This document shows, one piece after another, positions 1 to 64,000 of a DNA stretch of 64,000 nt. The stretch's first letter is position 1. Each line of letters starts with the position of its first letter. Under the pieces are notes generated by a model that searched no databases, was not told where the DNA came from, and was given only the letters and a program-made list of their open reading frames with translations. The translations under genes were made by a program, and so were the position numbers. The DNA comes from Rossellomorea aquimaris (GTDB lineage: Bacteria > Bacillota > Bacilli > Bacillales > Bacillaceae_B), in NCBI RefSeq assembly GCF_008180865.1, contig NZ_VTEX01000002.1, forward strand, positions 806,001-870,000, read 5' to 3'.

Positions 1-740
1 CTTCCTACAGCTAATTTGTCATGTAAGAAATTAGACACTTTCCCTTGAGGGTCGAATTCCGCTTCTCTTTTAACAGAAATTCTGAAGACGTTCTCCATTG
101 GCGCACTTGATAAACTGTACTGACGAATATGGGTGAACTCTTCACCAGGAATGGATAGCCGTACAGAAATATATTGACCCGGCATGTAGGTTGGGACATT
201 GCCCCCTTCTTTTGGTTGAAGATAGAAAGAGGTTATACTATCGCTTTCCACTACTTTTTTCGCGACGATAAACGGTTTAAAGTCTCTGTATCCGGCATCT
301 TTGTTCTCCGTTTCCTTGTACATCTCTTCTTCTACATCAATAAATACCCCCGCGATGACACCGTATGCTTCTCCCCACGCTTCAATGATTTCATCTGTCG
401 CCGCGTCTCCAAGAACTTGCTTGATGGCTTGAAGTAAATGCTCGCCAACGATCGGATAATGCTCAGGCTTAACGCCTAAACTTCTATGCTTGTGCGCGAT
501 TTGCTTTACAACCGGCAGGATCATCTCGAGCTTATCGATATTCTGTGCAGCTGCATACACCGTATTGGCTAATGCGGTTTGCTGTCTGCCCTTTTTCTGA
601 TTGGCATGATTGAAAATATTTAGTAATTCCGGATGATTAGTAAATAAATTTTTATAAAAAGTGGACGTAATTTCCGTTCCTTTGACTTCTAACACTGGCG
701 CAGTCGATTTCACGATTTCAATGGTTTTTTGAGATAGCAT
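1..740 (-). CDS. hmp: Flavohaemoglobin (NO dioxygenase), C-terminal part off the window
   Basis: Oxidises nitric oxide to nitrate in the cytosol using NAD(P)H and O2. About 246 N-terminal residues are visible; the gene runs off the left edge, so the NAD domain is missing only because of the window. Residues 1-140 are a globin domain with the proximal haem histidine H85 in KHRSLGV. The FAD-binding barrel follows, with YMPGQYISVRL and RQYSLSSAP. ATG at 738-740 follows AGAGGTGA. It is divergent from nsrR, with two NsrR-type operators between them, the classic arrangement for NO-inducible control. Identity is firm; the regulation is inferred from the operators. Confidence 0.95.
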   Translation of the reverse strand, partial: MLSQKTIEIVKSTAPVLEVKGTEITSTFYKNLFTNHPELLNIFNHANQKKGRQQTALANTVYAAAQNIDKLEMILPVVKQIAHKHRSLGVKPEHYPIVGEHLLQAIKQVLGDAATDEIIEAWGEAYGVIAGVFIDVEEEMYKETENKDAGYRDFKPFIVAKKVVESDSITSFYLQPKEGGNVPTYMPGQYISVRLSIPGEEFTHIRQYSLSSAPMENVFRISVKREAEFDPQGKVSNFLHDKLAVG

Positions 741-753
741 ATTGGTCACCTCT

Positions 754-778
754 AAAGATATATTTTAAATACATCTTT
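754..778. promoter_or_regulatory. NsrR operator 1 (hmp-proximal)
   Basis: A 25-bp near-palindrome with half-sites AAAGATATATTT and AAATACATCTTT. It matches the known Bacillus NsrR pattern (AAGATGYATTT inverted repeat). It sits just upstream of the hmp ribosome site, where bound NsrR would block transcription. Confidence 0.8.
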
Positions 779-800
779 AGCGTACTCCCCTTTTCACCAC

Positions 801-825
801 AAAGCAATATACAAAATACATCTTT
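801..825. promoter_or_regulatory. NsrR operator 2
   Basis: A second 25-bp site, AAAGCAATATAC then AAAATACATCTTT, aligned with operator 1 and 47 bp from it start to start. One half is well conserved and the other degenerate, so it may be a weaker site. It lies between hmp and the nsrR promoter. Confidence 0.65.
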
Positions 826-842
826 AACAAAACAGCCACATT

Positions 843-872
843 TAGACACAAACATGCTTCCTTCTGTATAAT
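843..872 (+). promoter_or_regulatory. Predicted sigma-A promoter of nsrR
   Basis: TAGACA (843-848) and TATAAT (867-872) are separated by 18 bp. They lie 30 bp ahead of the nsrR start and just downstream of NsrR operator 2. Confidence 0.55.
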
Positions 873-901
873 AAATGTATCGGATCGGAAAGGTGAGATA
901 A

Positions 902-1360
902 ATGAGACTAACTTTATACACTGACTACTCACTGAGAGTCCTAATCTTCCTGGCATCAAAACCAAAAGAAGAACTCTCTAATATAAAAGAAATCGCTGAT
1001 GCGTACAGCATCTCAAAGAATCACCTGATGAAAGTGACGTATGAACTGGGGAAAAACGGTCTGATTGAAACGATCCGCGGCAGAAACGGCGGTATCAAAC
1101 TAGCACAATCCCCGGAAGATATAAATATCGGAAAACTTGTCCGGACCACAGAAGAAGACTTCCACCTTGTCGAATGCTTTGACGCCAAGAACAACAGCTG
1201 CGTCATCACTCCAGTCTGCGGACTTAAGCATGTACTCGGGAAAGCGTTAAACGCCTACCTCTCTGTCCTTGACGAATACACCCTGGCCGATTTGATCCAA
1301 AACCCGATGGACTATCGGTTCCTATTTCAAGAACAGAAGCAGGATGAAGCTTCCACCTAG
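902..1360 (+). CDS. nsrR: NO-sensing Rrf2-family repressor NsrR
   Basis: A 152-residue cytosolic repressor whose [4Fe-4S] cluster is destroyed by NO, releasing DNA. The N-terminal winged helix (about 1-75) includes the Rrf2 RGRNGGIKLA wing. The three cluster cysteines C92, C100 and C106 are present, as is D8, the fourth ligand described for NsrR. ATG follows GGAAAGGTGAG. It is divergent from hmp and flanked by two matching operators, so it probably controls hmp and possibly itself. A rho-independent terminator follows directly. Confidence 0.93.
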   Translation: MRLTLYTDYSLRVLIFLASKPKEELSNIKEIADAYSISKNHLMKVTYELGKNGLIETIRGRNGGIKLAQSPEDINIGKLVRTTEEDFHLVECFDAKNNSCVITPVCGLKHVLGKALNAYLSVLDEYTLADLIQNPMDYRFLFQEQKQDEAST

Positions 1361-1365
1361 TTATG

Positions 1366-1400
1366 AAAACTCCTTTCCATTTCAATGGGAGGAGTTTCTT
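1366..1400 (+). terminator. nsrR terminator
   Basis: AAACTCCTTTCCAT pairs with ATGGGAGGAGTTT across a short loop, followed by a T-rich run. It starts 6 bp after the nsrR stop. Confidence 0.75.
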
Positions 1401-1472
1401 GTTTGGGACGGAGTAGAGTCAGGCGCGTTTTATCCAGGTATAACTTATCCACAATTAACTCACACCCATTCA

Positions 1473-1503
1473 AAAAAGCCTGTTTTCCAACTGAAAACAG
1501 GCC
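1473..1503 (-). terminator. Terminator of the 1510-1902 gene
   Basis: GCCTGTTTTC/GAAAACAGGC stem with a 5-nt loop and a T run on the minus strand. Confidence 0.8.
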
Positions 1504-1509
1504 CCTCTC

Positions 1510-1902
1510 CTACTTCTTACTCTCACTATATTTAAATGTCATGAACACGAATAGGAAAAAGCTGAGTAATAACGTGCTTCCTCCTACTATATAGAAGACC
1601 ATCGTGAAGCTTCCCGGCAGGTTAAATGGATTTAAGTTGTACATCCACATCCCAAGGGTTAATCCGATTGAACCGATAATCGCAGTCCATACGTGGGCAA
1701 ATGCCAGTTTCGAAGATTTCGGCACTTGATAGGAACGATAATAAGAAGAATACGCAAATAAGCTTAACCAGCCCACTACTAAAATATGAGCGTGAATGGG
1801 TTTAAATGCATAGGATCCCGCTCCTGCCATATGAGACCCGAGAAATGCTCCAATAAACCCATAGATGGCGGACATTCGTAATAAAAGGACATTCCACGGC
1901 AC
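1510..1902 (-). CDS. Small haem-copper-oxidase-I-like membrane protein
   Basis: A 130-residue, four-helix membrane protein resembling a fragment of the cytochrome oxidase/NO reductase subunit I family, as annotated in other Bacillus. It has helix-borne histidines in PIHAHILVVGWLSLFAYSSYYR (split here: PIHAHILVVGW, then LSLFAYSSYYR) and FAHVW. The reading frame is open further upstream, but GGGGGAAG sits just ahead of a GTG at 1902 (start VPWNVLLLRM), which I take as the start. Full oxidases are several times longer, so this is not a complete enzyme. A role in haem or NO chemistry next to hmp/nsrR is only a guess; no NsrR site was seen upstream. Confidence 0.75.
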   Translation of the reverse strand: MPWNVLLLRMSAIYGFIGAFLGSHMAGAGSYAFKPIHAHILVVGWLSLFAYSSYYRSYQVPKSSKLAFAHVWTAIIGSIGLTLGMWMYNLNPFNLPGSFTMVFYIVGGSTLLLSFFLFVFMTFKYSESKK

Positions 1903-2136
1903 TATTTCTTCCCCCTTTTTTATCTGAAGTATTGCTTCAATCATTATAGTATAGTTTCCCCGTGGTTCGCTATGTTTCTTGTTTGGATGCCACAGAACGT
2001 TCATTTTCAATGCACGAAACAAATACTTATCCCTTCTTTCGCATACGATAGAAAGATGGGTGTAAACACTTGCAAACGGTGCCCGCACTGATACAATAAG
2101 AATGTAATAGAACATTCTGAAAAAAGGAGATTACAT

Positions 2137-3369
2137 ATGTCTAATTACCAACAAAATCTTGAGAAATATGCTAGTCTGGCTGTTGAAGTCGGCGTCAATG
2201 TTCAAAAGGGACAGACACTTGTCATCAACACGTCCATCGATTCGGCAGAATTTGTCCGCTTAGTGGTAAAGAAAGCCTATGAAGTTGGGGCTAAGCATGT
2301 CTACGTTAACTGGAATGATGATGTAGTGAACCGTACGAAATATGATCTTGCTCCCGACGAAGCATTCCAGGAGTTCCCACAGTGGAAAGCAAGAGAAGTC
2401 GAAGAGCTTGCTGAAGGCGGAGCTGCATTCATGAGCATCGTATCTTCAAGCCCTGATTTGCTTAAAGGGGTAGATCCAGACCGCATCTCAAACTTCCAAA
2501 AGGTAGCTGGAAAAGCAATGTCCAAATACCGTCAATTCATTCAATCGGACAAAGTGAGCTGGTGCGTACTGGCTGCCCCTTCGAAAGACTGGGCTGCAAA
2601 AGTATTCCCGGAAGCTTCTGAAGAAGAACAGGTGGATTTACTTTGGGATGCAATCTTCAAAGCAGTCCGTGCCGACCAGGCTGATCCTGTCCAGGCATGG
2701 AAGGATCACGACGCAAATCTTCACGAAAAAGTGGAATACCTGAACGAAAAGAACTACAAAAGGCTTCACTACACGGCACCGGGGACGGACCTTACAATCG
2801 AGCTTCCTCAAGGTCACCTGTGGGTGGGAGCTGGAAGTGTGAACGAACAAGGAACCACTTTCATGGCGAACATGCCAACGGAAGAAGTATTCACGGTTCC
2901 ATTAAAAACTGGTGTGAACGGAACTGTATCAAGCACGAAACCACTTAGCTACGGTGGTAACGTGATCGATAACTTTACGATTACATTCGAAAACGGCCGT
3001 ATTGTGGATGTTAAGGCTGAGGAAGGCGAAGAAATCTTGAAGCGCCTTGTGGACACAGATGAAGGGTCTCATTACCTTGGGGAAATCGCCCTTGTCCCTC
3101 ATCAATCCCCAATCTCTCAATCGAATGTGTTATTCTACAACACATTATTCGATGAGAACGCATCAAACCACCTTGCGATCGGAAATGCCTATGCATTCTG
3201 TATCGAAGGCGGAAAGAAAATGAGTGAAGAAGAGCTTGAGAAAAACGGTTTGAACAACAGTATCACACACGTTGATTTCATGATCGGTTCTGACAAAATG
3301 AATATCGATGGAGTGAAAGAAGACGGCTCGACTGAAGCAGTATTCCGCGATGGCGGTTGGGCGTTTTAA
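2137..3369 (+). CDS. ampS: M29 family metallo-aminopeptidase
   Basis: A 410-residue cytosolic aminopeptidase of the AmpS/PepS/AmpT (M29) family, which removes N-terminal residues using two metal ions. The full family length is present. The C-terminal catalytic half contains conserved VPHQSPISQ, LFDENASNHLA and THVDFMIGS segments with the likely His/Asp metal ligands. Start ATG follows AAAAAGGAGATTACAT. Single gene with its own terminator. The sequence GGGACGGACC at 2782-2791 encodes part of PGTDL and is one of the dispersed words reported in the findings. Confidence 0.92.
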   Translation: MSNYQQNLEKYASLAVEVGVNVQKGQTLVINTSIDSAEFVRLVVKKAYEVGAKHVYVNWNDDVVNRTKYDLAPDEAFQEFPQWKAREVEELAEGGAAFMSIVSSSPDLLKGVDPDRISNFQKVAGKAMSKYRQFIQSDKVSWCVLAAPSKDWAAKVFPEASEEEQVDLLWDAIFKAVRADQADPVQAWKDHDANLHEKVEYLNEKNYKRLHYTAPGTDLTIELPQGHLWVGAGSVNEQGTTFMANMPTEEVFTVPLKTGVNGTVSSTKPLSYGGNVIDNFTITFENGRIVDVKAEEGEEILKRLVDTDEGSHYLGEIALVPHQSPISQSNVLFYNTLFDENASNHLAIGNAYAFCIEGGKKMSEEELEKNGLNNSITHVDFMIGSDKMNIDGVKEDGSTEAVFRDGGWAF

Positions 3370-3385
3370 GATATGACTGTGGAGG

Positions 3386-3424
3386 ATCCCGGAAGGTGGC
3401 TTGGCTGCCTTTTGGGATTTTTTT
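3386..3424 (+). terminator. ampS terminator
   Basis: Imperfect hairpin (ATCCC/GGGAT outside, AAGG/CCTT inside) followed by seven Ts. Confidence 0.65.
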
Positions 3425-3516
3425 ATGGGGGTGAGGTGGGGATTGGAAGAAAATCGCTTGACTGAGCGCTCAATCCGTTGGGTGTAACTGGAAAAAGAGG
3501 CATATATTGAAATTTT

Positions 3517-3604
3517 GACGCAATAAATTTAAAACATGACGCATAAAGCAAAATATAGACGCATAAAATTATACTTTGACGCAAAAAGCCTGAAAAAAGA
3601 CGGA
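3517..3604. repeat. Periodic GACGCA cluster, 20-21 bp period
   Basis: GACGCA starts at 3517, 3538, 3558 and 3578, with GACGGA at 3599, so spacing is 21, 20, 20, 21. The spacers are AT-rich and only loosely alike. This is the main content of the 3425-3713 gap; no gene is evident there. Confidence 0.8.
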
Positions 3605-3713
3605 ATTCTCTCCTTTCGATCGGTGTATCCTTCTCCCATCATCCTATAAACCTTCCATTCACAATGTTATTAGCACATTTTCGAAACAAATACTCCTCTT
3701 TCGTTTAAAAAGC

Positions 3714-4319
3714 TCACCCATACTGCTTCGTCAACGCAATGGCTGCAATCGTCGCACCCGCTGCCTGGGCATAGCTTCCGAATGCGGTGACCTGCAGTCC
3801 GATTTCCTTCATTTCGTTTAAAATATAAACTTCTCCTATCGCTTCAATTGCTGCTCCAAGGGATTGAAGTGAATTTCCGGCTGCAAGAAGATTTGAAAAC
3901 TCCCGAGTACCCAACGTGGCCCCATAGGCTTCCAGTCCTGCCCCTAAGGATTGGATGGTGTCTCCAAAAATATCAAGGTTCAATCCTTCCAATTCTCTTC
4001 CTGCGAATTGGAGTTCAGCTGCTGCAACGTTTGTTACGTTTCCTGAAGCCTGAATCCAATCACCGATCACTCTTAACGTTTCTCCAAATGAACCGTCCGA
4101 GACTTTTTCCGCTCCCACCCCCTGAAGTGCATTTCCTGCCGCTTCAAATCCGTTTCCGATGGAGACCAACCGAAACCCGAGAGGCTCTTGACCGGATCGT
4201 TCTTCTTGTATGACCATGGTTTCGCCAATTGCTGCAATCACCGTTCCGATCACCTGCGTCCAAGCACCAGTAATAAGGATAAGCCTATCGATCACCTCCA
4301 CCCACCGTTCCTTTCCCAT
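3714..4319 (-). CDS. Glycine-rich repetitive protein of unknown function
   Basis: 201 residues with about six imperfect repeats of the form G-x3-Q-x2-G-x4-A-x-G, for example GDTIQSLGAGLEAYG and GNSLQSLGAAIEAIG. It resembles the Bacillus repetitive-protein family I recall as DUF6944. There is no signal peptide. The regular small-residue helical pattern suggests packed amphipathic helices. The ATG at 4319 has no good ribosome site; the in-frame GTG codons 7 and 9 are alternatives. Function unknown. Confidence 0.75.
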   Translation of the reverse strand: MGKERWVEVIDRLILITGAWTQVIGTVIAAIGETMVIQEERSGQEPLGFRLVSIGNGFEAAGNALQGVGAEKVSDGSFGETLRVIGDWIQASGNVTNVAAAELQFAGRELEGLNLDIFGDTIQSLGAGLEAYGATLGTREFSNLLAAGNSLQSLGAAIEAIGEVYILNEMKEIGLQVTAFGSYAQAAGATIAAIALTKQYG

Positions 4320-4483
4320 TCAATACTTTTAATGTATTCAGAAAGGAGAAAATGGTATCTTTAGTCGCTGCTTCATCATGAGTAAATATTTTGTAAATAC
4401 CAGTTAAATCAGTCTTGTTTATTTTGTCCTATCGAGCTATGATATTCTAGTTCATCTAGCGGTTCATGAGGGGAGGAATATAG

Positions 4484-5773
4484 ATGAGAATTCGAGATTG
4501 GGACCGTAATTTAAAGGTCCGGCTGTTTGGGGAAGCAGCGATTAACATTACGTTCTGGATGTTCTTTCCGTTTTTGACGATTTATTTTACAGAGTCATTC
4601 GGAAAGCAGACAGCAGGATTATTATTGGTCCTTTCACAGGTATTCGCCGTACTCGCGAATCTGATGGGAGGCTATTGCGCAGATCGCTTTGGGCGAAAGC
4701 GTATGATGGTCATTTCGGCCTTCGGACAAGGCTTTGCCTTTCTAATCTTTGGCCTTGCCAGTTCACCGTGGCTCGATTCAGCCATGATCGGTTTTATCTG
4801 TTTTAGTTTGGTAGGAGTATTTGGCTCGTTTTATTGGCCTGCAAGTCAGGCGATGGTGGCCGATGTAGTGGATGAAAAGGACCGCAGTCATGTGTTTGCA
4901 GTCTTTTATACGTCCATAAATATCGCAGTGGTCGTAGGACCGATCCTTGGAGGGATTTTCTATGTTCATTACCGTTTCGAGCTGTTAATTGCCGCTGCGC
5001 TTATCTGCATGTTCCTAGCTCTTCTTTTATATAAAATGACGAGGGAAACAGCACCTCTAGACACTAGTAAGCTACTGGTGACAGAAGGAAAAAAGAAAGC
5101 CTGGCATAATGTGATATCAGATCAGATAAAGGATTACAGTGTTATTTTTAAAGACAAAACGTTTTTATTATTCATATTAGCAGGGATTCTCGTAGGTCAA
5201 ACGTTTATGCAACTGGACCTGCTGATTCCAGTATATATTAAAGATGTGATGGATCAGGCCACTCTGTTCAGCTTCGGGGACTGGTCATTGACCCTTGTGA
5301 GTGAGCAGGTATTCGGTTTGATACTATCTGAGAATGGATTCCTGGTTGCCCTTCTTACGGTGGTCATCACGAGATGGATCACGAAATTCCGTGAGCGCAA
5401 TGTGTTCATCCTATCCTCAGTCATCTACGCCGTTTCAATTTTTATGTTTGGACAAACAAGCTCGGTTTGGATGTTTGTGATTGCCATGGCGGTGTTCACA
5501 TTCGCAGAGCTCATGACAGCGGGCATCCAGCAAAGCTTTGTTTCAAAGCTTGCACCGGATCATATGCGGGGGCAGTACTTTGCCGCAGCCAGCCTGCGCT
5601 TCACAGTCGCGAGAACGATCGCACCTCTATCCATCACCCTCTCACTTTATGTAGGGTATGATTGGACGTTTATCATCCTTTCGATTCTTGCTCTTGTGAG
5701 TGCCGGACTCTTCTTCATCATGTTCGAACGTTTTGAAAAAGAAGAATTGGAATTGAAGAAAGCTGTTCAATAA
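4484..5773 (+). CDS. MFS transporter, drug-efflux type
   Basis: A 429-residue major facilitator protein with about 12 membrane segments. The MFS loop 2-3 signature reads GGYCADRFGRKRMM (about residues 62-75). It most resembles the YqjV/MdtH-like group of proton-driven exporters of small molecules. ATG follows GGGGAGGAATATAG. A single gene ending in a strong bidirectional terminator. Substrate unknown. Confidence 0.88.
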   Translation: MRIRDWDRNLKVRLFGEAAINITFWMFFPFLTIYFTESFGKQTAGLLLVLSQVFAVLANLMGGYCADRFGRKRMMVISAFGQGFAFLIFGLASSPWLDSAMIGFICFSLVGVFGSFYWPASQAMVADVVDEKDRSHVFAVFYTSINIAVVVGPILGGIFYVHYRFELLIAAALICMFLALLLYKMTRETAPLDTSKLLVTEGKKKAWHNVISDQIKDYSVIFKDKTFLLFILAGILVGQTFMQLDLLIPVYIKDVMDQATLFSFGDWSLTLVSEQVFGLILSENGFLVALLTVVITRWITKFRERNVFILSSVIYAVSIFMFGQTSSVWMFVIAMAVFTFAELMTAGIQQSFVSKLAPDHMRGQYFAAASLRFTVARTIAPLSITLSLYVGYDWTFIILSILALVSAGLFFIMFERFEKEELELKKAVQ

Positions 5774-5812
5774 AAAAAGGAATGATCCGCAATGGATCAT
5801 TCCTTTACTTTT
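5774..5812. terminator. Bidirectional terminator between convergent genes
   Basis: AAAGGAATGATCC/GGATCATTCCTTT hairpin with A and T runs on the two sides. It serves the MFS gene and the convergent secreted-repeat operon. Confidence 0.9.
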
Positions 5813-7396
5813 TTACTGTCCTAAATCAAAACCTTCATCATCAGACTGTAGCATTGTATTTAGACCTAGATCTGTCGAAAGACCAAGGTTGAACTCAGAG
5901 TCTGAAGAATCTTCATTCTCCCATTGAGTGTAGCTTGCATCTGCATTTACACCAAGGTTAGACATTAGAGAAGATTCATCTTCTTCATCAGAAGACAAGA
6001 ATCCAAGAGTTGTATCTGTACCAGCATTTAATCCGGCACTCGTATACTCTTCTTCATCAGAATCCATTGATTCAGCCCATAGTCCCGCTTCCACTGCGTT
6101 CATGACAGTAGCAGCAGTTTGTTCGTCTTCATCGTTCGACATAGCACCCAGCATCAGGTTATTCGCTGCGTTTGTTTCAAACTTAGAATAGTCGTCGCTG
6201 TTTTCAACAGTCGTCATGACAGAAGTATCGTTCATAGTTTCTACTTTAGCAGAATCAGCATCTTCTTTATCTTCTGTTCCCAATACAAGACCATTTGCAG
6301 ATTCAGTACCAAATGACGCTTTAGAAGAATCGTCTTCGCTTTCAGCACTTACCCAAACATTTGAATCGGTCATGGCATCAGCCATTAATTTGTTCTCTTC
6401 GTCAGATGCAGAAGCATTCAGACCGGAAGTAACGTTTCCAGAAGTAGTAGTGACATAAGAATCATCTTCTTCATTGTACATTGTTTCGTTCATGACTCCA
6501 GCGTTAGTTTCCGCATTCACTTCTGCTGATTCGTCTTCTCCTTCAACCGCTGCGTTTACATCCTGTGATGCTCCCGCTTCTGTTGTTGAAGTAGCTGAAT
6601 CCTCTTCTACTGTTGTTTCGTTCATGACTCCAGCATCAGTTTCTGCATTCACTTCTGCTGATTCGTCTTCCCCTTCAACGGCTGCGTTTACACCCTGTGA
6701 TGCTCCCGCTTCTGTTGTTGAAGTAGCTGAATCCTCTTCTACTGTTGTTTCATTCATGACTCCAGCGTTAGTTTCTGCATTCACTTCCGCTGATTCGTCT
6801 TCTCCCTCAACCACTGCATCTACATCCTGTGATGCTCCCGCTTCTGTTGTTGAAGTCGCTGCATCCTCTTCTACTGTTGTTTCGTTCATGACTCCAGCTT
6901 CAGGTTCCGCATTCACTTCTGCTGATTCTTCTTCCCCTTCAACCGCTGCGTTTACATCCTGTGACGCTCCCGCCTCTGTTGTTGAAGTCGCTGAATCCTC
7001 TTCTACTGTTGTTTCGTTCATGACTCCAGCATCAGTTTCTGCATTCACTTCTGGTGATTTTTCTTCTCCCTCAACCGCTGCGTTTACATCTGAAGTCGCT
7101 TCTGCACCATTATTCCTAGTAACAGAATCATTTTCTTCATCAACGACGGTTTCGTTTACGACATTTGCATCTGCATCAGCACTTGCATCCGTATTTAATT
7201 CTTCATCTGATCCGCCAATATTCAACCCATTTAATAGACCATCTTCAGAATCCAGGATGTTGGCGTCTTCTAGTAACCCATCATTGCTGTTAAGCAGTGA
7301 ATCATTCCCTGCCGCTAAGCTTGTTTGACCTCCGATTGCTAGACTTGCTGCTAATCCACCTGTCATTACTAATGTTCTAAATACGCTTTTTCTCAT
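5813..7396 (-). CDS. Secreted acidic protein with 44-residue tandem repeats
   Basis: 527 residues. A Sec signal peptide (1-29, ending SLAAG) is followed by a very acidic, Ser/Thr/Asn-rich protein with no cysteine and no anchor. Residues 73-292 are five units of exactly 44 residues; the core reads VNAETDAGVMNETTVEEDSA and continues with TSTTEAGASQDVNAAVEGED. After 293 the same pattern decays into about five diverged units of similar length ending EGFDLGQ. ATG at 7396 lies one base past the upstream stop, and its AAAAGGAGAG ribosome site is inside that gene, so the two are co-translated. The family is not recognised. The composition suggests an extracellular matrix, surface-layer or ion-binding protein. 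Expressed, I infer, from the ECF-type promoter at 8789-8816. Confidence 0.85.
   Translation of the reverse strand: MRKSVFRTLVMTGGLAASLAIGGQTSLAAGNDSLLNSNDGLLEDANILDSEDGLLNGLNIGGSDEELNTDASADADANVVNETVVDEENDSVTRNNGAEATSDVNAAVEGEEKSPEVNAETDAGVMNETTVEEDSATSTTEAGASQDVNAAVEGEEESAEVNAEPEAGVMNETTVEEDAATSTTEAGASQDVDAVVEGEDESAEVNAETNAGVMNETTVEEDSATSTTEAGASQGVNAAVEGEDESAEVNAETDAGVMNETTVEEDSATSTTEAGASQDVNAAVEGEDESAEVNAETNAGVMNETMYNEEDDSYVTTTSGNVTSGLNASASDEENKLMADAMTDSNVWVSAESEDDSSKASFGTESANGLVLGTEDKEDADSAKVETMNDTSVMTTVENSDDYSKFETNAANNLMLGAMSNDEDEQTAATVMNAVEAGLWAESMDSDEEEYTSAGLNAGTDTTLGFLSSDEEDESSLMSNLGVNADASYTQWENEDSSDSEFNLGLSTDLGLNTMLQSDDEGFDLGQ
6521..7180 (-). repeat. Five tandem 132-bp coding repeats
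   Basis: Five consecutive units of 132 bp encode residues 73-292 of the secreted acidic protein. The middle four are nearly identical in DNA; the first (7049-7180) is diverged. Copy number should vary between strains and may be collapsed in short-read assemblies. Confidence 0.9.
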
Positions 7397-7397
7397 T

Positions 7398-8609
7398 TTA
7401 TTTTTCTCTCCTTTTAAAAGTTTTTTGGTTTATATACTTTTGAAAAGAAGAGATTGCCTGAGGTGGTTGTGACGGTGGTGCGTTTAACCATTGATCATAA
7501 TAAAGATTCTTTTTCTCATATAAATTGGCTTTTTGGAAGTTGACGGCCATTGCCTGCTGATCCGACACATACCATAAAGATGTTGACCCGGTTACCTGCC
7601 CACTTACTCCACTTGTGCTTGAAGACTGACTTGTAGAATGAAAAGTTGTGGTCGTTAGTAGCGGTTCCATCTTTTTGACCGGCGTGAAAGGAAGTTCATT
7701 CTGTTTTTCTGACTCTTCCGCCTTGGCACGTTCTTTTTGCTCAACTTCAGCCGGTTTTGTAAGTATCGTTTCATTTAATTGTTTCGCTTTGCTCATTCTG
7801 ATGGAGCTTTGATCTGCTTTCTCAGCAGATGTTTCGGCTGGAACCTCTTGTTGAAACGGTTCTTTCCGGACATCCACTTTCTCCACTTCGGCATCATCAT
7901 TCTCTATCTTTGTGTCGACCGAGGGCTCATCCTTCACTTCTGTTTCAACAATCCCAGTGTCCACTTTTACCTGTGGATCCTCGGAAACCTCGACATCGAC
8001 AATCCCTGTATTCACTTTCACTTCAGGGTCATCTGACAGGTCGACTTCCAATAGAGGCTTATCATCTGACAATGAATCTGAAACAGGTTTGGTTGTTTCT
8101 TCCACGGTGTCAGTGACCGTCTTTGTCGTTGAATCCACCGTACCGGTTACTGATTTCGTTGTTTTTTCAACAGTATTTGTAACAGCCTTGGTCGTATTGT
8201 TCACCGTTTCCGTTACAGGAGCCGCTGAGTCCCCTGCGATATCCGTAACCGGTTCCGTCGTGTGCTCCACGGTTTTCTTCACCGTGTTTCCGGCGGTCTT
8301 AGTTGCGGCATTCACAGTGCCAGTAACTGTCCCTGTTGTACGATCAACCGTATCTGTCGCCGAATCAACCGTCTCGGAAAGCATATTTCCCTTTGAGTGA
8401 TTCTCATCCTCTGAAGTTGTTTCAGCGGATGGTTTGTCCTTCTCCTCGTCAGGAGCGGAAACGGCTTCATTCACGGTAGTCGTTGCTTTGTCAGTGACCG
8501 CGTTGACTTCATTCGTCACAGTGGAGAGAAGTCCCCCTTCTGCCGAAGCAAAAGTAGGAATACTGATGACTCCCAAAAAGAGCAAAGCCTGAATTAGGTG
8601 TTTTTGCAC
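7398..8609 (-). CDS. Secreted protein with TV/TT repeats, first gene of the pair
   Basis: 403 residues with a signal peptide (ending FASAEG). Residues 80-190 are a repeat tract of roughly 11-residue units, for example KTVTDTVEETTKPV and KSVTGTVDSTTKTV. Next come acidic repeats (LSDDPEVKVNTGIVDVEV, SEDPQVKVDTGIVETEV), then a Lys/Glu-rich linker and a distinct C-terminus with aromatic residues (LWYVSDQQAMAVNFQKANL). There is no LPXTG motif or membrane anchor. Start GTG at 8609 follows GGAAGGAGGTGACAAGACGCA. It overlaps the translation signals of the next gene. Not a recognised family. The aromatic C-terminus may be the functional domain and the rest a stalk. Confidence 0.82.
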   Translation of the reverse strand: MQKHLIQALLFLGVISIPTFASAEGGLLSTVTNEVNAVTDKATTTVNEAVSAPDEEKDKPSAETTSEDENHSKGNMLSETVDSATDTVDRTTGTVTGTVNAATKTAGNTVKKTVEHTTEPVTDIAGDSAAPVTETVNNTTKAVTNTVEKTTKSVTGTVDSTTKTVTDTVEETTKPVSDSLSDDKPLLEVDLSDDPEVKVNTGIVDVEVSEDPQVKVDTGIVETEVKDEPSVDTKIENDDAEVEKVDVRKEPFQQEVPAETSAEKADQSSIRMSKAKQLNETILTKPAEVEQKERAKAEESEKQNELPFTPVKKMEPLLTTTTFHSTSQSSSTSGVSGQVTGSTSLWYVSDQQAMAVNFQKANLYEKKNLYYDQWLNAPPSQPPQAISSFQKYINQKTFKRREK

Positions 8610-8676
8610 TGCGTCTTGTCACCTCCTTCCGATTCAATTGATCGGATGCTGATTTTAAAGGGATGCCGAAACTTAT

Positions 8677-8764
8677 GTACCAGGTACAAACATCATGAAT
8701 GGTGCCTGGTACAAAATCCAAAAATCGTACCCGGTACACCCTTCATGAATCATGCCCGACACGC
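8677..8764. repeat. Periodic GTACC-type cluster, exact 25 bp period
   Basis: Related words start at 8677 (GTACCAGGTACA), 8702 (GTGCCTGGTACA), 8727 (GTACCCGGTACA) and 8752 (ATGCCCGACACG), each exactly 25 bp apart. A TCATGAAT spacer recurs. It lies between the ECF-type promoter at 8789-8816 and the secreted-repeat operon, so it would be in the 5' untranslated RNA. Confidence 0.8.
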
Positions 8765-8788
8765 GCCCTGCATCCAATTTTCATAAAG

Positions 8789-8816
8789 CTAACGAAGGTG
8801 GTTCACGATTGGATCA
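8789..8816 (-). promoter_or_regulatory. ECF-type promoter of the secreted-repeat operon
   Basis: Read on the minus strand: TGATCCA, a 15-bp spacer, then CGTTAGCTTTATGAAAAT. This matches the elements ahead of the ECF sigma gene (18286) and the MPNTG protein gene (19944), including the spacing and the bases after the -10. It lies about 180 bp upstream of the 8609 start, the only minus-strand gene it faces. Confidence 0.8.
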
Positions 8817-9003
8817 CTTTTTTTCAAAAAGTTTTGCAGAAAATTTTTAGAAAAGGATGAATCCGAAAAATTTCCTTTACCCCCTTTTTTCATCAAAAAT
8901 GAGATGTTACAATGTACAACCGTAAGCAATCTTAACGTAGCTCATTCGAAGAGCTAGTCGGAGATTCCAATCAATACTACGCAAAGAAAGGATGTATATT
9001 TCA

Positions 9004-9132
9004 ATGCATATCGGAAGCAAAGGCTGGTACGTAGAAGAACTAAAAAAAGCGGGAGTACGCCGCTACGAAGAACGCAAAGTAGAATCCTACAAAAAACACG
9101 TTCTTGCAAACCTGTTAGAACGTACAAAATAA
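9004..9132 (+). CDS. Small DUF2639 (YflJ-like) protein
   Basis: 42 residues starting MHIGSKGWYVEELKKAGVRR, basic and apparently cytosolic. The N-terminus matches the Bacillus YflJ/DUF2639 family, whose function is unknown. ATG follows AAAGAAAGGATG. The gap from 8817 to 9003 upstream holds an AT-rich promoter region. A strong terminator follows. Confidence 0.85.
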   Translation: MHIGSKGWYVEELKKAGVRRYEERKVESYKKHVLANLLERTK

Positions 9133-9143
9133 GAAGACACAAG

Positions 9144-9206
9144 AGAGGGACGGACCTCGATTCCTATGACCTGGTCATAGGAATGAAGGTCCGTCCCTCT
9201 TTTTTA
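9144..9206. terminator. Long terminator built on the GGTCCGTCCC word pair
   Basis: GAGGGACGGACCT pairs with AGGTCCGTCCCTC, and an inner ATTCCTATGAC/GTCATAGGAAT arm extends the stem. A T run follows on the plus strand. It sits between the DUF2639 gene and the convergent symporter gene. Confidence 0.85.
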
Positions 9207-11030
9207 TTTCAGTAGTTTCGAAGAGTAGATCGGATTCAGGTTTTGTTGCAGGGAGTATTTTTTGGTACGGTTTAGTTTGTATGGTTTGTTTTTGAGCAGG
9301 TAGGCTTGGTATTTCTTGTTCCAGCTTTTTAGTGACCAGAAGATCAGGCCGGTGGTTGTGACAACCAATCCTCCAGTTGCTGGCCAGAAATAGGTTGAAA
9401 TGACACCTGATTCATAGGCCAGTCCGATGGGTGAAAAGATGAAATACGTTTGCACTACGGACGCCATGAGCACAATGGACAATGGGATGCTGTATTTCCA
9501 CGGCATCATATCCACTTTCGGATTATAACGATATTCGTATGGCTTCTTCAATGGCTTCCACCAGCCGATTGCTACCATCAACACAATCTCTGAAACAAAC
9601 AGGATTCCATATATATGAATAAAGTTAATATTGATAGAGAATCCGAATAAATGGCCTGTTCCCCATACAAGCATATAATACGTGAACACGTGAAGAATGA
9701 TCACTGTTTTGGCGGCTAAAGCAGGAATGCGTTTTGAGAACACCCCAACCAATAAAACGACGATAATCGGGATGTTAAAGAACCCTGTGAACTTTCGGAT
9801 CAGATCCCATAAGCCGTCCGTCGCATGAATCAACATTGGTGACACACACATGGAAACGACCGCGAGTGCCGCTCCAAACCACTTACTGATCGAAATTAAT
9901 TTCTGATCACTGACATCCGGGTTGAACTGAGGCTTATAGATATCAAGTGCAAATAACGTCGCTGCACTATTTAACAGGGAATTAAACGAGCTAAGCACCG
10001 CTCCCAGTAACACGGCTAAGAAGAAACCTGTCAGATACCAGGGCAGCACCGCGTTAATCAGTGCCGGATAAGCCAAATCCACACTTTTCAATGAATCTCC
10101 ATAAAGATGAAAAGCAATGACTCCCGGCAGCATCATCATAAACGGAACGAGAAGCTTATAGAATCCTGAAATGATGACACCCTTCTGTCCCTCTGCCAGA
10201 TTCTTCGCTCCTAACGTTCGTTGAATCACGTACTGGTTAGATGCCCAATAAAATAAATTCGCAAAAATCATTCCTGTGAAGATCGTGGAAAACGGAACAG
10301 AATCAGAAGAAGAACCTATTGAGTTCAGCTTTTCCGGGTTGTTCGTGGCAATCTCCTTTACTCCTGATAAGAAACTTCCTTCACCTAAAGCATAAAATCC
10401 TAAAATCGGAACAAGAATCCCGATGATCAAGAGGCCGACCCCGTTTAACGCATCGGAAATGGCAACGGCTTTCAGTCCGCCAAAGATGGCGTAAATGCTG
10501 CCGATGATCCCGATCACCCACACAATCACCCAGATCGATTGAGTATAGGAAATACCCATAAGCCCGGGTACATCAAATAATTTCAACACGGCAAGTGCCC
10601 CTGAATAGAGCATGGATGGAATCGTAACAAATACATACCCGAGCATAAAGAGAATGGTTGTATACTGTCGAACTCCCTTGTCATAACGTTGATTCAGAAA
10701 CTCTGGTAATGTCGTGAAGCTTCTTCCTAAATACTTTGGAAGTAAATACAGGGCCATGATGATAATCGCGATGGCGGCGGTCACTTCCCACGCCATATTT
10801 GAAAGGTTTGCACGGAAGGCTTGTCCGTTTAAACCGACCAGCTGCTCAGCCGATAAGTTCGTTAATAGAAGAGACCCGGCGATGAACGTACCCGTCAGCC
10901 CTCTCCCCGCCAAAAAATATCCTGTCGAATCGTTCAATGATCCTTTAGTCTTAATGTATGAAATCCAAGCAACCAACCCCATAAAAAACACACAAGTCAA
11001 TAGTGTAAACAGCAAACCACTTTCAAACAT
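9204..11030 (-). CDS. Sodium:solute symporter (SSS family, SglT-like)
   Basis: About 608 residues and 13-14 membrane helices, of the SSS family that couples Na+ entry to sugar or related solute uptake. Family features include GGLKAVAISDALNGVGLLIIG and RTLGAKNLAEGQKGV. ATG at 11030 (MFESGL) is preferred over the ATG at 11048 because GGGAAGAGG precedes it and the earlier ATG has no ribosome site. A single gene. No sugar-catabolic neighbours, so the substrate cannot be inferred. Confidence 0.88.
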   Translation of the reverse strand: MFESGLLFTLLTCVFFMGLVAWISYIKTKGSLNDSTGYFLAGRGLTGTFIAGSLLLTNLSAEQLVGLNGQAFRANLSNMAWEVTAAIAIIIMALYLLPKYLGRSFTTLPEFLNQRYDKGVRQYTTILFMLGYVFVTIPSMLYSGALAVLKLFDVPGLMGISYTQSIWVIVWVIGIIGSIYAIFGGLKAVAISDALNGVGLLIIGILVPILGFYALGEGSFLSGVKEIATNNPEKLNSIGSSSDSVPFSTIFTGMIFANLFYWASNQYVIQRTLGAKNLAEGQKGVIISGFYKLLVPFMMMLPGVIAFHLYGDSLKSVDLAYPALINAVLPWYLTGFFLAVLLGAVLSSFNSLLNSAATLFALDIYKPQFNPDVSDQKLISISKWFGAALAVVSMCVSPMLIHATDGLWDLIRKFTGFFNIPIIVVLLVGVFSKRIPALAAKTVIILHVFTYYMLVWGTGHLFGFSININFIHIYGILFVSEIVLMVAIGWWKPLKKPYEYRYNPKVDMMPWKYSIPLSIVLMASVVQTYFIFSPIGLAYESGVISTYFWPATGGLVVTTTGLIFWSLKSWNKKYQAYLLKNKPYKLNRTKKYSLQQNLNPIYSSKLLK

Positions 11031-11239
11031 GCATCCTCTTCCCTTCATATTTATTACATGTGTTTGTGAAAGTTCCCCAAATGTTATACTGGTAAACTAT
11101 TATTTTTGTAATTTTGTTAAAAATAGTAATTTAGATTCACCACGTTTTTCCATGCTTTTCTTTACAAAAAAACTATTGTGATAGTCTTCAGTCATATGAT
11201 AGAGTAGAAAACATATTTCAAATCAACTTCATACGAATT

Positions 11240-11308
11240 CCTTATATATCTATGGTGATATGGACCATAAGTCTCTACCTGGCAGCCGTAAAGTGCCGGA
11301 CTATAAGG
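11240..11308 (+). ncRNA. Purine riboswitch aptamer (guanine type)
   Basis: The three-way junction is intact. P1 is CCTTATA/TATAAGG. P2 is TATGGT/ACCATA with loop GATATGG. The joining strand is AGTCTCTAC. P3 is CTGGCA/TGCCGG with an L3 containing CCGTAAA. The specificity base in GGACTAT is C, which predicts guanine/hypoxanthine rather than adenine. It fits the downstream nucleoside transporter gene. Confidence 0.92.
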
Positions 11309-11357
11309 AAAGTCTTTTCTATATGCTGTTTGTGTATGGAGACTTTCCCTATTTTTT
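11306..11357 (+). terminator. Riboswitch expression-platform terminator
   Basis: GGAAAGTC...GACTTTCC stem followed by TATTTTTT, starting in the last bases of P1. This predicts an OFF switch: purine binding stabilises P1 and lets the terminator form. Confidence 0.82.
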
Positions 11358-11459
11358 AGAGAATGTCTTCATGCACTTTTTTATTTTTCTGAGAGGTCAG
11401 ACATCATACGACGTAAACCTGAGGATTCGTTGAAGATTACATGTTGGGGGATTGGTATT

Positions 11460-12653
11460 GTGAGTTTAATATATGGCATCTTATCATTACTTGGAGTTCT
11501 ATTCTTAGCGTGGCTGTTGAGCAGCAACCGCTCAGCCATTCAATGGCGCACGATCGTCATCGGGATCTGCCTGGAATTCCTGCTTGTCTTGTTTGTATTA
11601 AAAGTCCCATTCGGACAAACCATTTTGAAAAAAGCTGCCTTGGGTGTACAAAAAGTCATCGACTACAGCAATGAAGGAATCATGTTCGTGTTCGGAGGAT
11701 TTTTTGAGAAGGGAACGAATATTTCATTTGTGTTCGCCATCAATGTTCTGGGTGCGATCATCTTTATTTCTGCACTTATTTCAGCACTTTATTACTTGCG
11801 AATCATCCCGTTCTTTGTAAAATATATCGGAATCGGGTTGGGTAAGATCCTTGGGACGACGAAGGTTGAATCGTTTAATGCGATCGGAAATTCTTTTCTT
11901 GGATTAGCTGAAGCCCCCCTTTTGATTAAACCTTATTTAATAAAACTGACGCGTTCTGAACTTTTTGCCGTTATGGTTGGGGGAACTGCTTCAGCAAGTG
12001 GAGCGATATTAATTGGATATTCATTGATGGGAATCGACATGAAATTCCTTCTACTATCCGTCTTCAGTGTGCCGATCGTCTCTCTTGTGATCGCCAAAAT
12101 CATCGAACCTGAAACGGAAGAATCCAAAACGAATGGTGATATTTCATTAGGAAAAACCACTCATACGAACGTATTCGAAGCTATTTCCGAAGGTGCCCTT
12201 AGTGGTACACAGCTGGCCATCAATATTGGTGGACTGCTCATCGCGTTTATCGGGATCCTTGCTCTCGTCAACGGATTACTGGGTGCTGTCGACATGAGTC
12301 TTTCCACGGTCTTCGGCTACCTGTTCTATCCACTTGCACTACTCGTCGGTATTCCGATGGATGAAGCGTTCCATGCTGCCTCCATCATCGGGACGAAGCT
12401 TTCTGTGAATGAATTCGTCGCATACAAAGAGCTATCAGGATTGATGAGCGAGCTTTCACCAAAGACCGTTGCGATTCTTTCCGTTGCCCTTTGTAACTTT
12501 GCGAACCTGTCTTCGATCGGACAATTGATTGTCGGATTGGGTTCTTTAGAGCCGACACAGCGTCCGATGGTTTCTAAGTTAAGCTTGAAAGCCATCATTG
12601 CCGGTACACTGGCAAGCTTCATAACGGCCATTATCATTAGTATATTTCTATAA
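11460..12653 (+). CDS. NupC/NupG-family nucleoside transporter
   Basis: 397 residues. A concentrative nucleoside transporter that imports purine nucleosides with protons or Na+. Family marks are SSNRSAIQWRTI near the N-terminus, GNSFLGLAEAPLLIKPY and LCNFANLSSIGQ. An in-frame TTG at 11430 has a GAGG site, but GTG at 11460 follows GGGGG with 8-nt spacing and gives the usual family N-terminus, so I use it. Controlled by the guanine-type riboswitch upstream, as in B. subtilis nupG. Confidence 0.9.
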   Translation: MSLIYGILSLLGVLFLAWLLSSNRSAIQWRTIVIGICLEFLLVLFVLKVPFGQTILKKAALGVQKVIDYSNEGIMFVFGGFFEKGTNISFVFAINVLGAIIFISALISALYYLRIIPFFVKYIGIGLGKILGTTKVESFNAIGNSFLGLAEAPLLIKPYLIKLTRSELFAVMVGGTASASGAILIGYSLMGIDMKFLLLSVFSVPIVSLVIAKIIEPETEESKTNGDISLGKTTHTNVFEAISEGALSGTQLAINIGGLLIAFIGILALVNGLLGAVDMSLSTVFGYLFYPLALLVGIPMDEAFHAASIIGTKLSVNEFVAYKELSGLMSELSPKTVAILSVALCNFANLSSIGQLIVGLGSLEPTQRPMVSKLSLKAIIAGTLASFITAIIISIFL

Positions 12654-12745
12654 CTTTTTCTCGCGATTATGTTTCTTCCGACCGCCTTTAGTGAATAGTA
12701 TAAGGTAGCAATCTTTTTGCACATTGATAACGGAAGGTGAATTCA

Positions 12746-13249
12746 TTGAGAGAAAAAAAGTTTATGAAAGAAACGAAAACAAGTAAAACGACCCACGTTC
12801 TTCCACCCGACACCAACCATCATGGTACATTGTTTGGTGGAAAACTGATGGCCTATATAGACGACGTGGCCTCCATTGCCGCTACCCGTCACGCCCGTAA
12901 GCCCGTCGTAACGGCTTCAACAGATTCCGTCGACTTCCTGCAACCCATAAAAGTCGGGGATGCCGTCACGTTGGAAGCTATGGTTACCTACACGGGTCGC
13001 AGCTCCATGGAGGTTTGTGTGAAGGTCACTTCAGAGGTGCTTCTAACAGGAGAAACCAATGTGGCAGCCATCTCCTTCTTGACCTTTGTTGCTTTAGAAG
13101 GCAATAAACCAGCCGTCATTGCGGAAGTCGTACCGGAAACAGAAGAAGAAAAATGGCTGAACGAAACCGCCAAGAACCGTGCCGAGCACCGCAAAGCACG
13201 CAAAAAACATAGTCAGGAGCTTGCGGAGTTTTTCCGTAAAGCGTATTGA
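12746..13249 (+). CDS. ykhA: Acyl-CoA thioesterase, YkhA-like hotdog protein
   Basis: 167 residues. Hydrolyses acyl-CoA thioesters in the cytosol. The hotdog fold is marked by LPPDTNHHGTLFGGKLMAYID and ATRHARKPVVTASTDSVDF; the conserved Asn/His/Gly-rich segment lies at the active site. TTG at 12746 follows GGAAGGTGA with suitable spacing; an ATG at 12764 is an alternative. It has a charged Lys/Arg-rich tail. Single gene with its own terminator. Confidence 0.88.
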   Translation: MREKKFMKETKTSKTTHVLPPDTNHHGTLFGGKLMAYIDDVASIAATRHARKPVVTASTDSVDFLQPIKVGDAVTLEAMVTYTGRSSMEVCVKVTSEVLLTGETNVAAISFLTFVALEGNKPAVIAEVVPETEEEKWLNETAKNRAEHRKARKKHSQELAEFFRKAY

Positions 13250-13255
13250 TGAAGG

Positions 13256-13288
13256 GGAGATGCTTGTAGAGAGCATCTCTTTTTTTTG
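13256..13288 (+). terminator. Terminator after the thioesterase gene
   Basis: GAGATGCT/AGCATCTC stem followed by eight Ts. Confidence 0.88.
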
Positions 13289-13300
13289 TGGAAGAGTCCG

Positions 13301-13487
13301 TTCGCCGTTATCTTGGAATCCGGTCTCCTGCCGAATATTAATCGTACGAAATTTCATAGCCTAAATTAATACGACGAATCAGCACTTCGCTGATATATGT
13401 GGAATTCCGCTGATAAAACGTAAATTCCGCTGATATCTTGCGTCCGATGTCTAAAACGCTTCTCATTTCCCGTCCAAAATCCATCCC
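13301..13487. repeat. Intergenic repeat, copy A, with CGCTGATA period 20
   Basis: Related to 16536-16748 in the same order. Both begin TTCGCCGTTATYTTGGA, carry CGCTGATA words and end AAATCCATCCC. CGCTGATA starts at 13388, 13408 and 13428, exactly 20 bp apart. The rest of the 13250-13763 gap is AT-rich with a possible minus-strand membrane reading frame that I do not call. Confidence 0.75.
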
Positions 13488-13691
13488 CTCCCCCTTTTCC
13501 GATCATATCAATTGTAGTTCCACACCAGATAATTGTAATTATCCATTTTAGTTGCCGAATCCCCCCAAATAATGGTGAATATCCAATTAACATTACCAAA
13601 CCAATGTACACAACCACCTTCCACACCACATACTCACTCTGAAAACTCCAATCATCCCCACAACATTTTTTTCCCTCCTCCCCTTCAAAAT

Positions 13692-13726
13692 AGGTCCGTC
13701 CCTCCGATAATACAGAGGTACGGACA
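13692..13726. other. Imperfect word-pair hairpin ahead of the lipoprotein gene
   Basis: AGGTCCGTCCCTC at 13692-13704 is followed by GAGGTACGGACAT at about 13714, a degenerate inverted partner. It could act as a terminator or structured leader upstream of the TTG start at 13764. Confidence 0.5.
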
Positions 13727-13763
13727 TGTGAATGTCTCAATATTTATTTTTGGAGGTAACGGT

Positions 13764-14741
13764 TTGAAGAAGTTAATCAGCGTGTTTCTTCTTGTCATGC
13801 TTGTTGTGGCGGGATGTTCCACACCTATGACGGAAGAAGCGAGTGTAGAAAAGCAGCAGAGTATTGGAATCCTTCTCTCTGACACAGGGCTTGGGGATGG
13901 ATCGTTTAACGATTCGGCATTTAGAGGATTAGAACGGGCCAGGGATGAATTAGGTATTTTATTTGATTATAGAGAAGCACCGGACGGAAACTTTGAAGAA
14001 GCACTCCAGGAGCTTGTCGATCAGAACCATGAGCTTGTGATCGGCCTTGGATTTTCGATTCAAGATGCTATTGAAAAGATTGCAAAAGAAAATCCTGATC
14101 AGAAATTTCTATTGATAGACGGATCCTCAGATGTGGATAACATCACATCGATTACGTTTAAAGAACATGAAGGCAGCTTCCTTCTCGGTATGGTGGCAGC
14201 TATGAAATCAAAAAGCAACACGATTGGATTCATTAGTGGAGCCGATGTTCCTGTTATTCAACGATTTGAAAAAGGGTTTGAACAAGGTGCTCAGTATATC
14301 AATCCTTCCATAAAGGTATTGAAAGACAACGCCGACAATTTTGGTGACGCTGAGCTTGGTGGGAAAATAGCTGAGAACCAAATGAAACAAGGCGCAGACT
14401 TTATTTATCCTGCCGCTGGTTTTACAGGAGTGGGAGCGATTCAGGCTGCGCAAAAAGCAGGCATTTTATCTGGAGGGGTCGACTCGGATCAATACTTCAT
14501 TGCCGAAAAGTCGGTTGTCACGTCCATGGTCAAAAAAGTTGATAACGCGGTATTCAACATAACAAAAGAACTTATTTCAAATCAAAAAATAACTCAACAA
14601 GCCTATGAGCTGGGGCTCAAGGAAGATGGCGTGGGATTAGCCCCCATTCGTGTGACCAGCTTGTCTCCTGAAGAAACAAAACAACTAGAAGACGCTAAAA
14701 ACAAAATCATCTCTGGGGACATTAACATTAAATTGCAATAA
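13764..14741 (+). CDS. BMP/PnrA-like solute-binding lipoprotein
   Basis: 325 residues. A type II signal peptide with lipobox VVAGC anchors it outside the membrane. The mature part is a basic-membrane-protein/PnrA-like binding protein ([21 protein letters not shown] near the N-terminus; the family binds nucleosides). TTG at 13764 follows TGGAGGTAACGG; the open frame further upstream is not coding. It is followed 22 bp later by a chemoreceptor gene with no intervening terminator and no ABC permease or ATPase genes. I infer a role in sensing rather than uptake. Confidence 0.87.
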
Positions 14742-14763
14742 ATCTCAACTAAGGAGTATTCTC

Positions 14764-16422
14764 ATGGCATTAAAAAGACGTTTACTGATTTTGGGACTTA
14801 TCCCCCTTATCCTTTCGACGATTATCATTGGGTACATCGTCTCTCAACTGATTTCTCTTCAAAATTCTGCAAATGAAGATGTACAAGTACTTCTTGAAAC
14901 AGAGACATTGCGGGGAGATTTGAATGTGGCAAAGCAGGCACTATCCAATTACTCCGTCAATTCAACAGCAGAAAATAAACAAATCGTAGAGGGCATTCTG
15001 GAAGAAACATCTACGCAGATCTCAGATTTAAAAAAGCTTTTGACAATTAAAGATCAGCAAGAAACCCTTTCCTCCATCGAGGCGAAATTCACAGATTTGA
15101 AGACTGCATCAGATGCAGCTCTCACTGAAATGAACAAAGCGGAGATCAAACGACAGTCGATCCGCATCTCCGGCGTCCTGAACGATATGTATCTATTAAC
15201 GAAACAAACAAATGATTGGTATCAAAGCCTTTTAAAAGAAAACAAGAGGCAAATTGAATTTATTGTATGGGTGTCGGTGATCGGGTTTATCTTAACCATC
15301 ATCCTATCCATGGCAGCATCTACCTTATTGACACAGCGAATAGTTAAGCCTTTAAACATTATGGTGGATAACGCTGAAAAGATGGCCAATGGTGATTTAA
15401 CGATTTCAGTTGAGTCGGTTAAAGAGAAAAACAGTAAATTTGAAGTGGACAAACTCCAAACCGCTTTTCACCATATGGTTCTGAACCTGCGGAGTACGGT
15501 TCAATCCGTCCATGATATCGGATCAAATGTAGAGAAGTTCACCCAGGATGTACGCTCACAAATGACGAGTTTGGCAGAAAGCAGCAACCAGGTGGCGATT
15601 TCGACTGAAGAACTGGCAAAAGGAAGTCAATCCATCTCTGAAGATATCCAGTCAACGGCTGCTTTAATGTCTCTGATGGGTGATGATTTTGCCCAGAATG
15701 TGAGACAAAGCGGAGAATCATCCGCTAGCAGTAAAGTGGCATTGGATTCGGTTGAGCATGGCCGGGCATCCTTAAATAAGCAGCAGGAATTTGCTGAAAT
15801 GATCGCCGAATCTTCTTCATCCATCATGGATTCCATCGAACACTTTGCCCAATATACCGGTGAAATTGAACATGCTTCCCATGCGGTAAGGGAAATTGCC
15901 GATCAAACAAATCTCTTAGCACTAAACGCAGCAATCGAAGCAGCCAGAGCCGGGGACGCAGGAAAAGGATTCGCCGTCGTTGCCCAGGAAGTCCGAAAAC
16001 TGGCAGAAGATTCATCCGTTGCAACCGAGCGAATCGGTAACATGGTCGGAAATATCAAAAATGGCATTCACTCTATTATGGAAGCTTCTCAAAAGGGGAA
16101 ATCCCTTTCTACTCAGCAAGTGGACTCCATGAGTGTGACAGAGAATGCGTTTAAAGACATATCCGGAAACGTTTCAACCATTTATGAAAATTTAGTACAA
16201 CTTGAAAATGGTATGCAAGCTTCGAATGAGCGTACCCATCAGGTGATTGCAGCCATTGAAAACATCTCGGCGATCACAGAGGAAACCGCTGCCGGAACGG
16301 AAGAAATTTCTTCTTCTACCGAAGAGCAGCTGAGGTACTTCGAACAAATGAATGAACAAGTAGGAAAATTGAACGTAATGACAGCAGAAATGAAAAAAGA
16401 ATTGGAGCGGTTTACGCTTTGA
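14764..16422 (+). CDS. Methyl-accepting chemotaxis protein
   Basis: 552 residues. A transmembrane chemoreceptor signalling to CheA/CheW: TM1 about 7-27, an extracellular four-helix sensor (28-165), TM2 166-187, HAMP about 190-245, and a long coiled coil with the conserved hairpin [20 protein letters not shown] near residues 376-395. ATG follows AAGGAG. The sensor is of the 4HB_MCP type with no obvious small-molecule pocket, which fits reading a partner binding protein. Co-transcribed with the lipoprotein upstream. Confidence 0.92.
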
Positions 16423-16429
16423 TAATGGG

Positions 16430-16458
16430 AAAATGCCTCCTGGTGGGGCATTTTTTTG
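16430..16458 (+). terminator. Terminator of the lipoprotein-chemoreceptor operon
   Basis: AAATGCC/GGGCATTT stem followed by seven Ts, 8 bp after the stop. Confidence 0.85.
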
Positions 16459-16497
16459 TTTGATAGATCGATTGAAATTGAAGGGGTTTCGGCCGTT

Positions 16498-16748
16498 CGC
16501 CGTTATATTGAAAGTATCGCCGTTAAAACGGGATTTTCGCCGTTATTTTGGATTCCGCTCACCTGTTGCTTATTCATAGTTTGAGAATTCATCCAGGTGA
16601 GGTAGTTTCATAGTCACCGTTTCAGCCGTTCGCTGATATATGTGGAATTTCGCTGATATATCGAATATTCCGCTGATAAAATGCAAATTTCGCAGATATC
16701 TTGTTTTCAATGCCTAAACTCTCCTTCTTTACCTACTAAATCCATCCC
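16498..16748. repeat. Intergenic repeat, copy B, two word clusters with 20 bp period
   Basis: CGCCGTTA starts at 16498, 16518 and 16538. CGCTGATA-type words start at 16631, 16651, 16671 and 16691. All steps are exactly 20 bp. Positions 16536-16748 match copy A at 13301-13487, with one extra 20-bp unit. The remaining gap to 17188 is AT-rich; a possible minus-strand 62-codon frame at 16707-16895 is not called. Confidence 0.78.
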
Positions 16749-17188
16749 ATCTTCTTTCAACCTATCAGAGTAATGGCGATTATACCCGGAAGATAATATA
16801 AATATTATCGAAGTCAAAAGAAATACACTACCTACTACAAGAGTCCCCGTCCCCTCCATTTTCACCCAAGCACCATCCCATATAACCACTCCCATGTCCC
16901 GAACTCCCCCTTCACCACCTTCCGACTACTCCAAACATCCCTATCTATATTACAGAACGTTTAAATTTTTTTAACGAACAAAAAATCAAGGTCCGTTCCT
17001 ACGTACCCATACAGGTATACAAAACCCCTCCATCACACACTTTCATTTTTTTAAAAACGCTTTCACTTCTGTCATACTTTGTAATAATTTGTCGGTGGTA
17101 AATATCTCCACCTACATAACCCTCAAAAATCTCCTATACTGTATAGAAGGTTATACTGTCTAGAATTCTTATAGTTGGAGGAATATTG

Positions 17189-18193
17189 ATGTTATCAAAC
17201 TCTGAAATTGGTATCGATTTAGGAACTGCAAATATACTTGTTTATAGTAAAAATAAAGGAATTATACTTAATGAACCTTCTGTTGTCGCGATCGACACAG
17301 AGAATAAAACGGTCTTGGCGGTTGGAACTGAAGCCAAGAGCATGATCGGGAAAACGCCAGGGAAAATCGTGGCTGTGCGCCCGCTTAAAGATGGTGTGAT
17401 TGCCGACTTTGATGTGACAACTGAAATGTTAAAACAAGTGATGAAAAAAGCGAGTAAAAAACTTGGATTCTCTATCCGCAAGCCAACGGTTGTCGTTTGT
17501 ACGCCTTCTGGTGCAACAAGTGTCGAGAGAAGAGCGATTCAGGATGCCGTAAGAGGAAGCGGTGCGAAATCCGTGACTCTTATTGAAGAACCTGTAGCTG
17601 CTGCCATCGGTGCTGATTTGCCTGTAGGTGAGCCTGTTGCCAACGTAATCGTTGATATCGGTGGTGGAACGACGGAAGTAGCGATCATCTCTTACGGTGG
17701 CGTTGTTTCCTGTAACACGATCCGTATCGGTGGAGATCAAATGGATGAAGATATTGTTCAGTACGTTCGCAAACGTTACAATCTGTTGATTGGTGAAAGA
17801 ACCGCTGAATTAGTGAAAATCGAAGTGGGTCAAGCACTGATCGACCATGAAGAAAGAACGATGGATATTCGTGGACGTGACCTTGTGACGGGCCTTCCAA
17901 AAACGATCGAACTATCATCCAATGAAATTCAGGATGCGTTGAAAGAATCTCTTCTTCACATCCTGGAAACGATCCGTGCGACATTGGAAAATTGTCCTCC
18001 TGAACTAAGTGGGGACATTGTCGACCGCGGTGTGATTCTGACTGGAGGCGGAGCACTTCTGAACGGACTTCAAGATTGGTTGAGCCAGGAAATCGTCGTA
18101 CCGGTTCACTTAGCTCCAAACCCGCTGGAATCAGTGGCCATCGGCACAGGACGTTCCCTATCCGTGATTCACAAGTTACAAAAAGTAAAATAA
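17189..18193 (+). CDS. mreBH: MreB-like actin homologue MreBH
   Basis: 334 residues. An actin-like cytoskeletal protein that directs lateral wall synthesis and autolysin placement. Nucleotide-binding motifs [19 protein letters not shown] (phosphate 1), [14 protein letters not shown] (phosphate 2) and [14 protein letters not shown] are intact. The N-terminus matches B. subtilis MreBH rather than MreB or Mbl. ATG at 17189 follows TTGGAGGAATATTG. A single gene, not in the mreBCD cluster, as expected for mreBH. In B. subtilis it is under SigI; I could not identify a convincing SigI promoter here. Confidence 0.92.
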
Positions 18194-18197
18194 ACAC

Positions 18198-18230
18198 GAG
18201 GTATCCCCCATTTCATTGGGGGATATTTTA
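18198..18230 (+). terminator. mreBH terminator
   Basis: GTATCCCCC/GGGGGATA(T) stem with a 7-nt loop, followed by TTTTATT. Confidence 0.85.
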
Positions 18231-18285
18231 TTATCAATCCGAAACTCCCCTATTTACCCCACTAACATTTTTTTCAAACATTTAT

Positions 18286-18312
18286 GATCCAAAATCTAAT
18301 TCCATTCGTTAG
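18286..18312 (+). promoter_or_regulatory. ECF-type promoter of the sigma/anti-sigma operon
   Basis: TGATCCA (GATCCA 18286-18291), a 15-bp spacer, CGTTAG (18307-18312), then CTTATTAAAAT. It lies about 70 bp upstream of the ECF sigma gene, as expected for autoregulation. It shares sequence and spacing with 8789-8816 and 19944-19970. Confidence 0.82.
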
Positions 18313-18382
18313 CTTATTAAAATTGAGTTCCTAACCGTTGTTTAGTATCCTTATTTTATATGTCAAAGATAAGGAGCGTAAT

Positions 18383-18946
18383 ATGCCCAATGATCGACAC
18401 GATTTAGAACTGTATCAGCAAGTTTTAGCCAAAGATTCAACAGCATTACGACAACTTTATCAACAATACGAAAAACTGATTTATTCTTTCTCTTATAAAA
18501 TGACAGGTGATCGGGAAATTGCAGAGGAAGTGATTCAAGAGGTATTTATGAAACTCTGGAAAAAGCACTCTCCCTATGACCACAATAAAGGAAAATTTTC
18601 ATCATGGCTGTTAACGATGACGAGAAATACGTGCCTTGATGCGCTCCGCAGGCGAAAGAAACATGAGTCTGTTGAATATATAGAGAAAGACTCCCTGCAG
18701 GTGACCCATGAGACTCCTGCCGATCAGTTGGAATGGAAAGAAAAAGGAGCAGCGATTCGGGAGTGTATCCAGTCGTTGAAAGATGAACAGCAAAACATTG
18801 TACAATTATTCTATTTCAAAGGGTTGACTCAACAATCCATTGCCGATTCCACTGACATTCCACTAGGGACTGTCAAAGGAAGAATTCGTTTGGCGCTAAA
18901 GCATTTACACACGTGTCTTAAAGGGAAAGGAGGTCAATTCGAATGA
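18383..18946 (+). CDS. ECF sigma factor
   Basis: 187 residues. An extracytoplasmic-function sigma factor: region 2 about 24-90 (EEVIQEVFMKLW, WLLTMTRNTCLDALRRRKK) and region 4 about 125-180 (QQNIVQLFYFKGLTQQSIAD, LGTVKGRIRLALKHL). ATG at 18383 follows AAGGAGCGTAAT; the longer frame from 18338 lacks a ribosome site. The stop overlaps the anti-sigma start by four bases (ATGA), so the pair is translationally coupled. The ECF subgroup is not assigned. Probably autoregulated from the promoter at 18286. Confidence 0.93.
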   Translation: MPNDRHDLELYQQVLAKDSTALRQLYQQYEKLIYSFSYKMTGDREIAEEVIQEVFMKLWKKHSPYDHNKGKFSSWLLTMTRNTCLDALRRRKKHESVEYIEKDSLQVTHETPADQLEWKEKGAAIRECIQSLKDEQQNIVQLFYFKGLTQQSIADSTDIPLGTVKGRIRLALKHLHTCLKGKGGQFE

Positions 18947-19659
18947 CTACACACCAATGCGATTACTTACTGGATTACTACAACGGTCATTTATCTGAAC
19001 TTGAGAGAGCCCAATTTGAAAAACATCTGGAAAGCTGCCCACAGTGTCAGGAAGAACTTCATGAACTGGAGCAGTTAGCAGAATATATGCCTTTCGCATC
19101 TGATGTTGTCGAGCCTCCTAAAGACCTGGAAGACCGTGTTTTGGCTAACATTCTGAGTGAAGAGAAGCCAAAGGCTAACGTCCAACCTTTCTCCACTAAG
19201 AAAAAGAGATCATGGTTCCTCCCTTCTGTCGCAGCTGCCCTGGCCCTTTCCTTAATCGGGAATGCGTATCTGTTTACACAGCTCGAGGACCAGAACGAAG
19301 TGGTTGAACAAGCAACCATCGATCAGGTAGTACAATATGTCGACCTCGCTGCCGTCAGTGGAAATGCAAAGGGTACAGCAAGTATCATCAAGCAGGGGGA
19401 ACAAACAAGCATGGTGGTCCAGGCTTCTGAGCTTCAGGGTCTTTCTGACGAAGAAGTGTATCAGGTCTGGCTCATTAAAGATGATAAACCTGAGCGTGCC
19501 GGAACATTTGTCACGAGTAAGGATGGCAAAGGATCGGTTGTATTCAAGTTTAACGAAGAGTTCACGAAGAAAGATTGGGATACGGTGGCCATCACCCTCG
19601 AGCCCGATGCGAACAGCCAGCTACCTCAAGGGGAGATTGTTTTAGCCTCGGAAATATAA
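18943..19659 (+). CDS. Zinc-finger, RskA-like transmembrane anti-sigma factor
   Basis: 238 residues. The N-terminal cytosolic zinc anti-sigma domain has H28, C32 and C35 (HLESCPQCQEEL). One membrane helix spans about 91-111. The extracellular C-terminal domain (about 130-238) looks like RskA, with VYQVWLIKDDKPERAGTFV. It holds the sigma factor at the membrane until an envelope signal, likely via proteolysis by analogy with RskA. The last residues before the stop are ASEI; a strong terminator follows. Confidence 0.9.
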   Translation: MTTHQCDYLLDYYNGHLSELERAQFEKHLESCPQCQEELHELEQLAEYMPFASDVVEPPKDLEDRVLANILSEEKPKANVQPFSTKKKRSWFLPSVAAALALSLIGNAYLFTQLEDQNEVVEQATIDQVVQYVDLAAVSGNAKGTASIIKQGEQTSMVVQASELQGLSDEEVYQVWLIKDDKPERAGTFVTSKDGKGSVVFKFNEEFTKKDWDTVAITLEPDANSQLPQGEIVLASEI

Positions 19660-19683
19660 AAAAAGTTCAATAAATGTTTTTCG

Positions 19684-19716
19684 CCCGGCAGTCCAGTACT
19701 GCCGGGCTTTTTTATT
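19684..19716 (+). terminator. Terminator of the sigma/anti-sigma operon
   Basis: GCCCGGCAG/CTGCCGGGC with a 7-nt loop, then six Ts. Confidence 0.92.
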
Positions 19717-19943
19717 TCTATTGATGATTATTTCGTTTTTTTGTCTATCGAAATGTTCGAGAAATTCGCACCAGGGAATTAAGTCCTATGTAACAGAGGA
19801 TATACAAATGTTAAACAATATCTATTCGTTATTCATTTCTACTTTTTATATGGCTACATAGTAGAATACCCCCTATCCTTGTTATCTTTTACACCCTACT
19901 TTTCACCCCTATTAAAAAATAATAGAAAAAATTCAAAAAATGT

Positions 19944-19970
19944 GATCCATGTTTGAACTTCTGTCGTTAG
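19944..19970 (+). promoter_or_regulatory. ECF-type promoter of the MPNTG surface-protein gene
   Basis: TGATCCA (GATCCA 19944-19949), a 15-bp spacer, CGTTAG (19965-19970), then CTTTATGAAAAT. It lies 40 bp ahead of the gene start. The remainder of the 19717-20010 gap is AT-rich with no convincing gene. Confidence 0.83.
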
Positions 19971-20010
19971 CTTTATGAAAATATAAAAAAAAAAAAGGAG
20001 CGATTCAATT

Positions 20011-21363
20011 ATGAAAATGAAAAAAAGTTATTTAGCCGTCCCTTTAAGTATGACATTACTAGTACCGACTGTAGGTACAGTTTCAGCCCACAACGGCGAA
20101 GATCATTCACACGAGGTGAAAGTGGATACTCCAGCAGGAGAATTAAGAACAACATTGGACCATTTACTTACTGAGCATGCATACTTAGCGGTGGAAGCGA
20201 TGAGACGCGGAGCTGAAGGAGCTGAAGATTTTGACGCAGCAGCCGGTGCCCTGAATGATAACGCAGCCGATTTAAAAGGAGCGATCGCTTCTGTATACGG
20301 TGAAGAAGCCGGTAATCAATTCAACACAATCTGGACGAATCACATCGGATTCTTCGTTGATTATGTAAAAGCTACAGGTGCTGATGATCAAGCGGCGAAA
20401 GACGAAGCACTTGCAAATCTTGCAGGCTACAAAGAAGAGTTCTCTAACTTCCTTGAAACGGCAACTGGTGAACGATTAAAATCTGATAGTTTGGCAGAAG
20501 GACTTCAAATGCATATCAACCAACTGATCGGTGCTTTTGATAGTTATGTAGCCGGTAACTATGAAAAGGCTTACGAATACGAGCGTGAGGCTATCGGACA
20601 TATGGGAATGGTATCAAAAGGATTATCAAGCGCCATCACGGATCAATATCCTGACAAATTCGAAAATACCATGGCTGTTACTCCGGCAACGGATTTACGT
20701 TCAACTCTTAACCACTTATTAACAGAGCATGCTGCCCTTGCAACGATGGCCATGCAAAACGGGATTGACGGATCAGAAGATTTCGATGCTTCTGTTGGTG
20801 CCCTGAATGCAAATACCGACGACCTGTCTGCAGCAATCGCTTCTGTATACGGTGAAGAAGCAGGTAACCAGTTCAAAGACATGTGGTCCAAGCATATCGG
20901 GTTTTTCGTTGATTATGTGAAAGCAACAGGTACTGAAGATGAAGCAGCAAAAGAAGAAGCCCTTAAGAACCTTGATGGATATCGTGCAGAATTCTCCAAA
21001 TTCCTTGAAACGGCAACGGACGGTCGTTTAAAATCTGACGCCTTAGCAGAAGGACTTCAAATGCACGTGGATCAACTGATTGGAGCATTCGACAGCTATG
21101 CTGCCGGTGATTATGAAAAATCCTGGGATCAAATCCGTATGGCATATGAGCATATGCTGAATCCTGCAAAAGGATTATCAGGAGCATTTGCTGATCAGTT
21201 CCCTGACAAATTCAAAGCCAATATGCCTTCTGAAATGCCAAACACCGGTATGGGTGGAACAGCCGGAAATGAATTCCCATTCGAATTCCTTCTTGCAGCT
21301 CTGCTGATCATCGCTGGTGGAACCACACTAGGAATGAAAAAATACGCTACACACAAAAAATAA
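20011..21363 (+). CDS. Cell-wall-anchored, internally duplicated His-rich helical protein
   Basis: 450 residues. Signal peptide 1-26 (ending TVSA), then HNGEDHSHE. Two similar helical domains of about 175 residues follow, 45-222 and 229-404. Five histidines are conserved between them: H51/H235, H56/H240, H111/H295, H168/H352 and H197/H381, in segments such as HLLTEHA, HIGFFVDYVKATG and EGLQMH. The C-terminus has MPNTG (409-413), a hydrophobic stretch and a KKYATHKK tail, a variant LPXTG sortase signal. Start ATG follows AAAAAGGAG. The conserved helical His and Glu suggest metal or haem binding, which is unproven. Not a family I can name. Under the ECF-type promoter. Confidence 0.88.
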   Translation: MKMKKSYLAVPLSMTLLVPTVGTVSAHNGEDHSHEVKVDTPAGELRTTLDHLLTEHAYLAVEAMRRGAEGAEDFDAAAGALNDNAADLKGAIASVYGEEAGNQFNTIWTNHIGFFVDYVKATGADDQAAKDEALANLAGYKEEFSNFLETATGERLKSDSLAEGLQMHINQLIGAFDSYVAGNYEKAYEYEREAIGHMGMVSKGLSSAITDQYPDKFENTMAVTPATDLRSTLNHLLTEHAALATMAMQNGIDGSEDFDASVGALNANTDDLSAAIASVYGEEAGNQFKDMWSKHIGFFVDYVKATGTEDEAAKEEALKNLDGYRAEFSKFLETATDGRLKSDALAEGLQMHVDQLIGAFDSYAAGDYEKSWDQIRMAYEHMLNPAKGLSGAFADQFPDKFKANMPSEMPNTGMGGTAGNEFPFEFLLAALLIIAGGTTLGMKKYATHKK

Positions 21364-21375
21364 TAGGAAAAGATG

Positions 21376-21405
21376 AGAGGGACGGACCTATTAAGGTCCG
21401 TCCCC
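21376..21405. terminator. Compact word-pair terminator
   Basis: AGAGGGACGGACCT, a 4-nt loop region, then AGGTCCGTCCCC form a 12-bp hairpin 12 bp after the surface-protein stop. No clear T run, so it may act as a hairpin barrier rather than a full terminator. Confidence 0.65.
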
Positions 21406-21437
21406 CAGTGTGAAGATGAAAGGAGTGGCTTCACATA

Positions 21438-21545
21438 ATGTATACTATGAGGGTTGTACTACTTGTGCTTGTACTATTGCCCATTTCTGCTTGTTCTGCA
21501 GGATTAAGTTCAAGTTCTCAAGAAGACAAGGCGCACAACCGATAA
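21438..21545 (+). CDS. Possible tiny lipoprotein
   Basis: 35 residues: MYTMRVVLLVLVLLPISACS then a short polar tail. It looks like a type II signal peptide with lipobox PISAC and almost no mature part. AAAGGAG lies upstream at a longer than ideal 12-nt spacing. It could be a real peptide lipoprotein or the remnant of a larger gene. Confidence 0.4.
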   Translation: MYTMRVVLLVLVLLPISACSAGLSSSSQEDKAHNR

Positions 21546-21607
21546 ACAAGACGAAAAGCCGTAAGATCAAACGGAAAGCACCACCGCTTCCCCTTTCCCA
21601 TAAATAA

Positions 21608-21646
21608 AAAACAGCACGGACTCTTTCCGCTGCTGTTTTTTTATGG
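21608..21646 (+). terminator. Terminator downstream of the tiny lipoprotein frame
   Basis: AACAGCA..GGA/TCC..TGCTGTT hairpin followed by seven Ts. Its presence supports transcription through 21438-21545. Confidence 0.75.
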
Positions 21647-21691
21647 ATATTTTTACAAGATAGGGAAAACCTACTAGTAAGGAAGGTGAAG

Positions 21692-21922
21692 ATGATGAAC
21701 GAACAACAACTTGAAGATCTGTTCAGCTTTTATGGCTATGAGAATCTATACAAGCGATTCAAGACCCCTCTTTATGTGACTGGCATTATGGATGATGCAG
21801 ATGCAGAATTAGTTGAAGATTTCTTTGAGAATTTCACATTCGATGGACCTGTTTTATTTGATGAGTTCAGGTTTTGGTTTCAATATTATGAAGTGTCCAA
21901 ACAACCGCCATTCACGTTATAA
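21692..21922 (+). CDS. Small acidic protein of unknown function
   Basis: 76 residues, acidic and aromatic (ELVEDFFENFTFDGPVLF, FRFWFQYYEV), predicted cytosolic. AAGGAAGGTGA precedes tandem ATG codons at 21692 and 21695; either may be used. The gene has its own upstream region and shares a terminator with nos. No family recognised. Confidence 0.7.
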   Translation: MMNEQQLEDLFSFYGYENLYKRFKTPLYVTGIMDDADAELVEDFFENFTFDGPVLFDEFRFWFQYYEVSKQPPFTL

Positions 21923-21960
21923 AAAAAGCTGCTTTCTGTACAAAACAGAAAACAGCTCCC
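21923..21960. terminator. Bidirectional terminator
   Basis: AGCTG..TTCTGT/ACAGAA..CAGCT hairpin between the small acidic gene and the convergent nos gene. Confidence 0.75.
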
Positions 21961-21961
21961 C

Positions 21962-23041
21962 TTAATAAGGCGCATCCTGATAGAAATAATTCGTCGAATT
22001 CCACGTATTGTCGTACTCTTTATGAAATATATGAGTCGCTGCCGGGGACACAGGTGGTATCAACCATGTCCAATCCCCGGTCACATCACGGTCGGCGCTC
22101 TTCTCGTTCTCTTCAAACAAGCGGAACTGCTGGGCAGCCGTATGATGATCCACGATGCTTACCCCATCTTCTTTAAAGGAATGGAGCACGGCGATATTCA
22201 ACTCGATCAGCGCTTTATCTTTCCACAACGTTGCCGCCCTCGACATATCCAACCCCATGCAGCTCGCTACTTTCGGCAGAAGATTATAGCGGTTCTCATC
22301 CGCAAGATTCCGTGCGCCGATTTCCGTCTCCATATACCAGCCGTTAAACGGAGCTGCTTTATATGAGATGCCCCCGATTTTCAATTCCATATCAGAAATG
22401 ATCGGAACTCCATACCACTTCAACCCCAAATCCTGGAACCAGTCAAACTCAGGGTGGCGTAGAGGAACCTCCAACTTAAGTCGGGATTCAATCTCTTTCC
22501 ACTGTGGAGGTCCGTCCCCGATTTGCACGACGAAAGGCAGGACATCAAAGTCAGTCCCCTGCCCTTTCCAGCCAAGCTCCTCGCATTTCTTCGTAAAACC
22601 GATGGAATGCGGGTCTCCTGCATACTGCCCATCCTCCACATAGCCGGCATATCTGATCAATTGATGATTCCATAGTCTGATGTCAGGCTGCTGTGGCTGA
22701 GACGGTCTGAAGATGGTAATCGTCGGACGGATTCTACCATTATTGGAAGCATAGTCGAGGTGGCGCTTTAACGCACCGAAAACCTCGTCCTCCGTCGACG
22801 CTTCCCTTTCGTCAAACACGTTCAACGAATTCCAGAACAAGCGGCCGATGCAGCGATTGCTATTTCTCCACGCCATCTTGGCTCCGTGTACAAGCTCTTC
22901 TCTTGTATGAGTATAGGTTCCTTCTGTTCTTAGTTCATCTTCTATTTGTTGTAAGCGCAGCATCATGTCTTGCACGCTTTTATTTAATTCCTGATAACAT
23001 TGCTCAATGAACGCCCTCGCCTCATCCAAAATCTGTGTCAA
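21962..23041 (-). CDS. nos: Bacterial nitric oxide synthase (oxygenase)
   Basis: 359 residues. Makes NO and citrulline from arginine via N-hydroxyarginine, using a cellular reductase. The haem thiolate is C64 in [12 protein letters not shown]. Other family segments are [15 protein letters not shown] and [10 protein letters not shown]. As in other Bacillus, there is no reductase domain. TTG at 23041 follows GGGAAG and gives a normal family N-terminus. A GGGACGGACC word (22509-22518) encodes part of GDGPP. The window also holds hmp and nsrR 21 kb away, so both NO production and NO defence are present. Confidence 0.95.
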
Positions 23042-23143
23042 TATAATCGCTTCCCAACTTTCTTATTCAGCGCATACTGTACCTTCAAGTATACCATTTA
23101 TCCTATACTCTTTTCCTTGGTACATTTGAACAACCATTGAATC

Positions 23144-23659
23144 TTAATGCGTCAGCGCTTTTTCATAGCAGCGATATTCCTGATGCCCCTCTGGTTTAGA
23201 GGTGAAATAGACCGATCCCCGGTAATCATAGCCCATTTTTTCATAAAGGTAATTTGCTCCCGTGTTCCTCGAATACGCATCTAACCGGATACTATCGAAG
23301 CCTTTTTCACGAGCGAACTCTTCACATTTCTCCATGAAGATTTTCCCCAATCCATTACCCTGCTGAAGGGGATCGAGAAACAAGGCATGAATCACCCACT
23401 CATTCTCAAGTTTCCAAGGAATCTCGGACCATTCCGGGGACTGCCATTCATTCAGGGTCGCGGATCCTGCTATTTTTTCATCTATCATAAGTACGTACAG
23501 ATTTCCATTTGTCATTTCTTCCTCAAAATATTCACGGCTTGGGTAGACTTCATTCCATTGAAGTAATCCCTTTTCATCCAGATCCTTTTTACATCTCAAG
23601 TACACGTCCATAATTGTGTCGAGATGGTCAGGATTCGCTTGCTTTAGTTGAATGTTCAT
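23144..23659 (-). CDS. GNAT-family N-acetyltransferase
   Basis: 171 residues with the GNAT fold. The acetyl-CoA-binding loop reads LFLDPLQQGNGLGKIFMEKC; the C-terminal segment is DAYSRNTGANYLYEKMGY. ATG follows GAAGAGGAAAAAAAA. Acceptor substrate unknown. Single gene. Confidence 0.88.
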   Translation of the reverse strand: MNIQLKQANPDHLDTIMDVYLRCKKDLDEKGLLQWNEVYPSREYFEEEMTNGNLYVLMIDEKIAGSATLNEWQSPEWSEIPWKLENEWVIHALFLDPLQQGNGLGKIFMEKCEEFAREKGFDSIRLDAYSRNTGANYLYEKMGYDYRGSVYFTSKPEGHQEYRCYEKALTH

Positions 23660-23756
23660 TTTTTTTTCCTCTTCTTATCATTGGATTTATGTACTCTTCT
23701 AGTGTTTCTTGATGATATGGCGGTTATACTGAACCCCGCAATCAACCTTTCACGAA

Positions 23757-24737
23757 TCATGAGAGTGGTGATCCCTTCAGCTTTTCTGCCACTCTCTCTC
23801 CTGCTGAAATCCCGGATAAATAAGCACTTTCAAACCGAGTACGTCCTGCTTCATCATTTTCTCTTAAAAAGGCGTCTCCACAAACAATAACCCGCTGATT
23901 ACTTCCAAGTTCCACATAAGGGGAGCGAACGACTTTTTCTGCCTCTGCATATTTCCAGCGTTTCAATTGAGCATCGACCAGTTGATTTCCCTCTCCGAGA
24001 TGAAGTTCTGCAACCTTCTGAATTTCACCCAAAATGGTGTCGTCCTCAAGATCAAAGCGCTTCTTCGACCAGGCTCCCGTCATATACACACTCACCGTTA
24101 CTGTTGAAGAAATTCCTTTCTTATGATGATCCACCACCCGTTCAACTCCCGGGGGCAATTGTTCGTCCTTATGTCCCGGTGCAGGTACGATGCTTACCTG
24201 ATTAAAGGTGAACATTCCAACGAAACAAGGAGCGAACGTGATATGCTTTAGCTCCTTGCTTTCGATCTTAGGTAGCAAAGTAAGGGCTTGAGGTACTGGT
24301 GCCGTTACGATGATATGTTCGCAAAGGATCTTTTCACCATTATCCAGTTCCACTTCCAGAGGTCCGTCCCTCCCATCAAGGATGGAGGAGACTTTCGTAT
24401 TAAGCTCAATTGGAAGTGCTTCGGCCAAGTTTTTGGCCAGGGCGTTCATTCCATTGACTGAGGTGTAGCGCGGGTAGGGGTCGCCAAACCACCTTTTGAT
24501 CCAGCCTGACTGGAGCCAATTCTCAACGTCTGTTTGAAGTTCTGGAGAGCGAACAGTGAAGAACTGTGCGCCGTGATCCGCTTTTCCGTCTTGGATACGC
24601 CTTGTGGCGAGTCTCCCTCCGACACTTGTACTCTTTTCAATGACGATGATATCCGTTATTCCATTATCTTTTAACGTTTTGGCAGCCATGATCCCTGACA
24701 GGCCTCCACCGATGATGATCACTTCTTTTTTAAACAT
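23757..24737 (-). CDS. FAD-dependent amine-oxidase/renalase-like oxidoreductase
   Basis: 326 residues. The N-terminal Rossmann FAD motif IIIGGGLSGIMAAKTL and the second dinucleotide segment STSVGGRLATRR place it with the NAD(P)-binding, renalase-like flavoproteins. The C-terminal FAD motif is VIVCGDAF. ATG follows GAGAGGATGAG. A dispersed word (24361-24370) encodes part of GRDGPLE. Substrate unknown. Confidence 0.87.
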   Translation of the reverse strand: MFKKEVIIIGGGLSGIMAAKTLKDNGITDIIVIEKSTSVGGRLATRRIQDGKADHGAQFFTVRSPELQTDVENWLQSGWIKRWFGDPYPRYTSVNGMNALAKNLAEALPIELNTKVSSILDGRDGPLEVELDNGEKILCEHIIVTAPVPQALTLLPKIESKELKHITFAPCFVGMFTFNQVSIVPAPGHKDEQLPPGVERVVDHHKKGISSTVTVSVYMTGAWSKKRFDLEDDTILGEIQKVAELHLGEGNQLVDAQLKRWKYAEAEKVVRSPYVELGSNQRVIVCGDAFLRENDEAGRTRFESAYLSGISAGERVAEKLKGSPLS

Positions 24738-24790
24738 TCAATCTCATCCTCTCTTCTTTTTCATTATACAAAGGTCATTGGAAATTATGG

Positions 24791-24823
24791 AAGGGAGATG
24801 ACTTCAACGTCATCTCCCTTCTA
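24791..24823. terminator. Terminator of the ABC-F gene
   Basis: AAGGGAGATGAC/GTCATCTCCCTT stem with a 6-nt loop, just after the ABC-F stop. It serves the minus strand despite a weak T run. Confidence 0.65.
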
Positions 24824-24825
24824 CA

Positions 24826-26703
24826 CTAACCCATTAATTCTTCTAACTCCTGATACATTTTGTCTCGATCCTGCTCTTTCTGTTCTTTTTCCTTATACAG
24901 TTCCTGAAGGATGTCCAAGTCTTCTTGTGAAAGAAGCATCTCTTCAATGGAAAAAATCTCTTCTTCAACCCGTTCCAGCTCAGCTTCCACCTCTTCCATC
25001 TTCCGCGACGGTTTTTCAGGTGCCGCTTTAGGGGGTGCTTCTTTTTTCACAACAACTGCAGGCACTTCCTGCGGAACAAGTTCAGGCAGCTTTTCCTTTG
25101 CCCAGCTATATGGACCATCAAAGAAATAAAGTTCGCCCTTATGAATCCAGTACGTTTTCTTAAATAACTTATTTAAAAAGTACCGATCATGAGATACAGC
25201 CAGGATCGTGCCTTTAAAGTCCTCCAAGGCATCCTCCAACACTTCTCTTGAATCAATATCCAGATGGTTCGTCGGCTCATCAAGGACAAGGAAGTTAATG
25301 TCCTGATACATCAATTGGGCAAGGCGGAGTCTCATCTTTTCCCCACCGCTCAGCTGCCCTACTCGTCGAAACACATTCGGTCCATAAAATAAAAATTTAG
25401 CTAGAATATGCCGTGCATCTCCCTCTGTCACGGGAACCTCTTCCCGAAACGCATCAATCAAACGAACACTTGGATCCGCTACCGTAAAGTGCTGGGAAAG
25501 ATAGCCTAATTTCACATTGCTTCCGATTTTCACAACACCTGCATCGGCGGTTTCTTCCCCGAGAAGCATTCTGATAATCGTTGATTTACCGGTTCCATTC
25601 TGTCCGACAATCGCAGTACGATCCTTGAAGTGGACGAGGAGATCGGCGCCACTGAACAAGCTTTTGTCTCCATAAGCCTTTGAAGCACCCTCCATGGAAA
25701 ACACGATTTTCCCGCTTCGATCCGTTTCCTCAAATTCCAATCCCATCTTCTTACGGTCCAGAACCGGGCGCTTGATCTTCTCCATCCGTTCTAACGCCCT
25801 CTCCATGTTACGTGCCCGTTTATGCAAAGCTTCGTTAGGAGGATTTGCCTGATTTGCCCATTCCCTTAACCGTTTGATCGCTTCCTTCATTTTCTTGATT
25901 TTCTTCTGTTGCTCCTGATAGGCTTGAAATTCGATCATCAAACGTTCTTCCTTTTCCTTCACAAAACCGGAGTAATTCGTATGATAAATCGTCAATTCCC
26001 CGTCCTCTAAGTCATACACCTTCGTAATCACGTTATCGAGAAAATAGCGATCATGGGAAATACACACGACGGTGCCCTCATACTCTCTCAAAAAATCCTC
26101 CAGCCATTCCACGGCTCCGATATCCAGGTGGTTCGTTGGTTCATCAAGGAGCAGAAGATCAGGTTTTTGCAAAAGTATCAAGCCTAAACAAAGCTTCGTT
26201 TGTTCCCCACCACTGCAGTCATTGAAGTCCTTATCCACCAATTCACTGATGTCCAATCCATTGACGATCTTTGAAATATTGGATTCAATTTCATATCCCC
26301 CGGCAAGAGTGAATCGGTCCTGGTTTTTGCCGTATTCCTCTAATAATCGGTTGAGAGTATCGGCATCTTGCTCCGTCCCCATTTGAAATTCCAATTCTTT
26401 TAATCGCTCACCGGTCTTGATTAATTCGGAAAACGCAGAGCGTAATACGTCAAGTCCTTTCGTACCTTCCGGATAATGAGGGATTTGCGCAAGGTAGCCT
26501 ACCCTGGCTCCCTTCTTTAAATGAACAAGACCTTTATCAGGGGATTCGACTCCTGATAATAATTTAAATATCGTCGTCTTCCCCGTCCCATTTCTGCCAA
26601 CGAGACCGATTCTTGCTCTTTCTGGTATTTCAAAGGATAAGTCCTCAAATATTAAATGTCCTCCAAACATCTTACTTAATTCCTGTGCACTGCATAGTAT
26701 CAT
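24826..26703 (-). CDS. ABC-F ATPase, probable ribosome-protection factor
   Basis: 625 residues, two ATPase domains and no membrane domain. Walker A GRNGTGKTT and GQNGTGKST; signatures SGGEQTKLCL and SGGEKMRLRL; Walker B DEPTNHLD twice. The interdomain linker is basic and followed by a C-terminal coiled coil (about 575-625). ABC-F proteins act on the ribosome, some displacing antibiotics. ATG at 26703 follows GGAAGAGG; the upstream ATG at 26724 lacks a site. The leader peptide and terminator upstream point to antibiotic-inducible control, as for vmlR and similar genes. It does not closely match VmlR itself. Confidence 0.88.
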   Translation of the reverse strand: MILCSAQELSKMFGGHLIFEDLSFEIPERARIGLVGRNGTGKTTIFKLLSGVESPDKGLVHLKKGARVGYLAQIPHYPEGTKGLDVLRSAFSELIKTGERLKELEFQMGTEQDADTLNRLLEEYGKNQDRFTLAGGYEIESNISKIVNGLDISELVDKDFNDCSGGEQTKLCLGLILLQKPDLLLLDEPTNHLDIGAVEWLEDFLREYEGTVVCISHDRYFLDNVITKVYDLEDGELTIYHTNYSGFVKEKEERLMIEFQAYQEQQKKIKKMKEAIKRLREWANQANPPNEALHKRARNMERALERMEKIKRPVLDRKKMGLEFEETDRSGKIVFSMEGASKAYGDKSLFSGADLLVHFKDRTAIVGQNGTGKSTIIRMLLGEETADAGVVKIGSNVKLGYLSQHFTVADPSVRLIDAFREEVPVTEGDARHILAKFLFYGPNVFRRVGQLSGGEKMRLRLAQLMYQDINFLVLDEPTNHLDIDSREVLEDALEDFKGTILAVSHDRYFLNKLFKKTYWIHKGELYFFDGPYSWAKEKLPELVPQEVPAVVVKKEAPPKAAPEKPSRKMEEVEAELERVEEEIFSIEEMLLSQEDLDILQELYKEKEQKEQDRDKMYQELEELMG

Positions 26704-26756
26704 TTTCCTCTTCCTTTCGTTCATCTATTTTAAGGTAAGAGGTTCCGTTATGATCA

Positions 26757-26796
26757 CAAAAAAGCCATGGGAAGCAGAAGGCTCTCCCATGGCTGA
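26757..26796 (-). terminator. Attenuator terminator ahead of the ABC-F gene
   Basis: AGCCATGGGA/TCCCATGGCT 10-bp stem followed by six Ts on the minus strand, ending about 54 bp before the ABC-F start. A second terminator-like hairpin (GGGGGCG/CGCTCTC plus a T run) lies at about 26838-26865, and a GAAGTGC/GCACTTC arm at about 26800-26820 lies between them. Confidence 0.8.
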
Positions 26797-26926
26797 TCGA
26801 AGTGCGATGGCACTTCCCCCTTTTATAAAAGAAGGCATAAAAAAAGAGAGCGAAAACGCCCCCTTTTTCCGATTCTTTATAGAAAAGTGATTGGAATTGA
26901 GACCTCTTACCGTTCAGTATTCATAT

Positions 26927-27040
26927 TTATTTGCTGAAAAAGGGCATACGTGTCCCCTTGAAGGCAAATACATGAAAAATTGCACGGCAAATGTAAATAT
27001 AGTCTAAATACTTCCCACGCAATCCTACAGAACGATTCAT
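26927..27040 (-). CDS. Leader peptide of the ABC-F gene
   Basis: 37 residues: MNRSVGLRGKYLDYIYICRA, then IFHVFAFKGTRMPFFSK. ATG at 27040 follows a near-perfect AAAAGGAGGTGG site. It lies 55 bp after a strong promoter and ahead of the attenuator. I infer that drug-stalled ribosomes on this peptide change RNA folding and allow read-through. The peptide sequence is not itself recognised. Confidence 0.72.
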   Translation of the reverse strand: MNRSVGLRGKYLDYIYICRAIFHVFAFKGTRMPFFSK

Positions 27041-27084
27041 CTCAATTCCACCTCCTTTTCCATTAAACGATAGTTAATATCACC

Positions 27085-27114
27085 ATTATATAATTATTCT
27101 GAAAGCTTTTGCAA
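27085..27114 (-). promoter_or_regulatory. Sigma-A promoter of the leader/ABC-F unit
   Basis: Minus strand TTGCAA and TATAAT separated by 18 bp. It begins right after the stop of the DUF2339 gene. Confidence 0.72.
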
Positions 27115-27119
27115 TGTGT

Positions 27120-28757
27120 TTATTCCTTTTTATATAAAAATCTTGAAAGCACAAGACCGATCACTCCGATTGGAATCAGGATCATGGCACGGATCGTGAA
27201 ATCCAGGAACACGAGATCTGCCAGGAAGAATTTCACCAGTGCCAGAGCTAAAAAACTGATCCCCACCCAGCGGTAAAAGGCATCCTTCCTGCTTTCACCG
27301 AAGATGAGATAAGCAATGGACAGGGCGGCAATTGCCACGGTGAAGGCGGTGGTTCGCTGGGTATAATCCCAGCCGATTACAATGAAATCCGTCAAACGTA
27401 ACACGAAGAACATCACAATCACTGTCAACACCACTTTAATCGCCGTTGTCGACACGTTTAAGAAAGAGGACTCCTTTTTATTGTAATGGGAAAACAGATA
27501 CACATACCCAAAAGCAATCACAAAAATCGACAGCTCAATCGTAAAGAAATCATCGGATGCACCGACCAGTACCCCGAGGAATGAACACATCATCAAAAGA
27601 ATGGAAGCAACCAAACCAAGATAGCTTTCCCTTCTTCCAGCAAGCCATAAAAGGGCAGTAGCCTGAAGGCCGACTAAGACAAAGCGCCAATCGTATTCTA
27701 ATAGTTCAAATAAGAAGAGGAGCACATGTAGGAAACCTAAGACCAGCAGGACATCCTTTGTTTGTTTCTTTTCCTTCGGTTCAATGAACGATACGCCGAT
27801 ATACACCGCTGCGAAAGTCACATAATAAAAGAGTGGGATCGCTGCGTAAATATCATTCAATAATCCGAGAAGGATGAAGGAGCCTGACACTAGAGCAGGA
27901 ATCATTTCGGCACTCACCCGTTCATCGCGGCCCAGCACGATCAACAGTAAAACATAGGCGTGCTGAATGGCAAATGGAATCAGAACGGTCAGCGTCATCG
28001 CCCCTACCCCAAAGACCGCAAAGAAAAACAATGAGAAATATAGTAAGTAATAATGTATATTCCAGGCAATCCGGTATCGTTTCACCGTACTGAACGTCAT
28101 TAACACAAAGAACAATACTAACTCATATCCGTAAAACAACCACTCATTCCGTTCGTCCCCTGCAAAAATGAACGGAAACAGATACGCTCCTGCCCCTATC
28201 AAGCAGAGGATCACTTCAGAACCATGCTTATGAGAAGTCAACAGTCCGACAGAAATAATGACGAGTAATAGTAGATTCGTGATGAGTCCGCCTATATATC
28301 CATATAAGATGTTTGCCGAGAATAACGTAATGATCGCAAGGACGATGCTCCCCGACAGCAGCGTGAGGGCTAATTTCCTCTGATCCCTGATATACCGCTC
28401 TCCTAAGTAATACATCACCATACTGATGACAGCCCCCGTTAACACCCTTAAACCGGGCGTAACCCAGCCATTTTGAGAAGCAGCCATAAAGCCCCAGATA
28501 CTTCCTATCAATAGAACAAATAGAAACACTTTCGGAAGCCAGCGTTCCACTGAAAAGTCGAAGGGCTCTTTTTCAATGAATGGCTCATTTTCCTCATCAG
28601 GGAAATGCTCTTCAGGTTCTGCATACACTTCTGCTTTTTGGATGACAGGCGCTTCACTTTCGCTCTTCGCTTGTATCAACTGCCTTTTCACAAGGTATAG
28701 CTCTCTTTCCAGAGTGCTGATTTTCCGTTCCAGGCGTTCAAACTCTTCTTTCTCCAT
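27120..28757 (-). CDS. DUF2339-type multi-pass membrane protein
   Basis: 545 residues. An N-terminal coiled coil (1-30) and acidic linker are followed by about 14 or more hydrophobic helices. The arrangement matches the DUF2339 family of large membrane proteins, whose function is unknown. ATG at 28757 follows GGGGTGGAACT. Single gene. Confidence 0.8.
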   Translation of the reverse strand: MEKEEFERLERKISTLERELYLVKRQLIQAKSESEAPVIQKAEVYAEPEEHFPDEENEPFIEKEPFDFSVERWLPKVFLFVLLIGSIWGFMAASQNGWVTPGLRVLTGAVISMVMYYLGERYIRDQRKLALTLLSGSIVLAIITLFSANILYGYIGGLITNLLLLVIISVGLLTSHKHGSEVILCLIGAGAYLFPFIFAGDERNEWLFYGYELVLFFVLMTFSTVKRYRIAWNIHYYLLYFSLFFFAVFGVGAMTLTVLIPFAIQHAYVLLLIVLGRDERVSAEMIPALVSGSFILLGLLNDIYAAIPLFYYVTFAAVYIGVSFIEPKEKKQTKDVLLVLGFLHVLLFLFELLEYDWRFVLVGLQATALLWLAGRRESYLGLVASILLMMCSFLGVLVGASDDFFTIELSIFVIAFGYVYLFSHYNKKESSFLNVSTTAIKVVLTVIVMFFVLRLTDFIVIGWDYTQRTTAFTVAIAALSIAYLIFGESRKDAFYRWVGISFLALALVKFFLADLVFLDFTIRAMILIPIGVIGLVLSRFLYKKE

Positions 28758-28983
28758 AGTTCCACCCCCTACCTATTATTTATACAGGAATAGGCCAATA
28801 TTTTCCTTTATTTTTTGGAAAGTAGAACAGTATTTTATGACAAGGCTCTTTTCGTAAACATTGTTGCTATTTAAACAGAGAAAGTACGGCGGTGCGCATC
28901 CTCGTTTCCCCCACTTATTATTCGTAGATTCTAAAAAAGGAAATTCATCTTTTGAATGAGTGGTAGTGTGAAAACATGGAACG

Positions 28984-29073
28984 TTCCTTTTCGCTCCAGG
29001 CACTTGCTTTCCGCGGGGAGGAAGTCGAGCCTCTATCTCCCGCAGGAGTCAAGTGCCTTCCGCTACAATCCAC
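28984..29073. repeat. Bacillaceae-type GC-rich repeat element, copy A1
   Basis: Contains CGCTCCAGGCACTTGCTTTC, CGCGGGGAGG, CGCAGGAGTC and CTTCCGCTACAATCCAC. It matches 57637-57748 in layout and resembles a GC-rich repeat I recall from many Bacillaceae genomes. It lies in the 28758-29587 gap, whose middle (29075-29326) is AT-rich with short hairpins and no convincing gene. Confidence 0.7.
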
Positions 29074-29326
29074 TCTGTGCTACTAAATTCTGACTGCTAT
29101 TTATATGGATATAAAAACGAAAAAACACTCCTAGTGTAGATAAGTTGAGCTTTTATTCCCAAAACGGACCATCTACAAAGGAGTAAAAGAAAATTTATTG
29201 TTAACTCATAGATCGGTGGATCATCTAACTATCTATCAAATGAAACAAACAATGCTACCGTGGAAAAGGACCTCTCTTAAAGAGAGCAGTAGTCCGTTTA
29301 CTATAGAGAGTTTTTGTCACTTTTAA

Positions 29327-29493
29327 GCTCTGTCACGAAATTTCCATATAGATGGTGAGGAGAACTGCGTAGACTCCTGCGGAAGTACGGTCGTGCCGAG
29401 ACACCGGAAGCGAAGCTGAGGAGGCTCGGCCGAACGTCCGCGGAAAGCGAAGCAGTTCCCCTCACCCTCTAAGCATACATTGATTGACAGAGC
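29327..29493. repeat. MITE-like element, copy B1 (167 bp)
   Basis: Bounded by GCTCTGTCA and its inverse TGACAGAGC. The core is palindromic: GGTGAGGAGAACTGC...GCAGTTCCCCTCACC. The copy at 57832-57998 has the same length and high similarity. It encodes nothing. Confidence 0.78.
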
Positions 29494-29544
29494 CAATGCA
29501 GTTCCTATGTAACTAAAAAACAATCTTTGCAAAAAGAGCTTTTG

Positions 29545-29585
29545 ACAAAGAAAAAGCTCCACCTTATTGAAAGGTGAAGCTTTGT
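29545..29585. terminator. Terminator of the YitT-family gene
   Basis: AAAGCTTCACCT/AGGTGGAGCTTT hairpin with a T run on the minus strand. Confidence 0.82.
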
Positions 29586-29587
29586 TT

Positions 29588-30436
29588 CTATGCCAATCGT
29601 TTGAAGTTTTGACCGAGTATTTCATTCATTGTATGGACCGTGATGAAGGCACGGTTATCAACCTGGGTGATGAAGCCTTTCAGCTTGGAGAAGTCCTTGC
29701 GACCAAGGATGGTCGTGATGACTTCCTTTTCGTCGGAAGTGAAGGCTCCTGTTGCCGTATGGATCGTCGCTCCTTTTCCCAGTTCATGAACGATATAAGA
29801 CTTGATCTCATCGCTGTATCTGCTTATGATCACAATCTCTTTATTTGAATTGAATTGTTGCAATGCATAATCGATTACCAATCCGTTCAGGATGACACCG
29901 AAGAATGCATACATTCCGACTTGCGGTCCGAATAATACGGCTGAGGACATGGCGATTGATAAATCTGCCAGCAATACGCCTCTGCCTACATCTATATTGA
30001 AATATTTATTAAAGATCAGGGCCACGATATCCGTTCCACCCGTTGATGCCTGTTGGTTGAATACTATGGCCATCCCGGTTGCGGCAATGCATTGCCCGAT
30101 AATCAATTGAATCAAAATATCATCACTTAATGGAGCACTCATGGGAGCAAATCGCTCCAATAACCAAACGTAGAATGAAAGGGCGAAACTTGCGTAAATG
30201 GTTTTCGCACCGAAATTAAAGCCGAGAAAGATCACACCGACGATAAATAATACGATATTGATTATGATCATGAACAGTCCAAGGGAAAGACCCGGAAACA
30301 GATCGTTCATGATGATTGACAATCCACTTACTCCCCCTGTCGCTAAATTATTTGGCGATAAGAAAAAATGGACATTCACCGAAACAAGAAATGCACCAAG
30401 ATTCATCATTAAGAAGGAAAATATTCTTTGTCGCAT
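29588..30436 (-). CDS. YitT-family membrane protein (DUF161/DUF2179)
   Basis: 282 residues. About five N-terminal membrane helices (NNLATGGVSGLSIIM, QQASTGGTDIVALI) then a cytosolic DUF2179 domain (about 220-282, TATGAFTSDEKEVITTILGR). A widespread Firmicutes family of unknown transport or regulatory role. AAAGGAGG precedes tandem GTG (30439) and ATG (30436) codons; spacing favours the ATG. Single gene. Confidence 0.87.
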   Translation of the reverse strand: MRQRIFSFLMMNLGAFLVSVNVHFFLSPNNLATGGVSGLSIIMNDLFPGLSLGLFMIIINIVLFIVGVIFLGFNFGAKTIYASFALSFYVWLLERFAPMSAPLSDDILIQLIIGQCIAATGMAIVFNQQASTGGTDIVALIFNKYFNIDVGRGVLLADLSIAMSSAVLFGPQVGMYAFFGVILNGLVIDYALQQFNSNKEIVIISRYSDEIKSYIVHELGKGATIHTATGAFTSDEKEVITTILGRKDFSKLKGFITQVDNRAFITVHTMNEILGQNFKRLA

Positions 30437-30654
30437 CACCGCAACCTCCTTTTTCTTTAAAATTTTTATTGATTTTCCGTAAATAGTTGAACAACGGGAT
30501 TATAAAGCCCATCAAGACCCTTTGTAAAGGGAATCCGGTCAAATAAATAAGGTTTAATAATTGTGAAAATTGGAAGGGTTTCCAGATGCGATGATGGTAG
30601 GGTTCGGGTTTTAGGGGGTAACAATTGGGGTAAGGTGGGAATTTTAGCTCTCAC

Positions 30655-30692
30655 CGCAAAAAAAGCTCCCTTCACCAAAGAAGAGAGCTTTT
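30655..30692 (-). terminator. Terminator of the EamA transporter gene
   Basis: AAAAGCTCTC/GGGAGCTTTT hairpin with seven Ts on the minus strand. The stretch 30490-30654 holds nothing I can identify. Confidence 0.8.
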
Positions 30693-30695
30693 CGT

Positions 30696-31595
30696 TCACC
30701 CAAATTGTTTCCTATTCCGGACAGGTCCTATATGAAATTGAGGAATGGCTATCCCTATCAAGATCAGCAGGATGCCTATGAGCTGCAATAGCACCACTTG
30801 TTCATGGAGAATCCACATGGCCGCGAGTATCGCAGCCGGAAGTTCCGCTGCCCCCATAATCGTCGAGAGACCCGAATCGAGGTGTGGAGTACCGATCGCG
30901 AAAAAGACGACGGGAAAGATACTTCCGAAGATGCCGACGAGTAGTCCAAAGTCAGCCATTTCAACAATTTGAACAGGTTCTTGAAGGAAAGAAGGGCGAA
31001 ACGCGATGAGGACTACAAGTAAACCGCCAAGGGTGATCATCATGCTTTTTTGAATCGTGGGCACTTCTCTTGCCACCTTGCCGCTGAAGAAGATAAACAG
31101 GGCAAATGTAATGGCTGCAAAGAAACCAAAAAGAATTCCCATACCATTTTCAGACCATCTGAAACGTTCAGAAGAAATCACCCCTCCTGCAAGCAAGGTT
31201 CCCATCCATAGAAATACAACCGAAAGCAGCTTCTTATTGGAAGGGAATTTTTTTAAATAGATCGATTCAATCAAAACACCGATCCATGTGAATTGGAATA
31301 GCATGACAACTGCAATGGAAGCAGGAACCTCATGAAGGCTGAGACCATAAAAGACCCCCGTCAAGCTAAGAAGGATTCCGACCCCGAAGAGCGAGATCCA
31401 ATGCGTCTTAGTCATCTTTATTTTTTTAGTAAAAAGAAAGGCCAGGAATAACATAGCCACTCCAAATAAATACTGTATACCCGTTACATCTGAAACAGAG
31501 TAGCCTTCAGCAAATCCAAGCTTCACGACAGAAGCATGTATCCCGTAAGAACTTGCTCCAATTAATACACAAAGAGATGCGTTTAACGGCTTCAT
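30696..31595 (-). CDS. EamA/DMT-family transporter
   Basis: 299 residues, ten predicted helices as two EamA repeats. The family exports metabolites or drugs. Segments such as PASIAVVMLFQFTWIGVLIE and ELPAAILAAMWILHEQVVLLQ are typical. ATG follows AGGAGGGAGCGGG. Substrate unknown; single gene. Confidence 0.88.
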   Translation of the reverse strand: MKPLNASLCVLIGASSYGIHASVVKLGFAEGYSVSDVTGIQYLFGVAMLFLAFLFTKKIKMTKTHWISLFGVGILLSLTGVFYGLSLHEVPASIAVVMLFQFTWIGVLIESIYLKKFPSNKKLLSVVFLWMGTLLAGGVISSERFRWSENGMGILFGFFAAITFALFIFFSGKVAREVPTIQKSMMITLGGLLVVLIAFRPSFLQEPVQIVEMADFGLLVGIFGSIFPVVFFAIGTPHLDSGLSTIMGAAELPAAILAAMWILHEQVVLLQLIGILLILIGIAIPQFHIGPVRNRKQFG

Positions 31596-31681
31596 CCCGC
31601 TCCCTCCTTTTCTATCTCTTCCCGCAAGTATAATCCCGGAAATTTATTTCGGCAATAGAAATATTCGCCTATCGTTAAACA

Positions 31682-31716
31682 AAAAAAAGAACGATTCCTA
31701 AAGCAGAATCGTCCTT
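31682..31716 (-). terminator. queF terminator
   Basis: ACGATTC/GAATCGT stem with an 8-nt loop, followed by eight Ts on the minus strand. Confidence 0.85.
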
Positions 31717-31722
31717 CCCATC

Positions 31723-32220
31723 TTATCGGTTATCAACCTTCTCCGGATACAAATCATGGTTCATCAAGCGGTGGTCTGCCATCGTTTCGTATTTCGTACC
31801 TGGCTTTCCGTAGTTACAGTATGGATCAATGCTGATTCCTCCGCGTGGAGTGAACTTACCCCATACTTCGATGTAGCGTGGATCCATTAATTCGATCAGG
31901 TCGTTCATGATGATGTTCATGCAGTCTTCGTGGAAATCACCATGATTTCTGAAGCTGAACAGGTAGAGTTTGAGTGATTTGCTTTCCACCATCTTTTCAC
32001 CTGGTATATAGCTGATATAGATGGCAGCGAAGTCTGGCTGACCTGTTTTCGGGCATAGACTTGTGAATTCAGGACAGTTGAACTTCACAAAATAATCCCG
32101 GTTTGGGTGCTTATTATCGAATGCTTCCAAAATGTGTGGAGCATATTCGAAAAGGTAATTCGTTCCTTGATTACCTAATAATGATAGATCTGTTAAATCT
32201 TCGTCTTTTCTTCCTGACAT
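31723..32220 (-). CDS. queF: NADPH-dependent preQ0 reductase QueF
   Basis: 165 residues. Reduces the nitrile of 7-cyano-7-deazaguanine to preQ1 in queuosine biosynthesis. The unimodular form: QueF motif [14 protein letters not shown] with catalytic C56 and D63, and NADPH site [23 protein letters not shown] at 32220 (MSGRKDEDL) follows GGGGAGG; the longer frame is leader RNA. Unlike the B. subtilis queCDEF operon, queF is alone here. Controlled by the preQ1 riboswitch upstream. Confidence 0.95.
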
Positions 32221-32222
32221 GT

Positions 32223-32262
32223 AAAAAATCCTCCCCTTCAGAGTGCCTCGAATGAAGGAGGA
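32223..32262 (-). terminator. Terminator overlapping the queF ribosome site
   Basis: TCCTCCTTCA/TGAAGGGGAGGA hairpin followed by TTTTTT, with the queF ATG three bases beyond. The 3' arm contains the GGGGAGG ribosome site, so one hairpin could both terminate and mask translation. Confidence 0.82.
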
Positions 32263-32378
32263 CATAGCATTAGCCTAAGAATCGACATAACAGGCAGGTA
32301 AATTGCAAATAATGCACTATCCTGTTACGCTTAAAGGATAACATGTTTAAGAAAATCCCATGTTAGATTCATAGAACC

Positions 32379-32415
32379 ATAGTTTTTTATAGAGGGTTAA
32401 TGCTATGAACCTCTC
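32379..32415 (-). ncRNA. PreQ1-I riboswitch
   Basis: Minus-strand AGAGAGGTTCATAGCATTAA, CCCTCTATAAAAAACTATGG. It matches the preQ1-I consensus: AGAGGTTC stem, loop, CCCTCT, then the A-rich tail AUAAAAAACUA that makes the pseudoknot. It faces queF. Bases 32398-32407 are a perfect 10-bp inverse of 32263-32272, next to the terminator, which suggests a long-range antiterminator. Confidence 0.9.
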
Positions 32416-32567
32416 TCAGGTACTTGAGCGACAAATTGTGTTACAGAGGTTATATTAAATAAGAATATAGGGAAAGTCAATCCAATTATAGATTGAAATT
32501 TGCAGCAGGAATTTCAATTCTATCTATTGAATATAGTAATTGGTATTTTTGCTGGGAGTGATCATAA

Positions 32568-33218
32568 ATGAATCAGCTGGTCCAGGCTTTCACCAAGTCT
32601 ATTCTCGCGGGAGACGTGCATTCATTAATGGAATTACATTCGTCTTCTATTCACTCAAAAATAGATAATTTTACTTTTTATGAGAAAATTATTAAACCAT
32701 CTATGTATAGAATCGGTGATCTTTGGGAGAAAAATCAAATTACCGTTGCAGATGAGCATTTAGCTACTGCAACCCTTAAATATTTACTTGCAACAATATT
32801 TACCCATCAAGAAGCTTTGGAAAACCATCCTAAAGCTCTTTTATTTTGTATAGAGGGTGAACATCATAGTTTAGGACTTGAGCTTGCGAACGAAGTGTTC
32901 AAAGAAAAACAATGGAATACCCGTTACTTGGGAGCAAATGTCCCTGTTAAGGATGCCCTAACATTTATTGAAGCGTGGGAACCCCATGTCGTTGGGATTT
33001 CAATCGGGATGACAACAGAACTGACTCGATTGAAAGCGTGCATTGAAAAGATCAGAGAGCATAATCAAGAGATTGAAATTCTGGTTGGCGGTCGATTGAT
33101 TTCAAACTATACCCTGGATTTTCTGGAAAAATCACAGGTAAAAAGCTTTAATGACTTGTTAGAGCTCAATGATTACCTGACAGATATGTCTGAACAGCCT
33201 GTTTCCCAGAAAGGCTAG
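32568..33218 (+). CDS. Free-standing B12-binding, CarH-like light-sensor protein
   Basis: 216 residues, with no DNA-binding domain. Residues 1-85 form the helical B12-binding-2 cap, with W53 then nine residues then E63-H64, the Wx9EH motif of the CarH/LitR photoreceptors. Residues about 88-205 are the B12-binding Rossmann domain with EHHSLG (E98-x-H100-x-x-G103), where H100 should be the lower cobalt ligand. ATG follows GGGAGTGATCATAA. The next gene (33305) is on the same strand with an unclear boundary. I infer a light- or cobalamin-responsive switch acting through a protein partner. Confidence 0.87.
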   Translation: MNQLVQAFTKSILAGDVHSLMELHSSSIHSKIDNFTFYEKIIKPSMYRIGDLWEKNQITVADEHLATATLKYLLATIFTHQEALENHPKALLFCIEGEHHSLGLELANEVFKEKQWNTRYLGANVPVKDALTFIEAWEPHVVGISIGMTTELTRLKACIEKIREHNQEIEILVGGRLISNYTLDFLEKSQVKSFNDLLELNDYLTDMSEQPVSQKG

Positions 33219-33304
33219 CTCCTTCATCATATTTAGCCAAACTTAATAAGGTTCAACTGAATGTTATCCCACATGAACCTCCTCTATAAGTGAGGAATGG
33301 GGCA

Positions 33305-33838
33305 ATGACGTCCATTAACCTTTCCCAAGGGAGTGATCATGTGGAAAATCTGCATTTATGCCCGATTCCTTATCTACTATTGGACAGGCAGTTTAATTTA
33401 ATAGATGCGTCAAATTCAGGGTATGACTTCTTAAAGCCTGGAGAAAACTTCATGTCTATAGTAGAAGAGGAAAGCTCGCCAAAGTTCGCACGGATTATTC
33501 ATAAGAATTCCTCCGGTAAAATGGAATTGAATCTGAAGAGAAATGATTCATTCGAGCTGTTTGATATTTTCTATCAGTTTTCAGATATGCAGCAATATTT
33601 CCATGTTGCCGTCATTTCTAAAGACGTTCAATACAAGAAAGTATCAGATCAAATGAATGGCTTATTTGATCTCATGGGTAAGTCCACGTATCCACGAAAA
33701 GAACCGAATTTGACAGAAGTACTGGCTAAAGTGTCTTCTCTTTATTTGAAGCTTTCTAATACTTCTGATTGGAATCGACAAGAAATTATGGATAAAATAA
33801 AAGAGATAGAAAATCACCTTCAGCAAAATGTGAAGTGA
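33305..33838 (+). CDS. PAS-like domain protein, partner of the B12 protein
   Basis: 177 residues. The N-terminal half (about 10-110) resembles a PAS fold: LCPIPYLLLDRQFNLIDASN, GYDFLKPGENFMSIVEEE. The C-terminal 60 residues are helical and charged (KVSSLYLKLSNTSDWNRQEI), possibly a dimer or partner helix. No kinase, GGDEF or DNA-binding domain. ATG at 33305 is chosen over GTG 33290 on weak evidence (AGGAATGGGGCA). It starts 86 bp after the B12 gene and is likely co-transcribed. Confidence 0.72.
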   Translation: MTSINLSQGSDHVENLHLCPIPYLLLDRQFNLIDASNSGYDFLKPGENFMSIVEEESSPKFARIIHKNSSGKMELNLKRNDSFELFDIFYQFSDMQQYFHVAVISKDVQYKKVSDQMNGLFDLMGKSTYPRKEPNLTEVLAKVSSLYLKLSNTSDWNRQEIMDKIKEIENHLQQNVK

Positions 33839-33864
33839 TAATAAATTTTATAGGAGAAGACAAT

Positions 33865-34422
33865 ATGACTTTATTAACGAACATACTTGATTACAACCAG
33901 CAGTTTGTGCAAGAACAATCGTACGAAGAGTACAGAACAACCAAGTTTCCAGACAAACGATTAGTTATTCTTACTTGTATGGATACCCGTTTAGTAGAGC
34001 TTCTGCCTAAATCCATGAACATGAAAAATGGTGACGTAAAAATCGTCAAGAATGCCGGTGCGGTCGTGAGCCATCCGTTTGGCAGCATTATGCGCAGCCT
34101 GCTCGTTGCGGTATATGAACTCCAGGCAGATGAAGTACTCGTAATCGGTCACCACGACTGCGGAATGAGCGCCATCAACAGTGATAATATCCTGGACAAA
34201 ATGAAAGAACGCGGGGTGGCGGATGAAACACTCGACACCGTCAACTACTCCGGAATCGACCTCCACGACTGGCTGAAAGGCTTCAGCTCAGTACAGGAAA
34301 GCGTTGCCCACAGCGTCGACATGATCAAAAACCATCCATTGATGGATAAAAAGATTCCTGTCCACGGGCTTGTCATCAGTCCGGAAACAGGGAAGCTTGA
34401 TTTGGTTGTAGAGGGGTACTAA
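33865..34422 (+). CDS. ytiB: Beta-carbonic anhydrase, YtiB-like
   Basis: 185 residues. Interconverts CO2 and bicarbonate in the cytosol. Zinc ligands lie in LTCMDTR (C-x-D-x-R) and GHHDCGM (H and C). Segments such as KNAGAVVSHPFGSIMRSLLVAVYEL match B. subtilis YtiB. ATG at 33865 follows TAGGAGAAGACAAT. It starts 26 bp after the PAS gene and may be in the same operon. Confidence 0.92.
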   Translation: MTLLTNILDYNQQFVQEQSYEEYRTTKFPDKRLVILTCMDTRLVELLPKSMNMKNGDVKIVKNAGAVVSHPFGSIMRSLLVAVYELQADEVLVIGHHDCGMSAINSDNILDKMKERGVADETLDTVNYSGIDLHDWLKGFSSVQESVAHSVDMIKNHPLMDKKIPVHGLVISPETGKLDLVVEGY

Positions 34423-34423
34423 G

Positions 34424-34582
34424 AAAAGCGGAGGAGGCTTGTTCAGAGGCGACAAGCATAAGCCCCCCCTACCGGAAAGGCGTTCTTTGCCTTTTTGGTA
34501 GGGGGGGCTTATGACCTCTAGCCGCCGGAGCTGGACAAGCAGAAAAGCGGAGGCGGCTCGTTCAGAGGCGACAAGCATAACC
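34424..34582. repeat. Direct repeats around a long C-rich hairpin
   Basis: GAAAAGCGGAGG and GACAAGCATAA occur together at 34425-34461 and again at 34542-34580 (GAAAAGCGGAGGCGG). Between them lies a 17-bp perfect stem, CATAAGCCCCCCCTACC (34457-34473) with GGTAGGGGGGGCTTATG (34497-34513). It resembles dispersed Bacillaceae repeats. Confidence 0.75.
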
Positions 34583-34584
34583 TA

Positions 34585-34623
34585 AAAATCCCTGAAGGCG
34601 AACTCGCCTTCAGGGATTTTTGC
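34585..34623. terminator. Strong hairpin after ytiB
   Basis: AAATCCCTGAAGGCGA/TCGCCTTCAGGGATTT with a 3-nt loop and a T run. Likely the operon terminator. Confidence 0.88.
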
Positions 34624-34630
34624 GTATTTA

Positions 34631-34714
34631 GAGGGACGGACCTCCAGTTTTCTCATAAAGCCTGTCCTTATAGCATTCCTGCCAATTGATTGTAGATTAT
34701 AGGTCCGTCCCTCT
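34631..34714. repeat. Widely spaced inverted word pair
   Basis: GAGGGACGGACCTC (34631-34644) and AGGTCCGTCCCTCT (34701-34714) face each other across about 56 bp. The second copy lies inside the 3' end of the next gene and encodes its last residues. Confidence 0.85.
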
Positions 34715-35419
34715 AGAGAACCCCTTTAATTCCTTCAGGATCGGCATTTTTTCCATTTCGTCTTGGGTTACGTGTTCCCATTCGATGCCATGTGGTTTTG
34801 GGTAGGGGGTGTGGGTTTCCGTGATGCCTTCTTCGGTGATGATCCAGTCGACTGCCAGGTCATAGGAATCTCTTGGGATGTCGTCTCTTACAAGCTGCTC
34901 ACTGTTTATAGTCGTGATGACAGGCACCGGGTTGTTCCCGATTTCACGAAGGATGGCATATTCGCGATCGGCATACCCCTCTCCTTTTCCGAGCCTTCTC
35001 CCATCACGATGAATCGCAACGGAACCAACTACGATTAAGTCGATGGCAGGTATATCTGTGAGCGGTACAACTTTACCATATGTATTCATATGCTTGATAC
35101 TCGCTGCCTTTCTCTCTTCCCCCCCGGGTACCCATTCAGGCTTGATCATGACAAACCCGTCCTTTAAGCGCGGTGTTGGAATGAGCAAGGTTTTCCCGTC
35201 CTTCAACACAGATGCGCGAAGTGGAAGCTGAGGTGCATCCGGATTCACCTTTACGACCTCAGCATCCTTGTAAATATCCATACTTTGAACATAAGAGGCC
35301 GCCTTTTCTGCCCCTTTGAAATTGGGAATCCGTCCTACTAACGGAAATGGAAACCGCCCTAATTTATTTTCTGTCAGACGATTCCATACCTTATGCCTGA
35401 TTTCATCTTTCTCATTCAT
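34697..35419 (-). CDS. 5-formyltetrahydrofolate cyclo-ligase-family protein
   Basis: 240 residues. Related to methenyltetrahydrofolate synthetase/5-FTHF cyclo-ligase. The nucleotide/folate-site segment reads DGRRLGKGEGYADREYAILR. Residues before it, IDLIVVGSVAIHRDG, are typical. Longer than the classic YqgN-type enzyme and probably a paralogue, so activity is uncertain. ATG follows GGGGGAGAAATAAGT. The C-terminus FSRGTDL is encoded by a dispersed GGGACGGACC word. Confidence 0.83.
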   Translation of the reverse strand: MNEKDEIRHKVWNRLTENKLGRFPFPLVGRIPNFKGAEKAASYVQSMDIYKDAEVVKVNPDAPQLPLRASVLKDGKTLLIPTPRLKDGFVMIKPEWVPGGEERKAASIKHMNTYGKVVPLTDIPAIDLIVVGSVAIHRDGRRLGKGEGYADREYAILREIGNNPVPVITTINSEQLVRDDIPRDSYDLAVDWIITEEGITETHTPYPKPHGIEWEHVTQDEMEKMPILKELKGFSRGTDL

Positions 35420-35658
35420 ACTTATTTCTCCCCCTTTTTCAAGAAAAACTGGTAACAGGTACTAATTTCCCGATTCTTACGGGAAAATCAACTCAGAATT
35501 AAAACCATTCACCATCATTATACATAGTGCTGCTATTATTCTTATCATCCTAATGTCTATCAAACCATTTTAATCTGAGTCGCCAGCCTGCTTGATGTGG
35601 GCTGGTTTTTATGGTGGGGTGCAGGAATTTGGGAGGTTGTCTTTCCCTTTTTATGTTA

Positions 35659-35698
35659 AAAAAACCGAGCGATTTAATAATCAACTCGGTTTTTTCGT
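35659..35698 (-). terminator. Terminator of the acyltransferase gene
   Basis: AAACCGAG/CTCGGTTT hairpin with T runs on both strands. The gap 35420-35658 otherwise shows only a CCAGCC/GGGCTGG hairpin with a T run at about 35585-35608 with no obvious gene. Confidence 0.8.
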
Positions 35699-36805
35699 CT
35701 ATGCTGTAGCTTCTTTTGATGAAACATTCCCAACACTTTCTTTGCTTGGTGTTTTTTTAATTTTTGGTACAGGAATGAAATAACTGCTAAATGGAACTTG
35801 CTGAATAAGTCGAATCAATCCTACACAAATTAATAATACGGCGACAAATATTATCGGCAGAAAAATCATATTCCATGTAGAAGCAGGCAAATATATTTTC
35901 ATCAGGTGCAGAACAAAGGGATGAATCAGGTAAATCCCCATTGAATACTTTCCTAATAACGTCAGGGGCTTTTTCAAGACACTCCACTGAGAAAGTAAAG
36001 GATACATTCCAATAGTAGCAATGCTTAATAGTGGAATATTAATTAGATTACTTGGTCTTCTGTTAGTAAGATCTCCATTGATTGTATACTCTATAATTGC
36101 TCCTACTGTTATGAGAATTGATAAGGTTAACATCATCCAAGGAAAGTCAGTTACAAAATCTCTAATATCCTCCCAGAAGAAGGCCAATAGTCCACCGAAT
36201 GAAAAATAGAAAATCCATAGCGGCATGAACGATTTACTTGCCATAAAGTTTCCGATAAACCCTTCTACTCCGGGATCAAAACCGATCATATTATAACTAA
36301 TAAAAAATGAGATGACGGTTAAAATAATTAATCCCATTTTCGTTCTGAATACTTTTTGTAAGATAGGGAAAATAAAATAAAATTGAACGATAATAGCAAT
36401 AAAATAGAGATGATAGAAGTGACCGCCTGTAAAGATCTTCACAAGTTCTGTCTTTATTGCTCCAATCTGTTGATTATCAAAATAATAGAGTAAGAAGCGA
36501 TATGCTAAGCTCCATAATATCAATGGCATAATGATTTTTGATATCCTGGAAGTAACAAATTTATTAAAAGTATAGGTGTTTCTTTTTACTTGATAGAATA
36601 ATAGAAATCCGGCAATCACAACAAATATAGGCGTTCCAAAACGTCCTACTTGATTTAAAAAGTATGAAAACCAATTAAACGTATTATCATTCATTGAGTA
36701 ATAAGTAGCTGATACGTGAACTCCCAATACCGCTAAACAAGCAAATGCTCTTAAAAAATGTATTTCAAAAAGATATTTTTCCTTTTTTGTTGAAATGGAT
36801 GACAT
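35699..36805 (-). CDS. Membrane acyltransferase 3 family protein
   Basis: 368 residues, about ten membrane helices. Acyltransferase-3 (OafA/YrhL type), which O-acylates surface polysaccharide. The family N-terminus is present: EIHFLRAFACLAVLGVHVSA with conserved R and H. No SGNH domain is attached. ATG follows AAAGGGGAGAGACC. It and the flank to 37160 look more AT-rich than the neighbourhood, which may mean recent acquisition. Confidence 0.88.
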   Translation of the reverse strand: MSSISTKKEKYLFEIHFLRAFACLAVLGVHVSATYYSMNDNTFNWFSYFLNQVGRFGTPIFVVIAGFLLFYQVKRNTYTFNKFVTSRISKIIMPLILWSLAYRFLLYYFDNQQIGAIKTELVKIFTGGHFYHLYFIAIIVQFYFIFPILQKVFRTKMGLIILTVISFFISYNMIGFDPGVEGFIGNFMASKSFMPLWIFYFSFGGLLAFFWEDIRDFVTDFPWMMLTLSILITVGAIIEYTINGDLTNRRPSNLINIPLLSIATIGMYPLLSQWSVLKKPLTLLGKYSMGIYLIHPFVLHLMKIYLPASTWNMIFLPIIFVAVLLICVGLIRLIQQVPFSSYFIPVPKIKKTPSKESVGNVSSKEATA

Positions 36806-37129
36806 GGTCTCTCCCCTTTCTTGCTGACAATATCATAGGTAATTGTAATAGAATCAGACATGAAAATCCCTAAACAAATTTAAAAAGGAACTTTGGTTCT
36901 ATTTTCTTTTGGAATACTTTCATACCACAATACCTCTAAGGAATCCTTTGTAATCAGGATGAAATCTATTTAAATTAATATAGTTGTGCTTTATCATTTA
37001 CTAAAATAAGAACAATGTCTTATAAGGTATACTAGCCATTTTTCAACAAATAGTGACAAATTTCAACATCAACTTACTTGAAGAAGAGGTAATAACTGGA
37101 TTATAGACATTCCTAACTCCGAATAAAAT
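36806..37129. other. AT-rich intergenic region with nothing identified
   Basis: No reading frame, hairpin or repeat stands out. It presumably holds the acyltransferase promoter. Confidence 0.6.
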
Positions 37130-37160
37130 AAGACCGCTTGAACAACCCAAGCGGTTAATA
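37130..37160 (-). terminator. Terminator of the phospholipase-like gene
   Basis: AACCGCTTG/CAAGCGGT stem with a 6-nt loop and T-rich tail on the minus strand. Confidence 0.75.
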
Positions 37161-37161
37161 A

Positions 37162-37464
37162 CTAAATCCATGACCCCCGGCACCGATGCCTCTGACACGT
37201 GACCCTCGTCTGCAATTTCATATATTGATACATAAAAAAAGCATGCCTCCCTTTTTGACTATGGTGGTTGATTTCATTTTTCAGCTTGTTCATGAACATC
37301 CGATCACACTGGCAGCTTGGACCGTATCGCTCATAGCAAAGGTCATGTGCCTTACATGCTGCGTCGACTGAATTGATGGGAGCACCGGGTCCGCTGCATC
37401 CTGGTCCGCACCACTTGTATTCCGGGAAAATACACAGATTTGGACCTGTCTTATTTCTTCTCAT
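37162..37464 (-). CDS. Small cysteine-rich phospholipase A2-like protein
   Basis: 100 residues with nine cysteines. The central VDAACKAHDLCYERYG resembles the PLA2 catalytic helix (C-x2-HD-x-CY), preceded by a glycine-rich CGPGCSGPG that could act like the calcium loop. No signal peptide, but a basic N-terminus and a disulphide-rich core suggest a spore or exported location. ATG at 37464 follows AAAGGAGG; the ATG six bases earlier is too close to the site. Lipid activity not proven. Confidence 0.75.
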   Translation of the reverse strand: MRRNKTGPNLCIFPEYKWCGPGCSGPGAPINSVDAACKAHDLCYERYGPSCQCDRMFMNKLKNEINHHSQKGRHAFFMYQYMKLQTRVTCQRHRCRGSWI

Positions 37465-37634
37465 ATTCATCCTCCTTTCTACTCACTCTGCACAATAGTA
37501 CGTTTTGTTTCTCACATAAAGGGAAATACACTCCATGTAAGCAAAATAAATTACTATACTGTATGTATTTCAATCTGGTTAGGATTGTCCTAATGCCTAT
37601 CTGACTGGAAAGAAAACAATAGGAGGAATGAATA

Positions 37635-38138
37635 ATGGCAACTTTTCAATTAAATGATACGGTACCAAATTTCACGCTCCCGGCAGTTTCAGGTGAAACT
37701 TTCTCATTTGAGGACCATCAAAAAGAACATCAAAGCTGGCATCTCATCGTTTTCTTCAGAGGCTCATGGTGCCCGGTATGTCAGGAAGAACTTAGAGAGT
37801 TACAAGCAAATAAAGAGTACTTTGAAAAACATAATGTTCACTTGCTGACGATTTCCAGCGATAAACTCGAGAACTTGCAGGAGTTTGCGAACAAAGAAGA
37901 TTTAACATTCCCGGTTTTAGCCGATGAAAATTTAGAGGCAATCAAAGCCTATGATGTGTTCTATCACGGTGAAGATGCCCCTTATGAGGATCACGGACAA
38001 CATGGTGAACCGGCTTACTTCCTCGTCAATGAAAAAGGACAAACCATGTACCAGCAAAGACAAACGAGCCCATTCGGTCGTCCACATGCCAATGAACTGA
38101 GAAAAATCGTGAAGTATATCCAAAAAAACGTTAAATAA
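37635..38138 (+). CDS. Peroxiredoxin (AhpC/TSA, Bcp-like)
   Basis: 167 residues. Thiol peroxidase with a thioredoxin fold. The peroxidatic segment reads FFRGSWCPVCQEELREL with two cysteines in CPVC. A start ATG follows AGGAGGAATGAATA. Single gene; the terminator is the word-pair hairpin just downstream. It could also act as a thiol reductase, since CPVC is unusual for Bcp. Confidence 0.87.
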   Translation: MATFQLNDTVPNFTLPAVSGETFSFEDHQKEHQSWHLIVFFRGSWCPVCQEELRELQANKEYFEKHNVHLLTISSDKLENLQEFANKEDLTFPVLADENLEAIKAYDVFYHGEDAPYEDHGQHGEPAYFLVNEKGQTMYQQRQTSPFGRPHANELRKIVKYIQKNVK

Positions 38139-38145
38139 TATTAGA

Positions 38146-38188
38146 AGAGGGACGGACCTTGTGTTACTCACCAAGGTCCGTCCCTCTT
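38146..38188. terminator. Word-pair terminator between convergent genes
   Basis: AGAGGGACGGACCTT and AAGGTCCGTCCCTCT form a 15-bp stem with a 12-nt loop. The second arm also encodes the end of the convergent phosphotransferase gene. Confidence 0.82.
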
Positions 38189-39102
38189 ATTAATGCAAAC
38201 TCTAAACTTTTCTGAGCTTCTGCAACCGTATGAGGCTGCTTTTCATGATAACCGTAAAGAAGCAGGACGACGTTGGTGTAGATGGCTTTGAACCGGGCAT
38301 ATTCCAACTCGACTTCCTCTACCTCTCCATATTCTTCAAAAAACAACTTCCGTCCCGCAGGATTGAGATAACTGTACACGAGGTTAAGATCAATGGCGCG
38401 ATGACCAATATGAACGTCACCCCAATCCAGAATCCCTGATAAGATTCCATTCTCATTCACAACAATATTCTTAAAATGAAGGTCGCCATGAACCAGAGTG
38501 GTTTCTGATGGCAATGGCTCTTTTGGTACGTGCTGAAGGTAATCTTTTAACTTATCAACCTGGTGAAAAAGATTTAGTTCTTCGATTTCATGAATGTTTT
38601 TTTCCAAGGTCGATATTCGTTTTTTTACATCTAAACGATTCAATTCATCATGAGGTACTCCCCGTTTTACGGCCTCTGAAACATCCGTCAGATGAAGCTT
38701 CTTTAGAAACGACGCCATTTTAAGGGCTGACTTCCCTTCTCTAACCACCTCATGTGCCCGGGATGGAATCGTTCCTTCAACAAACCGGTAGCCTAGAAAA
38801 GGCCATTTGTATGGAGGAGATGAATCTCCAAAAAAGGTCGGAACCGGAATTCGGAGCCCGAGACTCTTTTCATCGAGCAGTGGCAAGAGCTTTCCTTCCG
38901 TTTCTAAAAGCTTCACGGCTATATCCCGTCTTGGAAACCGAAAGACCCAATCGTTGTTCACTTTCATTACCGTATTATCGAATCCATAGTCAATGATGTC
39001 TAATCTTGATGGATGAAGTTCCGGAAACTGATTTCCGATTAATAATCTTGCCTGGTCAATCGTGACCTCGACCTCCGCTTCCCAACTATTCGACACATTC
39101 AC
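38164..39102 (-). CDS. APH-family small-molecule phosphotransferase
   Basis: 312 residues. Aminoglycoside/macrolide-phosphotransferase-like kinase fold. The catalytic loop is VHGDLHFKNIVV and the metal site ILDWGDVHIGH. A resistance role cannot be assumed; many such genes phosphorylate metabolites. GTG at 39102 or at 39096 could be the start (GGCGGGG precedes). The final RGTDLGE is encoded by a dispersed word. Confidence 0.85.
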   Translation of the reverse strand: MNVSNSWEAEVEVTIDQARLLIGNQFPELHPSRLDIIDYGFDNTVMKVNNDWVFRFPRRDIAVKLLETEGKLLPLLDEKSLGLRIPVPTFFGDSSPPYKWPFLGYRFVEGTIPSRAHEVVREGKSALKMASFLKKLHLTDVSEAVKRGVPHDELNRLDVKKRISTLEKNIHEIEELNLFHQVDKLKDYLQHVPKEPLPSETTLVHGDLHFKNIVVNENGILSGILDWGDVHIGHRAIDLNLVYSYLNPAGRKLFFEEYGEVEEVELEYARFKAIYTNVVLLLYGYHEKQPHTVAEAQKSLEFALIRGTDLGE

Positions 39103-39203
39103 CCCGCCTTTCTCAAGTGTTATTCTTTGTAGAACCTAAACTCCATGTGATAAGTTTCAAGTAATCGGAAAATATATTCCAGCTTAAATTACGAGGAGGA
39201 ATC

Positions 39204-40229
39204 ATGATGTTACCCGAAATGCAGCAACAAATTCAATTAGTCGCCCGTCCTGAAGGAATGCCTGTAAAAGAGGATTTCCACTTCAAAGAGATTGAAGTTC
39301 CTAAACCATCCAAAGGGCAGGTATTAGTCAAAACTCTCTATCTTTCCGTGGATCCCTATATGCGAGGCAGAATGTCTGATGCCAAGTCGTATGTAGAACC
39401 ATTCCAATTGAACGAAGCGTTGGCCGGCGGAGCGGTTGGTGAAATCGTCGAGTCAGAATCAGGACATTTCCAAAAAGGCGAATTCGTTGTAGGAATGCTG
39501 CCTTGGCAGGAGTATTCCCTTGCCGATGAGAAGCAGGTACGCTCCATCGATCCGAATGTCGCCCCTATCTCTACTCACCTTAGCATACTGGGAATGACTG
39601 GATTGACCGCTTACTTCGGACTCCTTGACATCGGTCAGCCGAAAGAAGGCGAAACCGTGGTTGTATCCGGTGCTGCAGGTGCAGTCGGCTCTGTTGTCGG
39701 ACAAATTGCCAAAATCAAAGGAGCCCGTGTCGTCGGGATTGCAGGTTCGGATGAAAAAGTAAGCTACCTGACAGATACGCTTGGATTCGACGAAGGAATC
39801 AACTACAAAACAACGGACAACATCTATGCTTCGTTAAAAGAAGCGTGTCCAAACGGCATCGATGTGTATTTCGAAAACGTTGGTGGCGAAATTGGTGACG
39901 CTGCCCTTAGTTTACTAAATAAACATGCCCGCGTACCAGTTTGCGGAGCGATTTCTTCTTATAACAAAACAGATCGTGATCTGGGACCTCGCGTACAAAC
40001 CAGATTAATCAAATCAAGCGCACTTATGAAAGGCTTTGTCGTCAACGACTACAATGACCGCTTCAAAGAAGGAGCAACCGAACTTGGCCAATGGCTTTCC
40101 CAAGAAAAACTCCAATACGAAGAAACCATCACAGAAGGCTTAGAAAACGTAACCGACGCCTTCCTCGGACTCTTCCAAGGCAAAAACATCGGCAAACAAC
40201 TCGTCAAAATCGCAGAGCCAAGCAAGTAA
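39204..40229 (+). CDS. yfmJ: Zinc-less NADP-dependent oxidoreductase, YfmJ-like
   Basis: 341 residues. Medium-chain dehydrogenase/reductase of the alkenal reductase/prostaglandin reductase type, reducing activated double bonds. The NADPH Rossmann motif is VVSGAAGAVGSVVGQIA; the FENVGG segment follows. The sequence closely resembles B. subtilis YfmJ. AGGAGGAATC precedes tandem ATGs at 39204 and 39207. Single gene. Confidence 0.9.
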   Translation: MMLPEMQQQIQLVARPEGMPVKEDFHFKEIEVPKPSKGQVLVKTLYLSVDPYMRGRMSDAKSYVEPFQLNEALAGGAVGEIVESESGHFQKGEFVVGMLPWQEYSLADEKQVRSIDPNVAPISTHLSILGMTGLTAYFGLLDIGQPKEGETVVVSGAAGAVGSVVGQIAKIKGARVVGIAGSDEKVSYLTDTLGFDEGINYKTTDNIYASLKEACPNGIDVYFENVGGEIGDAALSLLNKHARVPVCGAISSYNKTDRDLGPRVQTRLIKSSALMKGFVVNDYNDRFKEGATELGQWLSQEKLQYEETITEGLENVTDAFLGLFQGKNIGKQLVKIAEPSK

Positions 40230-40236
40230 CCACTCT

Positions 40237-40416
40237 GAGGGACGGACCTCCATTTTCACTCAAATCCTATTAAATCAGCGTTTTGAATGAAGGATTGAGT
40301 GGATGAGGTCCGTCCCTCTAATCATTTTATTCCCAGAAGCGAACCCACAAACTTACTTAACCCCCTTTGTATTAAGGTCTCGGATTAATATATGAGTGGA
40401 ACGAGGTCCGTCCCTC
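40237..40416. repeat. Three dispersed-word copies
   Basis: GAGGGACGGACCTC (40237-40250) and GAGGTCCGTCCCTC (40305-40318) are an inverted pair 81 bp end to end; a third copy, GAGGTCCGTCCCTC, lies at 40403-40416. Two copies face the same way. Confidence 0.85.
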
Positions 40417-40499
40417 GCACATCCCCATGTTTATCCCTCCCCATTGAACGGGAAAAGTAGAAGATATGATAAGAAAGAGTTCTACAAGGAGGAGTAATC

Positions 40500-41948
40500 G
40501 TGAAGAAGTATCAGATGTATATTAATGGTGAGTTTGTGGATAGTACGTCGAAGGATACGTTGGACGTGATCAATCCTGCGAATGAGGAGACGATTTCATC
40601 CATTCAGATGGGGACGGAAGAGGATGTGAATCACGCGATTGATGCTGCCCATTCTGCTTTTCTTTCATGGGGGAAGGTTCCTTCCAAGGAACGTGCTTCC
40701 TATTTATATAAAATAGCCGATAAGCTGGAGGAACGGAAAGACCGATTTGTTCAGATGCTGACAGAAGAAAACGGGAAAACGTTGGATGCCTCTGAGGGTG
40801 AGCTCGATTTTGCCATCGAGTATTTCCGCTACATGGCTGGTTGGGCGTTAAGATATGAAGGTGAAATCCTTGAAAGTGAGCGCTCGAATGAAAACATCCT
40901 TGTTTACAAAAAGCCGATTGGTGTCGTAGCAGGGATCGTTCCGTGGAACTTCCCTATGTTCATCCTCGCCAGGAAAGTTGCCCCGGCGATTGTGACAGGC
41001 TGTACGATCGTGATGAAACCAAGTCAATACACGCCAAATACCGCATGTGAGTTTGCTAAGATCATAGACGAGGTCGGGCTGCCAAAAGGAGTCTTCAACC
41101 TTGTAACGGGGAAAGGCTCCGATATCGGAAACCCGATGTCCAGTCACCCTAAAGTACGAATGGTATCCATGACGGGAAGCTACCCGGCTGGTTCAAAAGT
41201 GATGGAGGCAGCATCGAAGTCCATTACAAAAGTAAACCTGGAGCTGGGCGGTAAGGCTCCTGCCATCATCACCAAGCATGCAAATATTGATCTTGCCGTT
41301 GAAAAGATCAAAACATCCCGAATCACCAACTCCGGGCAGGCATGTACGAACGCCGAACGAGTATATGTCCACGAGGATGTAGCAGAGGAATTCATCAGCA
41401 AAATGACCGAAGCGATGAAAAACACGACAGTCGGAGATCCGACAAACCGGGATAACGACATCGGACCTCTTGTGAATAAAGATCGACTTGAAACCGTAAC
41501 TGAAATGGTCAATACAGCCGTTGAAAACGGAGCAAAAATCCTTACCGGCGGGAAACCGCTCAATATGGATAAAGGGTTCTACTACGAGCCTACCATTCTC
41601 GTAGATGTAAAACAGGATATGGAGATTATCCAGGAAGAGATCTTTGGACCGGTCCTCCCAATTATGACCTACAAGGATTTTGATGAAGTCATCGAGCTTG
41701 CCAACGATACCGAATATGGTCTTTCTTCATCGATCTTCAGTGAAAATCTTCATGAGATCATGAGAGCCGCTAATGAACTTCGATACGGCGAAACCTTCGT
41801 CAATCGTGAAAACTTCGAAGCCATCAATGGTTTCCACGCCGGCCGCGGTCAATCCGGAATCGGTGGAGCAGATGGAAAACACGGACTTAACGAATACCTG
41901 GAAACTCATGTTGTTTACCTTGAGTACGATGAAAACTATAAAGGATAA
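40500..41948 (+). CDS. Aldehyde dehydrogenase, AldA-like
   Basis: 482 residues. NAD(P)-dependent oxidation of an aldehyde, by closest resemblance lactaldehyde/glycolaldehyde dehydrogenase. Catalytic cysteine in NSGQACTNAERVYV, general base in LELGGKAP, cofactor site PWNFPMF. GTG start follows AAGGAGGAGTAATC. Single gene with strong terminator. Substrate inferred only from similarity. Confidence 0.92.
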   Translation: MKKYQMYINGEFVDSTSKDTLDVINPANEETISSIQMGTEEDVNHAIDAAHSAFLSWGKVPSKERASYLYKIADKLEERKDRFVQMLTEENGKTLDASEGELDFAIEYFRYMAGWALRYEGEILESERSNENILVYKKPIGVVAGIVPWNFPMFILARKVAPAIVTGCTIVMKPSQYTPNTACEFAKIIDEVGLPKGVFNLVTGKGSDIGNPMSSHPKVRMVSMTGSYPAGSKVMEAASKSITKVNLELGGKAPAIITKHANIDLAVEKIKTSRITNSGQACTNAERVYVHEDVAEEFISKMTEAMKNTTVGDPTNRDNDIGPLVNKDRLETVTEMVNTAVENGAKILTGGKPLNMDKGFYYEPTILVDVKQDMEIIQEEIFGPVLPIMTYKDFDEVIELANDTEYGLSSSIFSENLHEIMRAANELRYGETFVNRENFEAINGFHAGRGQSGIGGADGKHGLNEYLETHVVYLEYDENYKG

Positions 41949-41959
41949 TACCTAAAGAA

Positions 41960-41999
41960 AAGCCTGCCCGCTTTCATCCTAAAAGCGGGCAGGCTTTTT
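41960..41999 (+). terminator. Terminator of the aldehyde dehydrogenase gene
   Basis: AAGCCTGCCCGCTTT/AAAGCGGGCAGGCTT hairpin, then five Ts. Confidence 0.92.
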
Positions 42000-42020
42000 C
42001 AGTGGAGAGTTTCGCCCAAC

Positions 42021-42053
42021 AAAAAAAGTCCTGCTAAACAGTCAGGACTTTTC
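42021..42053 (-). terminator. Terminator of the small membrane-protein gene
   Basis: AAAGTCCTG/CAGGACTTT hairpin with a T run on the minus strand. Confidence 0.85.
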
Positions 42054-42073
42054 TAAACGAGCACATGATTAGA

Positions 42074-42196
42074 TTAGGCCAGGATAAAGAAATTTGCTAA
42101 AGCGAGTAATAATAGAATAATAGCAACTCCGGAACTCATCCAAAGAATATCGTTAAAATCCATTTTCAAATCGGCTAATTTATCCTTGTTTAGCAA
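42074..42196 (-). CDS. Tiny single-helix membrane protein
   Basis: 40 residues: MLNKDKLADLKMDFNDILWM, then SSGVAIILLLLALANFFILA. One membrane helix at the C-terminus and a charged N-terminal tail. TTG at 42196 follows GGGAG. It overlaps the end of the zinc-ribbon gene by 7 bp and is followed by a clear terminator, which supports expression. Unknown function. Confidence 0.6.
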   Translation of the reverse strand: MLNKDKLADLKMDFNDILWMSSGVAIILLLLALANFFILA

Positions 42197-42423
42197 CGTA
42201 CTTCACTCCCTTGAAGATTTTCAATAAATCCGATGACTTTAAAAATTGAAACGTCCAATTTAGGATCTGTAGATGTTGAACAATGAGAGCACTCGATTTG
42301 ATTGACATTCATCGGTGAACGGAATTCATTCTCACAATGTGTGCACTCCAGTATATGTAAATCCCTTTTCTTACCCTTGCGATCAAATTGAATGCGCTCT
42401 CTACCCTGGTTAATATAGCTCAC
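42190..42423 (-). CDS. Small zinc-ribbon protein
   Basis: 77 residues. Two CxxC-type knuckles, CTHC and CSHC, 20 residues apart, predict one structural zinc. Basic N-terminus, acidic C-terminus. GTG follows GGGAGAGAATAAT. Overlaps the tiny membrane-protein gene downstream. Function unknown. Confidence 0.75.
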   Translation of the reverse strand: MSYINQGRERIQFDRKGKKRDLHILECTHCENEFRSPMNVNQIECSHCSTSTDPKLDVSIFKVIGFIENLQGSEVRC

Positions 42424-42562
42424 ATTATTCTCTCCCGTCGTGTGTTATTTAGTACATATTTACCCGATGGAAAGAACATAAAACATGATTTATCTGATTT
42501 CTTTAAGAAAATGGGCTTCAAAAGCATATTGGAGTTTTTATAAAAGAAACCTCCAATCGAAA

Positions 42563-42592
42563 AAAGCAAACAGCCCTCGCTGTTTGCTACAA
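42563..42592 (-). terminator. Terminator of the second GNAT gene
   Basis: GCAAACAGC/GCTGTTTGC with a 4-nt loop and a T run on the minus strand; it overlaps the GNAT stop codon. Confidence 0.85.
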
Positions 42593-43003
42593 TCGTTTCT
42601 CCATAAAATACTGACTCTGTCCCTTAGGAAAATCTTTAAGGACCCCAAATTCCTTATACCCTAATTTTTTATAAAAATGAGGGGCCTGAAAGCTGAATGT
42701 ATCTAATATAACGAGATGGCATCCCTTCTCCCTGGCGTACTCTTCTATCAGGTGAATCAGTTTGGAGCCGTACCCCCCATGCCGATAGTCATCTGCCACC
42801 CACAGAAAATCAATATGGAGATGATGCCAGAACATTTCTCCGACCACTCCGCCAACAATTTCATCTTCATCGTTTCTCATAACAAAACTGATTTGCTCCA
42901 GGGGCGTCTTAGTCTGCTCATCTACTTGTGACATATTGTATTCGATTAATTTCTTACGTATGTAATCACTATCTTCCTGGACCCACTGCTTCTCTATATT
43001 CAT
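42587..43003 (-). CDS. GNAT-family N-acetyltransferase
   Basis: 138 residues. Acetyl-CoA loop VADDYRHGGYGSKLIHLIEE and C-terminal HFYKKLGYKEFGVL. ATG follows GGGAGGAGAACCA. Substrate unknown. Divergent from the aeRF1-like gene. Confidence 0.87.
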   Translation of the reverse strand: MNIEKQWVQEDSDYIRKKLIEYNMSQVDEQTKTPLEQISFVMRNDEDEIVGGVVGEMFWHHLHIDFLWVADDYRHGGYGSKLIHLIEEYAREKGCHLVILDTFSFQAPHFYKKLGYKEFGVLKDFPKGQSQYFMEKRL

Positions 43004-43135
43004 TGGTTCTCCTCCCTTCCCACCTATTTTTTCCTATTAAAGTCCTTTCGTCAATTCCCTTTTTTTACAAAATAATGTTTAAGAGGGGTCTCTACCGTTT
43101 ATATGAAAAGTAAGCATTCTATAAGGAGGAGTTAC

Positions 43136-43936
43136 ATGTCTTTCAAAAAAACACTGAGCGTATTGGAAAACTTGTACTTACAAAAACCTGATAAATTATT
43201 GACTGTATACTTGAATACGGACCGCAGCGACCACGATCAGCAGGGTGGTGAATGGAAGATTGCCCTCAAAAACGGATTCAACCGCCTGGAAGAATACCTG
43301 GAAAGTGCTCCTGAGGAAAAAGAAAGGCTTCAATCGATCCGTCCGAAAGTAGAAAACTATGTATATAGTTTAGAACGTGAACTGCCAAGAAGCTTTATTA
43401 TCTTCGCTTCTGCCGATAGTGGCATTTGGGAGACCTTCGAGCTTCAAATACCGGTTGAAACCAATTTTTATTGGGAGGAGAACCCTCACCTGGATCAATT
43501 GAAATCCTTGCATAAAGAATATCCATACACGGGATTGGTGCTGCTTCAGCAAAATCAAATCAAAATCCTCACCTCCGCCTTTGGAGAGATTCAGTCCAGC
43601 GAATTTATGGAATTCGATTTGGAAACAGATGACTGGCGAAAGCATGAAGGCCCCCACCACTCAGACGCCAGCATGGGAAGCGGCGGCGGAAAAGCCAATC
43701 AGCAGGAAGAATTCGAAAACCGTCTTAAAGCCAATCAACAACGCTGGTGGAAAAGCCTCGGCAGCATCCTGGACAAAAAGGCCGCTGATGAGGCGTGGGA
43801 ACGGATCGTCCTCGTTGGCGACAAAGAGGAGGCCGCTGTGCTGGAAGACAGCATGAATAAAGAGATTCATGAAACGATCGGCAAAAACCTGCTGAATGAA
43901 AATGAGCATAAGGTTGTTGAGAAGTTATTGGCTTGA
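43136..43936 (+). CDS. Vms1/eRF1-like (VLRF1) release-factor-fold protein
   Basis: 266 residues. Resembles the bacterial VLRF1-type aeRF1 family, thought to hydrolyse peptidyl-tRNA on stalled large subunits, like yeast Vms1/ANKZF1. The loop MGSGGGKANQQEEFENR (about 195-211) sits where eRF1 has its GGQ catalytic loop. ATG at 43136 follows AAGGAGGAGTTAC; the frame is open from 43103 but without a site. Single gene. Function inferred from fold family recall. Confidence 0.75.
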   Translation: MSFKKTLSVLENLYLQKPDKLLTVYLNTDRSDHDQQGGEWKIALKNGFNRLEEYLESAPEEKERLQSIRPKVENYVYSLERELPRSFIIFASADSGIWETFELQIPVETNFYWEENPHLDQLKSLHKEYPYTGLVLLQQNQIKILTSAFGEIQSSEFMEFDLETDDWRKHEGPHHSDASMGSGGGKANQQEEFENRLKANQQRWWKSLGSILDKKAADEAWERIVLVGDKEEAAVLEDSMNKEIHETIGKNLLNENEHKVVEKLLA

Positions 43937-43946
43937 ATGTTTTATA

Positions 43947-43980
43947 AGCCACCGTCTTGGAGGAGACGGTGGCTTTTTAT
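43947..43980 (+). terminator. Terminator of the aeRF1-like gene
   Basis: AGCCACCGTCT/AGACGGTGGCT hairpin with a T run. Confidence 0.88.
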
Positions 43981-44116
43981 GTTGGTTATCTGCCAGTCTA
44001 CTTATATCGCAATACCCGCACACGACAACCACCGCTCACCCCACAAAAAACAATTCCCTAAAAACAAGCACACGCTCCTCACATAGTCATACACTGAGAT
44101 AAGGAGGTGTGTGTCC

Positions 44117-44404
44117 GTGCTATCACGAATTAAATGGTTATCCTTTTCTATCGAATTGTTTTTGGCGGTTCCGATCTTTGGCAATATTGCAGGTGATGCG
44201 ATTCCTTTTCTCCTGTGTTTAGTGGCCCTGTGGCATGCGAGCGTATTGTATATTTCAAGGTCAGAAGATCAACCGATCCTTGGAAGTGCCCTCGGTATCC
44301 TTGCTTCCTTCTTAAACTTTTTCCCGGTCATCCGATTGATTGCCCATGCAATCACTGCAATTGTACTTATTTTTGAAATCCAGAAGGCTCCCGGGATGGA
44401 GTAA
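44117..44404 (+). CDS. Small four-helix membrane protein
   Basis: 95 residues with hydrophobic segments and little loop sequence. GTG at 44117 is 9 nt from a perfect AAGGAGGTG; GTG at 44111 is too close. No family recognised. Confidence 0.72.
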   Translation: MLSRIKWLSFSIELFLAVPIFGNIAGDAIPFLLCLVALWHASVLYISRSEDQPILGSALGILASFLNFFPVIRLIAHAITAIVLIFEIQKAPGME

Positions 44405-44415
44405 GTTGCCAAAAC

Positions 44416-44450
44416 AAAGGATGATTCTCAGCAAAGAGAATCATCCTTTT
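44416..44450 (+). terminator. Terminator of the small membrane-protein gene
   Basis: AAAGGATGATTCTC/GAGAATCATCCTTT hairpin and T run. Confidence 0.88.
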
Positions 44451-44586
44451 CAGTTTGACCGTTACATTTTTTCACACGCACTTCCTTCAAAACCTTCTGC
44501 ATGGAACCCCCGGGACAAGCCACTCTCCCTTCTTGGATTATGATCACATATAAAACAGCAAAGCCCTCTCCAGACTTTGCTGCTTC

Positions 44587-45390
44587 CTACAATTCAAATT
44601 CCCATTCTTCCCTTAATGCCAGGTATAAAAGGAGAAGGGTATCCTCAAGCTCCTCATACGTTTTATCCTGCACATCTAATCCCAGTTTAGGACAGAGGAT
44701 AAAGGCAAGCTTCTTGGTTAATTGGTTTCGTTCTGAAAGGGGGAGCTGAACGAATCGGTTGCTGTACGTTTTGACCAGCTGCCATTCTTTCGCACCGAGC
44801 TGCTTTAATTCCCACGCTTCCACCGTTATATCCTCTTTCCTCAAGCCACGGCGGCGGATTTCCTTCTCTATGGCTTTTTCTTTTCGTTTTCCTTTGACGC
44901 GTCGCTCATGAACAACGATGGTTCCGGCAACGAGATCCCCCACCCTCTTATGCTTAGAATGAAGGAAGATCATGACCATACCAATGAAATAGGAGACGGG
45001 AAGCATGTCGATGATTCTTAATAGATTGCGAATGAAGCAGGATAGGAGAGTGACGCTGTGTCCGTTTTCCTGCATCACCCGGATCCCCAGCAATCGCTTT
45101 CCGATCGTCTTTCCACCCCAGAAGTATTCTAAAGCAAAGAAATATCCCCAGTTGAGAAAAAAGATGGCGATGATGGCGATCCCCCATAGTGTCGAGTTGA
45201 TTTCCATCATACTAAATAGGCCATCATTCCCCGATGTCGCAAAAAACAGGAACACAACGATCAGGATGTTTACGATTGTTAACAATAGCTGGTCGATCAT
45301 AAGGGCTGCTGCCCGGCTGCCTAAGCCTGCAGGTTGGAATTGCAGGGAAACATATTCGGGGGTTTTAATATCGACTTGTTCTTCATGCAA
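44587..45390 (-). CDS. RDD-domain membrane protein
   Basis: 267 residues. An RDD domain (about 15-165) with LGSRAAALMIDQLLL, WGGKTIGKRLLGIRVM and HSKHKRVGDLVAGTIVV, then a soluble basic helical tail (170-267). TTG at 45390 follows GGAGGGGATTGTA. It is divergent from the SpoIIM-like gene, matching the widespread RDD-SpoIIM-DUF58-MoxR gene order. Confidence 0.87.
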   Translation of the reverse strand: MHEEQVDIKTPEYVSLQFQPAGLGSRAAALMIDQLLLTIVNILIVVFLFFATSGNDGLFSMMEINSTLWGIAIIAIFFLNWGYFFALEYFWGGKTIGKRLLGIRVMQENGHSVTLLSCFIRNLLRIIDMLPVSYFIGMVMIFLHSKHKRVGDLVAGTIVVHERRVKGKRKEKAIEKEIRRRGLRKEDITVEAWELKQLGAKEWQLVKTYSNRFVQLPLSERNQLTKKLAFILCPKLGLDVQDKTYEELEDTLLLLYLALREEWEFEL

Positions 45391-45494
45391 TACAATCCCC
45401 TCCTTATGGATGAATTTACCTTTAATGGTTTCTATTTTTTTCTAAACTTACTATAATAAGAGATAAGAAATCAAAAGAACAAGTAGGTGTCACA

Positions 45495-46454
45495 ATGAAC
45501 GTGAAGCAATTTGTCAAACAGCACCGGGACGACTGGAAGCAGTTAGAAGATCTCCTCGGAACTCTTCGCAAAAGGAAGAACACAACGGGCCCTGCCATTG
45601 ATCGATTCAATCGTCTTTATCAAAAGGCTGCTCAGAATCTTTCCTACAGCCAGACTTATTTTCCCGGTGAAGAAGTGACCGATTATTTGAACGGTCTCGT
45701 ATCAAAGTCTCACAATCTATTATATAAAGACCAAATCTCCAGTGGAAAACAAATTAGACATTTTTTCTCCACGACGTTTATCGGATTACTGCTTGAACAG
45801 TGGAAGTTCGTTGTCACAGCGATGATATTATTTACAATCGGTGCACTCGGAGCCTTCATTTCTGTCGTGAATGACCCTCTTCACCTTTATTCCATTCTTC
45901 CAGCTGAGATGTCTCAAGGGGTGGACCCTTCTAATCTCGGCAAAAGTGACGGACAAGTGGATTCTTCCCTTATGTCGGCTGCCATCATGACCAATAACAT
46001 CAAAGTCGCCTTCCTGGCCTTTGCCGGCGGTGTGACATTTGGCCTTTTGACGGTCTATATGCTTGTGTACAACGGTATCATTGTAGGTGCCCTGGCCGCT
46101 GTCTTCTGGCACCAGGGAATGAGCTATGAATTCTGGGCTTACATCGTCCCCCACGGCATGATCGAGCTTACAGCCATCTTTATTGCAGGCGGTGCAGGAC
46201 TCTTGATGGGCTATAAGCTCTTTGTACCTGGACGTTTCACACGAGGCTACCAATTAAAGCAGCAAGCGAAACGATCCGTCCAGCTGCTCCTCGGGACGGT
46301 GCCCCTGTTTGTGATCGCCGGGATCATCGAAGGCTTCATTACGCCTGCTGCCATACCTCTACTCGCAAAATATATGGTTGCCTTTATAACGGTTATCGGT
46401 CTGATTCTCTATATGACGATCGGAAAGCTTCGGCTAAAGGCGAGCTTACAGTAA
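45495..46454 (+). CDS. SpoIIM-family membrane protein
   Basis: 319 residues, with about six helices in the Stage II sporulation protein M-like domain (AGGVTFGLLTVYMLVYNGII, PHGMIELTAIFIAGGAGL). This is the long paralogue found beside MoxR genes, not SpoIIM of the spore engulfment complex. ATG follows AGTAGGTGTCACA. Its 3' end overlaps the convergent DUF58 gene by 9 bp. Confidence 0.87.
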   Translation: MNVKQFVKQHRDDWKQLEDLLGTLRKRKNTTGPAIDRFNRLYQKAAQNLSYSQTYFPGEEVTDYLNGLVSKSHNLLYKDQISSGKQIRHFFSTTFIGLLLEQWKFVVTAMILFTIGALGAFISVVNDPLHLYSILPAEMSQGVDPSNLGKSDGQVDSSLMSAAIMTNNIKVAFLAFAGGVTFGLLTVYMLVYNGIIVGALAAVFWHQGMSYEFWAYIVPHGMIELTAIFIAGGAGLLMGYKLFVPGRFTRGYQLKQQAKRSVQLLLGTVPLFVIAGIIEGFITPAAIPLLAKYMVAFITVIGLILYMTIGKLRLKASLQ

Positions 46455-47804
46455 CCCCCGGTTCATCATATCGATATAGTAAGAAACAGCCGTTGCCGCC
46501 AGTTTCTCTTCACGGGCCTCCACCATCATGAGGCCCTGTTTTTCCCACTTGGCTTTCTCCTTTTTCTTCACGAGCATCTGTTTCTGAGCCATGCTCTTCA
46601 TCATCGCCTGCTGAGAATCGACAGGCTCTGTCTTGATCCGTTTGACCAACGTTTCATCTTCTATCCCAATCGTTAAAAAGAGATGTTGTTTCCGCAGGCG
46701 CTGTAAGTAAAACAGGGCGCTTTCTTCATGAAGAAAGGTGTGTACGTCACTAAATAATAAAAGCAGACTCCGCTTTTTCTGAACCGTTTGAACATAGTGT
46801 AGGACGCCGGCATAATTTGATTCGGCTGCGTCCACTTCCAAATGATAGATACGATGAAGAATCGTTTGCAGATGTGCCATCCCTTTTGCCGGAGGGATAT
46901 ATACCTTTACATCTTTACTGAAAGCAAGGACTGTCACATAGTCTCCGTTTTGAAGGGCCGCTGCCGCCACGGTCAGGGCCGCCTCCAGGGATTTCTCCAA
47001 CCGGTTTCCTTTTTTCAGTTCCGCTCCCATCATCCTTCCGCAATCAATGAGGATCGTAATGTACTTACCATGCTCAGGTTCATATTCATTGGTCATCACT
47101 TCCCTGAGCTTTGCGGTTTGACGCCAGTTGATCTTTCTCGGATCGTCCCCGAGTACATAATTTCTAATCTTGGAGAATTCCCCGGCACCGCTTTGCTGCT
47201 TACGGATTTTCACCCCTTCATATAGTAGGAACTGCTGAGCACTTTCCAATACTTTTTTCGTTTCGGTGAGATCCGGAATGACTTTCACCACATCATGGAG
47301 CTCCATTGTTTTTTGTTTTTCCCATAAACCGAGGGAGCTTCGATAACGAAGATACAGCCTGGTAAGTTCATAGTCTCCTCTTACGGGTGTTACAACATCA
47401 TAAGTAAGGGTCCCTGCTGAATCCTGTTCAAGCTTCCCTTCTAAGGGAAGGGATGTTTGAAAACTTTGAGGGGTACCATCCAGGATCCGAAACTCCATGC
47501 CACGGGATGATCTGTTTATAATTTTCAGATCGACGACATAATCCAGACCCCTTTCCATTTGATCCGGAATATGGCGCTTGACGTCTATTTCCTTTTTGGA
47601 TGGTGACAGAGTCAGGTCAATGAGACTCACGACGATAAATAATCCGTTCAATACGAAAATGAGCGTCCATGACAGACCAATAAACGTTCCTGCAAGAAGG
47701 ATGACGGAAAATAATAGATTCGAGATCAACAACTTTCGCGTCGGCAATATCCCCTTATCTTGGAACAGGAATCGACCCAACAAGCTCTTGGATGACTTGG
47801 TCAA
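46446..47804 (-). CDS. DUF58 (vWA-like) protein
   Basis: 452 residues. Two N-terminal membrane helices, then a DUF58 domain with the IRNYVLGDDPRKINWRQTAK signature and a vWA fold (ITILIDCGRMMG). Works with MoxR ATPases, probably to mature or assemble partner complexes. TTG at 47804 follows GGAGGGAG inside moxR, and RFLFQDKGILPTRK upstream of other candidate starts looks conserved, so the 50-bp overlap with moxR is taken as real. Confidence 0.88.
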   Translation of the reverse strand: MTKSSKSLLGRFLFQDKGILPTRKLLISNLLFSVILLAGTFIGLSWTLIFVLNGLFIVVSLIDLTLSPSKKEIDVKRHIPDQMERGLDYVVDLKIINRSSRGMEFRILDGTPQSFQTSLPLEGKLEQDSAGTLTYDVVTPVRGDYELTRLYLRYRSSLGLWEKQKTMELHDVVKVIPDLTETKKVLESAQQFLLYEGVKIRKQQSGAGEFSKIRNYVLGDDPRKINWRQTAKLREVMTNEYEPEHGKYITILIDCGRMMGAELKKGNRLEKSLEAALTVAAAALQNGDYVTVLAFSKDVKVYIPPAKGMAHLQTILHRIYHLEVDAAESNYAGVLHYVQTVQKKRSLLLLFSDVHTFLHEESALFYLQRLRKQHLFLTIGIEDETLVKRIKTEPVDSQQAMMKSMAQKQMLVKKKEKAKWEKQGLMMVEAREEKLAATAVSYYIDMMNRGLL

Positions 47805-48681
47805 TGGCCACTCCCTCCAATTCTACGTGCGGGGATAGCTGGATGCGGTGTCTTAGGGCAGGTCTTGCCACAATCTTGATATCATCTGGTGTGACATAGT
47901 CACGCCCTGACAGATAAGCCCATGCCCGTCCCGCTTTTCCGATCGAAATCGCCGCCCTTGTACTTGCCCCGAAGCGGATCGATTCCGTTTCACGGGTTTT
48001 TCTCACAATCTGCATAATATAGTCGAGTACCGCGTCACTAAGTGTGACATCACCGATTTCTCTTCTGATAGAAAGGAAGGTTTCCATGTCGAGAACGGCC
48101 CCGACACTCTCCGCATAATGATTCTCGATCACTTGTTTCAATACGTTTTTCTCTTCTTCAAAGGAAGGAAAATCGATGTCCAGCTTAAACAGGAAGCGGT
48201 CCTGCTGGGCCTCAGGCAAGGGATAGGTTCCCTCGAATTCAATCGGATTCTGTGTAGCTACCACGAAAAACACCTCTTCAAGAGGATACGTTGCCCCTTG
48301 GATCGTCACCTGCTTTTCCTCCATGGCTTCGAGCAGGGCCGCCTGGGTTTTCGCCGGAGTCCGGTTGATCTCATCGGCCAATAGTACATTGGTGAAAATC
48401 GGCCCTTTGATCGTTTGGAAGCTGCTATCCTTCATATTGTAAATCGTACTACCCGTGATATCACTCGGTAACAGATCCGGTGTGAATTGAATCCGGTTGA
48501 AACTTCCCCCGAGTAACTGGGAAAGGGTCTTGACCATCTGTGTCTTCCCTGTTCCCGGGACTCCCTCTATCAATACATGCCCTCCTGCCAGAATGGAAGA
48601 CAACAAGAGTTTAAGATTCGTACTTTGACCTACAATTCGCTCTTCATATTTCTCCATTAAGGATGTGATTTCTGGTTTCAA
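47755..48681 (-). CDS. MoxR-family AAA+ ATPase
   Basis: 308 residues. Walker A EGVPGTGKTQM, Walker B VLLADEINRTPAKTQAALLEAM, sensor FFVVATQNPIEFEGTYPLPEAQQDRFL. MoxR ATPases act as chaperones with vWA partners. TTG at 48681 overlaps the stop of the DUF4350 gene (TTGA) and lies next to GGTGGAGG. In operon with DUF4350 and DUF58. Confidence 0.93.
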   Translation of the reverse strand: MKPEITSLMEKYEERIVGQSTNLKLLLSSILAGGHVLIEGVPGTGKTQMVKTLSQLLGGSFNRIQFTPDLLPSDITGSTIYNMKDSSFQTIKGPIFTNVLLADEINRTPAKTQAALLEAMEEKQVTIQGATYPLEEVFFVVATQNPIEFEGTYPLPEAQQDRFLFKLDIDFPSFEEEKNVLKQVIENHYAESVGAVLDMETFLSIRREIGDVTLSDAVLDYIMQIVRKTRETESIRFGASTRAAISIGKAGRAWAYLSGRDYVTPDDIKIVARPALRHRIQLSPHVELEGVAIDQVIQELVGSIPVPR

Positions 48682-49808
48682 CGATCCTCCACCTCTTTCC
48701 TGAATAGTTCTATTTTTTTCGACCATTGTACGAATTCCTGTTTACTGATGCGTTCTTTCTCTAATACAGCCCTTATTCCAGATAAAACCGAATCGATTTC
48801 TTTTTTAGAAACGGTAGTTAACCTCCGTTCTAAAGGTTCGTTCAATTCCGACCATTCCTTACTCGTCGGAATCCCCCAACGTTCCTGGAACAGAACTCTG
48901 ACGTAATCGGCTTGAATCACTAAAGATTCTTTGTATTGGCGCCCTTTTAAGTACCAGGCTGAAAGCGCCTTGATTCGTTCATCACTGAATCGGACCGTCT
49001 CTTCCCTCGGTGTGAGAGTACCACCAAAACGTTTCCCCCGCATCCAGAGCCAAAGGATGGTGAGGATCAGCAATTGAAGGATTAAAAGCAACAGCCACTG
49101 GGGATAAAGACTGGTAAGGCTTGCCTCACTCTCTCCCCCGTGAAGGTATTCATCTACCAGGATCGTTTTCCGAGCAGCAAGACCGCTTTCTAATAGAGTT
49201 AGAACCAGCTGAAGATGATCACTATCAAGAATATTCCCGTTCATCATCCATCCCGGTGAAGTAGAGACAATCAATTGACCTTTACCTATAGGAGAGCTAT
49301 AGGCAATCGTTCCCTCCCGATCATCCAATAGAACGGTATCTTCATCCGACGTTTCTAACCTTACGCCTGATAATAGATCTGTTTGATATGTATTCCCTTT
49401 TTGATCACGTATAAGAGGATTATCGAGCCCTTCCCCTAATAAGACCGTCTTCGTGTCAAACATCCCTTTTGGATTATCCTTTAAAAGAAGAATCGTATTC
49501 CCTGCTTTCATGAAATTCTCGTAAGCTTCCATTTCTTCTTGTTCAGGGATTGAGAACGGTTCTATCATAATCAGTAATCGATCCGATTCAGTCGCCGGCA
49601 GCTTGTCAGGTGAAAAAGACCAGCGTTGTATAGAAGCACCTTCGTTTTCCAAATAGGTATAAAGGGCTTTTATTCCAGAAGGAGAGGGAGACTCGGAAAC
49701 ATAGGCTGGATACTCCTTTGGCTTTTCAGGAGAAAGAAATACACCGATGATGATAAATAAGCTTAGAAGTGTGGCGAGCCAGACCCACGCCTTTATATTT
49801 GTTTTCAA
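48678..49808 (-). CDS. DUF4350-domain membrane protein
   Basis: 376 residues. TM helix 7-25, an extracellular region like DUF4350 (SGIKALYTYLENEGASIQRW), a second TM (about 240-258) and a cytosolic C-terminal tail. Its gene order between DUF4129 and MoxR is the usual one. TTG at 49808; GGAGG lies about 12 bp upstream, a little far. Confidence 0.82.
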   Translation of the reverse strand: MKTNIKAWVWLATLLSLFIIIGVFLSPEKPKEYPAYVSESPSPSGIKALYTYLENEGASIQRWSFSPDKLPATESDRLLIMIEPFSIPEQEEMEAYENFMKAGNTILLLKDNPKGMFDTKTVLLGEGLDNPLIRDQKGNTYQTDLLSGVRLETSDEDTVLLDDREGTIAYSSPIGKGQLIVSTSPGWMMNGNILDSDHLQLVLTLLESGLAARKTILVDEYLHGGESEASLTSLYPQWLLLLILQLLILTILWLWMRGKRFGGTLTPREETVRFSDERIKALSAWYLKGRQYKESLVIQADYVRVLFQERWGIPTSKEWSELNEPLERRLTTVSKKEIDSVLSGIRAVLEKERISKQEFVQWSKKIELFRKEVEDR

Positions 49809-49831
49809 TTCTCGATTCTACCTCCTTTCTC

Positions 49832-50485
49832 TTATGCGTAAGGCTGTGAATCCGTTTCATGTTCCAACCAGCTTAGAGCTTCCTGTTTATAGGGGAGATA
49901 CTCTTCTTTCTCCACTTCCCGCTCACCATAGGCCACTTCATCAAACAGAAGGGCCAGCCTGTAGAATCGCTCTGCCCAATCCTGATTCACTTTACGCAGT
50001 TCATCATAATACTCCCAATTTGTTTTCCAGACCTTTGCTTCGAGATAGTCTCTTTCATGAAAGTATAAAAGGAGGGCCAGGAACATATGGCGGGTTGCTT
50101 TCGAATAGTCTTCAAGCCCCTCTTGTTTATAAGCTTCTTCTAAATGTCTAGCATAGGACCACTCCATCTCATTCATGGATTGAAGTGGTTTATTCGAACG
50201 AAATTTCCGTTTTCGGACTCCGTTTCTAATGGCGAAGAATGCAGCAACGAGGAGAATGGCCACTACAATGACAATCAACGTGATAAGGATGCCCGATGCT
50301 ACCCCGCCAGTCGGTTCAAGAGAAGGGAATAGTTTTTCAAGCTGTTCTGAAAGCCATTCCTTTGCCTTCCCCCACCATTTGGCAAGCAGTCCCTGAGTCT
50401 CATCATGATAGGCCTTATATTCCTCCCCGTCCAAGATTTCTTCTAATTGATCCCTTGCTCTGTTTTCTATCAACACTTTCTTCAC
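49832..50485 (-). CDS. DUF4129-domain membrane protein
   Basis: 217 residues. One membrane helix (about 66-87) and a C-terminal DUF4129 domain (about 110-200; DYSKATRHMFLALLLYFHE). Part of the MoxR cluster. GTG at 50485 has no ideal site; GTG at 50476, after AGGTGAAGAAA, is a good alternative. Confidence 0.8.
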   Translation of the reverse strand: MKKVLIENRARDQLEEILDGEEYKAYHDETQGLLAKWWGKAKEWLSEQLEKLFPSLEPTGGVASGILITLIVIVVAILLVAAFFAIRNGVRKRKFRSNKPLQSMNEMEWSYARHLEEAYKQEGLEDYSKATRHMFLALLLYFHERDYLEAKVWKTNWEYYDELRKVNQDWAERFYRLALLFDEVAYGEREVEKEEYLPYKQEALSWLEHETDSQPYA

Positions 50486-50499
50486 CTAGCTTTCAGATC

Positions 50500-50526
50500 A
50501 AAAGCCCGGAAGCATGAGACTTCCGG
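50500..50526 (-). terminator. Terminator of the 50560 membrane-protein gene
   Basis: CCGGAAG/CTTCCGG stem, then GCTTTTG on the minus strand. It would separate the 50560 gene from the rest of the cluster at least partly. Confidence 0.65.
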
Positions 50527-50559
50527 AACCTGACTGGATACTTCAATTGTTCAAGGAAA

Positions 50560-51489
50560 CTATTGGATTGTGTTATAATCATCGATCATTTCATTTAAAT
50601 CATCAGCGTCATGTCTCGTTCTAAGATCAAGGAACATAACCCCGAAACCAACGGCGAACAGCATCGACGTGAATAAAGACACAACGTTTACTATCATGCC
50701 GTACAGGACACTATTCCCTAATACCAACCCAAACGTTAGTTCGAAGGCTGAGCTTACGATTCCAACGATCAAGCCGAATACAATGAATAATAACAGAAGG
50801 ATCCATCCACGCTTCTTCGTCAGCCTCCAGCTCCTGCCGAGACCAGGTGCGTCATTTTCTATGGCTGCCGCTCCAAAATAAAAGCTCCAACGTGTTAAGA
50901 AGTAAGCTACAGCAACCGCGAATGCAAGCAACAGGACAACCCCGGCGACCACAATCCCGACGCCCGGCTCCAGAAGTGCAGCACCGAATACTCCGGCAAA
51001 ACCAATTGTAATAATCGGAACAAATACGATACCGAATACAATCACTCCAAATAGGAGACTACTTCCGATAATCGGCCAAAAACGGGAGAATGCTTCCTTT
51101 ATCACAAGCTTCACCGTAAATTCTTCATTTTTTCTCATATGATTAAGGGCAAATAAAATCGCCGCTTGAGCGATTGGAGCCAGGATTATACTGATAAGTC
51201 CAATAAGACCTGTACCAAGCTCCGCTGCCAGATTTACTTCTGGACCCCCTTCGTCCGTAAATTCACCTGAAAAGCTGTTGACAATCCCATCGAACCAGGT
51301 TTCCCCGGTACCGACAGTCCTAAAGAAGCTAACCCCTGCTGCCAGTTCAATGAGTGCCTGCAGTAAATAAACTGGCCCTAATAAAATAAGGAAAATAAGA
51401 AAAAAGTCTTTAAATCGGTTCTTGCTTAATCGAAATGTGTGGTCCAGTATTTCACCGAACCCTTTAGGCTTACTAAATTTTGCGTTCAC
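50560..51489 (-). CDS. Multi-pass membrane protein of the MoxR cluster
   Basis: 309 residues, about six helices. The pattern (EILDHTFRLSKNRFKDFFLI near the start, ALNHMRKNEEFTVKLVIKEAF, SWRLTKKRGWILLLLFIVFG) resembles the DUF975/glycerophosphodiesterase-membrane-domain group. GTG follows TAGGGGGATATTAC. First gene of the cluster. Function unknown. Confidence 0.82.
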   Translation of the reverse strand: MNAKFSKPKGFGEILDHTFRLSKNRFKDFFLIFLILLGPVYLLQALIELAAGVSFFRTVGTGETWFDGIVNSFSGEFTDEGGPEVNLAAELGTGLIGLISIILAPIAQAAILFALNHMRKNEEFTVKLVIKEAFSRFWPIIGSSLLFGVIVFGIVFVPIITIGFAGVFGAALLEPGVGIVVAGVVLLLAFAVAVAYFLTRWSFYFGAAAIENDAPGLGRSWRLTKKRGWILLLLFIVFGLIVGIVSSAFELTFGLVLGNSVLYGMIVNVVSLFTSMLFAVGFGVMFLDLRTRHDADDLNEMIDDYNTIQ

Positions 51490-51698
51490 GTAATATCCCC
51501 CTACAGGTTATTTTTCAATATTTGACAATATATCGCTTATTCTACCATTATTCCTCCTTCCGTTGATGAAAGATTTGTATTTTTTCACTCTTGTTACCAA
51601 AATGCACCAATCCTTATTAGATATATATTTCACGTTGGGATTCTCATGCTTGTCATTTTTGGGTAGGAAGATTCGTTTACTTTCATCTTTCTATACGA

Positions 51699-51737
51699 AA
51701 AAGTGACCCAAAAAGTTTTCTTTTTGGGTCACTTTTT
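51699..51737 (-). terminator. liaR terminator
   Basis: AAAAGTGACCCAAAAAG/CTTTTTGGGTCACTTTT stem; a T run follows on both strands. Confidence 0.9.
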
Positions 51738-51743
51738 ATCTTT

Positions 51744-52376
51744 TTATTTAGCTAAATCATGTTTAAAAGCATAAATCACAGCCTGGGTCCGGTCCTGGAC
51801 CCCGAGCTTGGAGAGGATATTGCTCACGTGTGTTTTCACAGTTTTCAGGGCGATGAATAATTCATCGGCAATTTCCTGGTTCGTTTTCCCTTGTGTCATC
51901 AGGAGAAGGATTTCCAGTTCGCGATTGGTGAGCTCTTCATGAGGATGAGAAACGGTCTTTTGTCTCATGCGCGTCATCATTTTCCCAGTGACTTCAGGTT
52001 CAAGAATCGATTGGCCGTTGTACGTCTTACGTACCGCTTCGGCAATTTCACTTGCTTTCGACGTTTTCAGCATATAACTGACCGCACCGGCTTCCAGGGC
52101 TGGATACACCTTATCATCATCCAGGAAACTTGTGACGATGATGATCTTTGCGTCCGGCCACTCTTTAATGATCTCCTTAGTCGCCTGGATGCCATCCATT
52201 TCTTTCATCACAAGATCCATGAGAATAATATCAGGCCTCAGCTCGAGGGCAAGCTGGACGCCTTCTTTCCCATCCGACGCTTCCCCGACGACATCAATAT
52301 CCGCCTGAGCCGATAGATAAGAAGAAACCCCGATCCTTACCATTTCATGATCATCTACAAATACCACTTTAATCAT
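51744..52376 (-). CDS. liaR: Response regulator LiaR
   Basis: 210 residues. NarL/FixJ response regulator: receiver domain 1-120 with phosphoacceptor Asp in [15 protein letters not shown] and HTH 145-205 ([20 protein letters not shown]). Activates liaIH on envelope stress. ATG at 52376 follows AAGGTGA; it overlaps liaS by 8 bp. Last gene of liaFSR. Confidence 0.93.
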
Positions 52377-53418
52377 TTTTTTCACCTTCATTCTCCACAA
52401 CGGGAACCTTCACTTCCAAGCGTGTCCCCTTATTCGGTACACTGATGATTTTAAACGTACCACCGATTTCAATGGCCCGCTCCCTCATATTCTGTAGCCC
52501 ATAGGAGCTTGTGACCTTCGATTCGTTCACATCAAAGCCCTGACCATCATCCACTACCCGTAAAATAATGATGGATTCTCTTTTGATCAATCGAATATCC
52601 AAGGAACTCGCCTTCGCATGTCGCAAGGTGTTTGATACCGACTCCTGCAGAATTCTGAAGAGATGATCTTCGATTCCTTTATCAAGACTCATGTCTTCTA
52701 TTTTCCACTCGATATCCAGGGGTACCTTCTGAGCTAATTCGACCAGCAGCTCCTTCATTCCTTCTTGAAGATTCTTTCCTTTTAACGCAACGGGGCGAAG
52801 ATGAAGGAGGAGAGCCCTCATTTCAAGCTGAGACTGATGAATCATCTGCTCCACCATACCAAGCTGCTTTTCTTCATGAGGCGTTCGTCCAGGTGATGGT
52901 GTTTCCGTGATGGCTGACATCAGCATGGATGCTGCAAATAGTTGCTGACTGACCGAATCATGTAATTCCCTCGCCAAACGGTTCCGCTCCTGGGAAACGA
53001 TTTCCTGGATTCTCTTTTCCTGCTCCTCTGCCTTTTCATTGGCAAGCTTTTGGGAATATCGCGCTTGATCCGTTAGATGCCTCCCTAACGCATCGACCTT
53101 TTTCCAAACCTGCTGCACTTCTGAGGTTGCCGTTTCAGGGAATGTGATCGTGCGGCCCTGTTCCACATTCATCAGGGCATCTTCAATCTCCCTTAACTGC
53201 CGTTTATCCTTCAACCCTGTCCGGATGCCGAACACGATTCCGATAAGGATGCTTACAACGAGGATAAACCCTGCTCCCGGTATATCCATAATCTCTACTT
53301 CCCATAAAAGGGACCAATCCTCCAAGGGATACAAATAAAAATATGACAGCGATAAAAAGATCACCATCCCAAGGGAAAAAAGAATGCCTGCAACAATCTG
53401 CTTACTGACTGTGCTCAT
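52369..53418 (-). CDS. liaS: Sensor histidine kinase LiaS
   Basis: 349 residues. Intramembrane-sensing kinase: two helices separated by a very short outer loop (about 10-70), HAMP-like linker, HisKA_3 with [19 protein letters not shown] and ATPase DGQGFDV. ATG at 53418 overlaps the liaF stop (ATGA). Confidence 0.93.
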
Positions 53419-54146
53419 ATTCTCTTCACCTCTAAATCCCCGATCCACATCGAGGTGACAATCTTCACACGCTGGACAGCCGTATCATACCCTGGAGTTT
53501 GATAATAAAGGGACTGATTGATCGCTTTCGGCTCCACTTCTTCAAAAACCTCAATCGAACCGGCAAGTACCGAGTGATGAACACTCACTTCCACATCATA
53601 CGGGATCAATACTTCAATATTGCCTAAAATATTTCGAATCGAAACGACGGACGTCCCTTTAGGAAGCACGGTATTTCCAATATCGATGACCGAGTCTCCG
53701 ATCACACCCTGGATGTTGATATCATTCCATTCATATACGTCTTCAGGAGTCCGTTTCGGCCCGAACCATTCGTTTTGAAGAGCGGACTTTTTCATGACCA
53801 GTGGTTCACTTGTGTGGGTGAACGTTTCCTTAATCGTCGGATTGATGTATTTAGGATGTTTCTTTGAATCAGCAAAACGGACAATGATAAATAGAAGGAT
53901 GGCAAACAATAAAAATTTAAATGCTACGGTATTAAAGATATTGACTGCTAAGCTGATGATCCCAAACCACAGCAGGATCTTTCCAAGAGTACTCGGAAGC
54001 TTCTTTCTTCCAATATAGATACAGAAGGCCGCAATCGAGAGAAAGACGAGAACCCCCCCATCGTAGAATGATACTTCCAGCAGTATTAAAAGGGTTCCTA
54101 TTAAAATGATCCAGCTGATCCCATCTGAGCGTAAACGATTGAACAA
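53415..54146 (-). CDS. liaF: Negative regulator LiaF
   Basis: 243 residues. N-terminal helices (1-90) then the conserved LiaF C-terminal domain with NDINIQGVIGDSVIDIGNTV and IRNILGNIEVLIPYDVEV. Holds LiaSR off without stress. TTG at 54146 follows AAAGGAGGAACCCCC. Confidence 0.92.
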   Translation of the reverse strand: MFNRLRSDGISWIILIGTLLILLEVSFYDGGVLVFLSIAAFCIYIGRKKLPSTLGKILLWFGIISLAVNIFNTVAFKFLLFAILLFIIVRFADSKKHPKYINPTIKETFTHTSEPLVMKKSALQNEWFGPKRTPEDVYEWNDINIQGVIGDSVIDIGNTVLPKGTSVVSIRNILGNIEVLIPYDVEVSVHHSVLAGSIEVFEEVEPKAINQSLYYQTPGYDTAVQRVKIVTSMWIGDLEVKRI

Positions 54147-54302
54147 GGGGGTTCCTCCTTTCTGGTTATGTATTTATATAAATGAAGATTTTCGACAAGA
54201 AGTTCATATACCGGGATTCAGGATCAAAAAGTTCTTAATGCGGATCATATTTTCTGATTCAGGTGCATAAAACCCGTATCCGGATTATATATGATGATAA
54301 AA

Positions 54303-54340
54303 CGGGGTGAACCCATTTGGGCTCCCCCTTTTTTATCGTT
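54303..54340. terminator. Terminator between liaH and liaF
   Basis: GGGG.GAACCC/GGGCTCCCC hairpin with T run on plus and A/T on minus. It would reduce read-through from liaIH into liaFSR. Confidence 0.7.
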
Positions 54341-54373
54341 ACTATTCGTTTTCATAGATTAGAATACCATGTT

Positions 54374-55027
54374 TTATGAAGGAATGGCTTCCGTTTCCTC
54401 TTTTTTCACTTCTTTTTCTAATTTAGCGATCTTTGCGTCGATCGTATTTCGATAATAAGACGAGTTCACACCATGCTCTAAATGATCTAAGTATGTTTCA
54501 ATTTCATCGAATTTAGAGAACGCCTGGTTGTTATAACCGGAAGAAGATTCAAGCACAGAATTCACCTTGTTATGGGCACGGGCGATATTCTCTCTTCCCA
54601 TCAGCTCCATCCGCTTGATGTACATATCCTTCAGCTTGTGCTTCATCTCCTCATATTTTCTTTCAAGCTCTTCAAGCTCTTTCGTTGCTTTCACCTTTGA
54701 ATCCTGGATGCGCACGGCGCGCTCTTCATAGTATTTTTGTTCCTGCAGGGCAAATTCATACAGACCTTCTTCATTTGCCTTCGATGCAACCTCAGCCTGG
54801 TATTTTCGTTTGTCGGCTAAAGCAGAAGCCTGCTGATACTCTTTTTGGAATTCTTCTTTTAATAGATATTGTCTTTCAACAAGCTTACTTACTTTTTCTA
54901 CTTCCTGCTCACACTGTCTTAAATAATGATTCAACACGGCTATTGGATTTTTCTTTTCCTTTTTATCTAATGCTTCGTGCAGGTCGGACATGACTGTATT
55001 TTTAATTCGTTGAAATAAGTTTGCCAT
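54374..55027 (-). CDS. liaH: PspA/LiaH phage-shock protein
   Basis: 217 residues, almost entirely coiled coil; PspA/IM30 family that oligomerises on damaged membranes. N-terminus MANLFQRIKNTVMSDLHEAL is the amphipathic membrane helix. ATG follows AAAGGAGAGAATACACT. It is 15 bp after liaI. Confidence 0.93.
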   Translation of the reverse strand: MANLFQRIKNTVMSDLHEALDKKEKKNPIAVLNHYLRQCEQEVEKVSKLVERQYLLKEEFQKEYQQASALADKRKYQAEVASKANEEGLYEFALQEQKYYEERAVRIQDSKVKATKELEELERKYEEMKHKLKDMYIKRMELMGRENIARAHNKVNSVLESSSGYNNQAFSKFDEIETYLDHLEHGVNSSYYRNTIDAKIAKLEKEVKKEETEAIPS

Positions 55028-55042
55028 AGTGTATTCTCTCCT

Positions 55043-55387
55043 TTAGTTTTTTAATTGTGACCATTCTCGTTCAAAATTAGTGAATGGATCCGATGATTTT
55101 TCTTCTATAATGACTTCTTCTTTTTTCCAGTTCTTGTAGATCACATACAGAACGTATAGAGCAACCAATCCGATGATCGCCGGGAAGTTGGATATCGAAG
55201 CACTGAATGCCGCAAGACCGATCAGTGCCCATAAGATCTTCTTCATTGTGGAATCTGTTTTCACAAATCCTTTAAAGCTGTAATACATGATCACTAACGA
55301 GATGGCGAGCCCTACGATCGGTCCCAAATTGGCAAGCAGGACAATGGCTGCAATCCCTCCTGCTAAAAGCAATCCAAATTTCTTCAT
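55043..55387 (-). CDS. liaI: Membrane anchor LiaI
   Basis: 114 residues with three hydrophobic segments and an acidic, helical C-terminal tail (KKEEVIIEEKSSDPFTNFER). The position and size fit LiaI, which recruits LiaH. ATG follows AAAGGAGGCAACAACAT. Upstream of it lies the likely LiaR-activated promoter; I could not define the LiaR box with confidence. Confidence 0.88.
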   Translation of the reverse strand: MKKFGLLLAGGIAAIVLLANLGPIVGLAISLVIMYYSFKGFVKTDSTMKKILWALIGLAAFSASISNFPAIIGLVALYVLYVIYKNWKKEEVIIEEKSSDPFTNFEREWSQLKN

Positions 55388-55560
55388 ATGTTGTTGCCTC
55401 CTTTCTTCTTCATGTCTCTATCCTATCTATTTTCAGGGTTTCCCATAACGAGCCTGAGCTTTATTTTCGTATCAGACTTGAGGCTTAGGGGTGGTAGGAC
55501 TTGTCGTTTTTTTGATGTTTTGGCGGAGGGGTCGCGAAGTTTGTCCTTTTTTGTAGAACG

Positions 55561-55666
55561 GTCGATATAGTGAAAATAAGGTTGATAAAATGAAAGAACG
55601 GTTGATAAATTTTTTTAAGGTCGATAAATTCGAATAATGGTCGATAAACCACTACAACAGTCGTTC
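55561..55666. repeat. Periodic GTYGATA cluster, 20 bp period
   Basis: GTCGATA or GTTGATA starts at 55561, 55581, 55601, 55620 and 55640, with GTCGTTC at 55660: steps of 20, 20, 19, 20, 20. It lies in the 55388-55715 gap between liaI and the M3 peptidase gene. The remaining gap is promoter-like or has nothing evident. Confidence 0.8.
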
Positions 55667-55678
55667 CACTACAAAAAT

Positions 55679-55709
55679 AAGGTCCGTCCCCAAAACGGAA
55701 CGGACCCTG
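55679..55709 (-). terminator. Terminator of the M3 peptidase gene
   Basis: GGTCCGT/ACGGACC stem made by an exact word and a degenerate partner, with an AT-rich tail on the minus strand. Confidence 0.7.
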
Positions 55710-55715
55710 ACAGCA

Positions 55716-57503
55716 TTATTCTGTTAACTCAAGAAATTCTTCGATATCCGCTATGCATAGCTTGATCCCTTTTTCCCAGAAGGCTTCTTTGGTGATGTCT
55801 TCACCGAGGTGCTTCATGGCCAGTTCTTCGACATTCATGACCGCTGTGTCACGGAGTAATGCCATGTATTTATCTTCATAGCTTTCATCCGACTCCAGGG
55901 CTTTGGCGTAAATGCTCAGTGAGAACAAGTATCCAAAGGTGTATGGGAAGTTATAGAACGGCACTCCTGTAATATAGAAATGGAGCTTCGATGCCCAGAA
56001 GCGCGGATGAACCTCTCCAATGGAGTCTGAGAATGCTTCCTTCTGAGCGTCCACCATCAGTTCGTTGAGTTTATCAGCAGATACAATCCCCTTCTTACGT
56101 TCTTCATAGAAACGTGTCTCGAATAAGAAACGGGCATGGATGTTCATGAAGAACGCGACACTCCTCTGCAGTTTATCTTCCACCAGGGCAATCTTTTCAG
56201 CCTTCGTCTCCGCTTCCTTTACGGCAGCATCCGCGACGATCATTTCAGCAAAAGTGGATGCGGTCTCTGCCACGTTCATGGCGTAGTTACGATTCAATGT
56301 GTGCATCGGTTTTAATGCATAGGAATGAAACGCATGCCCTAACTCGTGTGCAAGGGTGGAGACATTCGACATTGAGCCTGAATACGTCATGAAGATACGG
56401 GATTGATCACTTAACGGGAAGGATGTGCAGAATCCACCCGGACGTTTTCCCGATCGGTCCTCCGCTTCTATCCATTGGTTCTCAAATGCTTTTTCAGCAA
56501 ACTGGGCCATCTCTTCTCCGAATCGGGAGAACTGCTTCAGAATGAATTTTGCCCCATCGTCATATGACATGGTACTCGTCGACTCTGCCACGGGTGCGTC
56601 AAGGTCATACCAATCGAGTCGGTCTTTCCCGATTAGTTTCGCTTTTCTTTCCAGGTACTGAACGAATGGCTGCTTGTTCTTTGAAATAGCTCCCCACATG
56701 GCATCCAGCGTTTCTTGCTTCATACGATTATATTCAAGGGGCTCCTTCATCAATTCGTCCCAGCCACGCTTCTTGTAGACATTCAAGCGAAAGCCTCCAA
56801 GGTGATTAAGTGTCCTTGCAAAGAGTTCCTCATTTTGTTCCCAGGCATTCTCTAATTTTTCAAAAACCTCTTTGCGCGTATTGGCGTCTGGACTGGAGAG
56901 CAGATTATTAGCCTGACCAACCGATAGTTTTTTTCCATCATGTTCAATCTCCATTGCCCCTACGATCGTGTCATACATCTGTCCCCAGCCGTGATAGCCA
57001 TCGACAGCTAACGCCTGGATAAGTGACTCTTCTGTGCTGGATAGCTTATCTTTCGCTTTTTGTCTCCACTCATTGAGGACGAAGGTAATTTCACTCAGTT
57101 GATCATGTTGAAGCAGTTCATTCCAGACCTCTTCTCTGCAATCTGAAAGCTGCTGCTGAAACTTTGTAAAAGTAGAAGAAAAGTCCGCACTCAGGCTTGT
57201 GACTTCCGCGCGGAGAGAATCTGCTTTTCGGTCATGCATATTTTGAGCTTCAAGACAGCTCACGAAGGCACCTGCCTGTCGCAAATATAGCATCACTTCT
57301 TTTGCTTCTTCTATAAGCTTCCACACCAGGTCAGCATCACTAGCCGATTGGGGCGGATGGAAAGCGAGTGCATTTTCTGCAAAGTCATTTTTCTTTTTTT
57401 CTAACGCATCGAGGTGCTTTCTGAATTCCGAAGATTCACTTCCTCCTTGGAAAAAAACATCTAAATCCCAAACATCCGAATATGTATGATTTGTACGGTC
57501 CAT
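55716..57503 (-). CDS. M3-family oligoendopeptidase (PepF-like)
   Basis: 595 residues. A cytosolic zinc peptidase that cuts oligopeptides. HEXXH motif in LAHELGHAFHSYA, with the third ligand Glu likely in NVAETASTFAEMIVA. Full family length. ATG follows GGGGGACATT. Single gene; B. subtilis has similar PepF/YjbG and YusX. Confidence 0.92.
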   Translation of the reverse strand: MDRTNHTYSDVWDLDVFFQGGSESSEFRKHLDALEKKKNDFAENALAFHPPQSASDADLVWKLIEEAKEVMLYLRQAGAFVSCLEAQNMHDRKADSLRAEVTSLSADFSSTFTKFQQQLSDCREEVWNELLQHDQLSEITFVLNEWRQKAKDKLSSTEESLIQALAVDGYHGWGQMYDTIVGAMEIEHDGKKLSVGQANNLLSSPDANTRKEVFEKLENAWEQNEELFARTLNHLGGFRLNVYKKRGWDELMKEPLEYNRMKQETLDAMWGAISKNKQPFVQYLERKAKLIGKDRLDWYDLDAPVAESTSTMSYDDGAKFILKQFSRFGEEMAQFAEKAFENQWIEAEDRSGKRPGGFCTSFPLSDQSRIFMTYSGSMSNVSTLAHELGHAFHSYALKPMHTLNRNYAMNVAETASTFAEMIVADAAVKEAETKAEKIALVEDKLQRSVAFFMNIHARFLFETRFYEERKKGIVSADKLNELMVDAQKEAFSDSIGEVHPRFWASKLHFYITGVPFYNFPYTFGYLFSLSIYAKALESDESYEDKYMALLRDTAVMNVEELAMKHLGEDITKEAFWEKGIKLCIADIEEFLELTE

Positions 57504-57636
57504 AATGTCCCCCTATTAGATTTTCTCATTGTCCCTATCCTATTTCTAATTCTCGATAAATCCCATAATTCCTTCCTGATCTTTCACTAAGGTTCTTTTG
57601 GTGACGTTTGGTGCTATTATACAGAAGAAAGTAATA

Positions 57637-57748
57637 GTTGATTTCCGCTACAGGATGCTCGCTTTCCGCGGGGCTGGCGGTGAGCCTCCGGGGTCTCACC
57701 TGTCCAGCTATTCCCGCAGGAGTCGATCATCCTTCCACTCCAATCAAC
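57637..57748. repeat. Bacillaceae-type GC-rich repeat element, copy A2
   Basis: Bounded by GTTGATT and AATCAAC. Contains CGCTTTCCGCGGGGCTGGCG and CCCGCAGGAGTCG, similar to 28984-29073. It is in the 57504-58140 gap together with the 167-bp element. Confidence 0.75.
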
Positions 57749-57831
57749 TTTCTAAGCATGTATCCTTAATAGAAATCAATAAAAACAATAAGAATTTTGT
57801 TTTCTAGTTAATTGTTTTTGGACAACTTGTA

Positions 57832-57998
57832 GCACTGTCACGAAAATTCTTGCGAAGATGGTGAGGGGAACTGCGTAGACTCCTGCGGAAGTACGGACGT
57901 GCCGAGACCCCGGAAGCGAAGTTGAGGAGGCTCGGCCGAACGTCCGCGGAAAGCGAAGCAGTTCCCCTCACCATCCAGCACACACTAATTGACAGAGC
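57832..57998. repeat. MITE-like element, copy B2 (167 bp)
   Basis: Ends GCACTGTCA and TGACAGAGC. Same 167-bp length and internal palindrome (GGTGAGGGGAACTGC/GCAGTTCCCCTCACC) as 29327-29493. The order element A then element B in the same orientation is repeated at both loci. Confidence 0.8.
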
Positions 57999-58140
57999 CT
58001 TGCAGAGCTTATTTAAAAAGACAACAACATTTGAGAAAAGAGCGTTCATTAATCCTTTTTGCCTAACTCTCTTCATTTGGTTTTTAATCTGATAAGAGTG
58101 GAATAGTATATAACACCACTACTTACAGGGGGTACACTCA

Positions 58141-58863
58141 ATGAAACTGATCTTGAATATGTTAGCCTTCACTTTAGTGATTGTGATGAATACGCTGGCT
58201 GTTACTTTGCCTTTGAATAATCAATCCACGGGGGAAATCAGTGACAGGCTCGATATAATGATTACTCCGGCGGGTTATGTCTTTTCCATCTGGAGTCTGA
58301 TTTATCTGCTGCTTGCGATTTGGATCATCCGCCAGTTCCCTAAAGACAGAAGGGATCTTCCCCTTTATCAGGAAACAAGCGGACTATTCATCCTGAGCTG
58401 CTTATTGAATTCAGCATGGATATTCGTTTGGCACTACAATTACTTTCTCGTTTCGGTATTTATCATGATTGGACTTCTTTTAACTCTTATTGCCCTTTAT
58501 AGCCGGATGAAGAGTACAGGTCCGTCCCTCCTGGATATAGCCCCTTTTTCGATATATTTAGGATGGATTTCGGTTGCCACGATTGTGAACATTACGTACT
58601 ACTTGACGGACATCGGCTGGAACGGATTCGGCATTTCTGAATTGGTGTGGGCTTATCTCGGGCTGATTGTCGCTACGGTTCTTGCTTTCTGGTTCCGCAT
58701 CAGGCAGCATGACATGCTCTATCCGCTTGTGTTTGTTTGGGCATTTGTCGGTATCGGAGTAAAGAACATGGCAGAACAATCAACCTATTCCTATACAGCC
58801 TACGCACTCGCCTTTATCATCCTCATCTTTGATCTGGTCTATAAGAGAACACGACAATCATAA
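58141..58863 (+). CDS. TspO/MBR-related membrane protein
   Basis: 240 residues, about seven helices. Related to the tryptophan-rich sensory protein family; conserved PAGYVFSIWSLIYLLLAIW, LLNSAWIFVWHY and TYYLTDIGWNG. Longer than a five-helix TspO, as in a known long subgroup. ATG follows AGGGGGTACACTCA. A dispersed word at 58519 encodes part of TGPSLL. Confidence 0.85.
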   Translation: MKLILNMLAFTLVIVMNTLAVTLPLNNQSTGEISDRLDIMITPAGYVFSIWSLIYLLLAIWIIRQFPKDRRDLPLYQETSGLFILSCLLNSAWIFVWHYNYFLVSVFIMIGLLLTLIALYSRMKSTGPSLLDIAPFSIYLGWISVATIVNITYYLTDIGWNGFGISELVWAYLGLIVATVLAFWFRIRQHDMLYPLVFVWAFVGIGVKNMAEQSTYSYTAYALAFIILIFDLVYKRTRQS

Positions 58864-58870
58864 TGTGCAC

Positions 58871-58902
58871 GAAGGTCCGTCCCCCGGGCCTTCTTTTTTT
58901 GT
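58871..58902 (+). terminator. Terminator of the TspO-like gene
   Basis: GAAGG.CCGT/CGGGCCTTC hairpin and seven Ts; its 5' arm includes a dispersed word. Confidence 0.8.
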
Positions 58903-58950
58903 ATAGGAAGCCTTCCGATGACTTACATTAAGTGATAGGGGGTGTGTAGG

Positions 58951-59085
58951 ATGAACCAGCAGAAGAAAAACGTCACTCGTTCCGGAACGGATATTGATGA
59001 GGTTAAACGACTCAATCAGCATTCAGGGCTGACGTATAATCAAGTGAAACAGTTACTGGGAGAACAATATAGCGGAAAGAAATAA
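58951..59085 (+). CDS. Small conserved-looking protein
   Basis: 44 residues: MNQQKKNVTRSGTDIDEVKR, then LNQHSGLTYNQVKQLLGEQY and SGKK. ATG follows AGGGGGTGTGTAGG. A terminator follows at once. The N-terminal lysine/glutamine cluster and an amphipathic helix recall small spore-associated proteins, but I do not recognise the family. Confidence 0.72.
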   Translation: MNQQKKNVTRSGTDIDEVKRLNQHSGLTYNQVKQLLGEQYSGKK

Positions 59086-59091
59086 CTGCAA

Positions 59092-59124
59092 ATAAAGAAA
59101 GCGTCGACTTAGTCGGCGCTTTCT
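59092..59124. terminator. Bidirectional terminator
   Basis: AAGAAAGCG.CGAC/GTCG.CGCTTTCTT hairpin between the small gene and the convergent antiporter gene; it overlaps the antiporter stop. Confidence 0.85.
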
Positions 59125-60995
59125 TGATTCGTTTCATTTTGAGCTTTGATGATCTCTTTTTCACGTTGAACCGTAAGTTTCTCCTGAATCTTATTCTTTT
59201 CCTTACAGGGCTGAGTGAGACTGACAATCACATCTCCCTGCTCAATCTTAGGTGAAGCACCTTCAGTGAAGAATTCAATCCTTCCTGCCGCTTTAAGGGC
59301 AAACAACAATAATGTGTTTTCATCCCGCTCCTCCAGATAAGATTCAAAGGTGTACTTTTCAGTAATATTCGTTTTTCTGAATACGTCTCCCCGTTCGACA
59401 CGTTTATTCAGCTCTTCCCATGTCACGTGGTTTTGGAAGAGGATCCTTCCGCCAATCGTATGAACCATATCTTCAAGATCATCGTCCCGCTGGCTGCGCA
59501 AACTCAGTTGGAATAGGTTATTACGGCCGATCTCAGGAACAAATGTCGTACAGACAAGAGCGTTGTAAGAATCAAGCTCCGTAGCCGCAATCATGTATTC
59601 ATACGGCGTCATATCTAGATAGTATTCCGTTTGTTCGGATAAGATTTCACCACGGTAGAATGGGATCCCTGCTTTTCTGACTGAAAACAATCTCTGCCAT
59701 GATGAATCCGAAATTAAGACCGGAATCTTCAGGTCTTGAAGGGTTTTGGCAAATTCAGTACTGAATTTACTCCCTCCCACAATCATAACTCCCGGTCTTT
59801 CATCAATGGCAAGGTCCAATTTTTTCGCCAGCCATTTAATGGAGAAGCCATGTGCACATACTGTAGAGAAAACGAGTGCAAAAGTCAGGGACGTCAGTAT
59901 AGCCGCATCCTCAAAGCCTTTCTCTAATAGTACTGAAGCAAAATAACTTGAGACGGTCAGCGCGACAATTCCCCTAGGGGCAATCCAGCCGACAAGCAAT
60001 TTCTCCTTATTAGAGAGGTCCGTCCCTATCGTAGATAACCAAATCGATAATGGTCGGACAATGAATAACATAAGAAGCACAAACGCGACGATGTTCCAGT
60101 TAAAGATTCGTAATAGCGTATCTACGGTTAACGAAGCCGTCAGCATCACGAAAATGGTTGAAATGAGAAGTACCGAAATGTTTTCTTTGAAGTGACGCAT
60201 ATCATCAATGGATGAAATATGCATATTCGCAAGCGTCATCCCCATTGCCGTGACGGCTAACAGTCCTGTTTCATGTGTGATCTGATCTGAAACTGTGAAG
60301 CAGGCAAGAACCAGCGCAAAAACAACAGGTGACTTCAAGAACTCCGGTACATGTCCATTTTCAAAAATGAAGCCTGTGAATTTCCCCAGTGCCCATCCAA
60401 ATACCACGGCAAATAAGGAAGCTGCAAAGAAGAGTAATAAAGCTAACCCCGTGACTTCATCGCTTATAAAGAAATTAATGATTTCAAAAGCAAAAACGGC
60501 AAGCAGGGCACCGAATGGATCAACGACTATCCCTTCCCATTTCAGGATCGCTGCAGGTCTTGGTTTCAACTTCGCCTGTCTTAGCAGGGGTAGAATGACG
60601 GTTGGACCGGTTACGATAAATAATCCACCAATGACAAAGGAAACAGCCCAGGATAACCCGGCCACATAATGAGCCCCTAGAGAACCTAATATCCAAGCAA
60701 GGATGGCTCCTATGGTGACTATTCTAAATAAAGGCTTACCTAATCCCTTTACCTCTCGAAAATTAAGATTTAAGCTTCCTTCAAAAAGGATGATGGCAAC
60801 CGCCATGGATATAATGGGTTTGAACACTTCCCCGAAATCGTCCTTTGGATTAATGAGACCAAATATAGGTCCCACCAGCAATCCAACAATCGACATGACG
60901 ACGATGGCAGGAAGCCTGAACCTCCAGGCAATCCACTGGGAAGCGATCCCGAGTACTCCGACTAACATGATGTTGAATAAAATAGAATCGATCAT
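59109..60995 (-). CDS. Cation:proton antiporter with C-terminal TrkA-like regulatory part
   Basis: 628 residues. About 12-13 helices (to about 395) of the CPA family; conserved GLFIVTGPTVILPLLRQAKL, IVVDPFGALLAVFAFE. A cytosolic TrkA_N-like domain (GVMIVGGSKFSTEFAKTLQD) and a TrkA_C domain (about 545-600) follow. Probably moves Na+ or K+ against protons. A dispersed word (60017) encodes part of IGTDLSN. ATG follows AAAGGAGAAAGCT. Confidence 0.87.
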   Translation of the reverse strand: MIDSILFNIMLVGVLGIASQWIAWRFRLPAIVVMSIVGLLVGPIFGLINPKDDFGEVFKPIISMAVAIILFEGSLNLNFREVKGLGKPLFRIVTIGAILAWILGSLGAHYVAGLSWAVSFVIGGLFIVTGPTVILPLLRQAKLKPRPAAILKWEGIVVDPFGALLAVFAFEIINFFISDEVTGLALLLFFAASLFAVVFGWALGKFTGFIFENGHVPEFLKSPVVFALVLACFTVSDQITHETGLLAVTAMGMTLANMHISSIDDMRHFKENISVLLISTIFVMLTASLTVDTLLRIFNWNIVAFVLLMLFIVRPLSIWLSTIGTDLSNKEKLLVGWIAPRGIVALTVSSYFASVLLEKGFEDAAILTSLTFALVFSTVCAHGFSIKWLAKKLDLAIDERPGVMIVGGSKFSTEFAKTLQDLKIPVLISDSSWQRLFSVRKAGIPFYRGEILSEQTEYYLDMTPYEYMIAATELDSYNALVCTTFVPEIGRNNLFQLSLRSQRDDDLEDMVHTIGGRILFQNHVTWEELNKRVERGDVFRKTNITEKYTFESYLEERDENTLLLFALKAAGRIEFFTEGASPKIEQGDVIVSLTQPCKEKNKIQEKLTVQREKEIIKAQNETNQESAD

Positions 60996-61129
60996 AGCTT
61001 TCTCCTTTGAAGGTTATGAAATGAGCCATCATAACAGTAGATATTATGTACATGTTTCCAGGATAAAAGATTTGTCCCTCTTTGTGCAAAACAAAGAGGT
61101 TCAAAAGGGCACATCTGTTTTTTTATAGT

Positions 61130-62446
61130 TTACATTTTAATTGCCGATTTTAACCAGAGAGTCGTTTCCAATTCTCTGCAGATCGTAAAATAATGAAGCA
61201 TGGTGATCAGAACGGCTCCCGCGTTCATGCCAAGAATGACTCCTTCCATTCCAAAACGGGATCCGAGCAAGTATATCAGTGTAAAAGAAAATACACTCGA
61301 CCATATGGTATGAAGGAGAGCATCCTTCACCAATCCCAGTCCGATCAAAAAAGCTTGGAGTGGAAACACCAGGAAATGAAAAAGAAAATACGGCCAGAGC
61401 AGCTTCAAATAATAGGCCGATTCCACAGAATGAAAGAACATTTCTGTAATATAGTCCCCAAGCAAATAGTATATGAATACTACAGGAATTCCATATCCTA
61501 ATGTAATCCACATGACCTGCTTAAGGTGTGTCAGTATTCCATCAAAGTCCTTTGATGACACTTTTTCCGATACAGTCGGAATTAACACGATCAACATCGA
61601 GAAGGCAATAAATGATGGAAAAAAGCCGATGGTGAGGGCAATTCCAGCCAACATTCCGAAATGCTCATTCGCTTCCAGCGCTCCCATACCTGAAAGAACT
61701 AACGCCCATTTGATCAAAAATGGCTGAACGGCATGGGTGAGAGCGTGGAATATCCGCAGCACGGTCGTTGGAAGCGATACAGATAATACTGACTTTCTCA
61801 TTTCAATTATTGATAATGTAGAATGGCTTTTCTTTCTATTACCCCTAATCTCGAGTACGTAAGCATGAATTAAATAAACAAAGACGACCACTTCACTGGC
61901 AATCAGCGTCCCAAGTGCTATGAAGATGGACGTATTGATACCAAAAGATAGAAAATTATAGATCGAAACCAGTAAAAATAGCTGAATTCCTTTACGCAGA
62001 AAATTTGCGACTGCAATTTTGCCCATCCGCTGGATCCCCATAAAATAGCCCCTGGTGATCGAAGTAAACGCCACAATGGGAATGACAATCAAAATGAGCC
62101 AGCGAATCCCTGGGTGGTATCCTTCAAATAAAGGAGTCCAGGCATATATGAGGACCATGAGAACTAAGAGAATGCACGTCGTGATGACCGCAAATCGAAA
62201 TGCATAGTGAAGCATGCCCCGATGATACTTTTCTTCCCGTTCGGCAAAGAACTTGGAAAGACTGATCGGCAGCTCCATACTTGATAAAATGACAATCAGA
62301 AACACAGTCGGCAGAATCGACATATATGAGCCAAGACCAGCCTCCCCAAGCTCCCGAGCCAAAATCATATTGATCACAAACTCCAAACACTCACCTAAAA
62401 AAGCCGTCACCACCAGCACCAATGTACCTCTTAAAAACAAACTCAT
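61130..62446 (-). CDS. MOP-superfamily flippase (SpoVB/YkvU-like)
   Basis: 438 residues, 12-14 helices. A polysaccharide-export or lipid-linked-precursor flippase related to SpoVB/YkvU. Marks: GLGSYMSILPTVFLIVILSS, RGYFMGIQRMGKIAVANFLR. The ribosome site AGGCAGGG is weak. Single gene; substrate unknown. Confidence 0.85.
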   Translation of the reverse strand: MSLFLRGTLVLVVTAFLGECLEFVINMILARELGEAGLGSYMSILPTVFLIVILSSMELPISLSKFFAEREEKYHRGMLHYAFRFAVITTCILLVLMVLIYAWTPLFEGYHPGIRWLILIVIPIVAFTSITRGYFMGIQRMGKIAVANFLRKGIQLFLLVSIYNFLSFGINTSIFIALGTLIASEVVVFVYLIHAYVLEIRGNRKKSHSTLSIIEMRKSVLSVSLPTTVLRIFHALTHAVQPFLIKWALVLSGMGALEANEHFGMLAGIALTIGFFPSFIAFSMLIVLIPTVSEKVSSKDFDGILTHLKQVMWITLGYGIPVVFIYYLLGDYITEMFFHSVESAYYLKLLWPYFLFHFLVFPLQAFLIGLGLVKDALLHTIWSSVFSFTLIYLLGSRFGMEGVILGMNAGAVLITMLHYFTICRELETTLWLKSAIKM

Positions 62447-62609
62447 ATGTTTGTACCCTGCCTTTGTTTTAGATGGTCTATTCTATGATGGTTGTCCTGG
62501 GAATATGTGAAGGGGCACGTGATGGAAATGGAGTTAGTGCTTTATTATGGGTTTGTTTCGCTTTAGATTGATGCTGCGGGGTATTGTTGAGTATGAGGGA
62601 GAGGTTGTA

Positions 62610-62699
62610 GCGGCACTTCCAACCAAACTCGTGCCAGTTTCAAGCAAACTCGTGCCACTTTTCCACTTTGTTGTGTCACTTTCAGACAAACTTGTGCCA
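62610..62699. repeat. Periodic GTGCCACTT cluster, 21 bp period
   Basis: Words align at 62610 (GCGGCACTT), 62631 (GTGCCAGTT), 62652 (GTGCCACTT), 62673 (GTGTCACTT) and 62694 (GTGCCAAAT), each exactly 21 bp apart. AAACTCGTGCC or AAACTTGTGCC recurs. It occupies the middle of the 62447-62786 gap. Confidence 0.82.
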
Positions 62700-62755
62700 A
62701 ATTGTGAACATACCGCTACAGAATACCCACCGGCCTATCTATTTTCAAAACAAAA

Positions 62756-62783
62756 AGCAGCCCTCCCGAGGACTGCTTTCAAT
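62756..62783 (-). terminator. Terminator of the GH30 gene
   Basis: AAAGCAGTCCTC/GAGGGCTGCTTT hairpin with a T run on the minus strand. Confidence 0.85.
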
Positions 62784-62786
62784 CTA

Positions 62787-64000
62787 TTATCTAATAATGA
62801 ATGTAGCTATAGAATGAGAAGGTAGCGTAGTAGTCATCGATCCATCAGCACAGGATATTGAAATTTCCTCATTCCCGCTATTCGCATTCATAGCAACCAA
62901 CACGATTTCCCCATCTGGATTTTCAAAGGACGTAGCCAATATGGAGTCATTGGAAACTTGACTTCCAATACGTCTTGCACCAGGCTTGATATATTTACTA
63001 AAATGGCCAATATAATAATAAGAACTGTTATAGTGAACCTCGTCCGTTTGAGTATCTACGATCACCGGCGCGTCACAATAATTCCCTACATGATTAGGCC
63101 CGCCTTCTTCATTCAATACCAAATTCCAATCGATCCAGGCTTCAAGATAATTGTTCAAGTCACCGATGATATTCCTGCCGTAACGCTCACCTGTATCCCA
63201 TGAACCTACCTGTACCCCGCCTTCAATGCACCCTTCCGTAAAAATAAGATGCTTATCAGGAAAAGCATGATGTACTTTAGAGAGATTTTCAAACTCCTCC
63301 GACACGTACCAGTGCAAACCTGTTCCCCATACGTACTTAGCTGCTTCAGGATCAGATAATACGGCATGGGCACGCTCATATATCACATCACGATTATGGT
63401 CCCATATGATGACCTTCACATCATCATGCCCATTTTTCGCCAGGGACGGACCTAGATGATTTTTAATGAAGTCACGCTCTTCTTCTCCCGTATATAGACA
63501 AGAATCCCACACCTGCTTTGCTTCCGGTTCATTTTGAATCGTGATGCCCCAGATTCGGATCCCCTCTTCTTCCATCGCCTCTATATACTTTGAATAATAA
63601 TCAGCCCAAACAGATTCATACTCTGATAATAGTTTCCCGCCATTGTTCATTTCTCCGTTCGTCTTCATCCATGAAGGCGGACTCCAGGGTGAAGCTACGA
63701 TGGAAAGTTCTTCATCCGCCACATTCATCGCTTCTTGAATAAGAGGAATCACGAGCTTCTTCTCACGTTCGATGGAAAAGCTTTCTAACGACGTATCGCC
63801 ATCCTCCACATACGTATAGTTCCCTAACGAAAAATCACAGCTATTGATATGTGTTCTGCCTAAACGATAGCCCAAACCTTCTTCAGGATCGAAATACCGG
63901 TGAATGATTTCTTCCCGTTTTTCTGGGCTGATGAGGGAGAGGCTGTGAGCAGCCGCTTCGGTGAACGCGCCTCCAAACCCTATCATTTCTTGATATTTCC
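62787..64000 (-). CDS. GH30-family glycoside hydrolase, N-terminus off the window
   Basis: At least 404 residues. The open frame continues upstream (KYQEMIGFGGAFTEAA), so the start is beyond 64000. Acid/base Glu in TIQNEPEAKQ and nucleophile Glu in LIFTEGCIEGG are those of GH30 glucosylceramidase/beta-1,6-glucanase enzymes. A C-terminal beta domain ends at the stop. No signal peptide can be judged. A dispersed word (63443) encodes part of LGPSLA. Likely substrates are beta-glucans or glucosides. Confidence 0.9.
   Translation of the reverse strand, partial: KYQEMIGFGGAFTEAAAHSLSLISPEKREEIIHRYFDPEEGLGYRLGRTHINSCDFSLGNYTYVEDGDTSLESFSIEREKKLVIPLIQEAMNVADEELSIVASPWSPPSWMKTNGEMNNGGKLLSEYESVWADYYSKYIEAMEEEGIRIWGITIQNEPEAKQVWDSCLYTGEEERDFIKNHLGPSLAKNGHDDVKVIIWDHNRDVIYERAHAVLSDPEAAKYVWGTGLHWYVSEEFENLSKVHHAFPDKHLIFTEGCIEGGVQVGSWDTGERYGRNIIGDLNNYLEAWIDWNLVLNEEGGPNHVGNYCDAPVIVDTQTDEVHYNSSYYYIGHFSKYIKPGARRIGSQVSNDSILATSFENPDGEIVLVAMNANSGNEEISISCADGSMTTTLPSHSIATFIIR

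Follow-up and report, generated by a model that had tools for sequence, protein, structure and literature searches.

A putative SigK/RskA-like ECF regulon for wall-anchored six-helix-bundle proteins and their sortase in Rossellomorea and other Bacillales

Autoregulated ECF switches are an already known kind of regulator. SigW, SigM, SigX and SigV of the B. subtilis type, together with SigP of B. thuringiensis, are encoded in autoregulated sigma/anti-sigma operons and govern envelope genes. The −35 element of the B. subtilis-type ECF sigma factors is TGAAAC, and the consensus of M. tuberculosis SigK is CCATCC..CCGAAT. SigK–RskA (ECF19) is the nearest known system to the locus described here. 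Its regulon, as given in PMC7509140, is autoregulated and small, with eleven genes that include mpt70 and mpt83; the same paper places a Cys 133/183 pair in 94% of ECF18 and 56% of ECF19 members. A second known component is the class F sortase. PMC13251363 (2026) gives actinobacterial examples, calls their physiological roles unknown, and reports that deletion of four class F sortases in Actinoplanes brought no phenotypic change.

The locus considered here lies in a 64,000-nt stretch of Rossellomorea aquimaris DNA, called the window below. It very probably belongs to a conserved, autoregulated, SigK/RskA-like ECF regulon, predicted from sequence to deploy six-helix-bundle proteins at the cell wall together with a dedicated sortase. 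No description of such a regulon was recognised in searches of open PubMed Central papers, including PMC7509140, PMC7406223, PMC4821874, PMC3817407 and PMC13251363; the 2021 ECF reclassification, which lies outside that scope, may contain the group or the motif.

The sigma/anti-sigma pair

The sigma gene (18383..18946, plus strand) encodes a SigK-like protein of 187 aa in which Pfam finds regions 2 and 4 only (Sigma70_r2 and Sigma70_r4_2), i.e., the makeup of an ECF (group 4 sigma-70) factor. The best of 16 PDB sequences is M. tuberculosis SigK (4nqw_A, E 2.9e-20). The NCBIfam SigK model comes second for this protein, with a score under its cut-off. Two cysteines, Cys128 and Cys178, stand 50 residues apart and align with a pair in the SigK chain that is also 50 residues apart, taken here to be the Cys133/Cys183 of PMC7509140. 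The pair is present in the window sigma factor, but in just 15 of 64 Bacillales sigma proteins.

The anti-sigma gene (18943..19659, plus strand) encodes a protein with the class I anti-sigma layout, as follows: a zf-HC2 zinc finger, one membrane-spanning stretch (judged by eye only), and an RskA_C domain scoring 69.9 bits. RskA_C distinguishes this gene, which is the only one in its own genome to match at E ≤ 0.001. Among 14 control genomes, matches were confined to Synechococcus and Deinobacterium; B. subtilis, one of the 14, gave none. The zinc finger is a point of difference from M. tuberculosis RskA, which is without the motif according to PMC7406223.

SigK resembles the window factor as its best solved relative, with an RskA_C-bearing anti-sigma factor in common, and differs in what it controls. 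The candidate targets here are MPxTG proteins and sortases rather than MPT70/MPT83, and the promoter is TGATCCA..CGTTAG. The B. subtilis-type factors share the autoregulated sigma/anti-sigma operon in Bacillales; in contrast to theirs, the −35 element here is TGATCC, and B. subtilis has no RskA_C match. The original prediction did not recognise the factor from any described ECF group. This was too strong, since the search for relatives led closest to SigK-like factors (ECF18/19), which are paired with an anti-sigma factor of the RskA type.

Promoter sites from the window to the Bacillales

A search of the window for GATCCA-N{13,17}-CGTTAG returned three matches, all with a spacing of exactly 15 bp, as had been claimed; shuffled windows had a mean of 0.02 matches, and none of 100 shuffles had three. 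With the leading T, the first TGATCCA-N15-CGTTAG site (18285..18312, plus strand) is 70 bp 5′ of the sigma ATG, where relatives have the same site. The second (19943..19970, plus strand) is 40 bp 5′ of P3, the gene of an MPNTG protein, and the third (8789..8816, minus strand) is 179 bp 5′ of P4, the first of a pair of genes for secreted proteins, P4 and P5. Without that T, the sites run 8815–8789 (minus), 18286–18312 and 19944–19970. The assignment of the three copies to these three transcription units holds. The minus-strand copy exists as predicted, at 8816–8789 with the leading T and not at 8810–8789. Likewise, the likeness said to continue past the −10 is exact in two copies (CGTTAGCTTTATGAAAAT), and the third (CGTTAGCTTATTAAAAT) is one base out of register. 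The sigma operon's own promoter is of the same type as the target promoters, which is the layout of an autoregulated operon at the level of sequence.

Genome-wide, over 4,736,414 bases, the exact N15 motif occurs at the three window places only. The reversed control of the core pattern gave no match. One more exact GATCCA..CGTTAG match, with N16 spacing, falls within an ORF on the opposite strand. When as many as two mismatches are allowed, the pattern matches at 100 sites and its reversed version at 80; only strong matches therefore count, and weak ones are background. There are four one-mismatch sites: two are antisense within ORFs, one has no ORF found downstream, and one is 5′ of a P3 paralogue, P3′ (C10:691760-693070). 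This last site, TGATCCA-N15-CGTTAT, is a fourth copy that the earlier account of this DNA did not contain; some 122 kb separate it from the closest of the three in the window.

In the genus, 32 of 36 genomes have the sigma gene at E ≤ 1e-30, with orthology assigned from best tblastn hits and not from a tree; three of the 32 orthologues (G002, G011 and G012) are broken or partial. The exact site, with N14–N16 allowed, occurs in 31 of the 36 genomes, and the reversed pattern has three matches in the same set. Of the 76 sites so found, 69 have N15 spacing. When sites are assigned to matches of sigma, P3 and P4 no more than 420 bp away, 30 of these 69 precede sigma, 25 precede P3, 10 precede P4, and four are elsewhere; a handful of P3 genes carry two sites or three. 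In all, 65 of the 69 are upstream of one of these three genes. Three of the other four sites are 17–24 bp upstream of a DoxX gene, and the fourth is 5′ of a NUDIX-looking gene. The seven sites with N14 or N16 spacing are never at sigma, P3 or P4. In the genus search, two genomes (G018, G028) lack sigma, site and P3 together. G011 has three sites and a disrupted sigma gene; G002 has P3′ with a good site, yet its close sigma orthologue is a fragment; and G008 and G009 have P3-like genes (56–58% identity) without a site.

A P3 alignment search of named genomes confirmed at least 393 relatives, the best 80 of which were retained. Twelve of these 80 loci are close relatives of the window (P3 at least 80% identical) that overlap the genus set, so that the 80-locus and genus counts are not independent cases. 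Within 330 bp upstream of P3, a site scoring at least 12 of 13 was found at 61 of the 80 loci, at least 11 at 67, and at least 10 at 74. The two controls gave 0 and 0 at the threshold of 11, and 0 and 2 at that of 10. The 61 high-scoring loci span 19 genus names, including Halobacillus, Pontibacillus, Pseudalkalibacillus, Jeotgalibacillus, Metabacillus and Paenisporosarcina. N16 spacing appears at some P3 genes outside the genus. Thirteen of the 80 homologues score below 11, including those of five of six Exiguobacterium loci; at these five, both TGATCCA and sigma are absent from the fetched stretch.

A sigma match (tblastn E ≤ 1e-12) is present in 63 of these best 80 stretches. Its own promoter scores at least 11 in 33 of the 63 and at least 10 in 46, and both controls gave 0/63. 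At a threshold of 9, the count is 59, against 11 and 15 in the controls; 17 of the 63 sigma promoters score below 10, a range that the controls reach. The pattern that selected 72 P3 sites demanded the first five bases of TGATCCA and the −10 CG, which are accordingly invariant among them; the −35 part as a whole, with those five bases so fixed, is nearly invariant. The unconstrained bases are conserved as follows, in per cent: T81 T86 A82 G78 C97 T85.

Surface proteins, sortases and the role of P3

P3 (20011..21363, plus strand) is predicted to be a secreted protein with two six-helix repeats and an MPNTGMGG wall-sorting tail. The parts of a sortase substrate are all present in its sequence, i.e., a signal peptide (by eye), MPNTGMGG, a hydrophobic helix and a basic tail. 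The arrangement is that of LPxTG proteins, from which P3 differs by Met in place of Leu and, in most homologues, by GMGG or GLGG after the motif (MPxTG[ML]GG). AlphaFold2 models two six-helix units (about residues 41–212 and 225–402) plus a poorly predicted C-terminal helix; the mean pLDDT is 83, and one unit alone reaches 95. The hydrophobic helix is predicted at residues 424–448, with pLDDT mostly under 50. Neither a PDB sequence relative of P3 nor a clear PDB fold relative of the six-helix repeat was found, and window P3 matches no Pfam family at E ≤ 0.001. P3 of R. aquimaris JM7 is 98% identical to that of the window.

P4 (7398..8609, minus strand) is secreted, as judged by eye, and ends in a conserved ..YYDQWLNAPPSQPP.. 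motif. Directly 3′ of it, P5 (5813..7396, minus strand) encodes a secreted acidic repeat protein (by eye), and a P5-like gene also lies 3′ of P4 in the two relatives looked at. Neither P4 nor P5 matches a family in Pfam or NCBIfam.

Among the best 80 of at least 393 P3 loci, 41 have a sortase gene within 700 bp 3′ of P3 on the same strand. In six more (Salinicoccus, Alkalibacillus), the sortase is elsewhere in the stretch with a site of its own. Ten were counted as having a sortase elsewhere with no site found; one of these (L170) is miscounted, as its P3 has a stop and the sortase follows P3. No sortase was found in 23 of the 80 fetched stretches. Where further relatives have P3 and sortase apart, the sortase has its own site at L109 and L111 (score 13) and at L091 (score 12); the L113 sortase is recognised by its C-terminal part only. 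The P3-linked sortases match Pfam Sortase, and class F is their best NCBIfam class. Four proteins score 132–144 bits, below the class F cut-off (NF033748, 166 bits), and the enzymes are called class-F-like for this reason. For the pair on a plasmid of Planococcus lenghuensis, the NCBI names are ‘copper amine oxidase’ and ‘class F sortase’, and TGATCTA-N15-CGTTTA lies upstream. The P3 copy on a Planococcus versutus plasmid is without the site, and no sortase is among its listed neighbours.

In the window itself, the sortase gene is a remnant (21438..21606, plus strand), recognised by alignment with R. aquimaris JM7. About 35 in-frame codons from 21438 are followed by an 8-base loss, which is followed by an internal deletion of about half a kilobase relative to JM7, and the frame is lost. 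This remnant 3′ of P3 is likewise an addition to the earlier account. The genome has three MPxTG-GG coding sites and three sortases, and two of the three sites are directly beside a sortase gene. One sortase lies 61 bp 3′ of P3′; another is 3′ of an MPETG DUF4397 protein, outside the regulon; the third is of class D. Since the window gene is a remnant and the genome keeps others, P3 of this strain may rely on the enzyme produced alongside P3′.

Other exported proteins are candidate targets in some species. DoxX relatives occur in 10 of 61 genomes, at 11 places, with none in the window strain's genome. Among ten of these loci (all but L328), seven (L322–L327 and L329) have the site, with scores of 11–13; a second copy in G055 (L332) and the distant L330 and L331 are without it. 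In distant relatives, a site precedes a CHRD protein with MPQTG (L114), a YtkA-like lipoprotein (L108), DoxX (L112), a DUF4383 protein (L115) and a solute-binding protein (L118 and, by likeness, L120). These are leads, as each rests on one or two genomes. The proposal that the system remodels the cell surface can be narrowed to wall anchoring by a class-F-like sortase.

What P3 does at the wall bears on an account that differs from an adhesive or structural coat. That is, the surface protein P3 would have metal or redox activity, and the regulon would be an envelope response to metals or redox stress. We regard this as a serious possibility, though a rather doubtful one. An alignment (A2) of window P3 with 48 of the 80 loci, from which L245 was dropped for its stop and L175, L178, L181, L186 and L192 were left out to shorten the list, has the following invariant residues in its 49 homologues: Arg46, Glu55, His56, Asn84, Tyr96, Trp108, His111, Tyr118, Tyr140, His168 and His197. 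These positions remain invariant when 49 first and 13 second repeats are aligned jointly (A4). The four histidines conserved in each unit suggest a putative metal or cofactor site, and on their account the function of P3 may be connected with metals or redox chemistry. Glu55–His56, His111, His168, His197 and their second-repeat counterparts, all invariant in these 49 close homologues, favour such a role, as do the DoxX, YtkA-like and CHRD proteins among the further targets of some genomes, a plastocyanin/azurin gene that adjoins P3 on a Planococcus plasmid, and the SigK-type cysteine pair of the window sigma factor. Against it, that pair is uncommon among the Bacillales sigma proteins (see above), a wider set of 23 P3 homologues does not keep His197 and its counterpart throughout, and no enzyme or metal-site family matched P3. 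The name ‘copper amine oxidase’, given by NCBI to plasmid-borne relatives, is also unsupported, with no Pfam match for P3 and none that is consistent among the 23 homologues.

Sigma residue 82, the −10 element and the proposed switch

The −10 element varies among genomes, and its changes bear on which sigma factor reads the sites. In G030, CGATAG replaces CGTTAG at both the sigma and the P3 promoters. Of 55 loci with both promoters, 41 share the first four −10 bases between P3 and sigma; shuffled P3/sigma pairs agree in 24.0 ± 2.9, and none of 10,000 shuffles reaches 41. Without ten Rossellomorea-clade loci, 31 of 45 agree, against 16.6 ± 2.9 in shuffled pairs. Since the pairing took the best −35-like word and then CG, some of the paired sites are weak, and some weak sigma sites may be spurious.

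The sigma factor changes along with the −10. Residue 82 is the Asn of a TRN82T stretch in region 2 of the window sigma factor. It aligns with an Asn of SigW, and the corresponding Asn of E. coli sigma-E presumably lines the −10 pocket. In 64 sigma proteins (the window and 63 loci), Tyr82 is found in 11 of 11 CGA genomes, and Asn or His82 in 48 of 53 CGT genomes, the remainder being two with Tyr (L187 and L200) and three with a gap. Position 82 was chosen from this set, and was therefore tested on 24 further loci, where five of five CGA loci have Tyr or Phe and 19 of 19 CGT loci have Asn or His (Fisher p 2e-5). Two of the latter (L088 and L089) lie on contigs that, judged by length, already supply L182 and L212 to the first set; leaving them out gives 5/5 and 17/17, with p about 4e-5 by hand. 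The −10 labels of the 24 loci were set by hand, that of L087 from the sigma promoter. All of these statistics are inflated by shared ancestry, as related genomes are not independent. Tyr or Phe82 with CGA recurs in G030, of the same genus, in G041, G070, G071 and G109, and in Halobacillus.

Could another ECF sigma factor, or several, read these real ECF promoters, with the adjacent sigma factor as one reader among them? ECF promoters can overlap, and in G002, which has no intact close sigma orthologue, P3′ still has its good site. The joint changes of P3 and sigma promoters speak for the adjacent factor, as does the tracking of the site with residue 82 of this sigma factor, including in G030, G041, G070, G071 and G109; G018 and G028, moreover, are without sigma, P3 and site together. 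We consider reading by other factors improbable. It is very improbable that the element is a repressor or activator operator and no sigma promoter. Two blocks at a fixed spacing with a nearly invariant −35 part could be protein binding sites, but the element lies mostly 17–80 bp before start codons (further for P4 and some others), has the single orientation, CG(T/A) element and fixed spacing habitual in ECF promoters, never shows N14 or N16 at target genes of the genus, though N16 does occur at some P3 genes elsewhere, and tracks a sigma residue.

The original prediction already had the reading preferred here, in which exported proteins form a dedicated, autoregulated ECF regulon. Four lines of evidence support it at the sequence level, as follows. 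Within the genus, hardly any genes but sigma, P3 and P4 have the sites. Across many Bacillales genera, the site has been retained at homologous genes. The P3 and sigma promoters within a genome change their −10 jointly. With the −10 base, a sigma residue changes too, and another set of genomes, for the most part distinct, repeats this. Counting against the reading are the P3 homologues and P3-like genes that have no strong site, the weak sigma promoters, the sites kept in G002 and G011 beside a fragmentary or disrupted sigma gene, the loci where a sortase is missing from the stretch or stands elsewhere with no site, the broken sortase gene of the window, the siteless P. versutus plasmid copy, and the two exceptions at residue 82.

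We suggest that the switch would work as follows. At rest, the membrane-bound RskA-type anti-sigma factor would hold the sigma factor, which an envelope signal would free. RNA polymerase with this sigma factor would then read the TGATCCA-N15-CG(T/A)TAG promoters, including that of its own operon, a likely positive feedback. It would also read the promoters of the MPxTG surface proteins P3 and P3′. Which further promoters it reads would vary with the species, among those of a class-F-like sortase, a DoxX membrane protein, other exported proteins and P4–P5. The sortase is expected to cut the MPxTG motif and link P3 to the cell wall, and the outcome would be a wall-anchored protein coat.

A broader proposal is tentative, and we put it somewhat short of probable. 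A Bacillales-wide SigK/RskA-like switch would control a self-contained module of class-F-like sortase and MPxTG substrate, the coat made on an envelope signal, from a new family of histidine-bearing six-helix bundles, would handle metals or redox stress at the surface, and sigma and promoter would have adjusted to each other several times by way of residue 82 and one −10 base.

The proposed regulon brings together a class-F-like sortase, its likely substrate and a regulator, in an arrangement common to many Bacillales genomes, and so offers a tangible starting point for work on wall-anchoring enzymes that are still little understood. A large protein family with a misleading enzyme name gains a regulatory context, and the sigma/−10 variants form a natural series for the study of promoter recognition.

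Variant and tandem promoters

The promoter element, TGATCCA-N15-CGTTAG, varies in sequence and in number among related loci. Upstream of the SigK-like ECF sigma gene (window 18383-18946, plus strand), the -35 element reads ACATCCA rather than TGATCCA in nine loci (L180-L182, L187, L189, L217, L221, L088, and L090), where the promoter of P3, the MPNTG surface protein gene (window 20011-21363, plus strand), is still TGATCCA. The ACATCCA type is perhaps a weaker autoregulatory promoter. In L079 (genome G033), L080 (G010), and L105 (G008), two or three tandem sites, spaced about 80-105 bp apart, lie upstream of a single P3 gene; one site in this set reads TGATCCG. Close to the P3 operon is a putative bacterial nitric oxide synthase oxygenase gene (window 21962-23041, minus strand), recognized by eye.

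RNA elements and repeats

The 5′ leader of P4, a predicted secreted protein gene (window 7398-8609, minus strand), has several GGTAC-centred inverted repeats, seen by eye, between promoter and start codon (window 8640-8765). These are possibly a regulatory RNA element; the leader has no Rfam match at gathering score. A purine riboswitch (RF00167, 84 bits; window 11222-11323, plus strand) precedes a NupC-type nucleoside transporter gene. A GGACGGACC..GGTCCGTCCC hairpin, found by eye at about 9140-9205 and 21375-21405, looks like a dispersed terminator-like repeat.

Related genes and possible loss of the sigma factor

A second MPxTGMGG protein/sortase pair, with a DUF4397 MPETG protein, is present in the same genome (L279:4648-6068, i.e., C10:68648-70068). 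No TGATCC promoter was seen there by eye. Sortases 80-86% identical to that of this pair occur in L282, L284, and L298.

QWLNAPP-type P4-like genes are found in L313 (G043) and L314 (G088), whose family has neither the window-type sigma nor the exact site. Thus, the P4 family also occurs outside the ECF regulon.

Within the genus, the sigma gene is disrupted or partial in L070 (G011), L163 (G012), and L158 (G002). G012 also carries a decayed copy of P3, which suggests that the sigma factor and its target may be lost together.
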